Source: Mariniblastus fucicola (GTDB lineage Bacteria > Planctomycetota > Planctomycetia > Pirellulales > Pirellulaceae). From it: 64,000 nucleotides of DNA. The stretch covers positions 930,001 through 994,000 of the forward strand of contig NZ_CP042912.1 in the NCBI RefSeq assembly GCF_008087665.1. The letters run 5' to 3'. Position 1 is the stretch's first letter. Each line of letters begins with the position of its first letter. Made by a program: the position numbers and the translations under genes. Under the pieces are notes generated by a model. It was not told the DNA's origin, ran no database searches, and saw only the letters and a list, made by a program, of their open reading frames with translations. Positions 1 through 64,000 of this stretch are shown one piece after another.

Positions 1-1
1 G

Positions 2-3000
2 GTTCAGGTCACCGACATCACAACGGTTTACGGCGTTGACTACGACAACGCAGTGACAGCGATTCAGAATGCGGTAACAGCCTGGAATGCGGCCAATCCA
101 ACAGCTGGTTCTCTGGCAGCAACGTTTGCCGGTGGAGCTGCTCCAGTGGTTCTGACGTACCTTGCTGGTAGCGATGGAGTCGGTGGCGGTGCTGACACGG
201 CGATGACACCTGACTTGATCGTCAACGTCACAGCGACGGACGACTCGTTGGTCGAAGGTTCTGAAACGGTTGATATCACGATCGACAATCCTGGCAGCAC
301 AACAGGTGCTGATGTTCGATTGGCGGGTGATGATGGAACTGGAACGGTTGTTCCAGACATCACTGTCACAACGGAAATCACTGACAATGATTCGGCGAAC
401 TGGACGTTAACAGAAACAACAACAGGGTTGATTGATGAAGGCGATGCGGCCGTCTACGAGCTGACGCTTAATGGAAGTGCCAGTGGCATGCCTTCAGCAG
501 CGGCCGTCCAGTCGGGCGACAACGCGTCGATAACGATGGCACTTGGATTGCTTGGTCCAACTTCGTTGAACGACTTCGATGAATTCACCGATGCGGACAT
601 ACTTGGGGCTCAGCTGCTTGATGAGACCAGCCCTCTGGCGATGGCAATTCAGGATGCAGTGGATGCCTACAACCTGGCAGCCGGAACTTCACCGATGGAT
701 CCGGACTCGTTCGACTTCGATGCCGGTGCGGGCGAAGTGACCTTCTATGGTGATAGTGTCCAAACGGCACCGACGTTGACCATCGATCTCAATACGTTTG
801 AGGACGACGGCTTCGAGCAAGGTGCAGGAGCACTCAAGCACCTGTCGAATTTCGTTGAACCAAACGAAGATTTCACGGTTTCGATTTCCGATCCGCAATT
901 CAATGGAGTTTCTGCGACTCCAGAGATTACCGCGACGGGACCCAATACTGTTATGACGACAATCGTGGACAATGACACTACTGAAGTTTCGATCATGAAA
1001 CTCAATGATGCTCAGGAAGGCAACGATGGCGATCTGACCAACGAAGCGATCATTGATGGTCGATTCAAGATCTCTCTGTCCAATCCAAGTCAGAACACGA
1101 TCACCGTGACGCTGACCGATGGACTCGGCAGCCTCATCATCAACAACGGTACGGCTTCCAACAATGGAGTCCCAACACCAGGTGGTGATGACTATGCCAA
1201 CAGCTCGCTGTCGGATGTCACGTTCTCACCTGGTAGCGTGTTAGAGATTGCTTCCGTTGATGTTAAAGATGACATGGTGGTCGAAGGAACCGAGACGGTC
1301 ATTGCCACAGTGACTTCCATCACCGACGTAACCGGAACACTTAATCCGGGTGCCATTTCGATATCGTCAACTGACGAAGCCTCGCTGGACATCATCGATG
1401 ACGATTCGGCTGTCTTGACGGTTGTTGACATGACCGAAGACGAAGAGACCGGAATGATCACGTTCACAGTAGAGCTTGATAAAGATGTTCAAGATGGCTT
1501 CTCGGTTGATTACAGCGTGACCGACGTTTCTACCGAGGCAGCCGATTTCACGGGTGCTCTGACCGGTACCTTGAATTTCGCGGGTACGGCAGGTGAAACG
1601 GAAACGTTCACTATTGGCATCAATGATGACATGATTGTTGAAGGCGATGAGACGTTTACCGTAAACCTTGGCAACGTCGTCCCGGTGAGTGTTTCACCAG
1701 CAAGCCTGATTGATGCCACGGACACCGCTACAGGTACGATCACCAACACTGACACGGCTGACTTGACGGTTACTGACGTGACCGAAGATGAAGAGAACGG
1801 CACGATGACGTTCACCGTGACACTTGATAATCCAGTTGAAGGCGGCTTCGATGTTGACTGGTCAACAGCCAATGTGAGCACCGAGAACGCTGACTTCGAT
1901 CCATCCGGATTGCCATCAGGAACGATCACGTTCGCTGGTACAGCGGGTGAGACTCAGGCGATCACGATCAACATCGAAGATGACATGATCGTGGAAGGTG
2001 ATGAAACGTTCACGCTCTCCCTGAGCAACGTTGATACCTCCTTGAGTACTTCGGGTGGAACACCGGGCACACCACCTGCGGACAACGCAGACATTGATGC
2101 CACGGACACCGCTACAGGTACGATCACCAACACTGACACGGCTGACTTGACGGTTACTGACGTGACCGAAGATGAAGAGAACGGCACGATGACGTTCACC
2201 GTGACACTTGATAATCCAGTTGAAGGCGGCTTCGATGTTGACTGGTCAACAGCCAATGTGAGCACCGAGAACGCTGACTTCGATCCATCCGGATTGCCAT
2301 CAGGAACGATCACGTTCGCTGGTACAGCGGGTGAGACTCAGGCGATCACGATCAACATCGAAGATGACATGATCGTGGAAGGTGATGAAACGTTCACGCT
2401 CTCCCTGAGCAACGTTGATACCTCCTTGAGTACTTCGGGTGGAACACCGGGCACACCACCTGCGGACAACGCAGACATTGATGCCACGGACACCGCTACA
2501 GGTACGATCACCAACACTGACACGGCTGACTTGACGGTTACTGACGTGACCGAAGATGAAGAGAACGGCACGATGACGTTCACCGTGACACTTGATAATC
2601 CAGTTGAAGGCGGCTTCGATGTTGACTGGTCAACAGCCAATGTGAGCACCGAGAACGCTGACTTCGATCCATCCGGATTGCCATCAGGAACGATCACGTT
2701 CGCTGGTACAGCGGGTGAGACTCAGGCGATCACGATCAACATCGAAGATGACATGATCGTGGAAGGTGATGAAACGTTCACGCTCTCCCTGAGCAACGTT
2801 GATACCTCCTTGAGTACTTCGGGTGGAACACCGGGCACACCACCTGCGGACAACGCAGACATTGATGCCACGGACACCGCTACAGGTACGATCACCAACA
2901 CTGACACGGCTGACTTGACGGTTACTGACGTGACCGAAGATGAAGAGAACGGCACGATGACGTTCACCGTGACACTTGATAATCCAGTTGAAGGCGGCTT

Positions 3001-6000
3001 CGATGTTGACTGGTCAACAGCCAATGTGAGCACCGAGAACGCTGACTTCGATCCATCCGGATTGCCATCAGGAACGATCACGTTCGCTGGTACAGCGGGT
3101 GAGACTCAGGCGATCACGATCAACATCGAAGATGACATGATCGTGGAAGGTGATGAAACGTTCACGCTCTCCCTGAGCAACGTTGATACCTCCTTGAGTA
3201 CTTCGGGTGGAACACCGGGCACACCACCTGCGGACAACGCAGACATTGATGCCACGGACACCGCTACAGGTACGATCACCAACACTGACACGGCTGACTT
3301 GACGGTTACTGACGTGACCGAAGATGAAGAGAACGGCACGATGACGTTCACCGTGACACTTGATAATCCAGTTGAAGGCGGCTTCGATGTTGACTGGTCA
3401 ACAGCCAATGTGAGCACCGAGAACGCTGACTTCGATCCATCCGGATTGCCATCAGGAACGATCACGTTCGCTGGTACAGCGGGTGAGACTCAGGCGATCA
3501 CGATCAACATCGAAGATGACATGATCGTGGAAGGTGATGAAACGTTCACGCTCTCCCTGAGCAACGTTGATACCTCCTTGAGTACTTCGGGTGGAACACC
3601 GGGCACACCACCTGCGGACAACGCAGACATTGATGCCACGGACACCGCTACAGGTACGATCACCAACACTGACACGGCTGACTTGACGGTTACTGACGTG
3701 ACCGAAGATGAAGAGAACGGCACGATGACGTTCACCGTGACACTTGATAATCCAGTTGAAGGCGGCTTCGATGTTGACTGGTCAACAGCCAATGTGAGCA
3801 CCGAGAACGCTGACTTCGATCCATCCGGATTGCCATCAGGAACGATCACGTTCGCTGGTACAGCGGGTGAGACTCAGGCGATCACGATCAACATCGAAGA
3901 TGACATGATCGTGGAAGGTGATGAAACGTTCACGCTCTCCCTGAGCAACGTTGATACCTCCTTGAGTACTTCGGGTGGAACACCGGGCACACCACCTGCG
4001 GACAACGCAGACATTGATGCCACGGACACCGCTACAGGTACGATCACCAACACTGACACGGCTGACTTGACGGTTACTGACGTGACCGAAGATGAAGAGA
4101 ACGGCACGATGACGTTCACCGTGACACTTGATAATCCAGTTGAAGGCGGCTTCGATGTTGACTGGTCAACAGCCAATGTGAGCACCGAGAACGCTGACTT
4201 CGATCCATCCGGATTGCCATCAGGAACGATCACGTTCGCTGGTACAGCGGGTGAGACTCAGGCGATCACGATCAACATCGAAGATGACATGATCGTGGAA
4301 GGTGATGAAACGTTCACGCTCTCCCTGAGCAACGTTGATACCTCCTTGAGTACTTCGGGTGGAACACCGGGCACACCACCTGCGGACAACGCAGACATTG
4401 ATGCCACGGACACCGCTACAGGTACGATCACCAACACTGACACGGCTGACTTGACGGTAGGTGATGTTAGTGTCAACGAAGATCTGGGTACCGTTGAGGT
4501 AACTGTGACTTTGGACAATCCAGTCGAAGGCGGTTTCAATGTTGACTACGTACTGACCGACGGTTCTGCAGTTTCACCTGGTGACTACATTTCGACGGGT
4601 GGCACGCTCAGCTTCGCTGGTGGCATGGGTGAAACCCAAACGATCACGATTCCGATCGGGATTGACATGCTGGTAGAAGCTAATGAAACGTTTACGGTCT
4701 CGCTTACAAACGTGGATACTTCTGTCGGCACCGGTACTCCGAATCCTGACAACGCCGATATCAGCGTTACTGATACCGGAACCGTGACTATCCTCAATGA
4801 TGACACTGCTAACGTTACCATTGATGACATCTTGGTCCAGGAAGGCGATTCTGGAACATCCGTCGCGACGTTCACCGTCTCAATCGACAAACTGTCGGAC
4901 CAAGACATCACGGTTGACTGGATGACCATGGATGACACCGCAATGGCTGGCAGTGACTACGTTGCCGGTTCTGGCACCGTAACCATTCCAGCGGGTCAGC
5001 TGACGGCTGAAATCGACGTCACCATCAATGGTGATACCGATGTTGAGCCTGATGAAGATTTCAAAGTTGTGCTTAGTAATCCAACCTATGCTCTGGATCC
5101 TGGCGATTCGAATCCGTTGACTGGTGGACCGAATGCGGACGCTGGACCAGGTGCGGCTCAGGTTGAAATTACCGATGATGTCGGTATTGGAACGATCAAC
5201 AACGATGATGCTTTGATCGAGTTTGAAGTTGATGAAAGTATCAAGTCGGAAGATGGAACCGGCGGACCTGGACCAATCCTGCTTGTTCGCGGCGATTTAA
5301 CCGACACGATTGCTGCTGATCGAACGATCACACTGCAGATCGTAGGTGGAACAGCCATTCGCAACGTTGATTACATCTTCGGCGATAGTGCATCTGGTCC
5401 GATCACATTCTATGTGCCAGATGGTGACTACTCGGCGGGTATGGGCTTTGATCTGACTCTGTACGATCTCAACGGTGAGTTGGTCTCAGTCAGCGGTCTT
5501 GATCCTGTTCTCAACGTCATCAACGATGCCATTCTCGAAGGTGATGAAAGCCTGACGATCGACATCAACGGCGAAGGCAACGTCTTCGAAGTTGGCGATG
5601 CTGACGGAATCAATGGCACAAACAAGGACACAGACCACGTCATTGGCGACAACGAAACGGCGACTGTGTCGGTGATCCCAATGCAGACAGTCACTGAAGA
5701 GAGCGGAGCTCAGACCTTTGATGTTGTGCTCAACACCTTTGGTGATGGTCCTGGCGGAACAGCTACTTTGGCTACTGGCATGATCACTCCGTTTGGAATT
5801 CAGTCGCCGATTTCGATCACGGCTGATGTGGTTGATGACGGTGACGGTACTGCAACACCGGGTGCGACATCGCCAGGAGACTTCGATTACTCAACCCAGT
5901 CGATAACCTTCAATCCGGGTGATGGAGATGGTGAAACTCGAACGCTGACGATTACGCCAACTTCTGACGTCGTCGTTGAAGCCGATGAAACTGTTGACGT

Positions 6001-9000
6001 TGACTTCGACAACACTGAAGCAGGATTCGGCGGCTTCGCTGACAGCCAGGTAACTTATGTTGCCGGCGATGTCACAATCCTTGACGATGACAGCGCCACC
6101 GTTTCGATCTCCGGAACGACTGACGCTGACGAAACGGGCTCAGTTCCTGGTCAGTTCACTGTGACGCAAACAGCCGTTAGCAGTACTGATGCGGATCTGA
6201 CTTACAGCGTGACGGTCGGCTCCACAGCCAGCGATGGCGGAGTGGATTACACGACGCTCAGCGGTACAGTCACGATTCTGGCTGGTAGCACAACGGCCGT
6301 GATTGACGTCACTGGCATCGTTGACGACGGCATTGTTGAAGCTGATGAGATTGTGGAAGTCATGCTCACTGGCATCACCGCGGGTGATCCACAGATCACG
6401 ATCGACACCGGAAACGATACCGACTCGATTGCAATCCTTGACGATGACAGCGCCACCGTTTCGATCTCCGGAACGACTGACGCTGACGAAACGGGCTCAG
6501 TTCCTGGTCAGTTCACTGTGACGCAAACAGCCGTTAGCAGTACTGATACGGATCTGACTTACAGCGTGACGGTCGGCTCCACAGCCAGCGATGGCGGAGT
6601 GGATTACACGACGCTCAGCGGTACAGTCACGATTCTGGCTGGTAGCACAACGGCCGTGATTGACGTCACTGGCATCGTTGACGACGGCATTGTTGAAGCT
6701 GATGAGATTGTGGAAGTCATGCTCACTGGCATCACCGCGGGTGATCCACAGATCACGATCGACACCGGAAACGATACCGACTCGATTGCAATCCTTGACG
6801 ATGACAGCGCCACCGTTTCGATCTCCGGAACGACTGACGCTGACGAAACGGGCTCAGTTCCTGGTCAGTTCACTGTGACGCAAACAGCCGTTAGCAGTAC
6901 TGATACGGATCTGACTTACAGCGTGACGGTCGGCTCCACAGCCAGCGATGGCGGAGTGGATTACACGACGCTCAGCGGTACAGTCACGATTCTGGCTGGT
7001 AGCACAACGGCCGTGATTGACGTCACTGGCATCGTTGACGACGGCATTGTTGAAGCTGATGAGATTGTGGAAGTCATGCTCACTGGCATCACCGCGGGTG
7101 ATCCACAGATCACGATCGACACCGGAAACGACACCGACTCGATTGCAATCCTTGACGATGACAGCGCCACCGTTTCGATCTCCGGAACGACTGACGCTGA
7201 CGAAACGGGCTCAGTTCCTGGTCAGTTCACTGTGACGCAAACAGCCGTTAGCAGTACTGATACGGATCTGACTTACAGCGTGACGGTCGGCTCCACAGCC
7301 AGCGATGGCGGAGTGGATTACACGACGCTCAGCGGTACAGTCACGATTCTGGCTGGTAGCACAACGGCCGTGATTGACGTCACTGGCATCGTTGACGACG
7401 GCATTGTTGAAGCTGATGAGATTGTGGAAGTCATGCTCACTGGCATCACCGCGGGTGATCCACAGATCACGATCGACACCGGAAACGACACCGACTCGAT
7501 TGCAATCCTTGACGATGACAGCGCCACCGTTTCGATCTCCGGAACGACTGACGCTGACGAAACGGGCTCAGTTCCTGGTCAGTTCACTGTGACGCAAACA
7601 GCCGTTAGCAGTACTGATACGGATCTGACTTACAGCGTGACGGTCGGCTCCACAGCCAGCGATGGCGGAGTGGATTACACGACGCTCAGCGGTACAGTCA
7701 CGATTCTGGCTGGTAGCACAACGGCCGTGATTGACGTCACTGGCATCGTTGACGACGGCATTGTTGAAGCTGATGAGATTGTGGAAGTCATGCTCACTGG
7801 CATCACCGCGGGTGATCCACAGATCACGATCGACACCGGAAACGACACCGACTCGATTGCAATCCTTGACAACGACAGTGCCACTGTCACGTTGACAGAG
7901 GTTGGACCGGATCCGATCGCGGAACCAAGTGGTGTGGCTTCTTACACGTTGGCACTCAACGGTGCGACCAGCAGCAGCACACCGACCGTCGTTGACTTCT
8001 CGACAGCTGGTGTCGCGCTTCGAGTCGCAGGAGCTGCTCCTCACCAGACTCAGGACTACTCAATCTGGATCGACGACGGATTTGGAAACTACTCCGAGGT
8101 TACTGGAGATTCGTTCACGATTCCGGCAGGTGTCAGTTCAGTTGACGTTCAAATCCGTGTCGAAGATGACTTGGTTGTTGAGCTGACCGAAGACGTAGTT
8201 TTGACTCTCGACGGTTCAGCAGGCGATCCGGTTGCCATGGGGGACCCAAGTATCACTTTGGGCTCGACCCTCGGTGGATCGACAGACATTACGGACAACG
8301 ACACTGCCCAAATCATTATCAAGGTTCTTGATGGGACGGCGAGCGAAACGGCACTGGGCGACCCAGCCGAGATTGGTCAGTTTACTGTCCGCTTGGTGGT
8401 TCCGGGATCTGTTACTTCAAGCAATCCGCTGGGTACTCCAGCTCCCGTTTCGTACAACATTACTGTTGGATTCGAAGCCTTTGGAGGAACAGCGGTCAAC
8501 GGAGTTGATTATGATTCGCTTCCAACGACAGTCTTCTTCGCTCCAGGTGTGACTGACAACACCATCAACATCACACCTGAATTTGATTTAGATGTTGAAG
8601 GGCCAGAATCAGTCATCGTAACGTTGGATGAAACATCTGAATCGACGACTGCTTTCTCTGGCATTCCATTCGATGTACAGGTCAGCGATACTGGCGACTG
8701 CGATTCGGCAACGATCATCATTGCGGACGACGATGTAGCTCCGGCAGTCGATGGGATCTATGTAAACAACTCTTTGCCGGCCAGCGGTGGCGTCGCAAGC
8801 GGTCAATGGGACGCTGAGTTCCGTGATCAGGTTGATGGTTCCGACGATGGCTCAACGTTTGGCTATGAGCTAACCGGACGGGCCGACCAGCTTGAAACCA
8901 TTCCTTGGATTAATGTTGATGAACTTGTCGTCACATTTGACAGTTCGATCGATATTGCCTCTCTCGATCTTGGCGATTTTGTAGTTAGCCCAAGTATCGG

Positions 9001-9703
9001 TGACGGCGGAAACAGCATTCCCGGGCAGAAAATCATCGGTGGCTCACCTGTCGACGGTGTCATTCCGACGATCACCGGATTCACCTTGGAAGGAAGCAAT
9101 GCAGTCCGATTGGCTCTGTCAAGCGTGCTGGATCCAGCGATCATTGAGTTGAACGTCAATGCTTCGGGGATCACGTTTGATGGTGGAGCACGAACAGGGA
9201 CGGACTTGGCCTACACGTTCCGGGCATTGCCTGGCGACGTTGTCGAAAGTGGGGCACTTCGCGTTCAGACTGCTGACTTACTTGATTTGGTGACCTCAGG
9301 AAGAATTAACGCTTCTATCGGTTCACCGAACTACTCATTCCGTGCGAACGTTGATGGTAATTTCCGGATTCAAACAGCGGATATTCTTGCGATCAATGAA
9401 CGTTTGAACGATGTCTTGGTTCCACCAGCAGCACCATCAATGGCAAGCTTCATCGGATCGCCTGAAACGATGCCCCAAGAAACTGACAAGACTGCAAGTA
9501 AACGATCCGCTCAGATGCTTGTAGAAAGTATTAGCAAAATGTTGCTGTCTGGAGCACAGTCAACCTCCTCCGATGCAGTCGTTACCGCTTCGACGGAGAG
9601 AGATTCTGCGATCGTTCAGAAGAAGGTGACTGCCGTGGATGAAGTGTTCGCTGACCGTGACACCACCTCAAGCATGCTTGAGGATTTCGACTGGATTCGC
9701 TAG
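2..9703 (+). CDS. Giant secreted Calx-beta repeat protein with dockerin-like C-terminus (5' end outside window)
   Basis: The reading frame is open to the left edge, so the true start lies outside; 3,233 residues are visible. The protein is a string of Calx-beta-type units (about 120-130 residues), each with the acidic signature DDxxVEGxETFTVxLxNV, a fold known to bind calcium in extracellular adhesins and in Na/Ca exchangers. Two blocks of units are almost perfect tandem copies (1709-4458 and 6075-7870); the others have diverged. Near the end (about 9230-9410) lie two dockerin-like segments, VQTADLLDLV and NVDGNFRIQTADILAINERL, whose spacing of N, D and D resembles a calcium-binding dockerin loop. 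A Ser/Thr-rich tail follows and ends in MLEDFDWIR. Composition is very acidic and Cys-poor, typical of a secreted planctomycete surface protein. The likely role is adhesion or cell-surface scaffolding; this is inferred. No catalytic domain is visible. Confidence 0.9.
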   Translation, partial: VQVTDITTVYGVDYDNAVTAIQNAVTAWNAANPTAGSLAATFAGGAAPVVLTYLAGSDGVGGGADTAMTPDLIVNVTATDDSLVEGSETVDITIDNPGSTTGADVRLAGDDGTGTVVPDITVTTEITDNDSANWTLTETTTGLIDEGDAAVYELTLNGSASGMPSAAAVQSGDNASITMALGLLGPTSLNDFDEFTDADILGAQLLDETSPLAMAIQDAVDAYNLAAGTSPMDPDSFDFDAGAGEVTFYGDSVQTAPTLTIDLNTFEDDGFEQGAGALKHLSNFVEPNEDFTVSISDPQFNGVSATPEITATGPNTVMTTIVDNDTTEVSIMKLNDAQEGNDGDLTNEAIIDGRFKISLSNPSQNTITVTLTDGLGSLIINNGTASNNGVPTPGGDDYANSSLSDVTFSPGSVLEIASVDVKDDMVVEGTETVIATVTSITDVTGTLNPGAISISSTDEASLDIIDDDSAVLTVVDMTEDEETGMITFTVELDKDVQDGFSVDYSVTDVSTEAADFTGALTGTLNFAGTAGETETFTIGINDDMIVEGDETFTVNLGNVVPVSVSPASLIDATDTATGTITNTDTADLTVTDVTEDEENGTMTFTVTLDNPVEGGFDVDWSTANVSTENADFDPSGLPSGTITFAGTAGETQAITINIEDDMIVEGDETFTLSLSNVDTSLSTSGGTPGTPPADNADIDATDTATGTITNTDTADLTVTDVTEDEENGTMTFTVTLDNPVEGGFDVDWSTANVSTENADFDPSGLPSGTITFAGTAGETQAITINIEDDMIVEGDETFTLSLSNVDTSLSTSGGTPGTPPADNADIDATDTATGTITNTDTADLTVTDVTEDEENGTMTFTVTLDNPVEGGFDVDWSTANVSTENADFDPSGLPSGTITFAGTAGETQAITINIEDDMIVEGDETFTLSLSNVDTSLSTSGGTPGTPPADNADIDATDTATGTITNTDTADLTVTDVTEDEENGTMTFTVTLDNPVEGGFDVDWSTANVSTENADFDPSGLPSGTITFAGTAGETQAITINIEDDMIVEGDETFTLSLSNVDTSLSTSGGTPGTPPADNADIDATDTATGTITNTDTADLTVTDVTEDEENGTMTFTVTLDNPVEGGFDVDWSTANVSTENADFDPSGLPSGTITFAGTAGETQAITINIEDDMIVEGDETFTLSLSNVDTSLSTSGGTPGTPPADNADIDATDTATGTITNTDTADLTVTDVTEDEENGTMTFTVTLDNPVEGGFDVDWSTANVSTENADFDPSGLPSGTITFAGTAGETQAITINIEDDMIVEGDETFTLSLSNVDTSLSTSGGTPGTPPADNADIDATDTATGTITNTDTADLTVTDVTEDEENGTMTFTVTLDNPVEGGFDVDWSTANVSTENADFDPSGLPSGTITFAGTAGETQAITINIEDDMIVEGDETFTLSLSNVDTSLSTSGGTPGTPPADNADIDATDTATGTITNTDTADLTVGDVSVNEDLGTVEVTVTLDNPVEGGFNVDYVLTDGSAVSPGDYISTGGTLSFAGGMGETQTITIPIGIDMLVEANETFTVSLTNVDTSVGTGTPNPDNADISVTDTGTVTILNDDTANVTIDDILVQEGDSGTSVATFTVSIDKLSDQDITVDWMTMDDTAMAGSDYVAGSGTVTIPAGQLTAEIDVTINGDTDVEPDEDFKVVLSNPTYALDPGDSNPLTGGPNADAGPGAAQVEITDDVGIGTINNDDALIEFEVDESIKSEDGTGGPGPILLVRGDLTDTIAADRTITLQIVGGTAIRNVDYIFGDSASGPITFYVPDGDYSAGMGFDLTLYDLNGELVSVSGLDPVLNVINDAILEGDESLTIDINGEGNVFEVGDADGINGTNKDTDHVIGDNETATVSVIPMQTVTEESGAQTFDVVLNTFGDGPGGTATLATGMITPFGIQSPISITADVVDDGDGTATPGATSPGDFDYSTQSITFNPGDGDGETRTLTITPTSDVVVEADETVDVDFDNTEAGFGGFADSQVTYVAGDVTILDDDSATVSISGTTDADETGSVPGQFTVTQTAVSSTDADLTYSVTVGSTASDGGVDYTTLSGTVTILAGSTTAVIDVTGIVDDGIVEADEIVEVMLTGITAGDPQITIDTGNDTDSIAILDDDSATVSISGTTDADETGSVPGQFTVTQTAVSSTDTDLTYSVTVGSTASDGGVDYTTLSGTVTILAGSTTAVIDVTGIVDDGIVEADEIVEVMLTGITAGDPQITIDTGNDTDSIAILDDDSATVSISGTTDADETGSVPGQFTVTQTAVSSTDTDLTYSVTVGSTASDGGVDYTTLSGTVTILAGSTTAVIDVTGIVDDGIVEADEIVEVMLTGITAGDPQITIDTGNDTDSIAILDDDSATVSISGTTDADETGSVPGQFTVTQTAVSSTDTDLTYSVTVGSTASDGGVDYTTLSGTVTILAGSTTAVIDVTGIVDDGIVEADEIVEVMLTGITAGDPQITIDTGNDTDSIAILDDDSATVSISGTTDADETGSVPGQFTVTQTAVSSTDTDLTYSVTVGSTASDGGVDYTTLSGTVTILAGSTTAVIDVTGIVDDGIVEADEIVEVMLTGITAGDPQITIDTGNDTDSIAILDNDSATVTLTEVGPDPIAEPSGVASYTLALNGATSSSTPTVVDFSTAGVALRVAGAAPHQTQDYSIWIDDGFGNYSEVTGDSFTIPAGVSSVDVQIRVEDDLVVELTEDVVLTLDGSAGDPVAMGDPSITLGSTLGGSTDITDNDTAQIIIKVLDGTASETALGDPAEIGQFTVRLVVPGSVTSSNPLGTPAPVSYNITVGFEAFGGTAVNGVDYDSLPTTVFFAPGVTDNTINITPEFDLDVEGPESVIVTLDETSESTTAFSGIPFDVQVSDTGDCDSATIIIADDDVAPAVDGIYVNNSLPASGGVASGQWDAEFRDQVDGSDDGSTFGYELTGRADQLETIPWINVDELVVTFDSSIDIASLDLGDFVVSPSIGDGGNSIPGQKIIGGSPVDGVIPTITGFTLEGSNAVRLALSSVLDPAIIELNVNASGITFDGGARTGTDLAYTFRALPGDVVESGALRVQTADLLDLVTSGRINASIGSPNYSFRANVDGNFRIQTADILAINERLNDVLVPPAAPSMASFIGSPETMPQETDKTASKRSAQMLVESISKMLLSGAQSTSSDAVVTASTERDSAIVQKKVTAVDEVFADRDTTSSMLEDFDWIR
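1709..4458 (+). repeat. Coding tandem array, 7 copies of a 384-bp unit plus a 62-bp partial copy
   Basis: Copies begin at 1709, 2093, 2477, 2861, 3245, 3629 and 4013; a partial copy covers 4397-4458. The unit is 128 codons, one Calx-beta domain. All copies read the same base for base in my comparison, including synonymous sites, while the units on either side have diverged. This points to very recent expansion or continuing homogenisation. Confidence 0.95.
6075..7870 (+). repeat. Coding tandem array, 5 copies of a 357-bp unit
   Basis: Copies begin at 6075, 6432, 6789, 7146 and 7503, and similarity fades at about 7870. The unit is 119 codons, a second type of Calx-beta domain. Two differences are visible. 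Copy 1 has GCG (Ala) at 6191 where copies 2-5 have ACG (Thr). Copies 1-2 have GAT and copies 3-5 GAC at the Asp codon ending at 6418 and its equivalents. The stepwise pattern records the order of duplication. Confidence 0.95.
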
Positions 9704-9794
9704 TCGTTCAACAGCAACACCTCCGTCGTATTTCAAAGTGGTCAAACACATTTAGACATATTCAGATCTTCAATTTAAAATTAGGTATGACATC

Positions 9795-10397
9795 ATGAAA
9801 AACTATTCAATTCTACTGGCTGTCGCTTTTTCTCTGGTGCTTTGGAGCAATACAGCGTCGGCTGAAATTATCGTCCATGTCGGCAATGTTACTGTCGATG
9901 CTGGTACTAATGCACTGGTGCAGGTCACTGCGACCGGTGACGAAAACTTAACGAGTTTTGATACGCCATTTGATATTGGGAACGACGGATTTCCCAATAT
10001 TGCGCCGACCGGTTTAACTCTGATTGACGTCGTTTCGGCTGAGCCATTCGGAACTGGTTTGTTCTTCAACGCTGCTGAAAACCTTCAAGAAGACCTCATC
10101 GTGAATGACGTCTCGTTGGCCACTGGCGTTCTTCTGGATAGTTCTCCGACCTTGTTGTTTACAATGGAGTTTGCCGTCGGAAATTCAGTTCCAAGCGGAA
10201 CCGTATTTGACTTGACGGTCATTCGTGACGACAAGTTTGTAATCAATGGAACTTCCAATCCGGGGCCTGGAACAAGCCCGGTGGTTGATGTGAACAATGG
10301 CTCCATTACCGTTAGCGCGGTACCAGAACCATCCAGTCTTGCGTTGGCGGCGTTGGTAGTTTGTGGAATAACGCTGAGACGCCGACGCAGTTCTTGA
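9795..10397 (+). CDS. PEP-CTERM sorting-domain protein, possibly cohesin-like
   Basis: 200 residues. Residues 1-23 form a signal peptide (MKNYSILLAVAFSLVLWSN, then cleavage near ASA). The C-terminus has VPEPSS, a hydrophobic helix and a final RRRRSS: the PEP-CTERM signal, recognised by exosortase and removed at export. The middle (about 25-170) is beta-rich, opening with a VGNVTVDAG-type strand and containing FTMEFAVGN; this layout resembles cohesin-type domains, but that is a weak call. The gene starts 91 bp after the giant protein, which ends in a dockerin-like segment, so a cohesin-dockerin contact between the two products is possible. AGGT at 9783-9786 is a poor ribosome site. Exported by inference; function unknown. 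Confidence 0.8.
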   Translation: MKNYSILLAVAFSLVLWSNTASAEIIVHVGNVTVDAGTNALVQVTATGDENLTSFDTPFDIGNDGFPNIAPTGLTLIDVVSAEPFGTGLFFNAAENLQEDLIVNDVSLATGVLLDSSPTLLFTMEFAVGNSVPSGTVFDLTVIRDDKFVINGTSNPGPGTSPVVDVNNGSITVSAVPEPSSLALAALVVCGITLRRRRSS

Positions 10398-10880
10398 TTT
10401 TGCTGCTTTGCAGCGAGACAGTCGCAGTTGAAAATCGGCCCGGTTGGTGCTTGCGTAGAAGCAGGTGCCAACTTGAGCAATAGTGCCTCTAACGGCTTTG
10501 CTTGGGTTTGAGGGCAATGGCATTGAGGCGTAGATCGATTCCATCGCATGGCGGCACAGACAAACAAAGAACTCATGCTGTGCCTGAAGTACTGTGATTC
10601 GTATTGGCAGTTGGCAAAGAATTCATCCGATCCCATTCGTTTGAGATTGGGCCTTGTTGCGTGGAGCAAGCGGTCTGTTTGACAAGTTCCGCGAAGCGAT
10701 CGTCCAGCTAATTCCGCTCCCGGATTCGAAAGTGTTTCGAAATTGGTTGTTCACTGATAGCACTTTGGCACATCAACATTGACTCGAATTGGCAAACGGA
10801 ACAAATTGCTGATTCCCTGACCATCCACCCGCACCAGTTCGGATGGTCAACACCCATTTTGACTTGGCAAGGATGCTCAA
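10398..10880 (+). other. Intergenic region with one perfect inverted repeat
   Basis: I see no credible gene here; the antisense frames that cross it also run through the PEP-CTERM gene and have no recognisable motif. A perfect 9-bp inverted repeat (TGACCATCC at 10818-10826, GGATGGTCA at 10841-10849, 14-nt spacer) ends 31 bp before the next start codon and could be an operator or leader hairpin. AAGGA at 10869-10873 is a good ribosome site for the next gene. Confidence 0.5.
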
Positions 10881-13484
10881 ATGTCGAAACGAGAAGCTCG
10901 AATTTCAGATTTGCTGTTGCGCTCATTCACCGCTGTACTGGCGTGCAGTTGCGTTGTCTTGAATGTAGGGCCGACGCTTGCCCAAGACAAAGGGTTTTCA
11001 ATCTTTGAAGACGCTGCAGACGCGTCCAGCAAAGGTCCTGTCGTTTCTCCGCAAGAAGCGTTTACTGGTCCTGAAACAACGCTGCCAAAGTCGCAGTTCG
11101 GAACGTTCGGAAACACGACGCCGTCCACGGCTGGTTCGTCGAACGTTGGCTCAAATGGAGCCGGCAAGCCGCAGTTGAATGGGGCCAGAGCGATCGGCAC
11201 GTATTCTCAGGACGGCCGAAAAATGTTCAGCCAGCCGCCAAGTTCCCAGTCAGGAAACGTGCGGCAGCTCAAGCCGTTCACCGGAAATACGCTTCGTCCA
11301 AGCGACCGGCCGGAACCAGACGAGGAAGCAAACGACAGTCAGCCCGCTCCGATTGTCGTGGGTGACTTCCCAAAATCAACGCGTCGATTAGGGTCTGCCG
11401 CATCAGAATCAGCTACAGAGAACCCGGCGGTTGCTCAACAGGAATCCAAGTCGAAGGTCGCCCAGGTTACCTTTCAGGATGGCGGATTCATCCCTTCAAG
11501 CCGCCCGGCTTCCACTGGCGGGAGCCGTTTCAATCCGACACCTGAAAACAGTTTTGGTCAAACTGAAACGCCATCAAATCGCTTCGGTGCGCCGGCGGCT
11601 CAAGCGCGGTCAACCTTCCCGCCATCGACAGGGCAGCCGAGACAAAGATCTCAACCACTAAGCCCGTCGCCTTCCCAACGTCGCGAACCTTCGCGGTTGG
11701 CACCTACACAGGCTTCTGCTGCAACACAACCACCGGCGATTCAGCGGCGAAACGGATTCTCGACTCTTGGATCTTCGCAAACTCAACGTCCTCCAGCAGA
11801 CCGGACCGCGGTCTTGCCGACGATGATGCAGAACAATGGCATGCAACGAAATGCGGCCGCGAATGCCCGTCCGGCTTCGACATCGAAAGCCGTGTCCGGT
11901 TCCAATGCGGCGAAACAGTTGTTGACTGCGTGGGTGGAGTCCAGTTCCAAGTTGAAGCTTCCGGGAAAGCAAGTCAAGTTGCACGAATTCCTTGCTCAAC
12001 CAATTCGAGGTTCGCGCAAGGACGCCATCAATCAATATTGGATCACGTTTAGCGACATGGCCAATCATCAACTGGCGATCGAGCAATCACGATGGTTGGA
12101 TTCTATTGCGAGCCCTCGGCAACCGACGGATCAATCGGTTCTCGCCGCGGCACAGCAGGCTGCAAGGAATCGTATTTTGCTTACAGAAATTCAGTTGGCA
12201 AAATCGCAGTCGATTCTTGGTGACTACCTTCCGAATTTTCGCGACAAGAATGGAAACAGCATTCCTGTGCTTCCGGCGGATGTTCCCTGGGTGGGAAAGC
12301 TGAATACAAATTTGAAGAAGTATCAAAGTCGCGGTATCGTGCCCGTTCGCTTCAACTCGATCGACGAAATTCTCCCAAAGGCTCGTCAACTGATCGCCAA
12401 TAGTGCTGACGCGGTTTCTGCGGCCGGCCGCGCGGCTGAGCAAGCCAAACAGGCCATGTCCACTGGAAACTCACCGGTCGCGAACGTGCTTGAGGCTGCA
12501 CGTATCAAGTCGAAAAACGAGGAGGATTTCCTTGGGACGGTTACAGGATACAACCGGGCGATAACGGATTATGTGTTGTCAGTTCGGCAGGATATTTATC
12601 AGCCAAAACGTCTGGCTTCGGTTTTGATCGGACGCAAGTCAGTCGAGCCGACGCTTGCCAAAACCAAAAAGCAGACTCCGGAAGAAGACGTTGATCCGAT
12701 GGCCAGTGTGGCGAAGCCGAAGATGCGGCAGGTTGCGACAGAGAAATCTGCTCGCGAGCCAAGCGTCGAAGGTAAGTCGGCATATCAGCTTCAGAATACG
12801 ACTCCGACTGCTCCTCCGGCTGTGAAGAAGTCACCGTTTTCCCAAGCCAGCATCAGCCAACCAACGTCGCCGCCTGCCGAGAAACAACAAAAATTTGACT
12901 ACGGCCCAACCAAAGAGTCAGCGGCGGCGGCAAAATTTGATCCTGCAACAGTTCAGGCCGAACTGCCAATGCAGCAGACCGAACAGGCCGGAAATTCACC
13001 CGGCTACTCTGGAAACGCGTCTCGGGCAACGCCAGGGCAGGATCGGACAGCCATGGGCGGTGGGCGGCAACGACTTGGTGCTCGCGGTCAGGATGACTCC
13101 ACTTTTGGACAGTCGGCAAGTACTGCGCCTCGTCCCGTTGAACAGCGTAGTGCACCGGCTGGGCGTCAAGATGCTGCTTCTGCGAGCGGGAGATTTGGTG
13201 GAGCCGGAGCGTTTCCGAAGAGCACTCAGCCGGCGGCTGCGCCTGCGAGCGGCAGCGGTTTTTCGCCAGGTTCGACAACGCCACCTGCCTCGCCTGCAAC
13301 CTCAGCTCCCAAAGTGAGCAATCCATTTTCCGACACTGCATCGCCACCGGCAGACTCAACTGGTGATGCGACAACTTTTAACAGATTCAAAGGCGGCGGA
13401 GCTGGAACGTTCGGAGGTGGTGCAACTCCACAGCCTTCGGCCGCATCGCGATTCGGCGCCCCGGGTTCGACAACACGTCGATAG
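10881..13484 (+). CDS. Secreted low-complexity hypothetical protein
   Basis: 867 residues, function not recognised. The N-terminus has a basic stretch, a hydrophobic segment (about 12-33) and ALA-type small residues before QDKG, so it is probably exported. Residues about 40-340 are disordered and rich in Pro, Ser, Gln and Arg. Residues about 345-600 are the only part likely to fold, being helical with motifs such as LLTAWVESSSKLKLPGKQV and QYWITFSDMANHQL. The last 260 residues are again Gly/Pro/Ser/Ala-rich and end in RFGAPGSTTRR. AAGGA lies 7 nt before the ATG, one of the better ribosome sites in the window. The stop codon falls in a short degenerate repeat (13466-13542). A role in envelope structure is possible but unproven. 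Confidence 0.75.
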   Translation: MSKREARISDLLLRSFTAVLACSCVVLNVGPTLAQDKGFSIFEDAADASSKGPVVSPQEAFTGPETTLPKSQFGTFGNTTPSTAGSSNVGSNGAGKPQLNGARAIGTYSQDGRKMFSQPPSSQSGNVRQLKPFTGNTLRPSDRPEPDEEANDSQPAPIVVGDFPKSTRRLGSAASESATENPAVAQQESKSKVAQVTFQDGGFIPSSRPASTGGSRFNPTPENSFGQTETPSNRFGAPAAQARSTFPPSTGQPRQRSQPLSPSPSQRREPSRLAPTQASAATQPPAIQRRNGFSTLGSSQTQRPPADRTAVLPTMMQNNGMQRNAAANARPASTSKAVSGSNAAKQLLTAWVESSSKLKLPGKQVKLHEFLAQPIRGSRKDAINQYWITFSDMANHQLAIEQSRWLDSIASPRQPTDQSVLAAAQQAARNRILLTEIQLAKSQSILGDYLPNFRDKNGNSIPVLPADVPWVGKLNTNLKKYQSRGIVPVRFNSIDEILPKARQLIANSADAVSAAGRAAEQAKQAMSTGNSPVANVLEAARIKSKNEEDFLGTVTGYNRAITDYVLSVRQDIYQPKRLASVLIGRKSVEPTLAKTKKQTPEEDVDPMASVAKPKMRQVATEKSAREPSVEGKSAYQLQNTTPTAPPAVKKSPFSQASISQPTSPPAEKQQKFDYGPTKESAAAAKFDPATVQAELPMQQTEQAGNSPGYSGNASRATPGQDRTAMGGGRQRLGARGQDDSTFGQSASTAPRPVEQRSAPAGRQDAASASGRFGGAGAFPKSTQPAAAPASGSGFSPGSTTPPASPATSAPKVSNPFSDTASPPADSTGDATTFNRFKGGGAGTFGGGATPQPSAASRFGAPGSTTRR

Positions 13485-13542
13485 ACAGGGCGGGGTTCGG
13501 TAACACGCCGATGAGCAGGGTTCACTAACTCGCCGATAGCCC
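13466..13542. repeat. Three degenerate copies of a 22-30 bp unit between convergent genes
   Basis: Copies at 13466-13495, 13496-13520 and 13521-13542 share TTC, then AAC, then ACGYCGAT or CGCCGAT, then a G/C-rich end. The first contains the TAG stop of the plus-strand gene and the third the TAG (CTA on plus) stop of the glycosyltransferase. Confidence 0.5.
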
Positions 13543-14637
13543 AACTGCATGTCGGTAGCACCGAGCGAGATCGTCGCCTGCTCGCTCGGCCGAAAAGTTT
13601 TGCTCGGCGATCTGTCGAAGTGCTTTTGAAACTTCAACTCGTCGATCGTCCTTCGAAAGCAGTTCGACGATCGTTGGTGCCGCGCGTTCAAATTCGGCTG
13701 GCGGAAACATCAGTTCGTGCATTCCCTGAAGAATCTCCGGCGTTCCACCAATATCGGTCGTCACGATTGGAAGTCCACTGGCTGCTGATTCAAGCAACAC
13801 TCGCCCCAAAGGTTCCTGTCGGGCGGCATGAATGAGAACGTCGGCTCGTCTCATTAACTCGGGAATGTCCGTACGTCGGCCAAGCCATTTGACGGAGCCC
13901 GGCTCAAAATTTTCTTCCGCGAATCGATGCAGTTCTTGCTCGTACTCGACGGCTTCCTGTTTTTGCGAATGCCGTTCCCCAACGATCCAAACTTCGGATT
14001 TGGGAGCGTGTTGGAATGCAGCGGCCAGCGTTCTCAACGTTAGGTCGACGCCTTTCCGCCGTCCAATCTGTCCGATGCACAAGCAGACTTTCCTGTCGGA
14101 GTTTGCACGCTTCGTGCCGTCAATCCAGTCGGGACGAAATCGCTGCAAGTCGACGCCGTTGTGGATAACCTCAATTCGTTCAGCCGGCATTCCAGCGGCA
14201 ACATGGAAGTCCGCGGTGGCATGGGAAACGGCGACGATCTGATCGAGCTGGCTGACGTCGTCGGTTGCCTTTCGGCTGAGCTTGATGATGTCGCGGAGGT
14301 AGCCCAACCCTATCGTGTTCAGTTTGGCTGTGACGGGGCCAAGAATGCGTCCCGCAGCCAGACTGTTGGCGTGAACGATGTCCGGGGCAAGGTCACGGAT
14401 CAAATGCGCAAGTTCAACACGTATTAGTTGTTGAGGCTTGCGTGTTTTGTCCGCCATGTGAAACGAAAAATGTTTTACGCGAACGTTGTTTTTTGTTAGC
14501 AACGCAGCGAAATCAAACTCGCGCGGCAGTGCCGCCGTGAATTCAAATCCGGCATCTTGCAGTTTCGGAAGCGCGGCAAGAAAAGAGAACTCGCCACCGT
14601 TGAGTGCCCCGTATTCGCTAATTAGCAGTGCGTGCAT
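13525..14637 (-). CDS. Glycosyltransferase family 4 (GT-B fold)
   Basis: 370 residues, normal length for GT4 enzymes, which transfer a sugar from a nucleotide donor to cell-surface or lipid-linked glycans at the cytoplasmic side. The N-terminal half has DIVHANSLAAGRIL and IVAVSHATADFHVAAG followed by IEVIHNGVDLQRFRP, the usual acceptor-half layout. The C-terminal half has CIGQIGRRKGVDLTLRTL, then ADVLIHAARQEPLGRVLLE with the EX7E pair (E-PLGRVLL-E) and ASGLPIVTTDIGG. Donor and acceptor cannot be read from sequence. It is convergent with the secreted protein and has no adjacent polysaccharide locus. The ATG at 14637 gives a sensible start (MHALLISEYGALNGGEFSF). Confidence 0.88.
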   Translation of the reverse strand: MHALLISEYGALNGGEFSFLAALPKLQDAGFEFTAALPREFDFAALLTKNNVRVKHFSFHMADKTRKPQQLIRVELAHLIRDLAPDIVHANSLAAGRILGPVTAKLNTIGLGYLRDIIKLSRKATDDVSQLDQIVAVSHATADFHVAAGMPAERIEVIHNGVDLQRFRPDWIDGTKRANSDRKVCLCIGQIGRRKGVDLTLRTLAAAFQHAPKSEVWIVGERHSQKQEAVEYEQELHRFAEENFEPGSVKWLGRRTDIPELMRRADVLIHAARQEPLGRVLLESAASGLPIVTTDIGGTPEILQGMHELMFPPAEFERAAPTIVELLSKDDRRVEVSKALRQIAEQNFSAERAGDDLARCYRHAVGLSAS

Positions 14638-14653
14638 GGCGCGTGCAATCCAA

Positions 14654-14698
14654 GCCTGTGAATGTTGCTAAAGCGATATCTGATTCAGATTCACAGGC
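14654..14698. repeat. 10-bp inverted repeat between GT4 and sufD
   Basis: GCCTGTGAAT (14654-14663) and ATTCACAGGC (14689-14698) are perfect inverse complements with a 25-nt spacer. It lies downstream of sufD and just upstream of the GT4 start. There is no T-run, so it is not a standard terminator; it may be an operator or an end-of-transcript hairpin. Confidence 0.4.
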
Positions 14699-14717
14699 GC
14701 GAGCCACCTGCGTTCTG

Positions 14718-16031
14718 CTATTCGTAGTCGCGGACGCGACGAGCGATGGCCAATGCAAGCGCCTCACGAACGCTCTCGATGGTGATGCGATCGAACACCT
14801 GCTGAAAGAACCCGGTCACAACTGCACGGATAGCTTCCTTGCGAGTGTAACCACGGCACTGAGCGTAGAAGATCAACTCTTCATCGACTCTTCCCGATGT
14901 CGAACCGTGTGTACAAGCCACGTCATCGGCTTCGATCTCGAGGCCCGGAATTGAATCGGCGCGTGCTTTGTCAGAAAGCAACAGGTTGTCGTTGCGCTGG
15001 TAGCCGTCGGTTTGCTGGGCGTCGACGTCGACTTTGATCATCCCGCGCCAGACAGTTCGCGACGAATCCTGAAGGGCAGCTTTGTAAAGAAAGTCGCTCG
15101 TGCAAGCGGGCTTTTCGTGATGCTGAAGTGTGTGGTAGCTGAGGTGCTGCTTGTTCTCGGTGAACATCGCACCGTTGACTTGAACGTTCGCTCGATCGCC
15201 ACGAAGTGCCACGTGTTGATTCACTTTTGCCAAGCGAGATCCGAGAGCTCCAACAGTCCATTGAAGGTTTGAGTCACGGCCGACGACGCCTTTTTGGTGA
15301 GCGAAGTGCCAGACTTTCTGACCCCAATCCTGCAAGTTCACGTAGCGAAGATTCGCACGATCAGCAACGAACAGTTCGATGCCGCCGCAGTGCATTCCGT
15401 TGGTGTCGGCGGCGCTGTTTGATTCTGCAAGAACCGTGGCTTCGGCGCCCTCTTCAAGAACGATCAGCGTGTGGCGCAGGTCGCTGCCACCTTCGGTGAT
15501 TTGCGAGCTGACGTGAACTGGTTTGTCGAGGATCACATTCCGTGGAACGTAGAGGAAGACTCCTCCTGAAAACATGGCGGCGTGCAGAGCGGAAAAACGA
15601 TCGAACGCCGGATCGACTGACTGGAACAAATACTTCTTGATCAGGTCGCCGTGTTCTTCGATGCAATCTGCGATCGTTCCAAAGATGACGCCCTTATCTT
15701 TGTACTCCTGAGCCAGTTCGGTTGCCGCCGCAGGATAGCCATCGATTGAGCTGACGCTGCCGGCAAGATCGACACCTTCACTAAGGACAAGTTTCGGAAG
15801 TCCTTCGGTAGAAGATCCCTCTTTAAGAGCGAATTTTTCCAACTTGAACATGCGGATGTCAGTTCGCATCCATTCTTCGTCGCGGTTGTTCGGCCATGGA
15901 AGTTCGTTGAAAGTTTTCCAGGCAGATTCACGAAGTTCTGTTAGCCAGGCAGGCTCGTTGAGTGAGCCAAGGAGCTGGCGAAATCCTTCTTCGTTGAACG
16001 CGACCATCTTGTTTTCAGTAATCGTTGTCAT
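14718..16031 (-). CDS. sufD: Fe-S cluster assembly protein SufD
   Basis: 437 residues from the ATG at 16031 (MTTITENKMVAFNEE). The frame is open 14 codons further upstream, but that stretch looks like leader. SufD is the SufB paralogue of the SufBC2D scaffold that builds [4Fe-4S] clusters in the cytoplasm. The beta-helix core is recognised by SGGVFLYVPRNVILDKPVHV, HTLIVLEEGAEATVLAES and the C-terminal ADDVACTHGSTSGRVDEELI followed by YAQCRGYTRKEAIRAVVTGF, where the His in CTHG matches the conserved SufD His. It is the last of three co-directional suf genes (C, B, D). Confidence 0.95.
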   Translation of the reverse strand: MTTITENKMVAFNEEGFRQLLGSLNEPAWLTELRESAWKTFNELPWPNNRDEEWMRTDIRMFKLEKFALKEGSSTEGLPKLVLSEGVDLAGSVSSIDGYPAAATELAQEYKDKGVIFGTIADCIEEHGDLIKKYLFQSVDPAFDRFSALHAAMFSGGVFLYVPRNVILDKPVHVSSQITEGGSDLRHTLIVLEEGAEATVLAESNSAADTNGMHCGGIELFVADRANLRYVNLQDWGQKVWHFAHQKGVVGRDSNLQWTVGALGSRLAKVNQHVALRGDRANVQVNGAMFTENKQHLSYHTLQHHEKPACTSDFLYKAALQDSSRTVWRGMIKVDVDAQQTDGYQRNDNLLLSDKARADSIPGLEIEADDVACTHGSTSGRVDEELIFYAQCRGYTRKEAIRAVVTGFFQQVFDRITIESVREALALAIARRVRDYE

Positions 16032-16131
16032 TGTGTTTCGGGAGTAAAGCGTGGTTGCGGTTTCTGGCCGCAATCGTTTGTTGATTATCGCTACACGTGA
16101 TTGCGGCTGGAAACCACAACCACGGGATGAA

Positions 16132-17562
16132 CTAGCCGACGGAGCCTTCCATCTGCAATTGTATCAGGCGATTCATTTCGACCGCATACTCCATCGGAAG
16201 CTCTTTGACCAACGGCTCAATAAACCCGTTGACGATCATTGTGCTGGCTTCTGTTTCAGAAAGCCCACGGCTCATCAGGTAGAAAAGCTGTTCTTCGCCG
16301 ATTCGCGAAACGCTGGCTTCGTGGCCTACCGAGACGTCCTGCTCCATGATCTCAATGTAGGGATACGTGTCGCTGCGGCTTTCCGGGTCCAGAATCAACG
16401 CATCGCACACGACGCTACATTTGCTGCCGATGGCTCCTTTGTCGATGCGAGCCAAACCGCGGTAGCCAGCGCGGCCACCGTTTTTGGAAATCGACTTGGA
16501 AACAATTGTTCCTGTCGTGTTCGGAGCCGAGTGAACCAGCTTCGCACCGGCATCTTGATGTTGTCCGGCACTTGAAAACGCAATCGAAAGAATCTCGCCG
16601 CGAGCACCAGGTTCCATCATGTGAACCGCTGGGTACTTCATGGTGAGTTTTGAACCGAGGTTTCCATCGACCCATTCCATGACCGCATCCTGATACGCCA
16701 TCGCACGCTTGGTGACGAGGTTGTAGATGTTGTTGGCCCAGTTCTGAATCGTCGTGTAACGGCAACGAGCGTTCTTCTTGACCATGACCTCAACGACCGC
16801 ACTGTGCAGCGATTCGCTGGTGTACATCGGAGCAGTGCAACCTTCGACGTAGTGAACCTGAGCGCCTTCGTCGACGATGATCAGCGTTCTTTCGAACTGA
16901 CCCATGTTTTCTTCGTTGATGCGGAAGTAAGCCTGCAACGGGAAATCGATCTTCACACCTTTAGGGATGTAAATGAACGATCCGCCTGACCAAACGGCAC
17001 TGTTGAGAGCCGCGAACTTGTTGTCTTCCGGAGGAATGATTGTGCCGAAGTACTCACGAAGCAACTCAGGATGCTCACGAACCGCCGTATCGGTGTCCGT
17101 AAAGATCACACCCTTGTCAGCGAGGTCTTTTTGAAGCGATCCGTACACCACTTCCGATTCGAACTGCGCCTTCACGCCGGCCAGGTATTTACGCTCGGCT
17201 TCCGGGATGCCCAGTTTTTCGAAAGTGTCTTTGATTTCTTCTGGAACATCATCCCACGACTTGCCCTGCTCGTTGGTGGGCTTGAGGTAGTAGAAGATAT
17301 CCTGGAAATCGAGATCGATATCGCCGCCCCACTCGGGCATTGGCTTGTCGTTAAAGATCTTCAATGAGTCCAGACGGAACTTGCGCATCCAATCCGGCTC
17401 TTCCTTGATATCCGAGATCTGATTGACGATCTCTTCATCAATACCTTTACGAGCTTTGAAGACAGCAGTCGTTTTTGTCTTAAAGTCGTATTTCTGGATG
17501 TCCGTACCGCGAAGCTCATCGGATTCGGCGTCAGAAGATGATTGTGTGATGTCAGTTGCCAT
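16132..17562 (-). CDS. sufB: Fe-S cluster assembly protein SufB
   Basis: 476 residues from the ATG at 17562 ([14 protein letters not shown]). An in-frame GTG at 17604 preceded by GGGCGGGA is an alternative that adds 14 residues. SufB carries the nascent cluster in the SufBC2D complex. Visible hallmarks are [16 protein letters not shown] near the N-terminus, [59 protein letters not shown] with conserved Cys, and the end [19 protein letters not shown] followed by [20 protein letters not shown]. Length and motifs agree with functional SufB. It lies between sufC and sufD on the same strand. Confidence 0.95.
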
Positions 17563-17658
17563 ATGGATATTCGGGAAGATTTTGTTGCGATCGTTCAGAT
17601 TCACATTCCCGCCCTTTTCTTTCGAATAGTTGGCTAGTTTGTTTCTGTAGCGAGCTGA

Positions 17659-18465
17659 TTAAACTGCGACTTCTTCATCATCGTTGACTTTCGCAGCTTC
17701 AGGATATTGAGCTCGAATTCGCTCGTAACCTTTTTCGTGAAGCTCTTCAGCCAATTCCTTGCCGCCGGTTTCGACGATTTTGCCGCCGAGGATCACATGC
17801 GTGAAGTTCGGTGGATTGTGCTCAAGCAACTTGTCGTGATGCGTGATGATTAACAGGCCCATCTTGTTGTGGCCGATCTCGTTGATCGACTGGCTGGCAA
17901 GACGAACCGCGTCGGCATCCAGGCCTGAATCTGTTTCGTCCAGGATCGCGAACTTGGGCTGCAGCATCGCAAGCTGAAGAATTTCAGCTCGTTTCATTTC
18001 GCCACCAGAGAACCCATCGTTGACGTAACGACGAGCGAACTCGCTGTCCATCTGAAGCTGTTCCATGTTCTCCTTGATCTCTTTGCGGAACTCACGCATC
18101 GGGATCAAGTCTTCGCCTTCTTTGCGATCCGGGTTACGAACGTTCGTCGTTGCGTGACGAAGAAAGTCAGCCATGCGAACGCCAGGAATTGCGACCGGTC
18201 GTTGGAACGCCATGAACAATCCGGCACGAGCCCGTTCGTTTGGTTCCATGTCCGTGACATCTTCGCCGTTGAGCAAAATTTGTCCCGAAGTGACCTCGTA
18301 GTTTGGGTGTCCCATGATCACAAGGCCCAGCGTGCTTTTGCCGCTACCGTTTGGCCCCATCAATGCGTGGGTCTCGCCTCGCTTCATCTCCAGATTGACA
18401 CCGCGCAAAATAGGCTTGTCGTTAATGGAAACGTGAAGATCAACAATTTTCAGTACGTCGCTCAT
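17659..18465 (-). CDS. sufC: Fe-S cluster assembly ATPase SufC
   Basis: 268 residues, ABC-type ATPase that powers SufBD. Walker A is GPNGSGKST (about residue 37), the signature is FSGGEMKR, Walker B with its Glu is FAILDETDSGLD, and the switch His is in LLIITHHDKLLEH. There is no membrane domain. It is the first gene of a sufC-sufB-sufD unit; no cysteine desulfurase (sufS), sufE/sufU or regulator is adjacent, so these must lie elsewhere. The C-terminus is slightly long (KVNDDEEVAV). Confidence 0.96.
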   Translation of the reverse strand: MSDVLKIVDLHVSINDKPILRGVNLEMKRGETHALMGPNGSGKSTLGLVIMGHPNYEVTSGQILLNGEDVTDMEPNERARAGLFMAFQRPVAIPGVRMADFLRHATTNVRNPDRKEGEDLIPMREFRKEIKENMEQLQMDSEFARRYVNDGFSGGEMKRAEILQLAMLQPKFAILDETDSGLDADAVRLASQSINEIGHNKMGLLIITHHDKLLEHNPPNFTHVILGGKIVETGGKELAEELHEKGYERIRAQYPEAAKVNDDEEVAV

Positions 18466-18799
18466 GTCTTGATTATGCTGGAGGGTTGTGTGATGGGAAT
18501 GTCTTGCTGTGTCGCTTCTTAACCGCCCGATCCTACCCCTGAATAACCTTTGGTTTCACGAACCCGGGTCGTTGAATGGAGAATCGATTGAAGAACGGTC
18601 TGCGAGCGCAGCAACGGCATGGTTTTCCGCAAAGTTGGGGAAAAGCCCGGACTCTGGTATGCTATGCCTGAGGCCTCTTTTTCACAACCATTAAGGGCCG
18701 ATTTCCATTAAACAAGGGAAAATACTGAACCGACCGCCTTGCTGGTTTCCAGTGCCAGACTGCCACGATGTATGAATCCGCTCCATTACTCCGAGTCCA
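18466..18799. promoter_or_regulatory. Divergent intergenic region between sufC and the symporter
   Basis: 334 bp with no gene. For the plus strand, TTGGGG (18635-18640) and TATGCT (18658-18663) are 17 bp apart and could be a weak sigma-70 promoter for the symporter, leaving a leader of about 130 nt. I looked for a glycine-type riboswitch there and did not see its conserved core. No clear operator for sufC is visible. Confidence 0.35.
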
Positions 18800-20716
18800 G
18801 TGAAAATGATCTTGAAGAACCGCTTTCTGCACAACCGTATCCAATGGCCCGCGCTCACGGCCATGACCTTTTTGCTCGTCAGTGTCTTTCTAACCGGCAC
18901 GGCTTTCGGGCAAGAGACACCTGAGTCTGACGATAGTGCTGGCGTTGCGGCGGAGGTAAAAACCGATGCGGAAAACGCCTCTGCCAAAGACTTCATGGAC
19001 GACGTCAACGCGAAACTCGAAGAAGTCGACGCGTTCGTCGGAGAGAACATCGTCTCGCCGATGGCCGGTGTGATTTTTAACGGGCTGTGGACGGGCGATT
19101 ACGAGCAACCCAAAGTCGATGAAGCAGGGCAGCCTGTTATCGATCCGGTGACCGGCGAGCAAGTCATCGAGAAACAGGAAGGTTGGTTGGGCGATGGTTC
19201 GGTCAGCGTTCCTTTCATCGTCGTTTGGCTGTTTGTCGGAGCCGTCTTTTTCACACTGTTCATGGGCTTCATCAATGTCCGCGGTTTTTGGCATGCGATT
19301 CGGCTAACCAAAGGCGATTACGACAATCCTGATGACCACGGTGAAGTGACTCACTTTCAGGCTCTGTCCTCGGCACTTTCCGGAACCGTCGGCCTTGGAA
19401 ACATCGCTGGCGTGGCGATTGCCATCGGCCAGGGTGGCCCGGGAGCAACCTTCTGGATGATTCTGGTTGGGTTGCTTGGAATGAGCACCAAGTTCACGGA
19501 ATGTACGCTGGGGCAAATGTATCGCCGCGAAGACAAGCGTGGTCGGGTTTCGGGTGGTCCCATGCGTTACCTGAGTGCGGGGCTGAAAGAAAAAGGCCTC
19601 GGGCCGCTCGGTTCATTGCTGGCCGTCATGTTTGCGATTCTTTGCATTGGCGGATCGTTCGGCGGCGGCAACACTTTTCAAATCAGTCAGTCTCTCGACG
19701 CGATCCGCACCGAGGCTCCGATCCTGAACCAGTACAGTTGGATCTACGGCCTGATCATGGCGATCGCGGTTGGGTTGGTCATCGTCGGCGGTATCAAATC
19801 AATCGGAAAGGTCGCCTCGCGTATCGTGCCGTTCATGTGTGCCGGCTACGTGCTTTGCGTGCTGTACATTTTGGGCACACGTTACACCGATATTCCGGCA
19901 GCGTTCCAGTCGATTTGGGACGGAGCTTTCAATTTCGAGGCAGGCTACGGAGCGTTCCTCGGTTGCCTGGTGATTGGCATCAAACGAGCCGTGTTCTCCA
20001 ATGAAGCTGGTACAGGCTCGGCGTCGATCGCTCACAGTGCGGCGAAAACCGACGTGCCGGTTCGTGAAGGCTATGTTGCTCTTCTGGAGCCGTTCATCGA
20101 TACCGTTGTGGTCTGCACGATGACGGCTTTGGTGATCATTATCACCGGCGTGATCAGCGACAAAACTCAGGAACTCTCTTTGGACACGATTCAGAAAGAG
20201 CTTTCCGTCACCCAAATCGTCGAAGAGCAATCAGTCGACGTTGCCTCTTTGTCGCGACTTGATGCAGAGAAGCTTTTGATCGAAGCCAACAGCAGCTACG
20301 ACGCCGATGGTGATGGAACGCTGACGGTCGGAGACATGGTTGCTCTCGACCGCGGGGCCTACTTCACAAAGCAGGCGTTTGTTGAAGGCGGTTTTGAGTG
20401 GTTCAAGTGGTTCCTGTTTTTGGCCATTGTCCTGTTCGCGTTCTCGACTTGTATCTCGTGGGCCTATTACGGGGAACGCTGCTTTACTGCCCTGTTCGGC
20501 GATTGGTCCTCCGGTCTGTTCAAGATCCTGTTCCTGACATTCACGTTCCTGGGCGCGGTGATTGCACCGACGAGTATTAAGGATTTCAGCGACATGATGA
20601 TCCTTGGAATGGCGTTCCCAAACATGCTGGGAATGTATTTCCTTTCTGGCAACGTCAGGCGTCATCTCAATGAGTACGTTTCGGATCTCAAGGCCGGCAA
20701 GTACGATCGGAATTAA
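18800..20716 (+). CDS. AGCS-family sodium:amino-acid (alanine/glycine-type) symporter with extended N-terminus and EF-hand-like insert
   Basis: 638 residues, longer than the usual 440-540. Family marks are TLFMGFINVRGFWHAIRL, ALSGTVGLGNIAGVAIAIGQ, GGPGATFWMILVGLLGMSTK and GIKRAVFSNEAGTGSASIAH, the conserved AGCS loop for Na and substrate. It should import small neutral amino acids with sodium across the inner membrane. Two additions are unusual: a signal-like segment (about residues 15-38) and an acidic region (to about 140) before the core; and, between late membrane helices, an insert with DADGDGTLTVGD, which fits a canonical EF-hand loop (D1, D3, D5, G6, L8, D12). Calcium control is therefore conceivable. 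A strong terminator follows at 20769-20797. Confidence 0.9.
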   Translation: MKMILKNRFLHNRIQWPALTAMTFLLVSVFLTGTAFGQETPESDDSAGVAAEVKTDAENASAKDFMDDVNAKLEEVDAFVGENIVSPMAGVIFNGLWTGDYEQPKVDEAGQPVIDPVTGEQVIEKQEGWLGDGSVSVPFIVVWLFVGAVFFTLFMGFINVRGFWHAIRLTKGDYDNPDDHGEVTHFQALSSALSGTVGLGNIAGVAIAIGQGGPGATFWMILVGLLGMSTKFTECTLGQMYRREDKRGRVSGGPMRYLSAGLKEKGLGPLGSLLAVMFAILCIGGSFGGGNTFQISQSLDAIRTEAPILNQYSWIYGLIMAIAVGLVIVGGIKSIGKVASRIVPFMCAGYVLCVLYILGTRYTDIPAAFQSIWDGAFNFEAGYGAFLGCLVIGIKRAVFSNEAGTGSASIAHSAAKTDVPVREGYVALLEPFIDTVVVCTMTALVIIITGVISDKTQELSLDTIQKELSVTQIVEEQSVDVASLSRLDAEKLLIEANSSYDADGDGTLTVGDMVALDRGAYFTKQAFVEGGFEWFKWFLFLAIVLFAFSTCISWAYYGERCFTALFGDWSSGLFKILFLTFTFLGAVIAPTSIKDFSDMMILGMAFPNMLGMYFLSGNVRRHLNEYVSDLKAGKYDRN

Positions 20717-20768
20717 CCTACCGATTGAGAACGCTTGATAGTGCTCAATGCGAGCACGAAACGCGAGT

Positions 20769-20797
20769 GAGCCAGCGATGACGCTGGCTCTTTTTTT
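20769..20797 (+). terminator. Rho-independent terminator of the symporter gene
   Basis: Perfect 9-bp stem GAGCCAGCG / CGCTGGCTC with loop ATGA, followed directly by seven T. Confidence 0.93.
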
Positions 20798-20856
20798 GTG
20801 GCAACTCGACTCGGAGACATCCAGCTTCGAATTGCAATAATACCGATGCGGTTCGG

Positions 20857-22089
20857 CTACTCCGCTGGCGAATTTTCGACTGTACTTAATAGCCGCTGTC
20901 GCATGCGACCGGAAACGACAAACATCATCACCGCCGATAGCAGGCTGAAAGCGGCAAGGAAGGCCAGCTGACTTTCGAATCCGATCCCTGCGTCCAACAA
21001 GACTCCGGTCAGTCCGGATCCGCATGCAGAACTGAAAACGATTCCGGAAACGACCAGCGAAAGGATCGAGCCAAGGTGTTTTGTGCCGTAAAGTTCCGGC
21101 CAGACGGTTCCCGTCATCGAGCTGGCAAAGCCCATCCCAATTCCGATCAGTGTCATCGAAAGATAAACAAAAACGACGCTCTGCCCTAACGCCAACAGCA
21201 GGCACGCCAGCCCCAGCGGCAAATGGTAAATCCACATCAAGCCGATGGCTCCGTAGCGATCAATCAACGAGCCCGCATAAAGTTTTGACAAAACCATGGT
21301 GACTGAAACGACCATGAATCCGGGCCCAAAACTGCCTTCCGGCCATCCCTTGATTCCGACCAGGTGTTGATGATTGAAGTACACCGCCGTGATGATAAAC
21401 GCGGGCGCAAACATTCCCGGGCACGCAAACCAGAACAGCTTATCCCGAATGACTTCCGACCGAGTCCAGTGTTTCCCAATCGCGGCTTGCGGTTTCTTTG
21501 ACGTACTGACCGTCGGCTCACGCGGTATCCTTGTCAGCCAAAAACAAAACGGGATCGAGAGCAACGCAAACATCGCAGCAGCCGCCCAGCAATATCGCCA
21601 GGAAACCCATAGCGTCGCGACTCCCACCAGCGTGGGAAGCGTTGATTCGCCCAGATTCAGTCCCATCGACGTCAGTGAAAGTGCACGCCCCCGTTCGGCG
21701 TCGAACCAGCGACCGACTGCCGTCTGGGAGACGTGAAGCATCATGCCCTGGCCGAACAGTCGCAAGCAGAAAAGGCAAACGCCTAACAGCCAGACTGAGC
21801 TGGAAACCGCCATTGTGCCGCAAGCCAACGCCAACGCCGCCAACACCACTGTCGAGACTGCCGCGATCGGAAAGCGGTCTGCCACAAAGCCGACGTTGAG
21901 AAACATTACGGCACTGCAGAGCGTTGCGCCCATGTACAACAGTCCGAACTGACCATCAGACAGATCGTAGCTGCTGCGAATGTCTTCGCTGAAGAGCGAA
22001 ATGAAGAAGGTCTGCCCAAAACCTGAAAACAGAGTCAGCAAAAATGCGCCCAGCAACCAGCGGGCGTTGTGTCGAATAAAATCTAACAA
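20857..22089 (-). CDS. MFS transporter (monocarboxylate/oxalate-formate-like)
   Basis: 410 residues, about 12 hydrophobic helices. The N-terminus LLGAFLLTLFSGFGQTFFIS with FSEDIRSSYDLSDGQFGLLY and the helix 2-3 loop GFVADRF resemble the OFA/monocarboxylate branch of the major facilitator family. The central loop around residues 185-210 is polar (PREPTVSTSKKPQAAIGKHW). LYAGSLIDRYG between helices 8 and 9 is the second-half counterpart of the signature loop. The substrate cannot be told; neighbours (symporter, Tad genes) give no clue. It converges with the symporter gene and shares the intergenic terminator region. Confidence 0.85.
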   Translation of the reverse strand: MLDFIRHNARWLLGAFLLTLFSGFGQTFFISLFSEDIRSSYDLSDGQFGLLYMGATLCSAVMFLNVGFVADRFPIAAVSTVVLAALALACGTMAVSSSVWLLGVCLFCLRLFGQGMMLHVSQTAVGRWFDAERGRALSLTSMGLNLGESTLPTLVGVATLWVSWRYCWAAAAMFALLSIPFCFWLTRIPREPTVSTSKKPQAAIGKHWTRSEVIRDKLFWFACPGMFAPAFIITAVYFNHQHLVGIKGWPEGSFGPGFMVVSVTMVLSKLYAGSLIDRYGAIGLMWIYHLPLGLACLLLALGQSVVFVYLSMTLIGIGMGFASSMTGTVWPELYGTKHLGSILSLVVSGIVFSSACGSGLTGVLLDAGIGFESQLAFLAAFSLLSAVMMFVVSGRMRQRLLSTVENSPAE

Positions 22090-22196
22090 TTTGGCCTACT
22101 GAAAATTTGGCTGAACCGGAAGCATCAGCATTGGAGCCATTCGGCGACTGATTACAACCCGTCCGGAAACGGCTCTCTCTGTGACGGCGTGGCTGC

Positions 22197-22231
22197 AAAA
22201 AAAGACGCCCGAAGGTTTCCCTCCGAACGTC
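22197..22231 (-). terminator. Rho-independent terminator of the Tad-like operon
   Basis: On the minus strand a 12-bp stem with three G-U pairs (GACGTTCGGAGG / CCTTCGGGCGTC, loop GAAA) is followed by seven T. It lies 48 bp after the stop of the vWA protein. Confidence 0.9.
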
Positions 22232-22278
22232 CAGTCTCGTTTGCCGTATGACCAGTGGGTCAATAACTCAATCAAACT

Positions 22279-23820
22279 CTACTCAGTCAGAATCGTCGGA
22301 AGGTTGTTTGCAACTTCCTTGAAGATCGTGACCAGAAAGTCGCCGGTGTCAGCGTGATAGTGCTTGCCGCCACCTTCGTCCGCTACGCTTTGCATCGCGA
22401 CTTTGTCGGCGTCGGGTGTAAACGTCACTGTGTGAATCGTGACCGCATTGGAATGCACAAGATTCTGAACTGTTGTCACGGGGTTGGCCGTGCCGCTACT
22501 TGGAATACCGTCGGTCAGGACGATAATCGTTTTCTCCGCGAACGGACGTGCGACGGCACCAGACATGTTGTTGTTCTGAGCCCAATCCGGGTCTGCGATG
22601 GGTGGCAAGCCTGTCGCCAGACCTTCACCGATCCCGGTACCGTTGAGCGGAACAATGTCAGCAACGATGTTTCGAATGTTCTGGTAGTAAGCAACACCAC
22701 CATTTTTGATGTCATCGTCTGTCAACGCCGTGTCGACTCGGGCGGTACTGTCAAAGGTTACCAACGCGACTAATTCCTTCTGATCGGTTCCACTTTCCAA
22801 ACCGTCAGTTGTTCCGCCGAGCACGTCAAGGAACGCTTCAACACCGAGCACGAGGAACGACCAACGACTGTGGCGTGGAGCTTTGGTTTTAAAGCCATTG
22901 TTCCAGCTGGTTGCGTACTGCTCCCAGTCGTACATGAACTCGTACATGTCTTTGTGTTCCTGCTCGCTGGAGCGGGTCCAGTAATCGTACATCTCATTTC
23001 GAACGTCGCTGGTGAAGTTACGCTCGTAGATGTCCGGGTCAGCGCGGCGCCATTTACCTTTGCTTTGGTAGTAGCCCAGTGCCTGAACGTAGTCGTCGTA
23101 GCTGATCCGACGCTCGTTGTAGTATTCGTAGTAGTAATAGCCCTTTTTGTAGTTGTATCTCAATCGACGTACCTGAACGACATCGTTGTACAGCTCTTCC
23201 AGCGTCTCATCCAAGTCGGCCATGTCTTTGTAGTAGAGCATCGAGCCTGAACGGTCGAGAACCAGAGCGATATCGCGATCAACCTGCGTCGCGATCGATC
23301 GTCGTTCCGGCGTGAACTTGGAAATGTTCATTGACTGAAACACGAGCGGAATGTTGATTCTGCCTTTGACCCCAACGCTCGACGCACGTTCAGCTCCGGA
23401 CTTGATTTGCGACACAGGAACCTGGGTGAATTGATACATTTCGTCTGGAGGACGAACCGAATAGCCAAAGTGAACGTCGCGGTCGTCCAAGCGGATGCTA
23501 AGTTGCTTTCCGCCAACATCGTTCCACTTCGACGCGGTTTCGATCGCATCGTAGGTAGCCTGTACGATTTGCTCGCGCCGCACAGAAGGTGAGACGTTGG
23601 TGACGATTTCACGCTGGGCTTCACTCAAAGCACGGCCTGCGGCATGAGAAGAAACATCGGTCGAGACTTTCATCTCTGTAGCAACCAGCTGCATGTAAGC
23701 CATGTTGATGGCGAATCCACACAGGATCAGAATGACCGGAAGCATCAACGCGAAAAGAGGCAGGACTGCACCTTTGCGGTTTCGTAGCTTTGTCCGAGTC
23801 AGGAATGTTGGGTCGAACAT
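22279..23820 (-). CDS. TadG-like protein with von Willebrand A domain
   Basis: 513 residues. Residues 10-45 have the TadE/TadG-type start: RNRKGAVLPLFALMLPV, then a hydrophobic helix, so the protein is anchored with its bulk outside. A vWA domain begins at about residue 185 (DIALVLDRSGSM), with metal-site residues in DRSGS, in the TGIGEGLATG loop and in VLTDGIPSSG. Between the first site and the next strand (about 22845-23220) there is an unusual insert of about 130 residues very rich in Tyr, Asp and Arg. Transcription order is TadE, TadE, TadG, with gaps of 11 and 77 bp. No prepilin peptidase or TadA-C genes are near. The likely role is in adhesion or a minor-pilin assembly. Confidence 0.88.
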   Translation of the reverse strand: MFDPTFLTRTKLRNRKGAVLPLFALMLPVILILCGFAINMAYMQLVATEMKVSTDVSSHAAGRALSEAQREIVTNVSPSVRREQIVQATYDAIETASKWNDVGGKQLSIRLDDRDVHFGYSVRPPDEMYQFTQVPVSQIKSGAERASSVGVKGRINIPLVFQSMNISKFTPERRSIATQVDRDIALVLDRSGSMLYYKDMADLDETLEELYNDVVQVRRLRYNYKKGYYYYEYYNERRISYDDYVQALGYYQSKGKWRRADPDIYERNFTSDVRNEMYDYWTRSSEQEHKDMYEFMYDWEQYATSWNNGFKTKAPRHSRWSFLVLGVEAFLDVLGGTTDGLESGTDQKELVALVTFDSTARVDTALTDDDIKNGGVAYYQNIRNIVADIVPLNGTGIGEGLATGLPPIADPDWAQNNNMSGAVARPFAEKTIIVLTDGIPSSGTANPVTTVQNLVHSNAVTIHTVTFTPDADKVAMQSVADEGGGKHYHADTGDFLVTIFKEVANNLPTILTE

Positions 23821-23897
23821 GTAAGCACCTGATGAGCAAAAAAATGGGTAATAACGATAGCGAAATGTGTCGTTGTCCGGAGGCTGGCCGGACCGGA

Positions 23898-24365
23898 TTA
23901 CTGTTGGGTTTCAAAGAACCCGATGTAGCGTTCCGATCTCAATTGGGTTTGTGTTGTGATGGCCTTGTCTCCAAAAACCGCGGCGGGGAAGACGATCGAG
24001 TTCTGGCCGATTGGAACTGTGATTTGCGTTGTGACGAACGCCCGGTCTTCCAGGACCGTGCCGTCGTCGCGGAAAATCGACTGGTAGGTTGTCGTGACGG
24101 TTGCTCCTTTGGTGCCCAGGCGAGACAGCACGTCAGCAGCTTTGGCTTCACCGTCTTCTTCTGTAGCACCTTCCATCATCGCAAACCGGCATGCTTCGTA
24201 CGCAGCGTTCTGAGCGAGGTTGCGCATGATGCTCATGCGGGCAAACTCAAAGCAACAGAATGTGACCGCCAGGAATGCTGGTGCCACGACCGCGAATTCG
24301 ACAGCTGCCGCACCTTTGCGATTGCGTTTGCGAAACTTCTTGATTGTTTTAATGGTCTTGAACAT
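23898..24365 (-). CDS. TadE-like pseudopilin
   Basis: 155 residues. RKRNRKGAAAVEFAVVAPAF followed by a hydrophobic stretch is the TadE signature: a basic start, Gly at the cleavage position and a Glu at +5. This is a class of pseudopilins that assist Flp/Tad pilus assembly at the inner membrane. The rest (about 50-155) is a small soluble domain with IMRNLAQNAAYEACRFAMME. It sits 11 bp after the upstream TadE-like gene and 77 bp before the vWA gene. Confidence 0.9.
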   Translation of the reverse strand: MFKTIKTIKKFRKRNRKGAAAVEFAVVAPAFLAVTFCCFEFARMSIMRNLAQNAAYEACRFAMMEGATEEDGEAKAADVLSRLGTKGATVTTTYQSIFRDDGTVLEDRAFVTTQITVPIGQNSIVFPAAVFGDKAITTQTQLRSERYIGFFETQQ

Positions 24366-24376
24366 GATATTTGCGA

Positions 24377-24829
24377 CTAGTGATCAAACTCACGGGCGAT
24401 CTTTACCTGAGCGGTAACGATTCGATTGGCAACAGAATCAAAAATGATGGCGCTATTGCCAGACGTCGGGGCTTTAACGGTGACCGTTAATGGGTCGAGC
24501 GCGTCGAGCGTCGAAAGATCGTTTGGCTCGACGACGATACTGCCTTCATCTCCGAGCGTCACATTTCGAGCGGCGAGGATATCCTGGACTCGTGTAACCA
24601 CCTGTTGCCTGGTGGCTCTACGTTTGGCGCCGGTTCTGGCTCCTTCGTAGGCTGCGATGGTCAGCGATTCCTTGAGGTAGTAGGCGGAGCTGATTTCCAG
24701 CGTTCCGAACATCAGGATAATGATGACCGGAATGCACAGCGCGGCTTCAACCACTGCCGCACCCCGACGCGATCGCTTGTGGATCAACGACGAGCGTCGA
24801 TGAGTAGGGATTTTCTTCGTGGCAAGCAT
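24377..24829 (-). CDS. TadE-like pseudopilin
   Basis: 150 residues, first gene of the unit. RRGAAVVEAALCIPVIIILM has the same Gly-then-Glu layout as the next gene, and YYLKESLTIAAYEGARTGAK continues the N-terminal helix. The two TadE-like proteins are paralogous but not close copies. The preceding basic leader (MLATKKIPTHRRSSLIHKRS) is typical of prepilins. The intergenic region upstream holds the palindromic element and a terminator of the gene before. Confidence 0.9.
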   Translation of the reverse strand: MLATKKIPTHRRSSLIHKRSRRGAAVVEAALCIPVIIILMFGTLEISSAYYLKESLTIAAYEGARTGAKRRATRQQVVTRVQDILAARNVTLGDEGSIVVEPNDLSTLDALDPLTVTVKAPTSGNSAIIFDSVANRIVTAQVKIAREFDH

Positions 24830-25038
24830 GCGGAAACACTTCTAGGACAATCTGAAAACAGACACGGTGTGAAATACAGCCGAAGCCGTCGTCACTATGG
24901 AACCTATGTTTTTCTGCGCCTGCTGACGGACCGTAGAGAATATCGAGAGTCAGAATCAGCCAAAAACGATTCTGTAGTCGGCACAATCCGCACGACCGGT
25001 AGAAGAGGATCGCGGCTGGTTGCGAGAACCCGCGGCCC
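24830..25038. other. Intergenic region upstream of the Tad-like operon
   Basis: No gene seen. It should contain the promoter of the TadE-TadE-TadG unit on the minus strand, but no convincing -35/-10 pair stands out. Confidence 0.4.
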
Positions 25039-25070
25039 AAAAAAGAAGCCGCTGAACAGAGCTCAGCGGC
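25039..25070 (-). terminator. Rho-independent terminator downstream of the metalloprotease gene
   Basis: On the minus strand GCCGCTGA / TCAGCGGC forms a perfect 8-bp stem with a 7-nt loop, followed by TTCTTTTTT. It lies beyond the palindromic element that follows the PEP-CTERM metalloprotease gene, so the element would be transcribed. Confidence 0.82.
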
Positions 25071-25082
25071 ATGATGGATTTT

Positions 25083-25215
25083 AGGCACTGTTTGACAAAT
25101 TGATTTTAATGTCATCAACGTGGCCAAACTTGAGCGGCAAGGCGCTAGCCGCCGTTAAAAAGCGCAACGGAACGGCGGCTAGCGCCTTGCCGCTCACGTT
25201 TACCAAACAGTGCCT
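25083..25215. mobile_element. MITE-like palindromic element, long copy
   Basis: 133 bp bounded by perfect 11-bp terminal inverted repeats (AGGCACTGTTT at 25083-25093, its complement at 25205-25215). Inside is a perfect 25-bp inverted repeat (25132-25156 against 25171-25195) with a 14-nt loop. No coding capacity. A shorter relative lies at 40157-40241. No target-site duplication is obvious. Confidence 0.8.
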
Positions 25216-25231
25216 GGATTAATCAGTCGAG

Positions 25232-26083
25232 TTAGGCTCGACGGCGGCGACCAAGTCCTACGATGCCGAAGAGAATGATCGCGACAGCAGAGCTTGGTTC
25301 AGGCACTCCCTGGATCGCTGCGTAGTTGATCGAATACCCGAGATCTTCAAGCGTACCGCCGGTCGTGTTCGAGATGTAAGGATCGGTTGTGTCGAGGAAT
25401 CCAGTCATCAACGCACCAGAACGAGTGCGGCCAAAATTTATATTGTTTGGATCGATAACGGTAATGCTTCCTTCGTCCCAGTGACCATTTGCCGTACCTG
25501 CTCCTCCATTCAGTTCAACAGGAACGAAAGTCGCGCCGGCGTCGAATTCGACCTGGTATTGAGCGATTGCGTTTGCACCTGTGTATTGACCAGAACCGTT
25601 GTTGTAAAGATTGTTTGTCGTCCACAAGGTTCCGATACCAAGTACGTGGCCCATCTCGTGCAGAATCACGTCTTCCAGAGTTCCATCGCTGGAAAGGTCG
25701 GCCAAATCAGCGCTGTCAAACGTCATCGCTCCATGGGTCGTCAGCCATTGGTTACCGTCATTGACAATTTCAGACGGACCGGCGCTTCCAAGAATTCCCC
25801 CGACTCCATCAATGGCACCAACGTTGGCTTCGATGAACATTGAACTAAGATTGTCGCCCAGATTGTAAAACGAGTTGCCACCATTGGTGCTGGTGATGTT
25901 TGTTCCATCAGTCCAGCCGGTGATGATGCTTTCCCATCGGGCTTCTGCCGCTTCGAAAGCTGATTGGAACGGCAACGCGCCGGCACTGTAATTCAACTCG
26001 ATGTTGAAAGGAGTTACCTGAGCACTGGCGGGAGTCGCAATTGTCGTAAGACAAAGTGCAACCAAACAAAGAAGAGATCTCAT
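25232..26083 (-). CDS. Secreted metzincin-like metalloprotease with PEP-CTERM signal
   Basis: 283 residues from the ATG at 26083, chosen because MRSLLCLVALCLTTIATPAS is a clear signal peptide; the frame is open 39 codons further but without signal character. The mature part has VILHEMGHVLGIGTLW, a zinc-binding HExxHxxG motif in a leishmanolysin/metzincin-like setting; upstream ARWESIITG resembles regions seen before such sites in secreted bacterial zinc proteases. The third zinc ligand and Met-turn are not certain; the later SGALMTGFLDT could provide the Met-turn. The C-terminus VPEPSS, hydrophobic helix and GLGRRRRA is a PEP-CTERM signal. A sorted extracellular protease is the likely role; substrate unknown. 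Confidence 0.82.
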   Translation of the reverse strand: MRSLLCLVALCLTTIATPASAQVTPFNIELNYSAGALPFQSAFEAAEARWESIITGWTDGTNITSTNGGNSFYNLGDNLSSMFIEANVGAIDGVGGILGSAGPSEIVNDGNQWLTTHGAMTFDSADLADLSSDGTLEDVILHEMGHVLGIGTLWTTNNLYNNGSGQYTGANAIAQYQVEFDAGATFVPVELNGGAGTANGHWDEGSITVIDPNNINFGRTRSGALMTGFLDTTDPYISNTTGGTLEDLGYSINYAAIQGVPEPSSAVAIILFGIVGLGRRRRA

Positions 26084-26286
26084 TACTTCACTACCCCAAC
26101 AAATGAAAAAATCGAGCGTATCGGTCTGGCCAGCATAATTGGACGATTTGGCTGGCTCAATGACCCGATATTGCAATCTAGTCGAATATTTGGTGGGCAC
26201 GTAGATATTGAATTGGAATACAGCCGGAAATCAAAACGATTGGCAATCTGCCCCAATTGTTCCGAAAACTCGGTCTGGGGAAAGCT

Positions 26287-29200
26287 TCAGACGATGTTTC
26301 CGTACCGGTGAGTCGTCTCGGTGACCGATTGCTCTCTGAGCAACTTCAGCAATTCAATCCGTCCATTCGATAAAACGCGGGACGAAAGTGGGATGTTCCG
26401 CTCGACGAGGGCCGCGCGGACCTGATCCTTCGGCGGTTCCCCCAACCAAGTGACGGATCCGAATTGCAATTTAGTCAGTCCTGAGCCAAATTCATCGCTC
26501 GACTCTCGCGTCCAGGAATCGGTAAACGAGTCTGGCAGCGGAGCGAGTTCACAGGATTCGTCGACGCTCACCATCAGCTTCACTTTCGAGGTCTGGCAAG
26601 CAACGCCCAGTTTCAAAATCGCATCGGAAGTTGATTCATCCACTGACTCAACTCGCACCAAATGCCATGGCCGATTGCGATATCGAAACTCGTTGGTTTC
26701 GCCATGGATCTGTGAAGGATCGTGCGACTTTGCAAACTCCCGATTCCACCAGTACTGCATGCTCTCCGCCGCAGCGAGAATTCTCTCCTGTTGCTGATCG
26801 TCGTCGCTGCATGCGCGTTTGATAAAGTCCGTGATCGATTGCGAAGTACGTTCCCGCAGCTGAGGGCTTTCGGTTTCAGTCCATTCGCAGAACAGGCTCA
26901 CGTAGTTCGGGCCGCCGGCTTTGGAGCCCGGGCCAATGCAAGAATTCTTCCATCCACCGAAAGGCTGACGTTGCACGATCGCGCCCGTTGTCGGACGGTT
27001 GATGTACGCGTTGCCGACTTCAACTTTTTCACGCCACAGGTCAATCTCTTTCGGATCGAGCGAGTGAATGCCGCCGGTCAAACCGAACTCGCTGGAGTTC
27101 TGAATCTCGATTGCTTCTTCAACCGTCGTGACACGAATCAATCCCAGCACGGGTCCAAAACATTCCGTCCGGTGATACCAGCTACCGGGTTGGACGCCGA
27201 TGCGAATTCCCGGACTCCACAGGCATGGATTGCCATCGACGATTTTTGGTTCCAGCAACCACTCTTCGCCCGCATCCAGTTCCGTCAGTCCTTTTGCCAG
27301 TTCCGGCCCCGGTTCACGAATGACTGGAGTCACGATCGACGCAGCGTTCCATGGAACTCCGACTTTCAAACTCGATGCCGCGTCGACAAGCTGCTGTCGA
27401 AACTTTGGGCTGTCGTAGACTTCGTCGTCGACCAACGCCAGGCTGCTGGCCGAGCATTTTTGTCCCGCGTGGCCGAACGCTCCTTTGACGAGATCCTTGA
27501 TGGCCAGGTCCAGGTCTGCAGAAGAAGAAATGACCAAACAGTTCTTGCCGCTGGTTTCAGCCAGCAGATTCAAGTCCGGTCGCCAGCTCTGGAAAAGCTT
27601 GGCTGTCTGGATGCTCCCGGTGAGCACGACCGCCGCAACGCGAGGATCGGACAGCAATTTCTTTCCAACAGGCCCGTCCTCCATCGGAATGAACTGCAGC
27701 ACATCTTTGGGCACTCCGGCACGCCAGAGTTGATTCACCATCGTCCAGGCCGTCAGCACTGACTCGCCCGCCGGTTTCAGAATCACTGAGTTCCCAGCCA
27801 TCAAGGCTGCCAAAACTCCGCCGCAAGGAATCGCGAACGGGAAATTCCACGGAGGCGTGACGACGACGACTCCGATTGCTTTCGCCTGAGTACCATCAAA
27901 CCAGCCTTCGGCTTCCAGGCTGCCAGCGTAGTAGTTCGCGAAATCGATGGCTTCGCTGACTTCCACATCCGACTCCTGAATCGCTTTCCCGGCTTCGAAC
28001 AGCATGCTGCCAATTGATTCAGCGCGTCCCTTGGCGACTTCAACAGCGACTTGCCGCAGAATATGACTGCGATGAGCGAGCCCCTGGGCTTCCCAGTTTT
28101 TTTGTGCTTCCACTGCGACGTTCAGTGCATTTTCCACGTGAGCGGCCGTCGCTTCGGCGTACCGATAGACGATCGCATCTGGTTTGGACGGGTCGTGACC
28201 TTCGCCCGTCAGTGGTTCGAGGATTTGCTGTTGGCCAACGCAAATGGGAATTGGCTCAATCGATTTGTCTTTCCACTGCCGAACGATCTCGCTGGCCCAT
28301 TCTCGGTTCGCCGGAAGTGAAAAATCTGTATCGTCCGCGTTGTGAAACTCCGAACCGGGTGACGCGACTTCGAACGTCTCACGACTTCGGTCCTGAGTTC
28401 GATTGGGTTGCGATGAAAGTTGATCGCTTTGCGAAAGTTGAACGGCCTCTCGAAACGCCGCAGCCTGGCGGTTCCACTCCTGCGATCCTTTTTCCAACGC
28501 GAACAATGCGCCCAGAAAACTGCCCGGAGCCGTGTTCTCATCCAGTCGCCTGACAAGGTACGCCACCGCGGCTTCAAATTCCGAATCCAGCACGACAGGA
28601 GCGTAAAGCAGCATATCGCCCGACCGCTGGAGCACTTCTGTGGCCTGGGCGTTGGCCATTCCTTCGAGCATTTCGAACTCGACGAAAGATTGCACTTCAC
28701 GCCGCTCACGCAACAGCAAGCCAAACGCGATGTCGAACAGGTTGTGGCTACCGATTCCGATTTGAACAACCTTGGCGTTTTCCGGCCGAGTCGCAAACTC
28801 AAGCATCCGTTTGAAGTTCGCATCGGATTCGAGTTTGCTTCGGTAAGGAGCCTGTGGCCAGTCGTGCATCGAAGCATCGACCTGTTCCATCGCCAGGTTG
28901 GCTCCTTTGACGATTCGAACCTTGATCCGTCCGCCGGACCGCGAGTGACGTTCCCTCGCCCACTGCGTCAGCGACTGTAGGACTTCGAACGAGTCCGGCA
29001 AATAGGCCTGAAGTACGATTCCAGCCATCATCGATTCGAACTCGGGCTCGTCCAAAACCGACTTGAAAATGTCGACCGTCAAATGCAGGTCTCGATACTC
29101 TTCCATGTCGAGATTGACGAACTTTGGTTGATCCTCATTCACGCCACCGATTGCGGCCCGGTACAGTTCACGCAGCCGCGGTTTGATCATCTCCTTTGTT

Positions 29201-29796
29201 TGCTCGTACCCGGTCAGCGAGATTTGGCTGCAGATCGAAGACAGCTTCACCGAAATATAATTGACGCCCGGTTCGGTCATTCGCGAGATGTTGTCCCGCA
29301 GTCGACGGTCGGCCTCATGGTCGCCGAGGACCGCTTCGCCCAACTGGTTGAAGTTGACTCGCATCCCGGACGATTTTCGCTGAGCCAGATATTTTGCGAA
29401 CTTGTCTTTCGCCGCCGAAATAATCACGTGAGCACTGTCTTTGCGAATCTTGGATGTCACCTTTGGCATGATGAAGCCCGGCATCCATCCAGCGACACGG
29501 TTGCCCAATCGAACCGCCAGCCGATCCACGAAAGAGAAATACTTTGGGACTCCGTACTCTTCGATCAACGTTCCCATCCGTTTCGCGGCGCGCTCGGTGC
29601 CGATCATTCGCAACACCTGATCCGCCATCGCCATCGTGAACTTTTTGCCGTCGGCGTCGTTCATCATTCGAGCCATCATCGCGGAACGTTGACGTTCAGC
29701 TGATGATTCGTGTTTGCGTGACTGCTCAAGAATTTCAGCAGCAAGTTTGATCGCATCTTCGCTGACGGCGAGTAAATCCAGTTCTGTTTTTTGCAT
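26287..29796 (-). CDS. putA: Bifunctional proline dehydrogenase / P5C (glutamate semialdehyde) dehydrogenase PutA
   Basis: 1,169 residues. It oxidises proline to glutamate in two steps, with FAD then NAD. The proline dehydrogenase barrel spans about 110-450, with GRIKVRIVKGANLAMEQ and a FVEFEMLEGMA strand. The aldehyde dehydrogenase part spans about 515-1000: VVVTPPWNFPFAIPCGGVLA, VVLTGSIQTAKLFQSW, AETSGKNCLVIS and the catalytic Cys781 in GHAGQKCSASS. The N-terminus has no ribbon-helix-helix DNA-binding domain, so it is the bifunctional, not the autoregulating trifunctional, type. The last 160 residues form an extra domain. No proline permease is adjacent. Confidence 0.95.
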   Translation of the reverse strand: MQKTELDLLAVSEDAIKLAAEILEQSRKHESSAERQRSAMMARMMNDADGKKFTMAMADQVLRMIGTERAAKRMGTLIEEYGVPKYFSFVDRLAVRLGNRVAGWMPGFIMPKVTSKIRKDSAHVIISAAKDKFAKYLAQRKSSGMRVNFNQLGEAVLGDHEADRRLRDNISRMTEPGVNYISVKLSSICSQISLTGYEQTKEMIKPRLRELYRAAIGGVNEDQPKFVNLDMEEYRDLHLTVDIFKSVLDEPEFESMMAGIVLQAYLPDSFEVLQSLTQWARERHSRSGGRIKVRIVKGANLAMEQVDASMHDWPQAPYRSKLESDANFKRMLEFATRPENAKVVQIGIGSHNLFDIAFGLLLRERREVQSFVEFEMLEGMANAQATEVLQRSGDMLLYAPVVLDSEFEAAVAYLVRRLDENTAPGSFLGALFALEKGSQEWNRQAAAFREAVQLSQSDQLSSQPNRTQDRSRETFEVASPGSEFHNADDTDFSLPANREWASEIVRQWKDKSIEPIPICVGQQQILEPLTGEGHDPSKPDAIVYRYAEATAAHVENALNVAVEAQKNWEAQGLAHRSHILRQVAVEVAKGRAESIGSMLFEAGKAIQESDVEVSEAIDFANYYAGSLEAEGWFDGTQAKAIGVVVVTPPWNFPFAIPCGGVLAALMAGNSVILKPAGESVLTAWTMVNQLWRAGVPKDVLQFIPMEDGPVGKKLLSDPRVAAVVLTGSIQTAKLFQSWRPDLNLLAETSGKNCLVISSSADLDLAIKDLVKGAFGHAGQKCSASSLALVDDEVYDSPKFRQQLVDAASSLKVGVPWNAASIVTPVIREPGPELAKGLTELDAGEEWLLEPKIVDGNPCLWSPGIRIGVQPGSWYHRTECFGPVLGLIRVTTVEEAIEIQNSSEFGLTGGIHSLDPKEIDLWREKVEVGNAYINRPTTGAIVQRQPFGGWKNSCIGPGSKAGGPNYVSLFCEWTETESPQLRERTSQSITDFIKRACSDDDQQQERILAAAESMQYWWNREFAKSHDPSQIHGETNEFRYRNRPWHLVRVESVDESTSDAILKLGVACQTSKVKLMVSVDESCELAPLPDSFTDSWTRESSDEFGSGLTKLQFGSVTWLGEPPKDQVRAALVERNIPLSSRVLSNGRIELLKLLREQSVTETTHRYGNIV

Positions 29797-30121
29797 CGCG
29801 TTCAGGATTCCTGGTTGTCCGAGACGAGGTCCATGTGTTTTCAGTTTGCAGCCCGGACGACGGAGTTGCCCTGTCCCGCATTGCCAACACGAAAATTGCC
29901 AACTCGAATTCTAATCCGCGATCTGGAACGCGAATACGGCCCGAATATGGCTTAGTTGTGCATTTATCGTTGCAATCCCGACATCAGTTTCATTCAAACT
30001 TTCTCCCGCAGATGTTTCATTTTTTCAACATCGGGCATGGAGGGTTCGGGTTCGCCCACAAACGGTCACTTATGTTTCCCTGCGTTTTTCTAACGACGAG
30101 ACGAACACTCAGGGCGACCTC
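29797..30121. other. Divergent intergenic region between putA and the spermidine-synthase-like gene
   Basis: 325 bp with no gene that I can support. It must carry promoters in both directions; no strong match to a known promoter class or operator stands out. Confidence 0.35.
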
Positions 30122-32323
30122 ATGCAAGGCTTCAGCAAATTTTTTCGGCGAACAAACCTGAACCGGTCATTGTTCGTGGTTAGCGTACTCGGGCTCTTCG
30201 TTGAGCTGCTTTTGATCCGTTGGATTTCAACCGAGATTCGCATCTTTGCCTATCTGCAGAACACGGTCCTGATCGTCTGCTTTCTCGGCCTTGGAGTGGG
30301 GTGCTTCACCAGCAACAAGCCCGCCAAAATCGGAAACGCGATTCGAGCCTTGCTCATTTTGACGTGCCTGTTGGCCATTCCGTTTACGCGAACCATGCTC
30401 TCGAACATCACCGAGCAACTGGGCGTCCTCTCGGATTTGGTGATCTGGTACGAAAGTGGATTTATGTCCACGTTTGAAAAAACAGTCAGCGTTTGCTCCG
30501 GCCTGGTCCTTACGATGGGCCTGATGATTCTTCTTTGGGAGATCTTCGTTCCGGTCGGACGCATGCTTGGAAAACTGATGAATCGGCACCCGAACACGAT
30601 CGCCGCCTACTCGATCAACATCGCGGGCTCAATGGCCGGCATTGGTCTGTTTGTCCTGTTGAGCGCGTTTTACCTTTCGCCCGTCGTGTGGTTCATCGTT
30701 GCTGCGGTCCTGTTTGTGATCCTGTTGGGATTCCGCCCCAAGCACTACACAAATCTCGGACTGGTTGGCGCTGTTGTTGTCGCTGCGATGGTCGCAAACT
30801 ACGATTCCCAGTCGATCGAAACCGTCTGGTCGCCATACCAAAAACTTACTCTTTCGACAGAACAACATCCAACGCTCGAAGGCAAATACCTGATCAACGT
30901 CAACAACTGTGGCTATCAGGGGATCATCGACCTCAGTGATGATGCCGTCGCCGCGAGCACCAGAATTGAAGCGGAACGCAAGGGATACAGTCAGTACGAT
31001 CTTCCGCTAATGTTCCAGCCCGATCCGGGAAATGTTCTGATCGTTGGAGCAGGTTCAGGTAACGACGTTTCGGGTGCTCTGAGAAACGGAGCACGCAGTG
31101 TGACGGCCGTCGAGATTGATCCGGCCATTATCGAAATGGGTCGCAAATATCATCCAGAACAGCCCTACCAGTCGGACAAGGTCACAGTCGTCAACGATGA
31201 CGCTCGCAGTTTTTTCGCTTCGACAGACAAGAAGTTTGACCTGATCATCTTCGGGCTGCTCGACTCGCACACAACGAATTCAATGAACAACGCGAGACTC
31301 GATCACTACGTTTACACTCGACAAAGCATCGAGCGAGCCAAGTCATTGCTGACTGACAACGGCGTAATCTGCTTGAGCTTTGAGGCTCGAAAGACTTTCA
31401 TCTCGGATCGAATCGCACGCTGTATCCATGAAGTGTTCGGTTGGGAGCCGATTGTGTTCCGCGTTCCTCAGGACGCCAGCGGTTGGGGCGGAGTCATGTT
31501 CCTGACCGGCAACAAAGGCGTCATTGAGCAATCGTTCGCCCAGAACGCAAAATTGGAAGGCCTCGTCGAGCAGTGGCAGAGCGAATGCCCGATCGAACTC
31601 ACCGGACAAACACCAGTTGCAACGGATGATTGGCCGTACCTGTACCTGGAATCTGCCCGCGTTCCCGTGCTCTACCTCTTCCTGCCTGCCGCGATGTTGT
31701 GCTTGCTGGGCTATGGAAAGTGGCGAATTCGAACGCCAATCATCGTCGGAAAGTGGAACGCGTCGCACTGGCATTTCTTCTTCCTTGGTGCCGCTTTCCT
31801 GCTGCTGGAAGTTCAAAACATCAGCAAAGCCGCGGTTGTGCTGGGCAACACATGGTTGGTCAACGCAGTTATCATCGGCGGCATTCTGACGATGATCCTG
31901 ATTGCCAACTTGATCGAAATCAAATGGCCTCAGAAACTGCCGACCAGCTACGCATGGACACTGCTGATTGGAACCTGTCTGGCACTTTTCTTTATTGATA
32001 TTTCAAGCTTTGCGTTCCTGCCGTATCTGGCTAAATCTGTGATCGTTGGAACGCTGACGACACTGCCAATGTTGTTTAGCGGCATCATCTTTATTCGATC
32101 GTTCACCGAGGTGAAGCGAAAGAACGAAGCCCTCGGAGCCAACCTGATTGGTTCGATCGTCGGCGGAGTGCTGCAGTCGATCACGTTTGTGATCGGGATC
32201 AAGGCTTTGCTGTTGGTCGTTGCTATGCTGTACCTCGCGGCACGGTTCTCCAATATGCTTGGCGATGGCATCGCCCTGCCCTCTGGTCGACGCAGCTGGT
32301 TTTCCAAAGCTGTCGCGAACTAG
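30122..32323 (+). CDS. Membrane-embedded spermidine synthase-like methyltransferase-fold protein
   Basis: 733 residues. The first 230 hold about seven hydrophobic helices (FVVSVLGLFVELLLIRWIST onward), then a Rossmann domain: VLIVGAGSGNDVSGALRNGA (nucleotide loop), VTAVEIDPAIIEMGRKYHP (acidic end of strand 2), VVNDDARSFFAS and FDLIIFGLLDSHT. About six further helices follow (from about 515). This layout is known for fused polyamine-synthase-like proteins of unknown activity. The aminopropyltransferase Asp position reads as LLDSHT, so true spermidine synthesis is uncertain. It diverges from putA; the speA gene is 30 kb away. Confidence 0.82.
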   Translation: MQGFSKFFRRTNLNRSLFVVSVLGLFVELLLIRWISTEIRIFAYLQNTVLIVCFLGLGVGCFTSNKPAKIGNAIRALLILTCLLAIPFTRTMLSNITEQLGVLSDLVIWYESGFMSTFEKTVSVCSGLVLTMGLMILLWEIFVPVGRMLGKLMNRHPNTIAAYSINIAGSMAGIGLFVLLSAFYLSPVVWFIVAAVLFVILLGFRPKHYTNLGLVGAVVVAAMVANYDSQSIETVWSPYQKLTLSTEQHPTLEGKYLINVNNCGYQGIIDLSDDAVAASTRIEAERKGYSQYDLPLMFQPDPGNVLIVGAGSGNDVSGALRNGARSVTAVEIDPAIIEMGRKYHPEQPYQSDKVTVVNDDARSFFASTDKKFDLIIFGLLDSHTTNSMNNARLDHYVYTRQSIERAKSLLTDNGVICLSFEARKTFISDRIARCIHEVFGWEPIVFRVPQDASGWGGVMFLTGNKGVIEQSFAQNAKLEGLVEQWQSECPIELTGQTPVATDDWPYLYLESARVPVLYLFLPAAMLCLLGYGKWRIRTPIIVGKWNASHWHFFFLGAAFLLLEVQNISKAAVVLGNTWLVNAVIIGGILTMILIANLIEIKWPQKLPTSYAWTLLIGTCLALFFIDISSFAFLPYLAKSVIVGTLTTLPMLFSGIIFIRSFTEVKRKNEALGANLIGSIVGGVLQSITFVIGIKALLLVVAMLYLAARFSNMLGDGIALPSGRRSWFSKAVAN

Positions 32324-32324
32324 A

Positions 32325-32367
32325 GCCCGCGCAAGAGTTTGTGGCTTTGACACGCGGGCATCTTGCG
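32325..32367 (+). other. Interlocking inverted repeats after the stop codon (possible pseudoknot)
   Basis: GCCCGCG (32325-32331) pairs with CGCGGGC (32353-32359), and the overlapping CGCAAGA (32330-32336) pairs with TCTTGCG (32361-32367). The two stems interlock rather than nest, apart from a 2-nt overlap, which is an H-type pseudoknot topology. It lacks a T-run. Confidence 0.35.
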
Positions 32368-32624
32368 AATGAGTCATTGGACTTGCTGACTCGAACGCTT
32401 GCGGTTGTGTTAGATTCTGCATTGAAAAACAAGCCGCTGCACTGAACTGCACGGCCGTGTTGCGTCGACGCGACACATTTTGCCGATCCCGAAATTGTGC
32501 TGAATTAGTCGGATGACAAAATTGCGCCCGCTCATACCTGTGCGATGCCAGCGGAAAAACGCACGTGCCTTGCGATGTGAATTTCAGGCGGCAAAAACCG
32601 GTGTGAAAGTCGTTTGGTTCCGCT

Positions 32625-32641
32625 TTGGCACGCCAATTGCT
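32625..32641 (+). promoter_or_regulatory. Sigma-54 (RpoN) promoter of the hsp20 gene
   Basis: TTGGCACGCCAATTGCT matches the -24/-12 consensus YTGGCACG-N4-TTGCW, with GG and GC exactly 12 bp apart. Transcription should begin near 32652, giving a leader of about 82 nt. Sigma-54 promoters need an enhancer-binding activator; its sites are not identified. Confidence 0.85.
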
Positions 32642-32670
32642 TTTCCCGAGGGTGACTATTTTGAAATGAT

Positions 32671-32728
32671 CTGACATGCCAAGGCTGCGGAAGTCTCCGC
32701 ATCGGATGTCAGTAGCCTTACGGGAGAC
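32671..32728 (+). promoter_or_regulatory. Structured hsp20 leader, possible thermosensor
   Basis: Two nested stems are visible: CTGACAT (32671-32677) with ATGTCAG (32706-32712), and TGCGGA / TCCGCA around a 4-nt loop inside it. An alternative pairing puts GTCTCC (32693-32698) against GGAGAC (32723-32728), which covers the Shine-Dalgarno GGGAG (32722-32726) located 7 nt before the ATG. Such a switch resembles RNA thermometers of small heat-shock genes; it is inference only. Confidence 0.4.
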
Positions 32729-32733
32729 AGCAA

Positions 32734-33165
32734 ATGAAATCGTCTACAAATAACAATCGTCTTGGTGATCTTCAGGTCGACTTCGAGAACCTTTTCGATC
32801 ACTTTTTCGGCAATCAGCAAACGTCTCAAGGATGCAAACTCATTCCACCTGCCAACGTTACAGAATCGGATACGGGGTTCTCTCTGGTGATGGAATTGCC
32901 AGGTGTTTCGGCCGATGATGTGTCGATCGAAATGAAAGAAAATCTTCTGGTTGTGCATGGCAAGAAAGTCGTCGATAAACCTGGCGAGGGCCAGCGACTT
33001 GCCAAGTCCGAGCGTCGTGGTGGCGCGTTCGCGAGAAAGTTCGAGTTTGCATCGCAGATTGATGCCGACGGGATCTCTGCGGAGTTCAAGGACGGCCTGC
33101 TTTCGATCGAGTTGCCGAAGTCAGAGAAAGTTCTGCCTCGAAAAATCGAGATTCGTACCTCGTAG
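32734..33165 (+). CDS. Hsp20/alpha-crystallin small heat-shock protein
   Basis: 143 residues, normal for the family. The alpha-crystallin domain (about 40-140) shows TGFSLVMELPGVSADDVSIE, ENLLVVHGKKVV, GAFARKFEFASQID and the conserved end AEFKDGLLSIELPKSEK, equivalent to A-x-x-x-n-GVL. The short C-terminal tail (VLPRKIEIRTS) holds an IEI-type motif used for oligomer contacts. It is an ATP-independent holdase for unfolding proteins. A good ribosome site (GGGAG) and a sigma-54 promoter precede it. It stands alone, not in an operon with GroES or DnaJ. Confidence 0.93.
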   Translation: MKSSTNNNRLGDLQVDFENLFDHFFGNQQTSQGCKLIPPANVTESDTGFSLVMELPGVSADDVSIEMKENLLVVHGKKVVDKPGEGQRLAKSERRGGAFARKFEFASQIDADGISAEFKDGLLSIELPKSEKVLPRKIEIRTS

Positions 33166-33258
33166 TACAGCATCCGTCGTAGTGCGGCGTCCGCTTGAAT
33201 CCGATGTCACTGGGCTCCCATCGTGAGCCAGAGTCGTTTAACAATTTTCAGTAAGCGC

Positions 33259-33289
33259 AAGCGGTTGGGGATCTGATCCTCAGCCGCTT
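33259..33289 (+). terminator. Possible terminator hairpin after hsp20
   Basis: A 13-bp stem with two G-U pairs (arms 33259-33271 and 33277-33289, 5-nt loop). The 3' side lacks a proper T-run (TTGGCG), so it may only stabilise the transcript end. Confidence 0.35.
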
Positions 33290-33380
33290 TGGCGTTGCGG
33301 AATTCTCTGGTTGGGATTTTGCCTGGGATCCGTCATACTGTGAGACCTGTTTCCTGTTCGAAAACAATGGTCCAAGCGAT

Positions 33381-33800
33381 ATGACCTTCTCAAAGCTGGC
33401 AGTATTCTTAACTCTCGTAGCACTGACGATTTGCGCCGGGTGCGACTCGACCCAATCGTCCGCCAAACTGGATCGCGACGTTGGAACGGTTGCTCTGGAA
33501 ATCGATTTTGGTGGCGAGAAACGTTCCAAGTCAATCGACGTCGTTTGCTCACCTGATTCGACCGTGCTTTCGACGTTGCAGAGAGCGGAGAACACTGGCG
33601 AGCTGAAAATCGAATTCAGCGGTTCCGGTGAAACAGCTTTTGTTAACTCAATCGATGGCGTCAAGAACGACGGCGACGGTAGTAATTGGACTTATCGAGT
33701 CAACGACGATTTGGGAGACAAGAGCGCCGGCGTGTTTCCGGTGGGACCGGGTGACAGAATTTCATGGACTTTCGGGGCCAAACCCGAAGAACTGGACTGA
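33381..33800 (+). CDS. DUF4430-type lipoprotein (transcobalamin C-terminal-like)
   Basis: 139 residues. LTICAGC at residues 16-22 is a lipobox, so the mature protein starts at the Cys and is lipid-anchored. The rest fits the DUF4430 pattern: an early strand pair with VALEIDFGG, a middle STVLSTLQRAEN, then FVNSIDGVKNDGDGSNWTYR followed by VNDDLGDKSAGVFPVGPGDR and ISWTFG. This domain is homologous to the C-terminal domain of animal transcobalamin and is known in bacteria near cobalamin transporters. It lies 77 bp before a DUF6580-like membrane protein on the same strand, so they may work together. The cobalamin link is inference. Confidence 0.75.
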   Translation: MTFSKLAVFLTLVALTICAGCDSTQSSAKLDRDVGTVALEIDFGGEKRSKSIDVVCSPDSTVLSTLQRAENTGELKIEFSGSGETAFVNSIDGVKNDGDGSNWTYRVNDDLGDKSAGVFPVGPGDRISWTFGAKPEELD

Positions 33801-33877
33801 CAGTTTTCGATTTTTGTCTACGAACGCCGCGAATTCTGGTTTATCATTCGCGAAATCAATTTAACTGAGACATCGCT

Positions 33878-34465
33878 ATGAAACGCCCTGAAAATATTCT
33901 CCGAGACTCGCTCATCCTTCTGCTGCTGGTCGCAGTTGGAATTGGTAGCCGTTTTGTTCTGGCTGATCTGCCTAATTTTAAACCAGTCGCAGCAATCGTT
34001 CTGTTCGCTGCGTTTGCGTTTCGCAGTTACCTTGTTGCAGGCTTGGCGTTGGTGTCAGTAATGCTGGTCAGCAACAGTGGACTTGATCATTGCCCGTGGC
34101 AAGTGACGCTTGGCGTTGTCGGCGGACTGGGAGTCGCAGCGCTACTTGGTGTGCGGTTGGGCGGCATGTTCAAAGACGGCCGCGCGGTTTCGGATCGACC
34201 GGTTAAAGCACTGACTCAATTTCTGGGATCTGTGTTTGCCATGTCGCTGGCGTTCTTTTTGATCTCCAATTTTTCCGTTTGGTCGATGGGACAATGGTAC
34301 CCGGTTTCTTTGAGCGGATTGGCTCAATGTTTCACGGCGGCGATCCCGTTCTTCAAGTACACGCTTGGAGGCGACATGATGTTTGCAACAGGCGTGTTTG
34401 CTGTTTGGTACGCAGTTGAGTGTCGAACCGTTGCTCTGCCGACAATTGGTAGCCAGTCCGTTTAG
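33878..34465 (+). CDS. DUF6580-like integral membrane protein (possible ECF substrate-binding subunit)
   Basis: 195 residues with about five or six hydrophobic helices. LPNFKPVAAIVLFAAFAFRS at residues 30-49 is the conserved opening of DUF6580-like families (NF-PVAA-ALF). Trp and His residues in GLDHCPWQVTL and a final FKYTLGGDMMFATGVFAVW are visible. Membrane topology is like S components of energy-coupling-factor vitamin transporters; its lipoprotein neighbour supports a solute-uptake role. No ECF ATPase or T component is adjacent. A DUF match would need a profile search. Confidence 0.7.
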   Translation: MKRPENILRDSLILLLLVAVGIGSRFVLADLPNFKPVAAIVLFAAFAFRSYLVAGLALVSVMLVSNSGLDHCPWQVTLGVVGGLGVAALLGVRLGGMFKDGRAVSDRPVKALTQFLGSVFAMSLAFFLISNFSVWSMGQWYPVSLSGLAQCFTAAIPFFKYTLGGDMMFATGVFAVWYAVECRTVALPTIGSQSV

Positions 34466-34547
34466 TCGCTGGCTTTCGCGGTGGAAACGTGCTGAATTCC
34501 GAGTGCCGAAAAGCTGGGCGCCAAGTGCCAGTCGCCGCGCGAATCGC

Positions 34548-37500
34548 CTACGAGATATCGTAGATCGCCGCGGCCGTTTCCTTGATGCCTTTCAAGTCCA
34601 GCTTTCCGGTTCCGAGCAGCGGTAGCGAATCCACTTTGTGGAAACTGTCCGTCGACGGAACGAAGATGTTGGGCAAGCCAGCATCAGTCAACGCCTGTCG
34701 CATCTCATCAGGCGACGTGTGCGTCGTTGTGTACAACACCACCAACCGTTCGCCTTTTTTCTCATCCGGAACAGCCGTCACGGCGACGTGCAGTTCGTCA
34801 TCGGAATCGTCATCCGGGGTTCGATCAAGCAACTTCGAAAGAACCTCTTCGATTTTCAGATGCGGAATCATCTCGCCACCGATCTTTGAAAATCGGCTAA
34901 GCCGCCCCGTGATTGTGATGAAACCATCCTCATCGATCATCGCCATGTCGCCGGTCTTGAACCAGCTATCGACGATGACTTCGCGAGTCGCTTCCTCCTT
35001 GTTCAGGTAGCCCAGCATCACGTTCGGGCCCTTGATCCACAGCATTCCCGACTGGTTCGCCGGAAGTTCTTCGTTGGTATCGAGGTCGCAGACTTTCGCC
35101 GTCACATTGGCGATCGGACGCCCTACGGTTCCCTCTTTGGCTTCGACCTGAATGTCTCCCCGCCGTCGTGACTCCGGAATATTCGCCGAAACTCCTGGCG
35201 AAAGCTCCGTGATTCCGTAGCCCTGAACCGGGCGAACGCCAAACTTTTCTTCGTACTGATCCGCAAGCTCAGGCGGCAGTCGCTCCGCACCGGTGACGAC
35301 AGCATCGAGAGTCGCGAACTGTTCCGGCTTGCAACGTCGCATGTATGTTCGCAGGAACGTCGGCGTCGACATCAGGATCGTTCCCTTTTGCCGTTTCACC
35401 AGTTTGCCAACCTGTTTCGCATCCAGTGGATTCACGTGATAGGCGCCGCGGACATTGCACATCATCGCGCCCCACAGCGTGATCGTGTATCCGAACGAAT
35501 GGAAGTACGGCAAGATTCCGACGATCGTGTCGGTGGGCTGGAACTGAGCCGCTTTTTCGAAACCACGGACGTTGGAATGGATATTCTGGTGCGACAACAT
35601 CACGCCTTTGGGGACGCCCGTTGAGCCGGACGTGAACACAATGGTCATCAAGTCATCGGCTTTGATTGAGTTCAAACCAAGCAGGCTGCAGACCATGCCG
35701 GCGGGCAGCACATTGCCCATCAACGCTCCGATCGCTTTGTCCATGCCGGTGACTTTTTCCTTGAAGTCATCCAGATAAACCAGCTCGCAATCCAGCTCCA
35801 GGTGCGAGAACTTTTCCATCACCATACGTGTCGTCAACACGCGCTTGATCCCTGCTTCATGAATGCAGTGATTGATCAGTTCGTTCGACAGCGAGTAATT
35901 CAGGTTGATGGCAACGCGTTTGTCGAGAGCCAACGACAGGTTCGCGATCGCACCGGCAACGGTCGGCGGAATCAAAACCCCGACGTTCTGTTCGTCTTTC
36001 TCGAGAGTGAACTTTCGCAGCAACCGTCTCAGGATCAGGGCACGCGTTAGCAGCATGCCGCCTTTTTCATTTGAGCCAAGGCTATCAGCGATTTTGGATG
36101 TTTTGCGTTGAATCCTGCACGATTTGACAAACTCAACCACAGGAGAACGGAAGGGACCTACATAATTTGACACGGCTTCGGCACTCAATCTTTGCAAGGA
36201 AGTTTGGACGCTCAACATCGACTCCGGATGAGGCTCAACCGGTTTGCCAATGGTGATACTGATGGGGCGGCGAATACTGCGGGGCCATTTCCAGATAGCC
36301 TTACCATCGGCATAGCTAAAGATGCTTCCCCACACTTCATCAATATATACCGGAATAATAGGGACCTTACGATCCTGGAGGATTTTTAACAGCCCCGGTT
36401 TCAGCGTTCGAACCTGGCAACTTGGCGAGATTCCGCCTTCGGCAAAGATCCCCAACAGCTCTCCGTTGTCCACTGCCGCCCGCGAATCCTTGAACGCTTT
36501 GCGAATCGACTTTGGACCGCCACCGATCAGAATCACGCGACAAAACTCAGCCCATTTTTTCATGATCGAGTTGTTGAAGTTGCCGGCCCAGGCGATGACC
36601 CGAAATGGCTGAGGGATGAAAGTCAGAAAAATGACGCCGTCGAGCCAGTTCGAATGGTTGGCGACGAGAGCTCCGCCAGAATTCTGCGGAAGATTCTCCA
36701 TGCCCGTAATTTTGACGCGATAGATGCACTTCAGCATGAACACCCAGATCAAACGCATCGCCTCACGTGACAGCCGCCAGAGCGCGAACAGGAACACGGG
36801 AATCGTGCCGATGCCCATCAGCAGAAAAATCTGACGCGACGACAGCAGCGGCAGTTTCGAGGCTCTGAGCAGAATGCTCTTCAGCTTTCGCTTGTCGTTC
36901 GGCTCCGACTCGTCAAACAGACCTGCATAGTCGCTCGCAATCACGGTTTCATCTGCGGAGATTCTTGCTTTCGCGTCGTGGTAAATTAATTCGTTGGTCG
37001 CATAAAGTCGCGCTGCCGGTTCGGACTCCGGGATTGGATTCAGATTGTTGATTCGCGTCACCGCGTCGCTGTCTTCGAGCGATGAAATTTCAGTCGCTTC
37101 GGCCGCGGCCAAAATCTGTTCGCGTTGTTCAGCCGTGACCGAGTCGGCGATTCGGGACGACTCCAATCCGGAGGTCTCGGTCTCGTGAGTTGCCGTTCGC
37201 ATTGCATCGAGCCCAAACGAAAACAGTGCGATGCCAGCGAACATCAGGCAATTCGTGGCCGACAGGATTCGACCGCGCTGAGCCACCGGGCTTTTGTGCT
37301 GCAAATACGAATTCAATGGCACATCGAAAAATCCGGCGCTGATGCCCAGCCCGGCCAGCAGCATACAAGCCAACGCCTGGCCGCTGCCAAAAATGTTTCC
37401 AGTGATGAAGTTCTCGGGCGTAAACGCGAGCGCTACCATAAACGCAAACATTCCAAACGCCCCGATCGGCACCAGCCCCAGTTCGATTCGATTGCCCGAG

Positions 37501-38444
37501 GCAAGTCCGGCGACGACGCTGCCCACGCCCAGCCCAAGGACCAGCGAAACCAACAGAGGGAATTTTTCGCTTTCGGTGATACTGCCGCTTTCGTCTGCAA
37601 AAGCGTCGATGTTCAGCTGAGCCAGTCCTGCGATCGCGAGAAAGAAAACTGTTCCAAGCGCGACGCGAAACAGAGGTCCGCGTGTCGACAGATCAACAAT
37701 GTCACGCCACGTTTCGAGCAAAAAGTTCTTCGGAAAGGCAGCTTTCGGATTCGCGGCGGCGCGGGCTCGGATCAGGAAACTGATCAACGTTCCGAGCACG
37801 GCAACGCCAACAAGAATCAGCGCCGTTAGCCAAATGTATTTTTCGCCGCGAACCCCGGCGACGTCCGCCAGTTTGTTGCCAGCGCCCATTCCGATGACGA
37901 CCGCGGACAGAGTCGCGAGAGCAAAGATGCCATTTCCCTTGGAGATTTCTTCTTCGGAGAGCAGTTCCGGGATGGTGCCAATCTTTGACGGCGCGAACAG
38001 AGCACTTTGGGCGCCCATCAACGCGACCGTAAACATCAGCATGTAGATACTGCCGCATAGCAAGGAGATCACGCCCAGCGTCATCACGATGATTTCGGCG
38101 ACTTTGCAGGCGATGATGACATTGCGTTTGCGAAATCGATCCGCCAGCCAACCGGCCGGCGATGCGAACAGGATGTAGGGCAAGACAAAGCAAACGGTGC
38201 CGAACATCAGGATTCGGCCGTGATATTGCGGCGCGACGAAAGTCTTGCCGACGCCAATGACGAACCAGCGAAAGATGTTGTCGTTGATCGCCGTCAGCCA
38301 GTTGGTCCATAGCAAACCCTGGAAACTGGGAGACAGAATGCCTCCCGGTTCCGGTTTGATTTCCGGATCCGACTTCAGGTCCAAAACTGGTTGGCTGGCC
38401 AAAATCGGGTCGTCAACACCGGACACGTTTGTATGGTCGCTCAT
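34548..38444 (-). CDS. LplT-PlsC-acyl-ACP synthetase fusion (lysophospholipid salvage, Aas-like)
   Basis: 1,298 residues from the ATG at 38444 (MSDHTNVSGVDDP); the frame is open 46 codons further. Three domains follow in order. An MFS-type lysophospholipid flippase (about 30-560) has LASPAGWLADRFRKRNV and KLADVAGVRG. A PlsC acyltransferase (about 570-770) has NHSNWLD at about 597 (HX4D) and IFAEGGISPS. An acyl-ACP/AMP-binding synthetase (about 800-1298) has VFTSGSTGVPKGVML at about 936, GYGITELSPGVSANIP and DSWFKTGDMAMIDEDGF. Together they would flip lysophospholipids inward and re-acylate them. A charged loop of about 120 residues interrupts the MFS part before its final helix. It converges with the DUF6580-like gene. 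Confidence 0.92.
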   Translation of the reverse strand: MSDHTNVSGVDDPILASQPVLDLKSDPEIKPEPGGILSPSFQGLLWTNWLTAINDNIFRWFVIGVGKTFVAPQYHGRILMFGTVCFVLPYILFASPAGWLADRFRKRNVIIACKVAEIIVMTLGVISLLCGSIYMLMFTVALMGAQSALFAPSKIGTIPELLSEEEISKGNGIFALATLSAVVIGMGAGNKLADVAGVRGEKYIWLTALILVGVAVLGTLISFLIRARAAANPKAAFPKNFLLETWRDIVDLSTRGPLFRVALGTVFFLAIAGLAQLNIDAFADESGSITESEKFPLLVSLVLGLGVGSVVAGLASGNRIELGLVPIGAFGMFAFMVALAFTPENFITGNIFGSGQALACMLLAGLGISAGFFDVPLNSYLQHKSPVAQRGRILSATNCLMFAGIALFSFGLDAMRTATHETETSGLESSRIADSVTAEQREQILAAAEATEISSLEDSDAVTRINNLNPIPESEPAARLYATNELIYHDAKARISADETVIASDYAGLFDESEPNDKRKLKSILLRASKLPLLSSRQIFLLMGIGTIPVFLFALWRLSREAMRLIWVFMLKCIYRVKITGMENLPQNSGGALVANHSNWLDGVIFLTFIPQPFRVIAWAGNFNNSIMKKWAEFCRVILIGGGPKSIRKAFKDSRAAVDNGELLGIFAEGGISPSCQVRTLKPGLLKILQDRKVPIIPVYIDEVWGSIFSYADGKAIWKWPRSIRRPISITIGKPVEPHPESMLSVQTSLQRLSAEAVSNYVGPFRSPVVEFVKSCRIQRKTSKIADSLGSNEKGGMLLTRALILRRLLRKFTLEKDEQNVGVLIPPTVAGAIANLSLALDKRVAINLNYSLSNELINHCIHEAGIKRVLTTRMVMEKFSHLELDCELVYLDDFKEKVTGMDKAIGALMGNVLPAGMVCSLLGLNSIKADDLMTIVFTSGSTGVPKGVMLSHQNIHSNVRGFEKAAQFQPTDTIVGILPYFHSFGYTITLWGAMMCNVRGAYHVNPLDAKQVGKLVKRQKGTILMSTPTFLRTYMRRCKPEQFATLDAVVTGAERLPPELADQYEEKFGVRPVQGYGITELSPGVSANIPESRRRGDIQVEAKEGTVGRPIANVTAKVCDLDTNEELPANQSGMLWIKGPNVMLGYLNKEEATREVIVDSWFKTGDMAMIDEDGFITITGRLSRFSKIGGEMIPHLKIEEVLSKLLDRTPDDDSDDELHVAVTAVPDEKKGERLVVLYTTTHTSPDEMRQALTDAGLPNIFVPSTDSFHKVDSLPLLGTGKLDLKGIKETAAAIYDIS

Positions 38445-38783
38445 TAAGGCGCAATCTTGTTGAATGGGCTCAGTTGTCGAGAGCCGGTTTTGGAACGGGT
38501 ACGCGAATTTGAAACGGGCTGTAGACACGAAGATAACCGATTTTATCGATTTCTTCGCCACCAGTTTCCCTTCAGTTGTCAAAGCTTACCAGGTCCGCAG
38601 ACCGTGCTGAATCGTCACTGTCAGGAACAAATCAAACTGGTACAGGTGAGGCTCAAGTTGCTGGCACCACTGATCGATAACCATTGCAGCAAACGTGATT
38701 GACGGAAACGATATGAGTCTCGCACTGGCATCTGCTACGGGCTCTCTGCTTCCAGCACCCCTGACCTACGGAAAACACAATCC
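38445..38783. other. Divergent intergenic region upstream of the fusion gene and the small membrane protein
   Basis: 339 bp. The open stretch to 38582 on the minus strand might be an N-terminal extension of the fusion protein. No other coding or structural signal stands out. Confidence 0.35.
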
Positions 38784-39119
38784 ATGAACCGAACCGTAGT
38801 GATGACGCTCGGCTTCCTCCTCGTGTTCTTCGGAATCCAGTTAAACGTCGTGGATAGTTTCGTCCTGACGCCTCGCATGACGAACTTTCTCTCTGACCAA
38901 TTGGCCGACGCACCTGCAATTCCCAATAGCGTCGTCAGTCCCAGCCAACAGCCGGGCCCCTTTACTCAGGCAGGCTATTCAAACGGTGATCCCAACACGT
39001 ACCGAACACCTGTGTCCCCTCGAGCGAATCGGGTGATTCACCCGCCGGGATGGATCGGATGGCCGATCATGTTTCTCGGAGCCGTGTTCTTTCTCAATGG
39101 TGTCGCGATTCGAAAGTAG
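38784..39119 (+). CDS. Small membrane protein of unknown function
   Basis: 111 residues. Two hydrophobic helices (about 5-25 and 90-108: WIGWPIMFLGAVFFLNGVAI) flank a polar, Pro-rich, probably external loop (SPSQQPGPFTQAGYSNGDPN). No family recognised. A tandem start is unlikely since ATG at 38784 directly precedes the first helix. The gene lies between the divergent fusion gene and the STAS gene; no functional link is evident. Confidence 0.65.
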   Translation: MNRTVVMTLGFLLVFFGIQLNVVDSFVLTPRMTNFLSDQLADAPAIPNSVVSPSQQPGPFTQAGYSNGDPNTYRTPVSPRANRVIHPPGWIGWPIMFLGAVFFLNGVAIRK

Positions 39120-39282
39120 CATCGTTTGACCCTGAATGCTCTCGCATTTTCCGGCAAACAGAACGCAGTCAAAACAAAAAACACTAGTTTGAAGCGTAAG
39201 CGGATGGAGTCTGGTCGACCTTTCGCTATGTTTCAGCTAGTGTTTTTTTTTGCGCCGGCGTCGCCAGAGCGGTTCGGCGTCT

Positions 39283-39310
39283 TTGACGTCAGTAGCCACC
39301 CGTTTATGAT
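39283..39310 (+). promoter_or_regulatory. Sigma-70-type promoter of the STAS/kinase pair
   Basis: TTGACG (39283-39288) and TATGAT (39305-39310) are 16 bp apart, each one mismatch from consensus. Transcription would start near 39317, about 30 nt before the STAS start codon. Confidence 0.7.
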
Positions 39311-39345
39311 ATTAGGACTGGCGAACGAAATTTGGCGGACAAAGT

Positions 39346-39708
39346 ATGAGCGAAAATCTGGAGTGTTTGGAACTGGACAAGGTCGAGACGGTGGCCGTCG
39401 TCAAGTTCCGTGACAAGAAAGTAATGGATCCTTCCCGCATCGAACAGATGGGCAGAGAGTTGCTCGATCTGGCCGACGACGAGGAGAATGAGCGTCTGCT
39501 GATCAACTTTGATAACGTCAGTTTTTTCTCGAGTGCCGCGATCAACAAGCTGATCGTTTTGGAAAAACAGGTTCGAGCCAAAGGTGGCAAGTTGCGGCTG
39601 TGCAATCTTCGTCCTGAAGTTCGCGATCTTTTCAGCTATACCAGCCTGGATCAAATGTTTCAGATCGACCAAGAACAGGTCGAGTCAATTGAAGCCCTCA
39701 CGAACTAG
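39346..39708 (+). CDS. STAS-domain anti-anti-sigma factor (SpoIIAA/RsbV-like)
   Basis: 120 residues, the whole being one STAS domain. The phosphorylation-site helix is VSFFSSAAINKLIVLEKQ, where the usual D-S reads SS-A, so the phospho-acceptor is one of the two Ser. Strand ERLLINFDNV precedes it as in RsbV. Such proteins release a sigma factor by binding its anti-sigma kinase. The next gene, 18 bp on, is that kinase type. No sigma factor or phosphatase is adjacent, so the target is unknown. Confidence 0.9.
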   Translation: MSENLECLELDKVETVAVVKFRDKKVMDPSRIEQMGRELLDLADDEENERLLINFDNVSFFSSAAINKLIVLEKQVRAKGGKLRLCNLRPEVRDLFSYTSLDQMFQIDQEQVESIEALTN

Positions 39709-39726
39709 CCTACCTTCTTGCCACGA

Positions 39727-40158
39727 ATGAGCTTGCCACCCACCATGAGTCAAGGTGCCCAGGAATTCGAACGCGTCTTGGAGAGTGATCCGAAACACTG
39801 CGCCGATTTGGTGCGCGAGTTGTTGGATCTGCTTGAAGTGGCGGGCTGGAGCAACGACGAAATGTTCTCGATTCGCATGGCGGTCGAAGAGGCTGTGATG
39901 AACGCGATCAAACACGGCAACGACGAAGACCGCGACAAGAACGTGCATGTACTGATCAGGCTGGAGAAAGATCGCTTCTACACGAAAATATCGGATCAGG
40001 GAAAAGGCTTCTGCCCGGACGAAGTGCCGGACCCAACCAAGGAAGCCAACCTTGAGAAAACCAGCGGCCGCGGCGTGATGCTGATGAAGACCTTTGTCGA
40101 TGAATGTCGCTACAACAAATGTGGCAACTCTGTCGAACTGGTCAAGCACCGTAGCTAG
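39727..40158 (+). CDS. Anti-sigma factor serine kinase (RsbW/SpoIIAB-like)
   Basis: 143 residues from the ATG at 39727; a TTG at 39718 and an ATG at 39745 are alternatives. A GHKL ATPase: N box FSIRMAVEEAVMNAIKHGN with the conserved E and N, G1 box ISDQGKGFCPDEV, G2 box SGRGVMLMKTFVDE. It would phosphorylate the STAS protein and hold a sigma factor. Its TAG stop (40156-40158) is formed by the left end of the MITE-like element. Confidence 0.9.
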   Translation: MSLPPTMSQGAQEFERVLESDPKHCADLVRELLDLLEVAGWSNDEMFSIRMAVEEAVMNAIKHGNDEDRDKNVHVLIRLEKDRFYTKISDQGKGFCPDEVPDPTKEANLEKTSGRGVMLMKTFVDECRYNKCGNSVELVKHRS

Positions 40159-40241
40159 GCGTTGTTTGACAAATTGATATTCATGTCATCAACGCGGCCA
40201 AGCATGAGCGGCGAGGCGCTCACATTTAACGAACAGTGCCT
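40157..40241. mobile_element. MITE-like palindromic element, short copy
   Basis: 85 bp, clearly related to 25083-25215 over both ends (AGGCGTTGTTTGACAAATTG on the left, AACAGTGCCT on the right), but 48 nt of the central hairpin are missing. Its two ends provide the TAG stops of both convergent neighbours (TAG at 40156-40158 and CTA at 40240-40242). Confidence 0.75.
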
Positions 40242-42507
40242 ACGATTCCAGTTTTACATTGCCAATGCTGCTGACCATCAGAACTCTTGGCAGTCGTTCG
40301 ATCAGACGTTCTATCTGTGCGAAGAACTTATCTTCCTTCCCGGCGTCCGGCAGTTCAAAACCCAGAATCGTGACGGCTGAATCTTTTGACTGTTTGCCGA
40401 TCACGTGATGCGGGTGATCGGAAACGAAAACTTCGGCCTCGATTTCGATACGCGATTCATCCGCCAGGCCATGCAAGTGCTTCAACACGTCGGCTTTGGC
40501 TTCCTCGGACGAAACAACGCGCATCAGCCGAATCGGTTGGTTTCGCCAAACTGGATTTTGCTTCAACAGATGAGCAAACAGCAACATTAGCTCTCCATTC
40601 TTGCGACCACGCCACCAGACATCGATCGTTCCCGGAGGCGCCTGCTTCGGAGTTTCGGTGGGCTCAAGCCGAGCAATCACCACGTTCCGTCGTAGCTTTT
40701 GAACCGTACGCAATGTTGAAACCAGCGGCGTGGCTTTCTCGACGTCGCCGGGCCAGCCAATCAGCAGCGTGTTAGGCCGCAGTGCACCAAGGCCACTGCA
40801 TTGAACCAGGTACTCGATACCTTCGGAAAGTTTTGGGGCTGCGACGATGTTCGGAAACGCATCCAACTCCTCATCGACAATAAATTTTTCCAGCAACTGT
40901 TCCTGGTTGGCAATGCGGTCAATGTGTTCTTCTGCGTTGCCGCTAATCACCTGGCCAATATTCAGAATTCCATTCCCTCGAGTCAGCCAATGGCCGAACA
41001 TCGACAGGTTCAATCGGTTGCTGCCTCCACCGCTCATCGCCAACACAATCGGTCGCCAGTTCTTGGGGTGGTACATGGTTCGTTCAAGCTTCAGAAGGTT
41101 CCGACGGGTTCGCTCGAACAGCAAGCCGCTACCGAGGTCACCAAATTGGCTTTCGACCTGTTTGCGATAGATGAAAAAGTAGATCCCGACCATCATCACA
41201 GCGGATGCCAAAGCCCACAGCGGGTTCATCAACAGCATGACCGTAATACAGCCGATTGCTCCCAGCAGCGAAGTCACCCAATGGCTGTAGCGGAACGTAG
41301 GACGGTAGCTGGGGTTCTTCGTGATGCCTTCGTAGAACGTTGCGATGTTGATCGTCCCGTAGGTGATCATGAAAGCCATCGTAATCAGCGGCGCAATCGT
41401 GTTCAGGTCCGCCAACACGATGCACAGGCTGGAGATAATGAACGTGACAATCACCGCGCGGCGCGGTTCGTTGGTGGCTCCGCTGCCGACACCGAACAGG
41501 TTCAGCCGCGGGAAGATTTTGTCTTTCGCGAGAGCCTGCAGGATTCGCGGCGCTCCCATCATGCTGCCTAGAGCGCTCGAAAGCGTCGCGGCGAAGACTC
41601 CGGCCGTGATCAGAACCGGCCATTTGGAAATTTCTCCGATCACTGAGAAATTGCTGACGAGCGTTTCTGCCGGACGGCAACCGGCGATAAAGAACGCCAT
41701 CGCGGCGTATACGATCGCCGTTGTGACAATCGACCACAGCGTGCCGACGGGAATGCTGCGGCTCGGATTTTTGAGGTCTCCCGACATGTTTGCGCCGGCC
41801 ATGATGCCGGTCACGGCCGGGAAGAACAGTGCAAACATCGTGAACAGGTTTTCTTTCTTCCCGCCACCATCGGCATTGAGCGTATTGAGAAAGTGCGGAC
41901 CGACGTTTTCGGAGAGCTGAGTCCACTGGAATTGGTCGAAGCCGCCAAGAAAAAATGAGATCAGCGATGCGACGAGTGTAGCGAGAATGAAGTACTGAAC
42001 TTTGATCGTCCAGCCGGCTCCGATGAAGACACAGATAAACACAACGACATTGGTTAGCAACGCAACGAGTTTCACCGAGCTGCCATTGAGCTCGTTGACG
42101 ACTTCCGCGAATCCAATCACGTACATCGCCACCGAAATGGCCTGAGCCAAAAAGAAGACAATGCCGATCGCGCCGCCGAACTCGGCCCCGAGGGATCGGC
42201 TGATCAGAAAGTAGGCGCCGCCGCCTTTGACTTTCGTATTGGTGGCGACCGCGGAGAGGGAAAACGTGGTGAGAGTCGTGATGATTTTGGCACATAGCAA
42301 AATCACCAGCGCCCACATCAGTCCCGAGTTTCCGACGACGTAGCCGAAACGCCGGAACATGATCACGCCCAAAATTGTCAGTGTGCATGGCGTGAAGACG
42401 CCGCCGAAAGTGCCAAATCCCTGGAACTCGGGTTTTTCGTTTCGCTGACGGTTCGATGGAGCCGAATTCGAAACTGCGAGATCAGCCGGGTTTGCTGATG
42501 AACTCAT
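40240..42507 (-). CDS. Cation-chloride cotransporter-like APC-superfamily permease
   Basis: 755 residues. The start GFGTFGGVFTPCTLTILGVI followed by MFRRFGYVVG is the hallmark of the SLC12/cation-chloride cotransporter branch rather than of amino-acid permeases. About 12 helices extend to residue 455, with KVKGGGAYFLISRSLG, SNLGAMMGAPR-like SALGSMMGAPRILQALAKD and PRRAVIVTFIISSL. The C-terminal 280 residues are soluble and resemble the SLC12 cytoplasmic domain (RNLLKLERTMYHPKNWRPIV). Electroneutral ion movement is likely; the ions cannot be read. It diverges from the AAA+ operon. The stop codon lies in the MITE-like element. Confidence 0.85.
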   Translation of the reverse strand: MSSSANPADLAVSNSAPSNRQRNEKPEFQGFGTFGGVFTPCTLTILGVIMFRRFGYVVGNSGLMWALVILLCAKIITTLTTFSLSAVATNTKVKGGGAYFLISRSLGAEFGGAIGIVFFLAQAISVAMYVIGFAEVVNELNGSSVKLVALLTNVVVFICVFIGAGWTIKVQYFILATLVASLISFFLGGFDQFQWTQLSENVGPHFLNTLNADGGGKKENLFTMFALFFPAVTGIMAGANMSGDLKNPSRSIPVGTLWSIVTTAIVYAAMAFFIAGCRPAETLVSNFSVIGEISKWPVLITAGVFAATLSSALGSMMGAPRILQALAKDKIFPRLNLFGVGSGATNEPRRAVIVTFIISSLCIVLADLNTIAPLITMAFMITYGTINIATFYEGITKNPSYRPTFRYSHWVTSLLGAIGCITVMLLMNPLWALASAVMMVGIYFFIYRKQVESQFGDLGSGLLFERTRRNLLKLERTMYHPKNWRPIVLAMSGGGSNRLNLSMFGHWLTRGNGILNIGQVISGNAEEHIDRIANQEQLLEKFIVDEELDAFPNIVAAPKLSEGIEYLVQCSGLGALRPNTLLIGWPGDVEKATPLVSTLRTVQKLRRNVVIARLEPTETPKQAPPGTIDVWWRGRKNGELMLLFAHLLKQNPVWRNQPIRLMRVVSSEEAKADVLKHLHGLADESRIEIEAEVFVSDHPHHVIGKQSKDSAVTILGFELPDAGKEDKFFAQIERLIERLPRVLMVSSIGNVKLES

Positions 42508-42673
42508 GAATGGATGCGGTTTGGAAGAGGAGGACGGCTTCGTCGAGCCGCAGGAGTCAGATTGTAATCAAATGGCAGTAAGCTGTCGTCACGAGTTTGA
42601 ATATGCAAAAATAGGCTCTCCAGTAGAACTTCTGCGGCCCGAACCTTTCGCCCACCGAGTGCTCCTCTCCCGC

Positions 42674-45600
42674 ATGCACAATTTCAAGCACAAAATTTTC
42701 AAAGTCTGCCAGGAACTCGGAGATGATTTCGTCTGTATGAGAGCCCTGCTCTACCCCGAGATCAATCGTCTGTCCGATCAATGCAAGTCTGCACAGTTCG
42801 ACCGGCGGCTGATTGAGATCAGCGAAAATACCGAGATTGATTCGTTCTCCAAGCGAGTGTTGCCATCGGATCCCGTAACCGATTCGCTGTCGATTGAGCT
42901 GACGCCAACCAAAGATGTTGCCGCAAAACGTTGTTGGATCAAGCCAGCCAAATTCACGATGCACTACGTCGCCTGGCAGCATTCAAGCGAGCTGGTGCGA
43001 GCCTGGGTTCCGACGCTCGATCTAAGCATCGTCAAGCAAGGGAAGGTCGACGCCAAGTTCGTGGGCCAGATTCGCAGTGAGATTCGAAGTTGTCTGTTGC
43101 GAACGCAGCAGTTGGTCGAGCTTCGCAAGTTGGTCTACTTGCAAAACTCCGGGCCGTTTTCGATCGTCGAGTCGTCGTATGAAGTCTCCCTGCCGTCGGC
43201 GCGGGACGTTGCGAAAGAAGAACCGGCCGAAAACGAAAAGCGTGAACTGCCCGAGGTCGCCAGTCGACTTGATAAAGTCAATCGTGCCAGCCGAAAGTCA
43301 AAGAAAAGCAAACGCGGCGCTCAAACGATTCCAGCGTTTCATATCGACGATCAAATCCGGCAGTTGGCGGCTCGGCTGGCGGAGCCGGATCGGCAAAGCG
43401 TCCTTTTGGTTGGCCCGTCGGGCGTGGGCAAATCCAAAACCGTCCAGGCACTCGCGCGGCGGAAAAGGGGATTCGGTTTCGGGCCATTTGAGTTTTGGGA
43501 AACCAGCGGCTCGCGGATCGTCGCAGGAATGTCAGGTTTTGGTCAGTGGCAGGATCGTTGTCAAAAAATCACCGAAGAGCTGAAGCAGCGAGACGGGATT
43601 CTGCACGTCGGCAACCTGTTGGAGCTGTTGGAAACCGGCAAGTCATCGAATCAGGTGCAGAGCATCGCTTCGTGGATGCAAACGCAAGTCCAACGAGGCA
43701 ATTTGCAGATCATCGCCGAATGCACGCCCGAGCAGTTGGTCATTGCTGAAACTCGCGATCCGCAATTGCTTGAGTCGTTGACCGTACTGCGAATCGATCG
43801 ACCGGATTCGAATTTGCAAAAGAACATTTTTGGCTCGGTGCTCGATCATCTGTTGGAAAACTTGCCCGACAGCGATTCGTCTGACCCTGCCGTGACTGCC
43901 GATCCACAAGCCGTCGATTCGGTGTACTGGCTGCACCAGCGCTACGCAACTTATTCGGCCAATCCGGGCCGTCCCATTCAGTTTCTGCAGCGTTTGGTTG
44001 AAGACGCGTGGCACGAAGTCGAAAGTTCTGGTGATGCGAACCGAAAGGTGGTGCTTGATGCCGAGTTCGTGGCACGTGCATTTTCTGCGCGAACGGGTCT
44101 GCCTTTTTTTCTGCTCAGCCGCAACGAGCCGCTCGACCTGTCGGCGACTGAAGACTGGTTTCGCCAAAGAGTTCTCGGGCAACCCGTTCCGGTCCAAACC
44201 GTGACGAACCTGATCGCAACGATCAAGTCCGCGCTTTCTCCACCCGGCAAACCGATCGCGTCGCTGATGTTTATCGGACCCACCGGCGTCGGCAAAACCG
44301 AGATGGCAAAATCGTTGGCCGAGTTCATGTTTGGTTCGCAACAGCGATTGCTGCGATTCGACATGAGCGAGTTTTCTGATCCGGTCAGCGTCCAACGACT
44401 GATCGGAGGGACGGGAGAGAAAGAAGGCATCCTTACGGGCAAGGTCAAACAGCATCCGTTTTCAGTGGTGCTGTTCGACGAATTCGAAAAAGCTCACCCG
44501 GCGTTCTTCGATCTGCTTCTACAGGTGCTCGGAGAAGGCCGTCTGACCGATGGGCAGGGGCGCACGACAGACTTTTCGACGACGATCATTGTGATCACTT
44601 CGAATTTGGGAGCCGAACAATTCAAACCGGTTTCGTTCGGATTCGCGGGCGCGGAAAATGATGCAGACACCAAAGGTCAACGCTACGAAGATCACTTCGT
44701 AACCGAAGTTCGAAATAAACTTCGTCCGGAATTGTTCAACCGTCTTGATCGCATCGTTCCGTTCCGGCCGCTGCAAATGGAAACCGTTGAGCAAATCGTC
44801 GGCCGCGAAATTGAAAAACTGAAAAAGCGGGAAGGCATTTGGTATCGCCCAGTCACCTTGGACGTTCAGCCGGAAGTAATCCAGTGGCTCGCTCGCAGCT
44901 CGATGGATTTGCGTTATGGAGCTCGCCCGATTCAGCGGCTGATCCACGATCGACTCACTGTTCCGTTGTCGGAGAGTCTGGCCAACTTTACTCACGAGCA
45001 AAGCGTCGCTGTTGCGGTCACTTGCGATGAAACGGACTCTGCGAGAAAAATTCGCATCGAAGCCAAAGGAGTCGAAGAGGGAGCCGCAGAGATTCGCTCG
45101 TCGCGGTTGCTGATCGATGAAATTCAGCAGGTTCGCCGACGCGCACAGAAGCTTCGGGATGGGGATGTGATGGTCGGATTGCGAAACGAAATGTTCCGGC
45201 TGGTTCAGGCAAATCAACGCGATCACCGCAAGTTCAACAAACTGCTCAAAAAGAAACATCACGACGATTCATATCTGAACTCCTTGCAAGCGGCGATCCG
45301 CGAGCGAGAACCCGAGATCGAAAGTCATCGCTTTTATATCGACATGGCGGCATCGATCTTTGACCGCTGTAGTGATTTCGAAGAGCAAATGTTGCTGAAG
45401 TACTTTGCCAAACAGGACGTGGCGACCGGTCAGGCCAGGGCCGAAAAGAACGATCTTGATGCGGAAGTCAGCGAAGCCATCTTCAAGAACTTTCTGTTCC
45501 ATTCCGGTGCCGCGAACCGGGCTTCGGTTTTCATCTGGAGTCGGCATGAAGACATTCGGCAACAAATGGTCCGTGCCTACATCGATTTTGCTACGTCGCG

Positions 45601-46108
45601 AAACCTGCGAGTCACCTGCTACGCCGTGCTGCGATATGACTCCTCAGTTGAGGCGTCCAGGAAACAGGGAACGCTCGGCGGTGTGCCGGATGAAGACGGC
45701 GACACCGAGATCGTGGCGGATCTCTATCGCCAGCCAACGAACAATCCTTTCAGCGTCAGCCACGCAGCACCGTTGGGGTACGCACTCGAATTTAACGGAC
45801 CTGCAGCGTTTCCGATGTTTGGTCACGAAGCCTGCCGTCATCAGTTCCGCGAAGAAAAATTGAGAGACGCGCTCGTCGAAGTGACCGGCGAGAAAGTCAC
45901 GCGACATCAATTGTCGGATTTGGTCACGACACTGGGACCGTTTGATGAACTTTCCATCAAGCAGCGTGTCTACGACTTCTCTCGCAAGGTCGCGGTCGAC
46001 GCCGCGTTCGGTCATCTTCGCGACGTGGATTTCTCAAGCATCAGCAAACTCGTCGTTGGTTGTGTGGAGAAAGCCCTAGAAAAACACCTCGACAAGTTTA
46101 TGGAGTAA
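42674..46108 (+). CDS. ClpA/ClpC-like double AAA+ ATPase with C-terminal PCRF-like domain (first of three)
   Basis: 1,144 residues from the ATG at 42674, chosen because the frame upstream runs to 42506 and overlaps the divergent permease gene; an ATG at 42572 is possible. Residues 1-235 have no Clp_N repeats. Ring 1: Walker A GPSGVGKS (247), pore-type MSGFGQWQ, Walker B broken (ILHVGN, 309-314). Ring 2: Walker A GPTGVGKT (535), Walker B VVLFDEFEKAHP (D602, E603), sensor ITSNLGA, Arg finger RPELFNRLDR, sensor-2 YGARPIQR. The GYVG pore loop is replaced by the shorter GTGEKEGI (about 575-590). After a coiled coil (about 760-930), residues 945-1062 read like a release-factor PCRF domain (YIDFATSRN, GPAAFPMFGHEACRH) with a 45-residue insert. 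No M-domain. B follows 10 bp later. Confidence 0.9.
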   Translation: MHNFKHKIFKVCQELGDDFVCMRALLYPEINRLSDQCKSAQFDRRLIEISENTEIDSFSKRVLPSDPVTDSLSIELTPTKDVAAKRCWIKPAKFTMHYVAWQHSSELVRAWVPTLDLSIVKQGKVDAKFVGQIRSEIRSCLLRTQQLVELRKLVYLQNSGPFSIVESSYEVSLPSARDVAKEEPAENEKRELPEVASRLDKVNRASRKSKKSKRGAQTIPAFHIDDQIRQLAARLAEPDRQSVLLVGPSGVGKSKTVQALARRKRGFGFGPFEFWETSGSRIVAGMSGFGQWQDRCQKITEELKQRDGILHVGNLLELLETGKSSNQVQSIASWMQTQVQRGNLQIIAECTPEQLVIAETRDPQLLESLTVLRIDRPDSNLQKNIFGSVLDHLLENLPDSDSSDPAVTADPQAVDSVYWLHQRYATYSANPGRPIQFLQRLVEDAWHEVESSGDANRKVVLDAEFVARAFSARTGLPFFLLSRNEPLDLSATEDWFRQRVLGQPVPVQTVTNLIATIKSALSPPGKPIASLMFIGPTGVGKTEMAKSLAEFMFGSQQRLLRFDMSEFSDPVSVQRLIGGTGEKEGILTGKVKQHPFSVVLFDEFEKAHPAFFDLLLQVLGEGRLTDGQGRTTDFSTTIIVITSNLGAEQFKPVSFGFAGAENDADTKGQRYEDHFVTEVRNKLRPELFNRLDRIVPFRPLQMETVEQIVGREIEKLKKREGIWYRPVTLDVQPEVIQWLARSSMDLRYGARPIQRLIHDRLTVPLSESLANFTHEQSVAVAVTCDETDSARKIRIEAKGVEEGAAEIRSSRLLIDEIQQVRRRAQKLRDGDVMVGLRNEMFRLVQANQRDHRKFNKLLKKKHHDDSYLNSLQAAIREREPEIESHRFYIDMAASIFDRCSDFEEQMLLKYFAKQDVATGQARAEKNDLDAEVSEAIFKNFLFHSGAANRASVFIWSRHEDIRQQMVRAYIDFATSRNLRVTCYAVLRYDSSVEASRKQGTLGGVPDEDGDTEIVADLYRQPTNNPFSVSHAAPLGYALEFNGPAAFPMFGHEACRHQFREEKLRDALVEVTGEKVTRHQLSDLVTTLGPFDELSIKQRVYDFSRKVAVDAAFGHLRDVDFSSISKLVVGCVEKALEKHLDKFME

Positions 46109-46118
46109 CTTCGAACCG

Positions 46119-49100
46119 TTGGATATTTCTCTGCCAGTTTACGTCAAAGTCATCAAAGGCTCTGTCGATCGCAAGACCGTGTACCGCACGCAGTTGCTGT
46201 TCTCGTCGGGACATCACTCCGAGAACATCGTGCTTCAGCGCGCGATCCAGCGGCTGACGCGAAATGTGCGCAATCGCTGCGACGAGTTCGGCAAAGGGTG
46301 GAATCAGAGAAAGCTCCTGCCGTTGACTTTCAATCCGGCTTCCCTGCAACACACAACGCTCAAATTCGACATTCAACTTCGAAAAACGCGGTACAGTTGC
46401 AAGTATTTCATGGTCTGGTTTCAGGCGATGGGCCGTTGCATCGCGTTCTGTCCGGAATTGCCAGGCGTGTGGTTTGAGTTTGAAAAAGGCGAGCTTCAGG
46501 CTCGGGCAGAGGAAGTTTATTTGGCTCTGTTTCGCAAACTTGAGAAGGACGACGGCGCAGATTTTGTTTCGCCGGACCGGTATTCAATCGATAGCAAATC
46601 CTGGCTGACGTCGATCGACGTGACACTGAATATCAATCAGGAGTCGCGCGACGAGATGGAGAAGAAAATGCTCTCCATGTGGACGCGCGAAACCGTCAGT
46701 GGAGATTCGGAACTGACGCGCGTGGGACGTTGCCTCGATTGGCTCTATCCAGACGATCTGGACCGGGCGTTTTTGCGCGACCGGGAAGCAGAAACGCTGC
46801 TTAGTTTGCTGGAGTTGCCAGACCGCCGGCCTGTGTTGCTGGTCGGCGATTCACTGGTTGGGAAAACAACGCTGATCCACGAAGTCGTCGCCCGCCGGGT
46901 GAAAGCTCGACAGGACAAGGCGCTTGAGAAGGGGCAGGAACAAAAAGCCAATGCCAATCGAAAGAACGTGTGGTTGCTCGCGCCACAGCGTTTGATATCG
47001 GGCATGTCTTACGTCGGCCAGTGGGAGCAGCGAGTTCATGCGATCCTGAAAACGGCGGCTGAGAAAAAGCACACGCTGTACTTTGACGATCTGATCGGAC
47101 TGTTTCGGGCTGGGAAAAGTTCCAGTTCCAACCTCTGCGTCGCCGACCTGTTGCGGAAACCGCTACAGCAACGAAAAGTCAGGTTTTTGGCTGAATGCAC
47201 AACCGGGCAGTACGAACAGTTGCTGAATCTCGATCGTAGCTTTGCGGACCTGTTCCACGTAATGCATCTCGACGAAATGGATGAAGATCAAACGCTTCGT
47301 GTCTGCATCAAAACCAGTCGAACGATCGAGCATCAACATCAAACAAACTTTGACCCTGACGCTTTGCCAACCGTGATCCAGCTTCAGCGTCAATACGGCG
47401 GCGCGCAGCGGTTCCCCGGAAAAGCCGTTCGTTTTCTAAAGCAGATTGGCATCAAGCTTGGCTATCGTCAAATTCGGCGCAACGAAGTGTTGCAGGAAAT
47501 GGCGGCGACCAGTGGCATTCAGCTTCCGATGGTCGACGATCAGCAAACGCTGCTGAGGAAGGATGTTGTTGCAGACTTTGAAAACCAGATCGTCGGGCAG
47601 AAAAGCGCCGTCAACGCTTGCGTGGACTTGGTGATGACCGAGAAAGCTCGACTTTCGCCTCAAGGCAAGCCGATCATGACGCTCCTGTTCACAGGCCCGA
47701 CTGGCGTTGGCAAAACGGAGACTGCAAAAGCGCTCGCGAACTATCTGTTTGGCGATGCAGAGAAGATGGTTCGCTTTGACCTCAATGAGTTCAAGACGGG
47801 TTATAGCGCCGCGCGTTTGGTTGGGACGTTTGACGAACCCGAAGGCTTGCTGACCAGTGCAATTCGGCATCGGCCCTACAGCGTCATTTTGTTTGACGAA
47901 ATCGAGAAAGCTCATCCCGACGTGTTCGACGTGCTGCTGCAAGTGATCGGTGAGGGGCGGCTGACCGATGCGATTGGGCGGACGACAGATTTCGGCAACA
48001 CGGTCATTGTGATGACCTCCAATCTGGGGGCTCGGCGTGCCAGCCAGACGGTGGGTTTCGTGCCAGGCGACGATCAACGGCACTATATCGCGGCCGCGGA
48101 AAAGTTCTTTCGGCCAGAATTCTTCAACCGGATCGACCGCGTCGTGCCGTTTCACCATCTCGACCGCGAGCAGATTGCCGAGATCGCGGAAGGGCTGATG
48201 AGGAAAGTTGTCTCTCGCGAGGGGCTGATGCGGCGGCGTTGTATCTTGAACGTTGGGCCGGCGTTGATTTCGGACATCGTCGATGTCGGATACGATCAGG
48301 CGATGGGCGCTCGCGGGCTCAAGAGAGCCATTGAGCAGCATTTTACGCATCCCGTGGCCGCGGAACTTTCATCCATTCGCAGCGAAACGCCGACGCTAAT
48401 TACCGTCCGCAAGAAAGAACCCGCTGATACAGATGACGATCGGTCGAGCAAACTCAGTATCGACGTCTTGCCACTGGAGAACGTGGAGACGACCGAGCAG
48501 CCGGTCTACGATTCGCTTGAAGAACTTGGTGACATGGCAGAAGCGTTTCTTGATCGAATTCGAGAGAACGTATTGGCTCAGCGTCCCGACGGTGAAATCA
48601 GCGGTCGTGGTATGAGCCCCGAACTGCTTCGCTACTTCGCGCTTGTCGAGGAAGCCAATCAAATCGAGCAGAAAATCAATCAGCTGCGAGTTGTTTCGGA
48701 AGCAAAGTCCGATACGTCGATGCCAGCGATGCCGATCAGTCAGACTCGCCGCTCGGTCGCCGACCGCGAGAAGTACAGCATGCCTTCAAAAACGTTTTTG
48801 CAGGATGTGGCTTCGATCGGAGACATCCATCAGTTTCTCCAGGATGCGGGAGCCAAAGGCGCGATCACCGCAGAAACTTTGGCAGACCAATTGGTGCGAA
48901 GTTGTCGAGTTCTGGAGGCGATGGCTCAATCGAATGAATCCGAAGCAATTTTCTTTTTGAAGGACTCGTCAGCAAACGGCTTGGCTGAGGGGCTCGCGGA
49001 CAGTAGCGTTGCTGCCAGTTCGCAACAGCGTCCGTACCTGCACGCATCCCATCACGAAGAAGCGGTCCGCAGAATGGGATTTGATTGGCGTGCGAAAGAG

Positions 49101-49514
49101 ATGATGATTGGCGGCCAGGCGGTGAGGCTGTTGTACGTGTCGGGCAGTTGCGTAACGGCGATGCTGCGAAACGAAATTGGCTTTAGCCTGTGCTGCGACT
49201 CATGGGGGCGATTGACGCTGGACGAGACAGGAATCCTGACTTCTGAAGATCCTGACTTTCAAAAACTTAAGGCCGCGATCCTGTCCGAGGATGCGATTCG
49301 CGAACCTGTTTCCTGCCAGAGCATCGAAACTGTACGGCGTCATCAGGTGCTGCGATTTTGGGGCAACACGTCGATGGATTTTCGCACCGAGCAAACGATC
49401 GATGGCAAAGATCAAACTCAAAGGCTGCTGTCTCTGATCCAAAGCGGTTTGCCGCTGCCAAACGAATTTAGTGCTTCCAGTCAGTCAAAACAATCGCAAC
49501 GGAAAGGGGAATGA
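46119..49514 (+). CDS. ClpA/ClpC-like double AAA+ ATPase with C-terminal PCRF-like domain (second of three)
   Basis: 1,131 residues, TTG start at 46119 (LDISLPVYVKVIKG as coded), 10 bp after the first gene; GGAG lies at 46102-46105. The N-terminal part (1-230) contains AFCPELPGVWFEFEKGELQ and a following helix, very like HicB. Ring 1: Walker A GDSLVGKT (243), YVGQWEQR pore region, Walker B TLYFDD (D323, D324). Ring 2: Walker A GPTGVGKT (526), Walker B VILFDEIEKAHP (D593), MTSNLGA, RPEFFNRIDR, MGARGLKR. The pore loop is deleted (RLVGTFDEPEGLL, about 566). A VGF tripeptide sits in the loop before the Arg finger (QTVGFVPGD). At the C-terminus a coiled coil is followed by a PCRF-like segment (YVSGSCVTAMLRNEIG, about 1006-1021). 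The last 4 nt overlap the third gene. Confidence 0.9.
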   Translation: MDISLPVYVKVIKGSVDRKTVYRTQLLFSSGHHSENIVLQRAIQRLTRNVRNRCDEFGKGWNQRKLLPLTFNPASLQHTTLKFDIQLRKTRYSCKYFMVWFQAMGRCIAFCPELPGVWFEFEKGELQARAEEVYLALFRKLEKDDGADFVSPDRYSIDSKSWLTSIDVTLNINQESRDEMEKKMLSMWTRETVSGDSELTRVGRCLDWLYPDDLDRAFLRDREAETLLSLLELPDRRPVLLVGDSLVGKTTLIHEVVARRVKARQDKALEKGQEQKANANRKNVWLLAPQRLISGMSYVGQWEQRVHAILKTAAEKKHTLYFDDLIGLFRAGKSSSSNLCVADLLRKPLQQRKVRFLAECTTGQYEQLLNLDRSFADLFHVMHLDEMDEDQTLRVCIKTSRTIEHQHQTNFDPDALPTVIQLQRQYGGAQRFPGKAVRFLKQIGIKLGYRQIRRNEVLQEMAATSGIQLPMVDDQQTLLRKDVVADFENQIVGQKSAVNACVDLVMTEKARLSPQGKPIMTLLFTGPTGVGKTETAKALANYLFGDAEKMVRFDLNEFKTGYSAARLVGTFDEPEGLLTSAIRHRPYSVILFDEIEKAHPDVFDVLLQVIGEGRLTDAIGRTTDFGNTVIVMTSNLGARRASQTVGFVPGDDQRHYIAAAEKFFRPEFFNRIDRVVPFHHLDREQIAEIAEGLMRKVVSREGLMRRRCILNVGPALISDIVDVGYDQAMGARGLKRAIEQHFTHPVAAELSSIRSETPTLITVRKKEPADTDDDRSSKLSIDVLPLENVETTEQPVYDSLEELGDMAEAFLDRIRENVLAQRPDGEISGRGMSPELLRYFALVEEANQIEQKINQLRVVSEAKSDTSMPAMPISQTRRSVADREKYSMPSKTFLQDVASIGDIHQFLQDAGAKGAITAETLADQLVRSCRVLEAMAQSNESEAIFFLKDSSANGLAEGLADSSVAASSQQRPYLHASHHEEAVRRMGFDWRAKEMMIGGQAVRLLYVSGSCVTAMLRNEIGFSLCCDSWGRLTLDETGILTSEDPDFQKLKAAILSEDAIREPVSCQSIETVRRHQVLRFWGNTSMDFRTEQTIDGKDQTQRLLSLIQSGLPLPNEFSASSQSKQSQRKGE

Positions 49515-51823
49515 TGTCGTACAAAAAATTCCCAATCGTCTGGTGGAAAGACCGTCAGGGCACGTTTTACGCTCAGACAGTCAGCGGAGAATCGGTCTGC
49601 GCTGCGGATGATGACCTGAAGAAATGCGTTCGGCAAATCAAGTCGGCGATCCTTTGGCATTCCGAGAACACGTACGTTTCCGAAGCGGAATTTGAAGCTC
49701 CGAATCTTGAGTTGCTGAAGGTTGCCATTCGCACCTCAGAGACCTTTCGCGAACGCCGACATCTTTCCAGCGAGCAAACGTGGGTTTCGGTGCCCTGTGT
49801 TTGGGGAAAGCGGGACGATGGGTCCGTGGTCTGCAACGCCCCGACGATCGAACTCAAGTTTCAATGTGACTCAGAAGATAAATTCCGGGAGATCGCTCGC
49901 GAGGAAATTCAGTCGAGACTCAACGGATGCTCGCAAGCTCAGCTTGCTTCGATGTTGCCCGAAAACGGACTTATCGTGGACGTTGTGAATGTGAAACTGG
50001 GCGAGTCAAAAGACACGCAATGGTCTTTCGATTGCGAAAATCTCGAAACAGTGGCCAATCCGCTTACCGGACGCCACGCACAAAAACAGTTCAGTGCACC
50101 GATTAATCGGGATGAGGAAGTCGCCAGCTTGCACCGCCGACTGCGTCTCCAGCAAGGTAACCTGTTGATCGTTGGGCCGCGTGGAGTTGGGAAATCGACG
50201 ATCGTCGCGGCTGCTGCACGCAAGTTTCAGGACACACGACGCAAGGCAGCCAAGGAATCGGCAGCGGAATCGGAAATTGATACCGCGAAGGCCCAGATGC
50301 CTTCGATGTGGATGTGCAGTGCTGATCGAATCGTCGCTGGCATGCGATATCTTGGCGAGTGGGAGCAACGTCTGGAGCGAGTCATCGAAGAGTTGGCTGA
50401 ATTCCAGGGCATTCTTTGCTTCGAGCGGCTCGACGCGCTCTGTCGGCTTGGCGGCGAAGACGCGTCGGCCAGCATCGCATCGTTTCTGGCTCCGTTTATT
50501 CAGAATCGTGAACTGCGAGTGATCGTCGAAGCGACTCGCGAAGAACTTGATCAATGTCGGTTGCTTTTGCCAGGATTCGAGAATCTGTTTGAGGTGTTTG
50601 AAGTTGAACCAATGCCCGAAGAACAGGCGCGACAGCTGCTCGATGGGCTGGGAAAAGAATACACACGCAATCACAAAATTGAATTTGAACCAGAATCCGC
50701 GGTGCTTTGTCAGCGACTGTTCAAAAGATTCATGCCCTACGATACGTTTCCTGGAAAGTGCGTTGGCTTTTGGAAGGGATTGTTCGAAACGGCCAAACGG
50801 GACCGGGCTGCGAAGATTGGTCAGGATAACGTCGTTTCTGCTTTCATCGACCTGACCGGATTGCCTGAATCATTGATTCGAGACAAAGTCAGTTTGCCGA
50901 CGAACGAGATTCGCGATTGGTTTGCCGAGCGAATTATCGGCCAACCAGATCCTTGCAATCGACTGACGGATGTCATCGCCACATTCAAGGCCGGTCTGAA
51001 CGATCCCAATCGGCCAATCGGTATCATGTTGTTCTGCGGACCAACAGGTGTCGGGAAAACCGAAACGGTCAAGGCGCTGACGCGATACATGTTTGGCAAC
51101 GCGACGACGACCAGCGAACATGAAAAACAAGCCGTCGTCCGTGATCGACTGGTGCGTTTGGACATGAGTGAGTTCGCTGGTATCGGTGCGGCGCAGCGTT
51201 TAACCATTCAGAGCAATGGCCAGCCCGGGGAGTTGGTCAAACGACTTCGCCAGCAGCCGTTTTCAATTGTGCTGTTGGACGAAATTGAAAAAGCATCATC
51301 CGACGTGTTCGACGTGCTGATGGGCGTGATGGATGAAGGTCGTCTGACCGACAAGTGGGGGCGAGTGACAGATTTTCGCAGCAGCATCATTATTATGACT
51401 TCGAATCTTGGTGTGCAATCGAGGGAGTCAGTTGGATTCAAGGCCGACACGGACTCTGGTTTCGAAGCCGGTGTGCGAAAGTTCTTTCGGCCAGAATTTT
51501 TTAATCGAATTGATCGCATCGTTTCATTTGCTCCGCTGTCGCGAGAGTCAGTGGCCAGAATCGCAGAGCTGGAACTCCAGGCGATGACACAGCGTGAAGG
51601 TTTCAGCAGTCGACGATTGAAGCTGAATTGGAACAACGAAGTGACATCGTTTCTGGCCAGCCAGAGCTACAGCAAAAAACTTGGGGCTCGGCCGCTGCAG
51701 CGTACGATCGAACAGCAAGTCAGTACTCGCATCGCCAGAATTCTCGCTGCCCAACCTGGACTTTCCGACTCAACTTTCGCGCTTTCAATTTCAGGTGGCG
51801 AGCTTTTGGTGGACGTTCGGTGA
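49511..51823 (+). CDS. ClpA/ClpC-like double AAA+ ATPase without C-terminal extension (third of three)
   Basis: 770 residues; starts in the ATGATG at 49511, with AAGGGG just upstream and a 4-nt overlap with the second gene, a sign of translational coupling. The N-terminal region (1-200) has two halves that align with the first two proteins (FPIVWWKDRQGTFYAQTVSG; WVSVPCVWG). Ring 1: Walker A GPRGVGKS (222), MRYLGEWEQR pore region, Walker B broken (ILCFER, 301-306). Ring 2: Walker A GPTGVGKT (510), Walker B IVLLDEIEKASS (D590), MTSNLGV, RPEFFNRIDR, LGARPLQR. The GYVG pore loop is replaced (RLTIQSNGQPGEL, about 563). It has a VGF in ESVGFKADT. It ends shortly after the D2 small domain, like ClpA/ClpC, and has no coiled coil or PCRF-like part. 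Confidence 0.9.
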   Translation: MMSYKKFPIVWWKDRQGTFYAQTVSGESVCAADDDLKKCVRQIKSAILWHSENTYVSEAEFEAPNLELLKVAIRTSETFRERRHLSSEQTWVSVPCVWGKRDDGSVVCNAPTIELKFQCDSEDKFREIAREEIQSRLNGCSQAQLASMLPENGLIVDVVNVKLGESKDTQWSFDCENLETVANPLTGRHAQKQFSAPINRDEEVASLHRRLRLQQGNLLIVGPRGVGKSTIVAAAARKFQDTRRKAAKESAAESEIDTAKAQMPSMWMCSADRIVAGMRYLGEWEQRLERVIEELAEFQGILCFERLDALCRLGGEDASASIASFLAPFIQNRELRVIVEATREELDQCRLLLPGFENLFEVFEVEPMPEEQARQLLDGLGKEYTRNHKIEFEPESAVLCQRLFKRFMPYDTFPGKCVGFWKGLFETAKRDRAAKIGQDNVVSAFIDLTGLPESLIRDKVSLPTNEIRDWFAERIIGQPDPCNRLTDVIATFKAGLNDPNRPIGIMLFCGPTGVGKTETVKALTRYMFGNATTTSEHEKQAVVRDRLVRLDMSEFAGIGAAQRLTIQSNGQPGELVKRLRQQPFSIVLLDEIEKASSDVFDVLMGVMDEGRLTDKWGRVTDFRSSIIIMTSNLGVQSRESVGFKADTDSGFEAGVRKFFRPEFFNRIDRIVSFAPLSRESVARIAELELQAMTQREGFSSRRLKLNWNNEVTSFLASQSYSKKLGARPLQRTIEQQVSTRIARILAAQPGLSDSTFALSISGGELLVDVR

Positions 51824-52404
51824 ACTTCGCTTTGAGTTCACGAATCAAAGTTCTTCTGCGTGGCAATCGCCAGGCAACAGCCGGCCAGAAAGAAAGCCTC
51901 TCTGTTTACCGAAGAAGCCTCTCTGTCCAATAACTTTTCGGTCAGCGCAAAAAAGATGCGCAGGCAAATTCCACAAGTGAAATCTACCTACGCACCGGGA
52001 TGGGGTTTCCATCTATTTTGACTGCCCAAACGACCGGTTTGGGGAGATTTTGCTCTGTCGCAAATTGATCGATAAATATTCGTACTCATCCACATAACGA
52101 AACGGGCTGTCAAAACGAATCAAAGATTCCGCAACAAATTCTGAAAACGCCATATTCATCAAAAATGGCCGGGTTTTTGGCTGAATTTTTCTTCGCCAAT
52201 GTGTCTGAAATCTTTATTCGCACGACTCGGATCAAAGCGCAATCGTTGCAAGCAGCAAGCCTTTTCTGATGTGACTTATGCGGTTCAGTGCTCGAAATGA
52301 AACGAAAAACTGAATGCAGGAATCTGACAGCAACTTCGCCGATGGTAGCTATCAGGTGGCGAAACGGCGTTCGTCCAAGGAAGTACCGGATCAAGGATTG
52401 CGAA
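51824..52404 (+). other. Long intergenic region after the AAA+ operon
   Basis: 581 bp without a supportable gene. Small open frames exist but overlap the third AAA+ gene or lack any signal. A 12-bp direct repeat AAGCCTCTCTGT occurs twice within 35 bp near 51890-51925. No strong terminator was found; AT-rich runs at 52150-52195 may hold a promoter. AAGGA at 52393-52397 is the ribosome site of the next gene. Confidence 0.4.
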
Positions 52405-52887
52405 ATGAAAACTCTGTTGGCCATAGGAATGGCTTTGGCGATGATGACGACGGTGGCACAGGCTCAGCAAACACAGCCTGCGGCCGAAAAATCGTCTTCT
52501 AAGGAGGCGATGACGTACTCCAAGGCGTACAAAAAGGCTCAAGCTGGCGACAAGCCATTGTTGGTGCTGGTGACCGCTGAGTGGTGCCCACCATGCCGAC
52601 AAATGAAGGCAAACACGTTGCCGACTCTCTTTCAGCGTGACACGTTTCACAATTTTCACTTCGCGATGATGGACTATGACAAAGAGTCCAAATTGGCTGA
52701 CAAGCTGATCGGCGATCGTGGTTTGCCGCAGTTGATCATGTTCGAAAAGAGCAACGGCAAATGGCTTCGCCGCTACCTTACGGGCAACAAAGGGCTTCAT
52801 TCCATTGCGGGCGTTGAGTCGTTCGTCGCACAGGCTGGTACGTATCGTCTGGCCAGCAATGGTGAAGAAGCAACGAAGAAGAAGTAA
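52405..52887 (+). CDS. Secreted thioredoxin-fold protein (WCPPC)
   Basis: 160 residues from the ATG at 52405, where a signal peptide begins (MKTLLAIGMALAMMTTVAQA, cut before Q). The thioredoxin-like domain has KPLLVLVTAEWCPPCRQMKA with the CxxC active site and the cis-Pro loop RGLPQLIMFEKSNGK. It probably reduces or isomerises disulfides in the periplasm; the CPPC sequence is shared with other thioredoxin-like proteins. AAGGA with good spacing precedes the start. It is not in the AAA+ operon (517 bp away from it plus leader). Confidence 0.9.
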   Translation: MKTLLAIGMALAMMTTVAQAQQTQPAAEKSSSKEAMTYSKAYKKAQAGDKPLLVLVTAEWCPPCRQMKANTLPTLFQRDTFHNFHFAMMDYDKESKLADKLIGDRGLPQLIMFEKSNGKWLRRYLTGNKGLHSIAGVESFVAQAGTYRLASNGEEATKKK

Positions 52888-53017
52888 GCTATATTTTTCC
52901 AGGTCGATTCCTGGCGTTTCGGCTTAATCCGGAACGGAAGCGAGAAGTTGACATCGCCATCGTCGCGATCCAAACTCGCTTGCGTTTCGGGTTATTTTTT
53001 GCGCGAGGGACGATCAT

Positions 53018-53701
53018 TTGTCAGCCACTGTTTCGGTCATCATTCCGGTCCTCAATGAAGAGGCGATTATCGAAACGACGGTCGTCCGGGCCGGAGCAAT
53101 TGCTGACGAAGTCATCGTCGTTGATGGCGGCAGCACGGACCGAACACTTGAACTTCTTCGTCCGCTCGATTGCACCACCATTTCAGGACCTCGAGGGCGC
53201 GGTCAACAGATCTACGCCGGATCGAAAATAGCCAAAGGCGCGATCCTGCTCTTTCTGCATGCCGATACATGGTTGCCAGTTCAAGCCAAAAGCCAAATCC
53301 TTGACTGTTGGGACGCAACCTCGTCGTCCGAAAAGCCATACTTTTGTGGCTGCTTCGAGCAGCGAATCGAAGACGCGAGATTGATCTACCGCTGGCTGGA
53401 GAAAGGAAACCTCTGGCGCGCCAGGTATCAACGACTTCCCTACGGTGATCAGGGAGTCTTCGTCAGTCGCGAACTTTACGATGCCGTTGAAGGCATGCCC
53501 CAGATTCCTCTGATGGAGGACTTTGAGTTTGCGCGGCTGATTTCGAAACGCGGCAAGATGAAAATCTTGCCAGGGCCAATTCATGTCAGCGCCCGTCGCT
53601 GGGAAAAAGTTGGGCCGATTCGCCAGACGATTCGAAACTGGACATTGGCCCTGCGGTATCGCCTGGGAGCAAAACCGGAAAGCCTTCTGTCGAAATATTG
53701 A
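53018..53701 (+). CDS. Family 2 glycosyltransferase of TIGR04283 type
   Basis: 227 residues, TTG start at 53018 (SATVSVIIPVLNEE). GT-A fold: VIIPVLNEE, EVIVVDGGSTDRTLEL, GPRGRGQQIYAGSKIAKGAI and LFLHADTWLP with the metal-binding DT region, then YGDQGVFVSRELYD and IPLMEDFEFARLISKRG. These phrases, with HVSARRWEKVGP, fit the TIGR04283 subgroup, found in some genomes near arsenosugar genes; no arsenic genes are in this window. Substrate unknown. It is followed after 57 bp by a membrane protein gene. Confidence 0.88.
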   Translation: MSATVSVIIPVLNEEAIIETTVVRAGAIADEVIVVDGGSTDRTLELLRPLDCTTISGPRGRGQQIYAGSKIAKGAILLFLHADTWLPVQAKSQILDCWDATSSSEKPYFCGCFEQRIEDARLIYRWLEKGNLWRARYQRLPYGDQGVFVSRELYDAVEGMPQIPLMEDFEFARLISKRGKMKILPGPIHVSARRWEKVGPIRQTIRNWTLALRYRLGAKPESLLSKY

Positions 53702-53758
53702 TCCTCAACGGCGAGCGGAATGCTGGTTTGCGGCAACGTCACGTGCGACAATGAGCCC

Positions 53759-56218
53759 ATGATCAAGCTGATAAAACGCGTTTTCGTTCCCAGTCGTTTC
53801 GATGCCTGCTGCATGGTCGTCGCGTTGCATTGGTTGACTGCAATTTTGAGCGTCACGGTGCTCCCTGCGCTCCCGACCATCGGAGCGGCAGGATTTTCAG
53901 GTCCGGTAATTCTCTTCGCCGGATCCACCTTGCTTGCCATTGCGGCAACGGTGGTCTGGAAAGCAAACTCTCGACGTCGCACGTGGCTGTTGCTTGTTTC
54001 CGCTATCGCCAGCACCTGTTTCGTGATTGCCTGGTTTTTCTTCAATGAGGAATATGCGAGAGAGCTGGCCTATCGACCAAACGTCGCGGCTATGAACCAG
54101 GCTCCTGCGTTCACTTTCAGTGGCTTCATGGCAAACGCAGCTCAGTCGCTCGGCATGGCATGGGCGTGCGCAATTGGCGCCTTTGTCCTGACGTGGTGCG
54201 CTCGGTTCTTGGGAAAATCTGTGCTTCGCCCATTCCGTTGGTTTAAAACCAAATTTCAAAGTGACCGAACGAGGTTGCTGGTTGGAGTTGCTGGCGTCAT
54301 GTTTGTGCTGGCAGTCTTGAGCCGACTGATACAACTGACGGAAAGTGGGGGACGCCGCGATACGAGTTTTATGGCTGTCGAAGTTGCGTTTCAGTTGCTG
54401 GTGATTGGCATCGTCGGGACGATTGCAATCGTCTGGTTCCCGCGAAGTTTTGTGCTCAGTGGCAAACCGATTCAGAAAGCCTTTTCGATACTTGTGATTC
54501 TCGGCATGGCGATGCCCGGGATCGCCAATTTGATCAGCGGAGTGTTCGTCTTCGATGGGGCGATTTTTGTTTTGGCCGGATTGGTGTATGTGCTTTCAGT
54601 GATTGGGGTTGGCGGATGCGGGCCTGCGAACGATTCGGAGGCTGCTTCTCGTGCCACGCCAGGTCTTGCAGGTTCCTGGCCGTCTGCCTGGTCTTTCGTG
54701 CCGCTCATTCTGTTGATTGCTGCTATCGCAGTTCCGACAGTCCTCGACCTACAGGTTATCTCTGGTACCAATCGCAAGCTTTCGGTTGCGGAACTGTTTC
54801 AGAGGGCGAGGGAGTCTGCGATCGTTAAATGGGAATCGGCGGGGCGGGTCCAGCTTCGAACGGAACAATCCTACAATCTGGAATTGTGGCAAGTCCAGTT
54901 TGATGATTCGGCGCCGCGGGATCTGCTCAATGTGGTGCAGAAAATTTCCTCATCCCGAAGCGTCGAGCTATGCGATTTGACGCCTGAGTTCGATATTTCT
55001 GTGCTCAACGGCAGCGGAATCGGGGTGGCGCTTAAAGATTGCGAAGTTTCGAACGCTCAACTCACCGATATTCTGTCTTCAAGTTCCTGGCTGTCGATAG
55101 AGGGCCGCTTCGAAATTGTTGACGACGGAACTGAAGTCGACGCAGGAGTGATCAATTCGGTCAATTTTCAAAATGTTGAGCCGGGCGCGATTCGAACTTT
55201 CTTCGCCGCAGCGAAATGTGAGCAGCAGATGACGTACATGATCATTCATTCGCCTGCGACCAACGAGGACTGGTCAACCATCGAAGAGGTCGGGCAAACC
55301 GGCTATGTGTTTTTGTGTGGCGGCTGGGCAGAAGACTTTGAAATGCCGGAAGTGACCCGTTCGTTGAACCGAATCACATTTCAGAAAATCGTAAACAATA
55401 CGGGGCAACCGAAACCGGTCGACAAACGTCTGATTCTGGAAACGGATTTGAGGCTTGGGCTCAGGATGCCTGCGAATTCCAGCAAGCTCGCGTGGAAGCT
55501 GCTGATGCTGCGTGGCGATTCAAGTGGCTTTGATTTTCAGTATGCGTTCGCGGAATCTGGCAAGTCGCTGAGCGAGTACGCAAAAGACATTGGAATGGCT
55601 TGGCAGGAGAACGAAGATCAGTCGGTTCGCTCATTATTCTTCCCCTGGGGGAGCAGCGTGATTGAGACGGCATCGATGCCTGAACTGAGATCTCTAAGTT
55701 TCGATGCCGATTGGGTCGGGGCCATGTCGCCGTTCGGGTTTCGCGGCGATCCGGTGGATGTCTCGCACCTGGAGCCTTTGAGTTCGCTGGAAGAGCTTTA
55801 CTTTGAAGCCAGTTTTGTGCCGTTGAATCTGGCATTTCTGGAAAAGCTCACATCGCTGAAGCATCTTCAGATTTCGTCGGTCGTGAGAAAAGTCACTGGT
55901 CCGATCGGCTTCGACGCTTGTCCGTCGTTGGAGTCGCTTACGTTTCTGGGTACGCCGGACAACAAGTCGTACCATGAAATTTCGCGGCTGAAGAATCTCG
56001 AGCGTTTGGTGATCGTCAATGTTGAGGACGATGAAAAGCTGACACCGGAGTATCAGGACAAGCTGCAACAGAAGCTGTCAGGTGTAGAAGTGCAGATCAT
56101 TCCAGCTTCTGAGAAAGCCTCTCTGATCCCGAACGCTTTCCAGGAACACCGGGAAAGCGTGCGAAAAAAGCTGCTTTACGATACGACGTGGCTGGACGAA
56201 ATAAAGGGCGTGAAATAG
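53759..56218 (+). CDS. Large membrane protein with C-terminal leucine-rich-like region
   Basis: 819 residues from the ATG at 53759 (MIKLIKRVFVPSRFD); a start at 53720 is possible but shortly precedes it. About 8-9 hydrophobic helices occupy residues 15-340. Residues 340-620 are a soluble region with no recognised family. The C-terminal part (about 640-800) contains loose leucine-rich-like units (MPELRSLSFDADWVG; LSSLEELYFEASFVPLNLAF; CPSLESLTFLGTPDNKSYHE; LKNLERLVIVNVEDD). This layout suggests a membrane sensor or anchor with a protein-binding outer face; that is inference. It ends 37 bp before the convergent sdhB. Confidence 0.7.
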   Translation: MIKLIKRVFVPSRFDACCMVVALHWLTAILSVTVLPALPTIGAAGFSGPVILFAGSTLLAIAATVVWKANSRRRTWLLLVSAIASTCFVIAWFFFNEEYARELAYRPNVAAMNQAPAFTFSGFMANAAQSLGMAWACAIGAFVLTWCARFLGKSVLRPFRWFKTKFQSDRTRLLVGVAGVMFVLAVLSRLIQLTESGGRRDTSFMAVEVAFQLLVIGIVGTIAIVWFPRSFVLSGKPIQKAFSILVILGMAMPGIANLISGVFVFDGAIFVLAGLVYVLSVIGVGGCGPANDSEAASRATPGLAGSWPSAWSFVPLILLIAAIAVPTVLDLQVISGTNRKLSVAELFQRARESAIVKWESAGRVQLRTEQSYNLELWQVQFDDSAPRDLLNVVQKISSSRSVELCDLTPEFDISVLNGSGIGVALKDCEVSNAQLTDILSSSSWLSIEGRFEIVDDGTEVDAGVINSVNFQNVEPGAIRTFFAAAKCEQQMTYMIIHSPATNEDWSTIEEVGQTGYVFLCGGWAEDFEMPEVTRSLNRITFQKIVNNTGQPKPVDKRLILETDLRLGLRMPANSSKLAWKLLMLRGDSSGFDFQYAFAESGKSLSEYAKDIGMAWQENEDQSVRSLFFPWGSSVIETASMPELRSLSFDADWVGAMSPFGFRGDPVDVSHLEPLSSLEELYFEASFVPLNLAFLEKLTSLKHLQISSVVRKVTGPIGFDACPSLESLTFLGTPDNKSYHEISRLKNLERLVIVNVEDDEKLTPEYQDKLQQKLSGVEVQIIPASEKASLIPNAFQEHRESVRKKLLYDTTWLDEIKGVK

Positions 56219-56255
56219 AAGCTAAACAACTCGTGCAATTCCGCCTTCAATCAAG

Positions 56256-57028
56256 CTACTGAGCTTTCATCTTGCCGCGTCGATCGACAGGCTCGACAAG
56301 CGACGCTTTCAGGAAATCGCTGTTCATGCGACCGATGAACGCGATGCTGATTCCTTTCGGGCACTGAGCCTCACATTCCGCATAGTTGCGGCATGAGCCA
56401 AAGCCCTCTTCTTCCATTTGCGTGGTCATGTCCTGCACGCGATCGTAACGCTCGGTCTGACCTTGTGGCAACATTCCCAGATGCGAAACCTTTGCCGCGG
56501 TGAAAAGCATCGCCGAACCATTCGGGCACGCCGCAACACAAGCGCCGCAACCAATGCAGCTGGCCGCATCGAGTGCCGTTTCAGCAACGCCCGGATCGAT
56601 CGGAATCGAGTTCGGCTCGGGCTTGGGCCCGGAGTGGTTACTGATGAAGCCGCCGGACTGGATGATTCGATCAAAAGCACTACGATCGACCATCAAGTCG
56701 CGAATGATCGGGAAAGCACCGCTGCGAAATGGCTCGACGTAAATCTCTGCACCGTCGCTGAAGTGACGCATGTAGAGCTGGCAAGTTGTTGTTTCGCGTT
56801 TCGGGCCGTGGGCCTCTCCGTTGATCACCATCGAACAGGCGCCACAGACTCCTTCGCGGCAATCGTGATCGAACGCAACGCCTTCCTTGCCCTCTTCGAT
56901 CAACTGCTCGTTGAGCATGTCCATCATTTCCAGGAACGACATGTCCGGATTGACTCCGTCGAGCGAATAAGTCTCCATCGCGCCCTTGGATTCAGGATTA
57001 AGTTGGCGCCAAACGTGTAGTTTAATTT

Positions 57029-57032
<4 letters not shown>
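56256..57032 (-). CDS. sdhB: Succinate dehydrogenase iron-sulfur subunit
   Basis: 258 residues. The [2Fe-2S] cluster ligands are in [15 protein letters not shown], with a later TTTCQLY; the [4Fe-4S] and [3Fe-4S] ligands are in [14 protein letters not shown] and [14 protein letters not shown]. It passes electrons from SdhA to the cytochrome b subunit at the cytoplasmic membrane, in the citric acid cycle and respiration. The ATG at 57032 overlaps the end of sdhA by 4 nt (ATGA), implying translational coupling. Last of the sdhC-sdhA-sdhB unit. Confidence 0.96.
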
Positions 57033-58948
<1,916 letters not shown>

Positions 58949-59024
58949 GACAGGTCTTCAGTAAGTTAGGAATTGATTTGACGGTCTTGTAAACTTTGGG
59001 AGGTCGAGACTCCCGTTGATTCGT

Positions 59025-59762
59025 TTAGTGTTTCGTAAGCAGTTCGTGCGAGTACTCGACAGCCTCCGGCATTTGCCCGGACATGAACGAGACTGGAATC
59101 AGGATGAACGTGGCTGATACGCCGATCGCAAAAATGATTGCGAACGCTCGCAAGAACCGGTTGCGATCCGGATTGTCCCAACCCAGCGTTTGAAACAGGC
59201 TCCACACGCCGTGGTACAGGTGGAATCCGATCACGACCATCATCACGATATAGGCCAGCGACACCCACCAGATACTGAACGAGTTCATCATGTTCTCGTA
59301 GACGTATCCGTGCTCGTGTGCTCCCAACAACGGCAAACTGCCAGTCGTGAAGTGCAGAATGTGCAGCACAATAAAGGCGAGGATCAGCGTTCCGGTCACC
59401 ATCATGTAAAGCGCCGCTGGCGATGCCGCAGCACGCTTCTTCACCACATAGTCGACCGGGCGGGCTTTTTTGTTTTGGTCGCTCAGCAAAATCACGGTGA
59501 CGATGTGCAGAACCACCGCGCCGAGCAAAAACAGCCTTGCGCCCCACAGCGCCAACATTGGCGGGAGTGCCGGAGCGCCGAAATCTTTCAGGAACTGACC
59601 GTACTCATCAATGTGCGGCACGCCATCGGCGTTCATTCCGGTGAAGATTTTCATGTGGCCGCCAGCGTGACCGACGAGGAATCCGAACATGATCAGGCCG
59701 GTGATCGCGGCGATAAATTTCTTCCCGATCGAGCTGGCGAAGAGGAGTTTCAGTCGTTTCAT
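59025..59762 (-). CDS. sdhC: Succinate dehydrogenase cytochrome b subunit
   Basis: 245 residues from the ATG at 59762; a GTG at 59777 is less likely. Five hydrophobic helices, with KKFIAAITGLIMFGFLVGHA, FIVLHILHFTTGSLP, IVMMVVIGFHLYHGVWSLFQ carrying His residues suited to bind two hemes as in the b558 type. It anchors SdhAB and passes electrons to menaquinone. It is the first gene of the minus-strand sdhCAB unit. Confidence 0.93.
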   Translation of the reverse strand: MKRLKLLFASSIGKKFIAAITGLIMFGFLVGHAGGHMKIFTGMNADGVPHIDEYGQFLKDFGAPALPPMLALWGARLFLLGAVVLHIVTVILLSDQNKKARPVDYVVKKRAAASPAALYMMVTGTLILAFIVLHILHFTTGSLPLLGAHEHGYVYENMMNSFSIWWVSLAYIVMMVVIGFHLYHGVWSLFQTLGWDNPDRNRFLRAFAIIFAIGVSATFILIPVSFMSGQMPEAVEYSHELLTKH

Positions 59763-59883
59763 GGTTGATTCGACCACCCGTTCGGAGGTCGGGACATCTG
59801 AATTGAAGGGCTTAATCGCGTGAGTCTTCAGTTTCGCGGATACTGTCGATATCGGCTAGGGGCGTCACTCATATGAACCGCAA

Positions 59884-59913
59884 TTGATTCAGGATATTAT
59901 CAGCGGATATAAC
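59884..59913 (+). promoter_or_regulatory. Candidate sigma-70 promoter upstream of speA
   Basis: TTGATT (59884-59889) and TATAAC (59908-59913) are 18 bp apart. The predicted start near 59920 would leave a leader of about 180 nt before speA. The region between sdhC and speA (59763-60101, 339 bp) contains no gene. Confidence 0.5.
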
Positions 59914-60101
59914 AAATCCAACTGTGACGTTTTGGCCCAGTCATGCGGCACAAAAACAATTCGCTTTAATCGCTTCAAACGCACGCTCCGCTCCCGCGAG
60001 GGTTTGCGGATGACGATCGCGATCGGACACCCCGATCGCTTCACATATCCCGGACCCTTGGCGATCGGTCCATCGAGCCCATTTATTACGAGACTATTTG
60101 A

Positions 60102-62081
60102 TTGATAAACCAGGCATCTGAATCACGTTCGCAGTCGACAGAATCGCTTTCCGCAAAAAGTCGATCTGAATCCGCCAGTTCATGGACCCTGGAGCGTTCC
60201 CGTCAGCTTTACGGCGTGAAACGTTGGGGGTTGGACTATTTCGGGGTCGGAGCCGACGGATTCGTTTCGGTGACGGTGCCAACGTCTTCCGGTCAGAAAA
60301 CGGTCTCGATGCAGGACGTGATCGCCGGGCTTGCCGATCGCGAGCTGTCGATGCCGGTCATGTTGCGGATCGAAAATCTGATTAGCGATCGGGTCGTGAA
60401 GCTCAACGAAGGCTTCCGTGACGCGATCTCGACTTCCGGATACAACGGAGTCTACAAGTCTGTTTTCCCTATCAAAGTGAATCAGCAAAAACACGTTGTC
60501 GATTCGATCGCGGCCGCTGGCGATCCGTTTCAACATGGATTCGAAGCCGGCAGCAAGCCCGAGTTGATGGTGGCGCTGGCGACAACGCCGTCACCCGAGA
60601 GCCTGATCGTTTGCAATGGCTATAAAGATGAGGAGTTTCTGGACCTTGGTTTGCAGGCCAGACGTTTGGGCTACCAGATCTTTTTCGTCATCGAGTCGCT
60701 GGCAGAATTGGCGCTGATTATACGCAAAGCCAAAAAGTGGAATGTCGAGCCGTTGGTTGGTTGTCGCATCAAGCTTTCGACGAAAGTCGACGGGCACTGG
60801 GCGGACGACAGCGGTGACCGAAGTCTGTTTGGTCTGACTGCCCGAGAGACGATCGCGGCGGTCGACATGCTGAAGCAGGCCGACATGCTGAAATGTTTGC
60901 AGATGTTGCACTTTCATCTCGGCAGCCAGCTAACAAATATCCGCAACGTGCGAGATGGAGTTCGAGAAGCATGTCGCTACTACATCGGTTTGGTCGACGT
61001 TGGGGCGCCGATGGGCTATCTCGATCTCGGCGGCGGCCTGGCGGTGGATTATGACGGAACGTTCAGCACCCAGCCGTACAGTCGCAACTATGATCTGAAT
61101 GAGTATTGCGTTGATGTGGTTGAATCCGTGATGAACTCAATGGATCAACACCAGATCCCGCATCCGGTCTTGGTCAGCGAGTCGGGACGTTGGACGGTGG
61201 CGCCGACCTCGGTGCTGTTGTTCAATGTGCTTTCGGTGACCGATTTCGAACCGATGCCGATCGAGTCCGAAGCCGATCAGGAGTTTTGTCAGCCAATCGG
61301 AGATCTGTTTGACGCAATGGAGAACTTGCATGTTCGACGTGTGCAAGAGAACTTCAATGACGCAAACTACTATCGCGATCAGCTTCGCGAGCTGTTTCGT
61401 AGTGGCCGAATTCAGTTGCGAGAGTTGGCTTTTGGCGAAAACCTTTATCTTTCGATTCTGAATCGAATCGCGTTCGAGATTTTGCCGCAGTTGAGCCGAG
61501 TGCCTGCAGAGTTGACTTCGCTGCACGATCAACTGGCTGATATTTACTACGGGAACTTCAGCGTATTTCAGTCTTTGCCGGACGCGTGGGCGATTGAGCA
61601 GATCTTTCCGACGATGCCAATCCATCGACTTGATGAGGAACCGACGCGTACTGCGATCATTGCCGATCTGACCTGTGACTGCGACGGTAAACTGGACCGG
61701 TTCACGGACGAAGTTGGCGAACCGAGTCGAACATTGAAGTTGCATCCGCTCAAGAACGATCAGCCGTATTACCTAGGCGTTTTTCTGGTCGGCGCGTATC
61801 AGGAAACGCTTGGAGATTTGCACAACCTTTTTGGCGATACCAATGTCGCCAGCATTTCCATTGACGACGATGGCAAAGTTCAATTCGTCGAAGAAATCCA
61901 CGGCGACAGTATTTCGAACGTGCTCAGTTACGTCGAATACCAGCCGCAAGAGTTGATCCAGCGATTCCGGTCGCGAGCCGAAGCAGCGTTTTCGCAAGGT
62001 TCAATTTCCGCGACGGAACGCCAGGAAATGTTGCGGCTGTATCGCGAGAGCATGCAGGGCTATACGTACTTTGAAGTCTGA
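60102..62081 (+). CDS. speA: Biosynthetic arginine decarboxylase
   Basis: 659 residues, normal for SpeA, TTG start at 60102. It converts arginine to agmatine with PLP, the first step of the agmatine route to putrescine. Lys125 in YKSVFPIKVNQQKH is the PLP lysine. Further marks are HGFEAGSKPELMVALA, MLHFHLGSQLTNIRNVRDGV, YLDLGGGLAVDYDG, SESGRWTVAPTSVL and the Cys region ADLTCDCDGKLDRF, then YLGVFLVGAYQETLGDLHNL and the final MQGYTYFEV. The N-terminal 25 residues are Ser/Gln-rich and look disordered. No agmatinase or agmatine deiminase is adjacent. Confidence 0.97.
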   Translation: MINQASESRSQSTESLSAKSRSESASSWTLERSRQLYGVKRWGLDYFGVGADGFVSVTVPTSSGQKTVSMQDVIAGLADRELSMPVMLRIENLISDRVVKLNEGFRDAISTSGYNGVYKSVFPIKVNQQKHVVDSIAAAGDPFQHGFEAGSKPELMVALATTPSPESLIVCNGYKDEEFLDLGLQARRLGYQIFFVIESLAELALIIRKAKKWNVEPLVGCRIKLSTKVDGHWADDSGDRSLFGLTARETIAAVDMLKQADMLKCLQMLHFHLGSQLTNIRNVRDGVREACRYYIGLVDVGAPMGYLDLGGGLAVDYDGTFSTQPYSRNYDLNEYCVDVVESVMNSMDQHQIPHPVLVSESGRWTVAPTSVLLFNVLSVTDFEPMPIESEADQEFCQPIGDLFDAMENLHVRRVQENFNDANYYRDQLRELFRSGRIQLRELAFGENLYLSILNRIAFEILPQLSRVPAELTSLHDQLADIYYGNFSVFQSLPDAWAIEQIFPTMPIHRLDEEPTRTAIIADLTCDCDGKLDRFTDEVGEPSRTLKLHPLKNDQPYYLGVFLVGAYQETLGDLHNLFGDTNVASISIDDDGKVQFVEEIHGDSISNVLSYVEYQPQELIQRFRSRAEAAFSQGSISATERQEMLRLYRESMQGYTYFEV

Positions 62082-62127
62082 TCCTCCTGTCAGCCGCGAG
62101 AGTATGCGGTGCCTGATCGATTGCTCG

Positions 62128-63780
62128 CTAACGTTCGAACTCAACCGCGTATTCAAGATCCTTCTTGCTGTTGCCGGGACCGGGTGACGAGATGATCGTT
62201 TCGACTTTGGAGTTGGACATCTTCAGTGGCTTGTCAGTGTACGGATCCAGCGGAACAGCTCCCGCGTCGGCGAATTCAAAGGCTTCTTCGAGCGTCGTTG
62301 GAGCTTTTCCGTCGTGGTTCATTCGCCACTTTTTCACCACCGCGATGCACAGCCCTGCACGACGATAGAATCGCATTTTGATTTCGTTGTCCGTAAGTCG
62401 GCTCGTGCCACTGAAGGCGAGGATGGGCGATTTCGTCCAGACTGGATTGAAAGACCAAACCACGTTCAGTTTTTCGATGTCTTCGGCGCGTTCCGCAGCG
62501 GGTTTTTCGCAAGCAGCCACGATGTCGCGATAGCGATGCTGTTGTACCTCGATTTCTCTGGCAAAGTCAGCTCTCGACATCTTGTCGACAATCGCCACAA
62601 AGGTTCGGTCGGTGTCGGATCCCATGGATAGATTTTGTTTCGCGTTGGCGGTCCGCTGCAATGTCTCCTCCAAAAAGCGTTTTTGCTCGTCCGTGAACTG
62701 TGCAAGCTTGGTGTACTCAGGCTTCAGAAGTTCCTCCATCCGTTCAGCGATGTCGCGAGGATGGCTGCTGGTATCCCCGAACGCCTTTCTAATGAGCGCA
62801 GAGATGAGACTGTCCAAGGTTCGGCCACGTATGTCAACGTTGCCGTAAGCGTAGTTCTTGTCGCGCAGGGCGATCAGGGCAGCAACCGATCTGATGAACA
62901 TGTGCTTGGCTTCTTCGACGAGTTCGTCCGTCTCATTCGTTTCCGCAAGATGTTGCTTCAAAAATTCAATGCATCCGTCGACGTCTGCCTCGTCCTGCGG
63001 TTGTGAAAGCCCGGCCTGCAGAAGGTTGTTGAGCGCGAAGATTTCTGTTGATTCGATGTTGACATTGCGAAGCGGTGCGAGATCGCGTGCGAGCGCAAGA
63101 TGGATTTTGCAAAGTCGAAGATATGAGAGTCCTTCGAGCGGTTCAACGGCATAAATCACCTGCGTCAGAGAATGCAGGTCGGGATTCAAGTGTTGAGGGC
63201 TAGTGAACGGACTGGCAAAATCCTGGAGAAAGAAGCACGCTTTGCGCTGTTCCTGGGCGGTCTCCAGGTCGTCGTAGATCCACTCGAGATCCCTGATCAC
63301 ACGGATTAGCCGTACTTTGTACCGGTCGTCAATCTCGTATCGGTTTCGTCGTGTTGACCAGCGTTTGCTCTTTCTTATGAACTGGTCAATCTTTTTAAAA
63401 TTCTGGGCGGTCTTCTTTCTTTTTCTTTCGAGCGAAGAGTTTTTCAAAAACTGTTGGGCGCCAATGGGTTCAGCAAACCAGTGGTTTGGATCCGACGGCC
63501 CGACCGAATGGTGGGCGATCATAAAAAACGTGCGCAAGTAAAGCTGCTCGCGGTTGTCACGATCTTTGATCGCGTACAAAGCGTCAGTGTCAAAAGGAGT
63601 CGATTGCCTTAATTCGTCGCTTAGCTCCAGCCACGTTCCCTGGTATCGCATCGCCGGCCAGGCGAATTCGGTCTTCTTTCGCTGAGCTATTGCGGCGTCC
63701 GGAAACTGAAGGATCAACGAGGGAGTCAGAATTCCAAAAACAAGAAGTTGGGTCAGCAGTCTCAAATGAAGTTGGCGCAT
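62128..63780 (-). CDS. Secreted hypothetical protein
   Basis: 550 residues, family not recognised. A signal peptide (residues 1-32, LLVFGILTPSLILQFPDAAI then A-Q) is clear. The mature part is mainly helical and charged (for example RKRKKTAQNFKKIDQFIRKS). The last 60 residues (NHDGKAPTTLEEAFEFADAG, DPYTDKPLKM, ISSPGPGNSKKD) resemble the C-terminal part of type II pseudopilins, as often seen in planctomycete proteins. Localisation outside the cytoplasm is inferred. It ends 46 bp after the convergent speA. Confidence 0.75.
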   Translation of the reverse strand: MRQLHLRLLTQLLVFGILTPSLILQFPDAAIAQRKKTEFAWPAMRYQGTWLELSDELRQSTPFDTDALYAIKDRDNREQLYLRTFFMIAHHSVGPSDPNHWFAEPIGAQQFLKNSSLERKRKKTAQNFKKIDQFIRKSKRWSTRRNRYEIDDRYKVRLIRVIRDLEWIYDDLETAQEQRKACFFLQDFASPFTSPQHLNPDLHSLTQVIYAVEPLEGLSYLRLCKIHLALARDLAPLRNVNIESTEIFALNNLLQAGLSQPQDEADVDGCIEFLKQHLAETNETDELVEEAKHMFIRSVAALIALRDKNYAYGNVDIRGRTLDSLISALIRKAFGDTSSHPRDIAERMEELLKPEYTKLAQFTDEQKRFLEETLQRTANAKQNLSMGSDTDRTFVAIVDKMSRADFAREIEVQQHRYRDIVAACEKPAAERAEDIEKLNVVWSFNPVWTKSPILAFSGTSRLTDNEIKMRFYRRAGLCIAVVKKWRMNHDGKAPTTLEEAFEFADAGAVPLDPYTDKPLKMSNSKVETIISSPGPGNSKKDLEYAVEFER

Positions 63781-63831
63781 GATCTACAAAATGTGAAACA
63801 GTTAAAGTATCAAGTTTCACCATCCCGCGAC

Positions 63832-64000
63832 TCACAATAACATCCTGTAAACCAGATAGCAAATCAGGACCAACAAGCCCACCGATGCTCCGGCAATCCA
63901 CCGCAAGCGACTAATGTAAAACCCGCGAGTCAGTCGGCTTGAGTGCAGATAGCCATACAGAATTCCACACATTCCCAAGACAAACAGCGTCGCGATCAAG
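63832..64000 (-). CDS. 3' end of a small membrane-protein gene (cut by right edge)
   Basis: Read on the minus strand from 63999, 55 codons are open and end in TGA at 63832-63834. The peptide has two hydrophobic helices separated by a basic loop (LIATLFVLGMCGILYGYL; RLTRGFYISRLR; GASVGLLVLICYLVYRMLL). Its start lies outside the window, so its size is unknown. It precedes the secreted hypothetical gene on the same strand by 51 bp and may share its transcript. Confidence 0.6.
   Translation of the reverse strand, partial: LIATLFVLGMCGILYGYLHSSRLTRGFYISRLRWIAGASVGLLVLICYLVYRMLL

Follow-up and report, generated by a model that had tools for sequence, protein, structure and literature searches.

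Three co-inherited Clp-type AAA+ proteins, one ending in a release-factor-derived domain, as candidate subunits of a heteromeric machine in Mariniblastus fucicola

The window, a 64,000-nucleotide stretch of the Mariniblastus fucicola genome (contig NZ_CP042912.1), contains three successive plus-strand ORFs, genes A (42674-46108), B (46119-49514), and C (49511-51823). A and B are spaced by 10 bases, and B and C share a 4-base overlap, in agreement with an earlier note on this DNA that had described three consecutive genes separated by +10 bp and -4 bp. The ORF of gene A is open already from 42506; the ATG at 42674, taken as the start in the earlier note, is a reasonable choice, since the alignment of most homologs begins at about residue 52-63. 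The features of the three genes are as follows.

42674..46108, plus strand: gene A, 1144 aa; HicB-like N-domain, D1, D2, release-factor-like C terminus
42674..43348, plus strand: N-domain of A (225 aa modelled); two predicted beta-beta-beta-alpha-beta units, HicB-like
43331..44104, plus strand: D1 ring of A (approximate); retains Walker A, has neither the Walker-B acids nor the Arg-finger pair
44144..45019, plus strand: D2 ring of A (approximate); retains the ATPase motifs, no GYVG pore loop, loop SFGF
45053..46105, plus strand: C-terminal 351 aa of A; class-I release-factor fold, GGQ domain absent
46119..49514, plus strand: gene B, 1131 aa, TTG start
46119..46772, plus strand: N-domain of B; profile relation to the A N-domain (hhalign 93.0-96.3%)
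46773..48410, plus strand: D1 and D2 rings of B (approximate); Asp-Asp replaces Asp-Glu in D1, D2 motifs intact, TVGF loop
48396..49511, plus strand: C-terminal 372 aa of B; probable worn release-factor-like domain (hhalign)
49511..51823, plus strand: gene C, 770 aa, C-terminal extension absent
49511..50104, plus strand: N-domain of C; profile relation to the A N-domain (hhalign 93.1-97.6%)
50105..51754, plus strand: D1 and D2 rings of C (approximate); CFERL at the Walker-B site of D1, all D2 motifs intact, loop SVGF

Four features had escaped the earlier note: the release-factor-derived C terminus, the N-domain with its HicB-like look, the wear of D1, and the loss of the D2 pore loop. An SLC12-type transporter gene lies divergent from A, and C is followed by a thioredoxin-like gene and then a glycosyltransferase gene; farther on are what look like succinate dehydrogenase genes, as judged from the gene list. 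Elsewhere in the window, positions 34548-38582 of the minus strand encode a single protein of 1344 aa in which Pfam places MFS, acyltransferase, and AMP-binding domains one after another. When 37 loci were compared across taxa, no conserved neighbors of the trio were found. Of the neighbor clusters recurring in at least 3 of these loci, the one spanning six carried no annotation, one extending over four loci consists at least partly of reverse ORFs overlapping gene C, and the remaining ones are confined to close relatives.

The Clp/Hsp100 unfoldases of the textbooks are as a rule homo-hexamers. A, B, and C each contain two AAA modules by Pfam, as the earlier note had read from the sequence, with AAA_2 and ClpB_D2-small above cut-off in the second. 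Clp_N (PF02861), the third family proposed there for a profile search, gave zero matches in A, B, and C when the whole genome was scanned at E<=10. The same scan found two Clp_N repeats in each of the genome's two other two-ring Clp proteins (911 and 878 aa), which look ClpB-like and ClpC-like, respectively (labels assigned here). The ring regions of A, B, and C are about 36% identical to one another. Against ClpA and ClpB models the three proteins score E values of 1e-76 to 1e-95; together with the recurrence of the A-B-C order in other genomes, this shows that the pattern is not due to chance. The motor clearly belongs to the Clp/Hsp100 kind.

All three nevertheless fall far below the curated cut-offs of the ordinary families: ClpB (TIGR03346), 295, 315, and 290 bits for A, B, and C versus 1232; ClpA (TIGR02639), 257, 319, and 280 bits versus 993, the match starting past the N-domain; and ClpV/TssH (TIGR03345), 232, 243, and 224 bits versus 884.95. 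Alignment with the genome's own ClpB-like protein shows that the ClpB middle domain between D1 and D2 is absent from the trio. In a FastTree phylogeny of D1+D2 (72 sequences, 523 columns), A, B, and C each come out as a clade of their own (0.849, 0.985, and 0.998), with ClpB, ClpC, and ClpV together in another (0.839); a family of single-gene cousins lies outside A, B, and C and adjoins the ordinary clade with weak support (0.783). The depth of this tree is uncertain because of midpoint rooting on one long branch. None of the three proteins thus falls inside the ordinary ClpB or ClpC clade, and the earlier note's view that they are not ordinary Clp unfoldases is borne out.

Motifs were counted on deduplicated sets of 24 A, 21 B, 24 C, and 17 ordinary Clp proteins. 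D1 retains Walker A (A, 23/24; B, 19/21; C, 24/24), while neither the Asp-Glu with the catalytic Walker-B glutamate nor the Arg-finger pair occurs in any sequence of the three sets. An AAA+ ring that lacks the catalytic Glu and Arg fingers may bind ATP without turning it over; by its motifs, D1 of all three subunits is predicted to bind ATP through Walker A, the residues for hydrolysis having been lost. In D2, every A, B, and C sequence has Walker A, Walker B, the Arg finger, and sensor 2. The GYVG loop, whose tyrosines grip the substrate in D2, is found in 0/24 A, 0/21 B, and 0/24 C sequences versus 16/17 ordinary Clp proteins, and alignment with the genome's own Clp proteins reveals a shortened D2 segment with GYVGY missing. 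Each motif was found in 16/17 of the ordinary set, except sensor 2 (17/17); the deviating sequence is a wrong ORF. The pore aromatic of D1 is kept in all 24 C and 15 of the 21 B sequences; in A it stands at the same position in 1/24 and there or one residue on in 16/24. At the level of motifs, then, all three proteins show the same rebuild: a worn D1, a D2 with its ATPase motifs kept, and loss of GYVG. Ordinary ClpA, ClpB, ClpC, and ClpV identities are ruled out by the scores, the Clp_N scan, the motifs, and the tree.

A G[FL] loop follows sensor 1 of D2 in most members (A, 20/24; B, 19/21; C, 23/24), as in 4/4 ClpC-like and 0/12 ClpB-like proteins. In ClpC-type unfoldases the G[F/L] loop is the docking site for ClpP, and on the strength of this motif the trio perhaps partners with ClpP. 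The genome has three ClpP-family genes; the third (G000:C1:4827837-4828247) is a weaker match (80.8 bits) located away from the clpP pair at 518 kb. The trio resembles ClpA/ClpC in its two Clp-type AAA modules and in a D2 with a small domain, and resembles the genome's own ClpC-like protein in the loop after sensor 1, but differs from ClpA/ClpC in lacking Clp_N, the ClpC middle insert, and GYVG in D2, in its catalytically worn D1, and in comprising three paralogs and a release-factor tail. It shares the D2 module and the two-ring build with ClpB/Hsp104, from which it is set apart by the missing middle domain and Clp_N, the worn D1, and the presence of the G[F/L] loop. Another parallel is Pex1/Pex6, a peroxisomal two-ring AAA heterohexamer of eukaryotes, built from two subunits with an inactive D1 and an active D2. 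The trio, if it is a hetero-oligomer, would share this division of labor between the rings, though Pex1/Pex6 is eukaryotic and peroxisomal, has two subunits, and carries N-domains unrelated to those of the trio.

The earlier note had also called the three N termini related. By profile comparison this holds for A with B and for A with C (93% each), but not for B with C directly, where one comparison gave only 3% and another 25%. The predicted model of the A N-domain bears a possible resemblance to a doubled HicB fold, a fold known from antitoxins. Foldseek gave no significant match for this model (top rows mostly MHC-like platforms, E>=0.03), and no HicB match was found for the A N-domain by sequence, a difference from the HicB antitoxin itself; a HicA partner was sought only among the scanned neighbors.

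For the predicted model of the C-terminal tail of A (about 350 residues), release factors occupy the first 37 ranks in Foldseek and the first 41 in VIA. The modelled tail has the domain 2/4 fold (PCRF) of class-I release factors; the domain 3 stretch is missing and with it the catalytic GGQ motif. The stop-codon-reading motif of class-I release factors, SPF/PxT, has no counterpart in alignments of the release-factor-like tails, as judged by eye. A plain Pfam scan of the genome with PCRF did not reach A at E<=10. The tail of A thus derives from a release factor, with both the reading loop and the GGQ domain gone. It resembles RF2 (PCRF family) in the fold of domains 1 and 2/4 and differs from it in the absence of GGQ and of the SPF/PxT loop and in being fused behind a Clp motor.

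B probably carries a worn tail of the same kind, as suggested by sequence profiles. In hhalign, the B tail matches the A tail at 93.5%, release factors at 60.2%, and the tail of the single-gene cousins at 96.7% when 16 B sequences are used and at 78.4% when only 6 are; the A tail matches the cousin tail at 95.8-96.8%. The comparison of A and B tails scored 59.8, and 40 block shuffles reached at most 41.8. An hmmsearch of the B tail against PDB sequences (E<=10) returned no release factor and three unrelated matches.

These cousins consist of one gene encoding about 1150-1250 aa where complete. Among 62 genomes with matches in the C search, 38 have no ortholog-level relative of C (G250 and G253 set aside), and in one of the 38, G359, the match is a fragment with a stop. 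We inspected eight cousin proteins (L072, L073, L074, L075, L076, L051, L055, and L056). Their Clp rings are rebuilt in the same way as those of the trio: 7/8 showed the Walker B of D2 together with an LGF/VGF/IGF loop, GYVG was absent in all 6 whose segment the pattern found, and 7/8 had an alignable RF2-like C terminus without GGQ. A profile built from four cousin tails matched 42 PDB sequences at E<=1, all of them release factors, with a best E value of 3.3e-32 and spanning nearly the whole of RF2; Pfam PCRF was above cut-off in four of the five cousins scanned. The GGQ site is replaced in 7/7 aligned cousins, by RGR (3), KGR, SGR, HGR, and EGV. N-terminal HEAT_2 was over cut-off in 2/5 (L074 and L076), just below it in L072 and L073, and not among the families shown for L075; the cousin N-domains gave no match to those of A, B, and C. 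Taken together, the cousins establish the existence of a Clp motor that carries an RF2 domain, nearly whole but dead; the tail of A, and probably that of B, is a worn version of such a domain.

To follow inheritance, we set ortholog cut-offs at bit-score gaps (A, at least 378, next 347; B, at least 380, next 345; C, at least 355, next 314). A is present in 22 of 392 genomes sampled from the phylum, and C accompanies it in 22/22 and B in 21/22, so that the rare co-occurrence against which the earlier note had proposed a survey across planctomycetes is refuted. Among these 22, the one genome without B (G104) is in 1330 contigs. In G250 a partial C lies at a contig end, and G253 has three divergent members that could not be sorted into A, B, and C. 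Of the genomes behind the contigs kept from a GTDB scan (below), ten have an A ortholog: eight with A, B, and C, one with A and C (G433), and one with A only (G432). The trio is spread on three contigs in G430, G431, G434, and G438 (short contigs in the last), A lies about 86 kb from C in G435 and separate from a B-C pair in G436, and the A-B-C order is retained in G439 and G440; G437 has a divergent three-gene array. Since A, B, and C occur together in genomes where the genes are scattered, the trio is kept as a set even outside an operon, and this co-occurrence of unlinked genes is a better argument for one machine than the operon is. The inheritance of the three genes as one set, linked or unlinked, supports the earlier note's reading of dedicated subunits; its further suggestion that translational coupling fixes the stoichiometry is not supported, as several genomes carry the genes apart.

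Ortholog-level relatives of C occur in 3/25 genomes of the genus; of 15 genomes from elsewhere in the order, one has a broken copy of the trio. This decayed copy (G028, another family of the order; L059:8266-14040 and L060:1488-2870) extends over about 15 kb and comprises a C with an internal stop, another fragment of C, and remnants of the tail of B and the head of A. In G286 (L063:10083-13381), B is split over two frames, by frameshift or assembly error, and was dropped from the alignments. At least 80 loci were kept from a scan of GTDB contigs with an A N-D1 profile: among those listed, the best-scoring are from Planctomycetota, Acidobacteriota (Pyrinomonadaceae, Blastocatellia), Saprospiraceae, and 'Deltaproteobacteria' MAGs, and those at the low end are mostly ClpV-like proteins from other bacteria. 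Two- or three-gene arrays that could not be sorted occur at L117:5548-15850, L235:423-9526, and L071 (a 'Deltaproteobacteria' MAG, a Polyangiaceae MAG, and G253). In seven trio-less members of the genus, other genes adjoin the permease (two of the contigs are under 10 kb); no clean empty site was present that would tell loss from gain, and horizontal insertion at the permease site was set aside.

We propose that A, B, and C each supply a dedicated subunit to a single hetero-oligomeric AAA+ machine of the two-ring Clp/Hsp100 type, a mixed ring driven by D2 alone, in which D1 and the HicB-like N-domains would form a structural and client-binding tier. The dead release-factor domain of A, and probably that of B, would dock on the ribosomal A site or on a release-factor partner, and the ring would then pull on a part of a ribosome that has stalled or is terminating, be it the nascent chain or some other component, and perhaps hand what it pulls to ClpP. 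The heteromer is the firmest part of this reading, the ribosome comes next, and the ClpP step is the least certain; for the whole, in which a dead release factor directs a D2-driven heteromeric Clp machine to its target, probably the ribosome, our confidence stops a little short of even.

Nearest to this stands a reading in which the same heteromeric Clp machine is a ribosome-free specialized unfoldase or disaggregase and the release-factor domain serves as a mere scaffold for assembly, client binding, or ClpP gating. The loss of the reading loop and the GGQ motif, in A of the entire GGQ domain, would fit this, as would the lack of a tail in C, the possibility of binding clients through the HicB-like N-domains, and the finding of no translation gene among conserved neighbors of the trio in the 37 loci. 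The cousins examined, however, keep nearly the whole RF2 length including the domain 3 region, beyond what a bare scaffold should need, and we regard this reading as possible but doubtful.

An unlikely reading is a system for defense or conflict, in which a patchily distributed accessory machine would block or salvage translation under phage or toxin attack and the dead release factor would sense a blocked A site. The distribution is indeed patchy (3/25 genomes of the genus, one broken locus in another family), the HicB-like fold is familiar from antitoxins, and the PADLOC models PDC-M37B (E 2.3e-31) and DolB (2.6e-28), both of proteins with a Clp-like ATPase, match D2. These matches, however, cover D2 only in A and B and both AAA modules in C, never the special ends, and we rejected a PADLOC system identity since only AAA modules are matched; in addition, 59 pattern matches in viral contigs yielded 0 confirmed relatives, no defense gene was found in the scanned neighbors, and in GC content the trio (0.53-0.54) is no different from the window (0.534). 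That A, B, and C are tandem-duplicate paralogs working independently, as their recognizable kinship over the rings (about 36% identity) and adjacency in the window might suggest, is most improbable given their separate clades, their own D1 signatures, and their co-occurrence even when unlinked.

A literature search, with most subscription journals outside it, found no report of a fusion between Clp and a release factor; the Clp passages of PMC7159879 deal with other systems. In eukaryotic ribosome quality control, the Cdc48 motor and the release-factor-like Vms1 cooperate, as described in the main text of PMC6514570, from which the terms 'Clp' and 'PCRF' are absent. Vms1 differs in being a separate protein of an unrelated, archaeal-eukaryotic release-factor superfamily. 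Our heteromer proposal extends, tentatively and with more doubt than the machine itself, to a new bacterial translation quality-control class: an obligate three-subunit, D2-only ring, docked on the ribosome by a dead release factor, that would extract nascent chains or dismantle stalled complexes with ClpP optional, as an independently built analogue of Cdc48-Vms1. The cousins, with a Clp motor joined to a nearly whole RF2-like domain, make the ribosome hypothesis directly testable. The function of the trio may be of a new kind. If the proposal is true, a conserved three-subunit Clp with a worn D1, no D2 pore loop, and a release-factor tail would represent a novel type of Clp machine, and through it AAA+ motors would be tied physically and directly to the termination or rescue of translation in bacteria.
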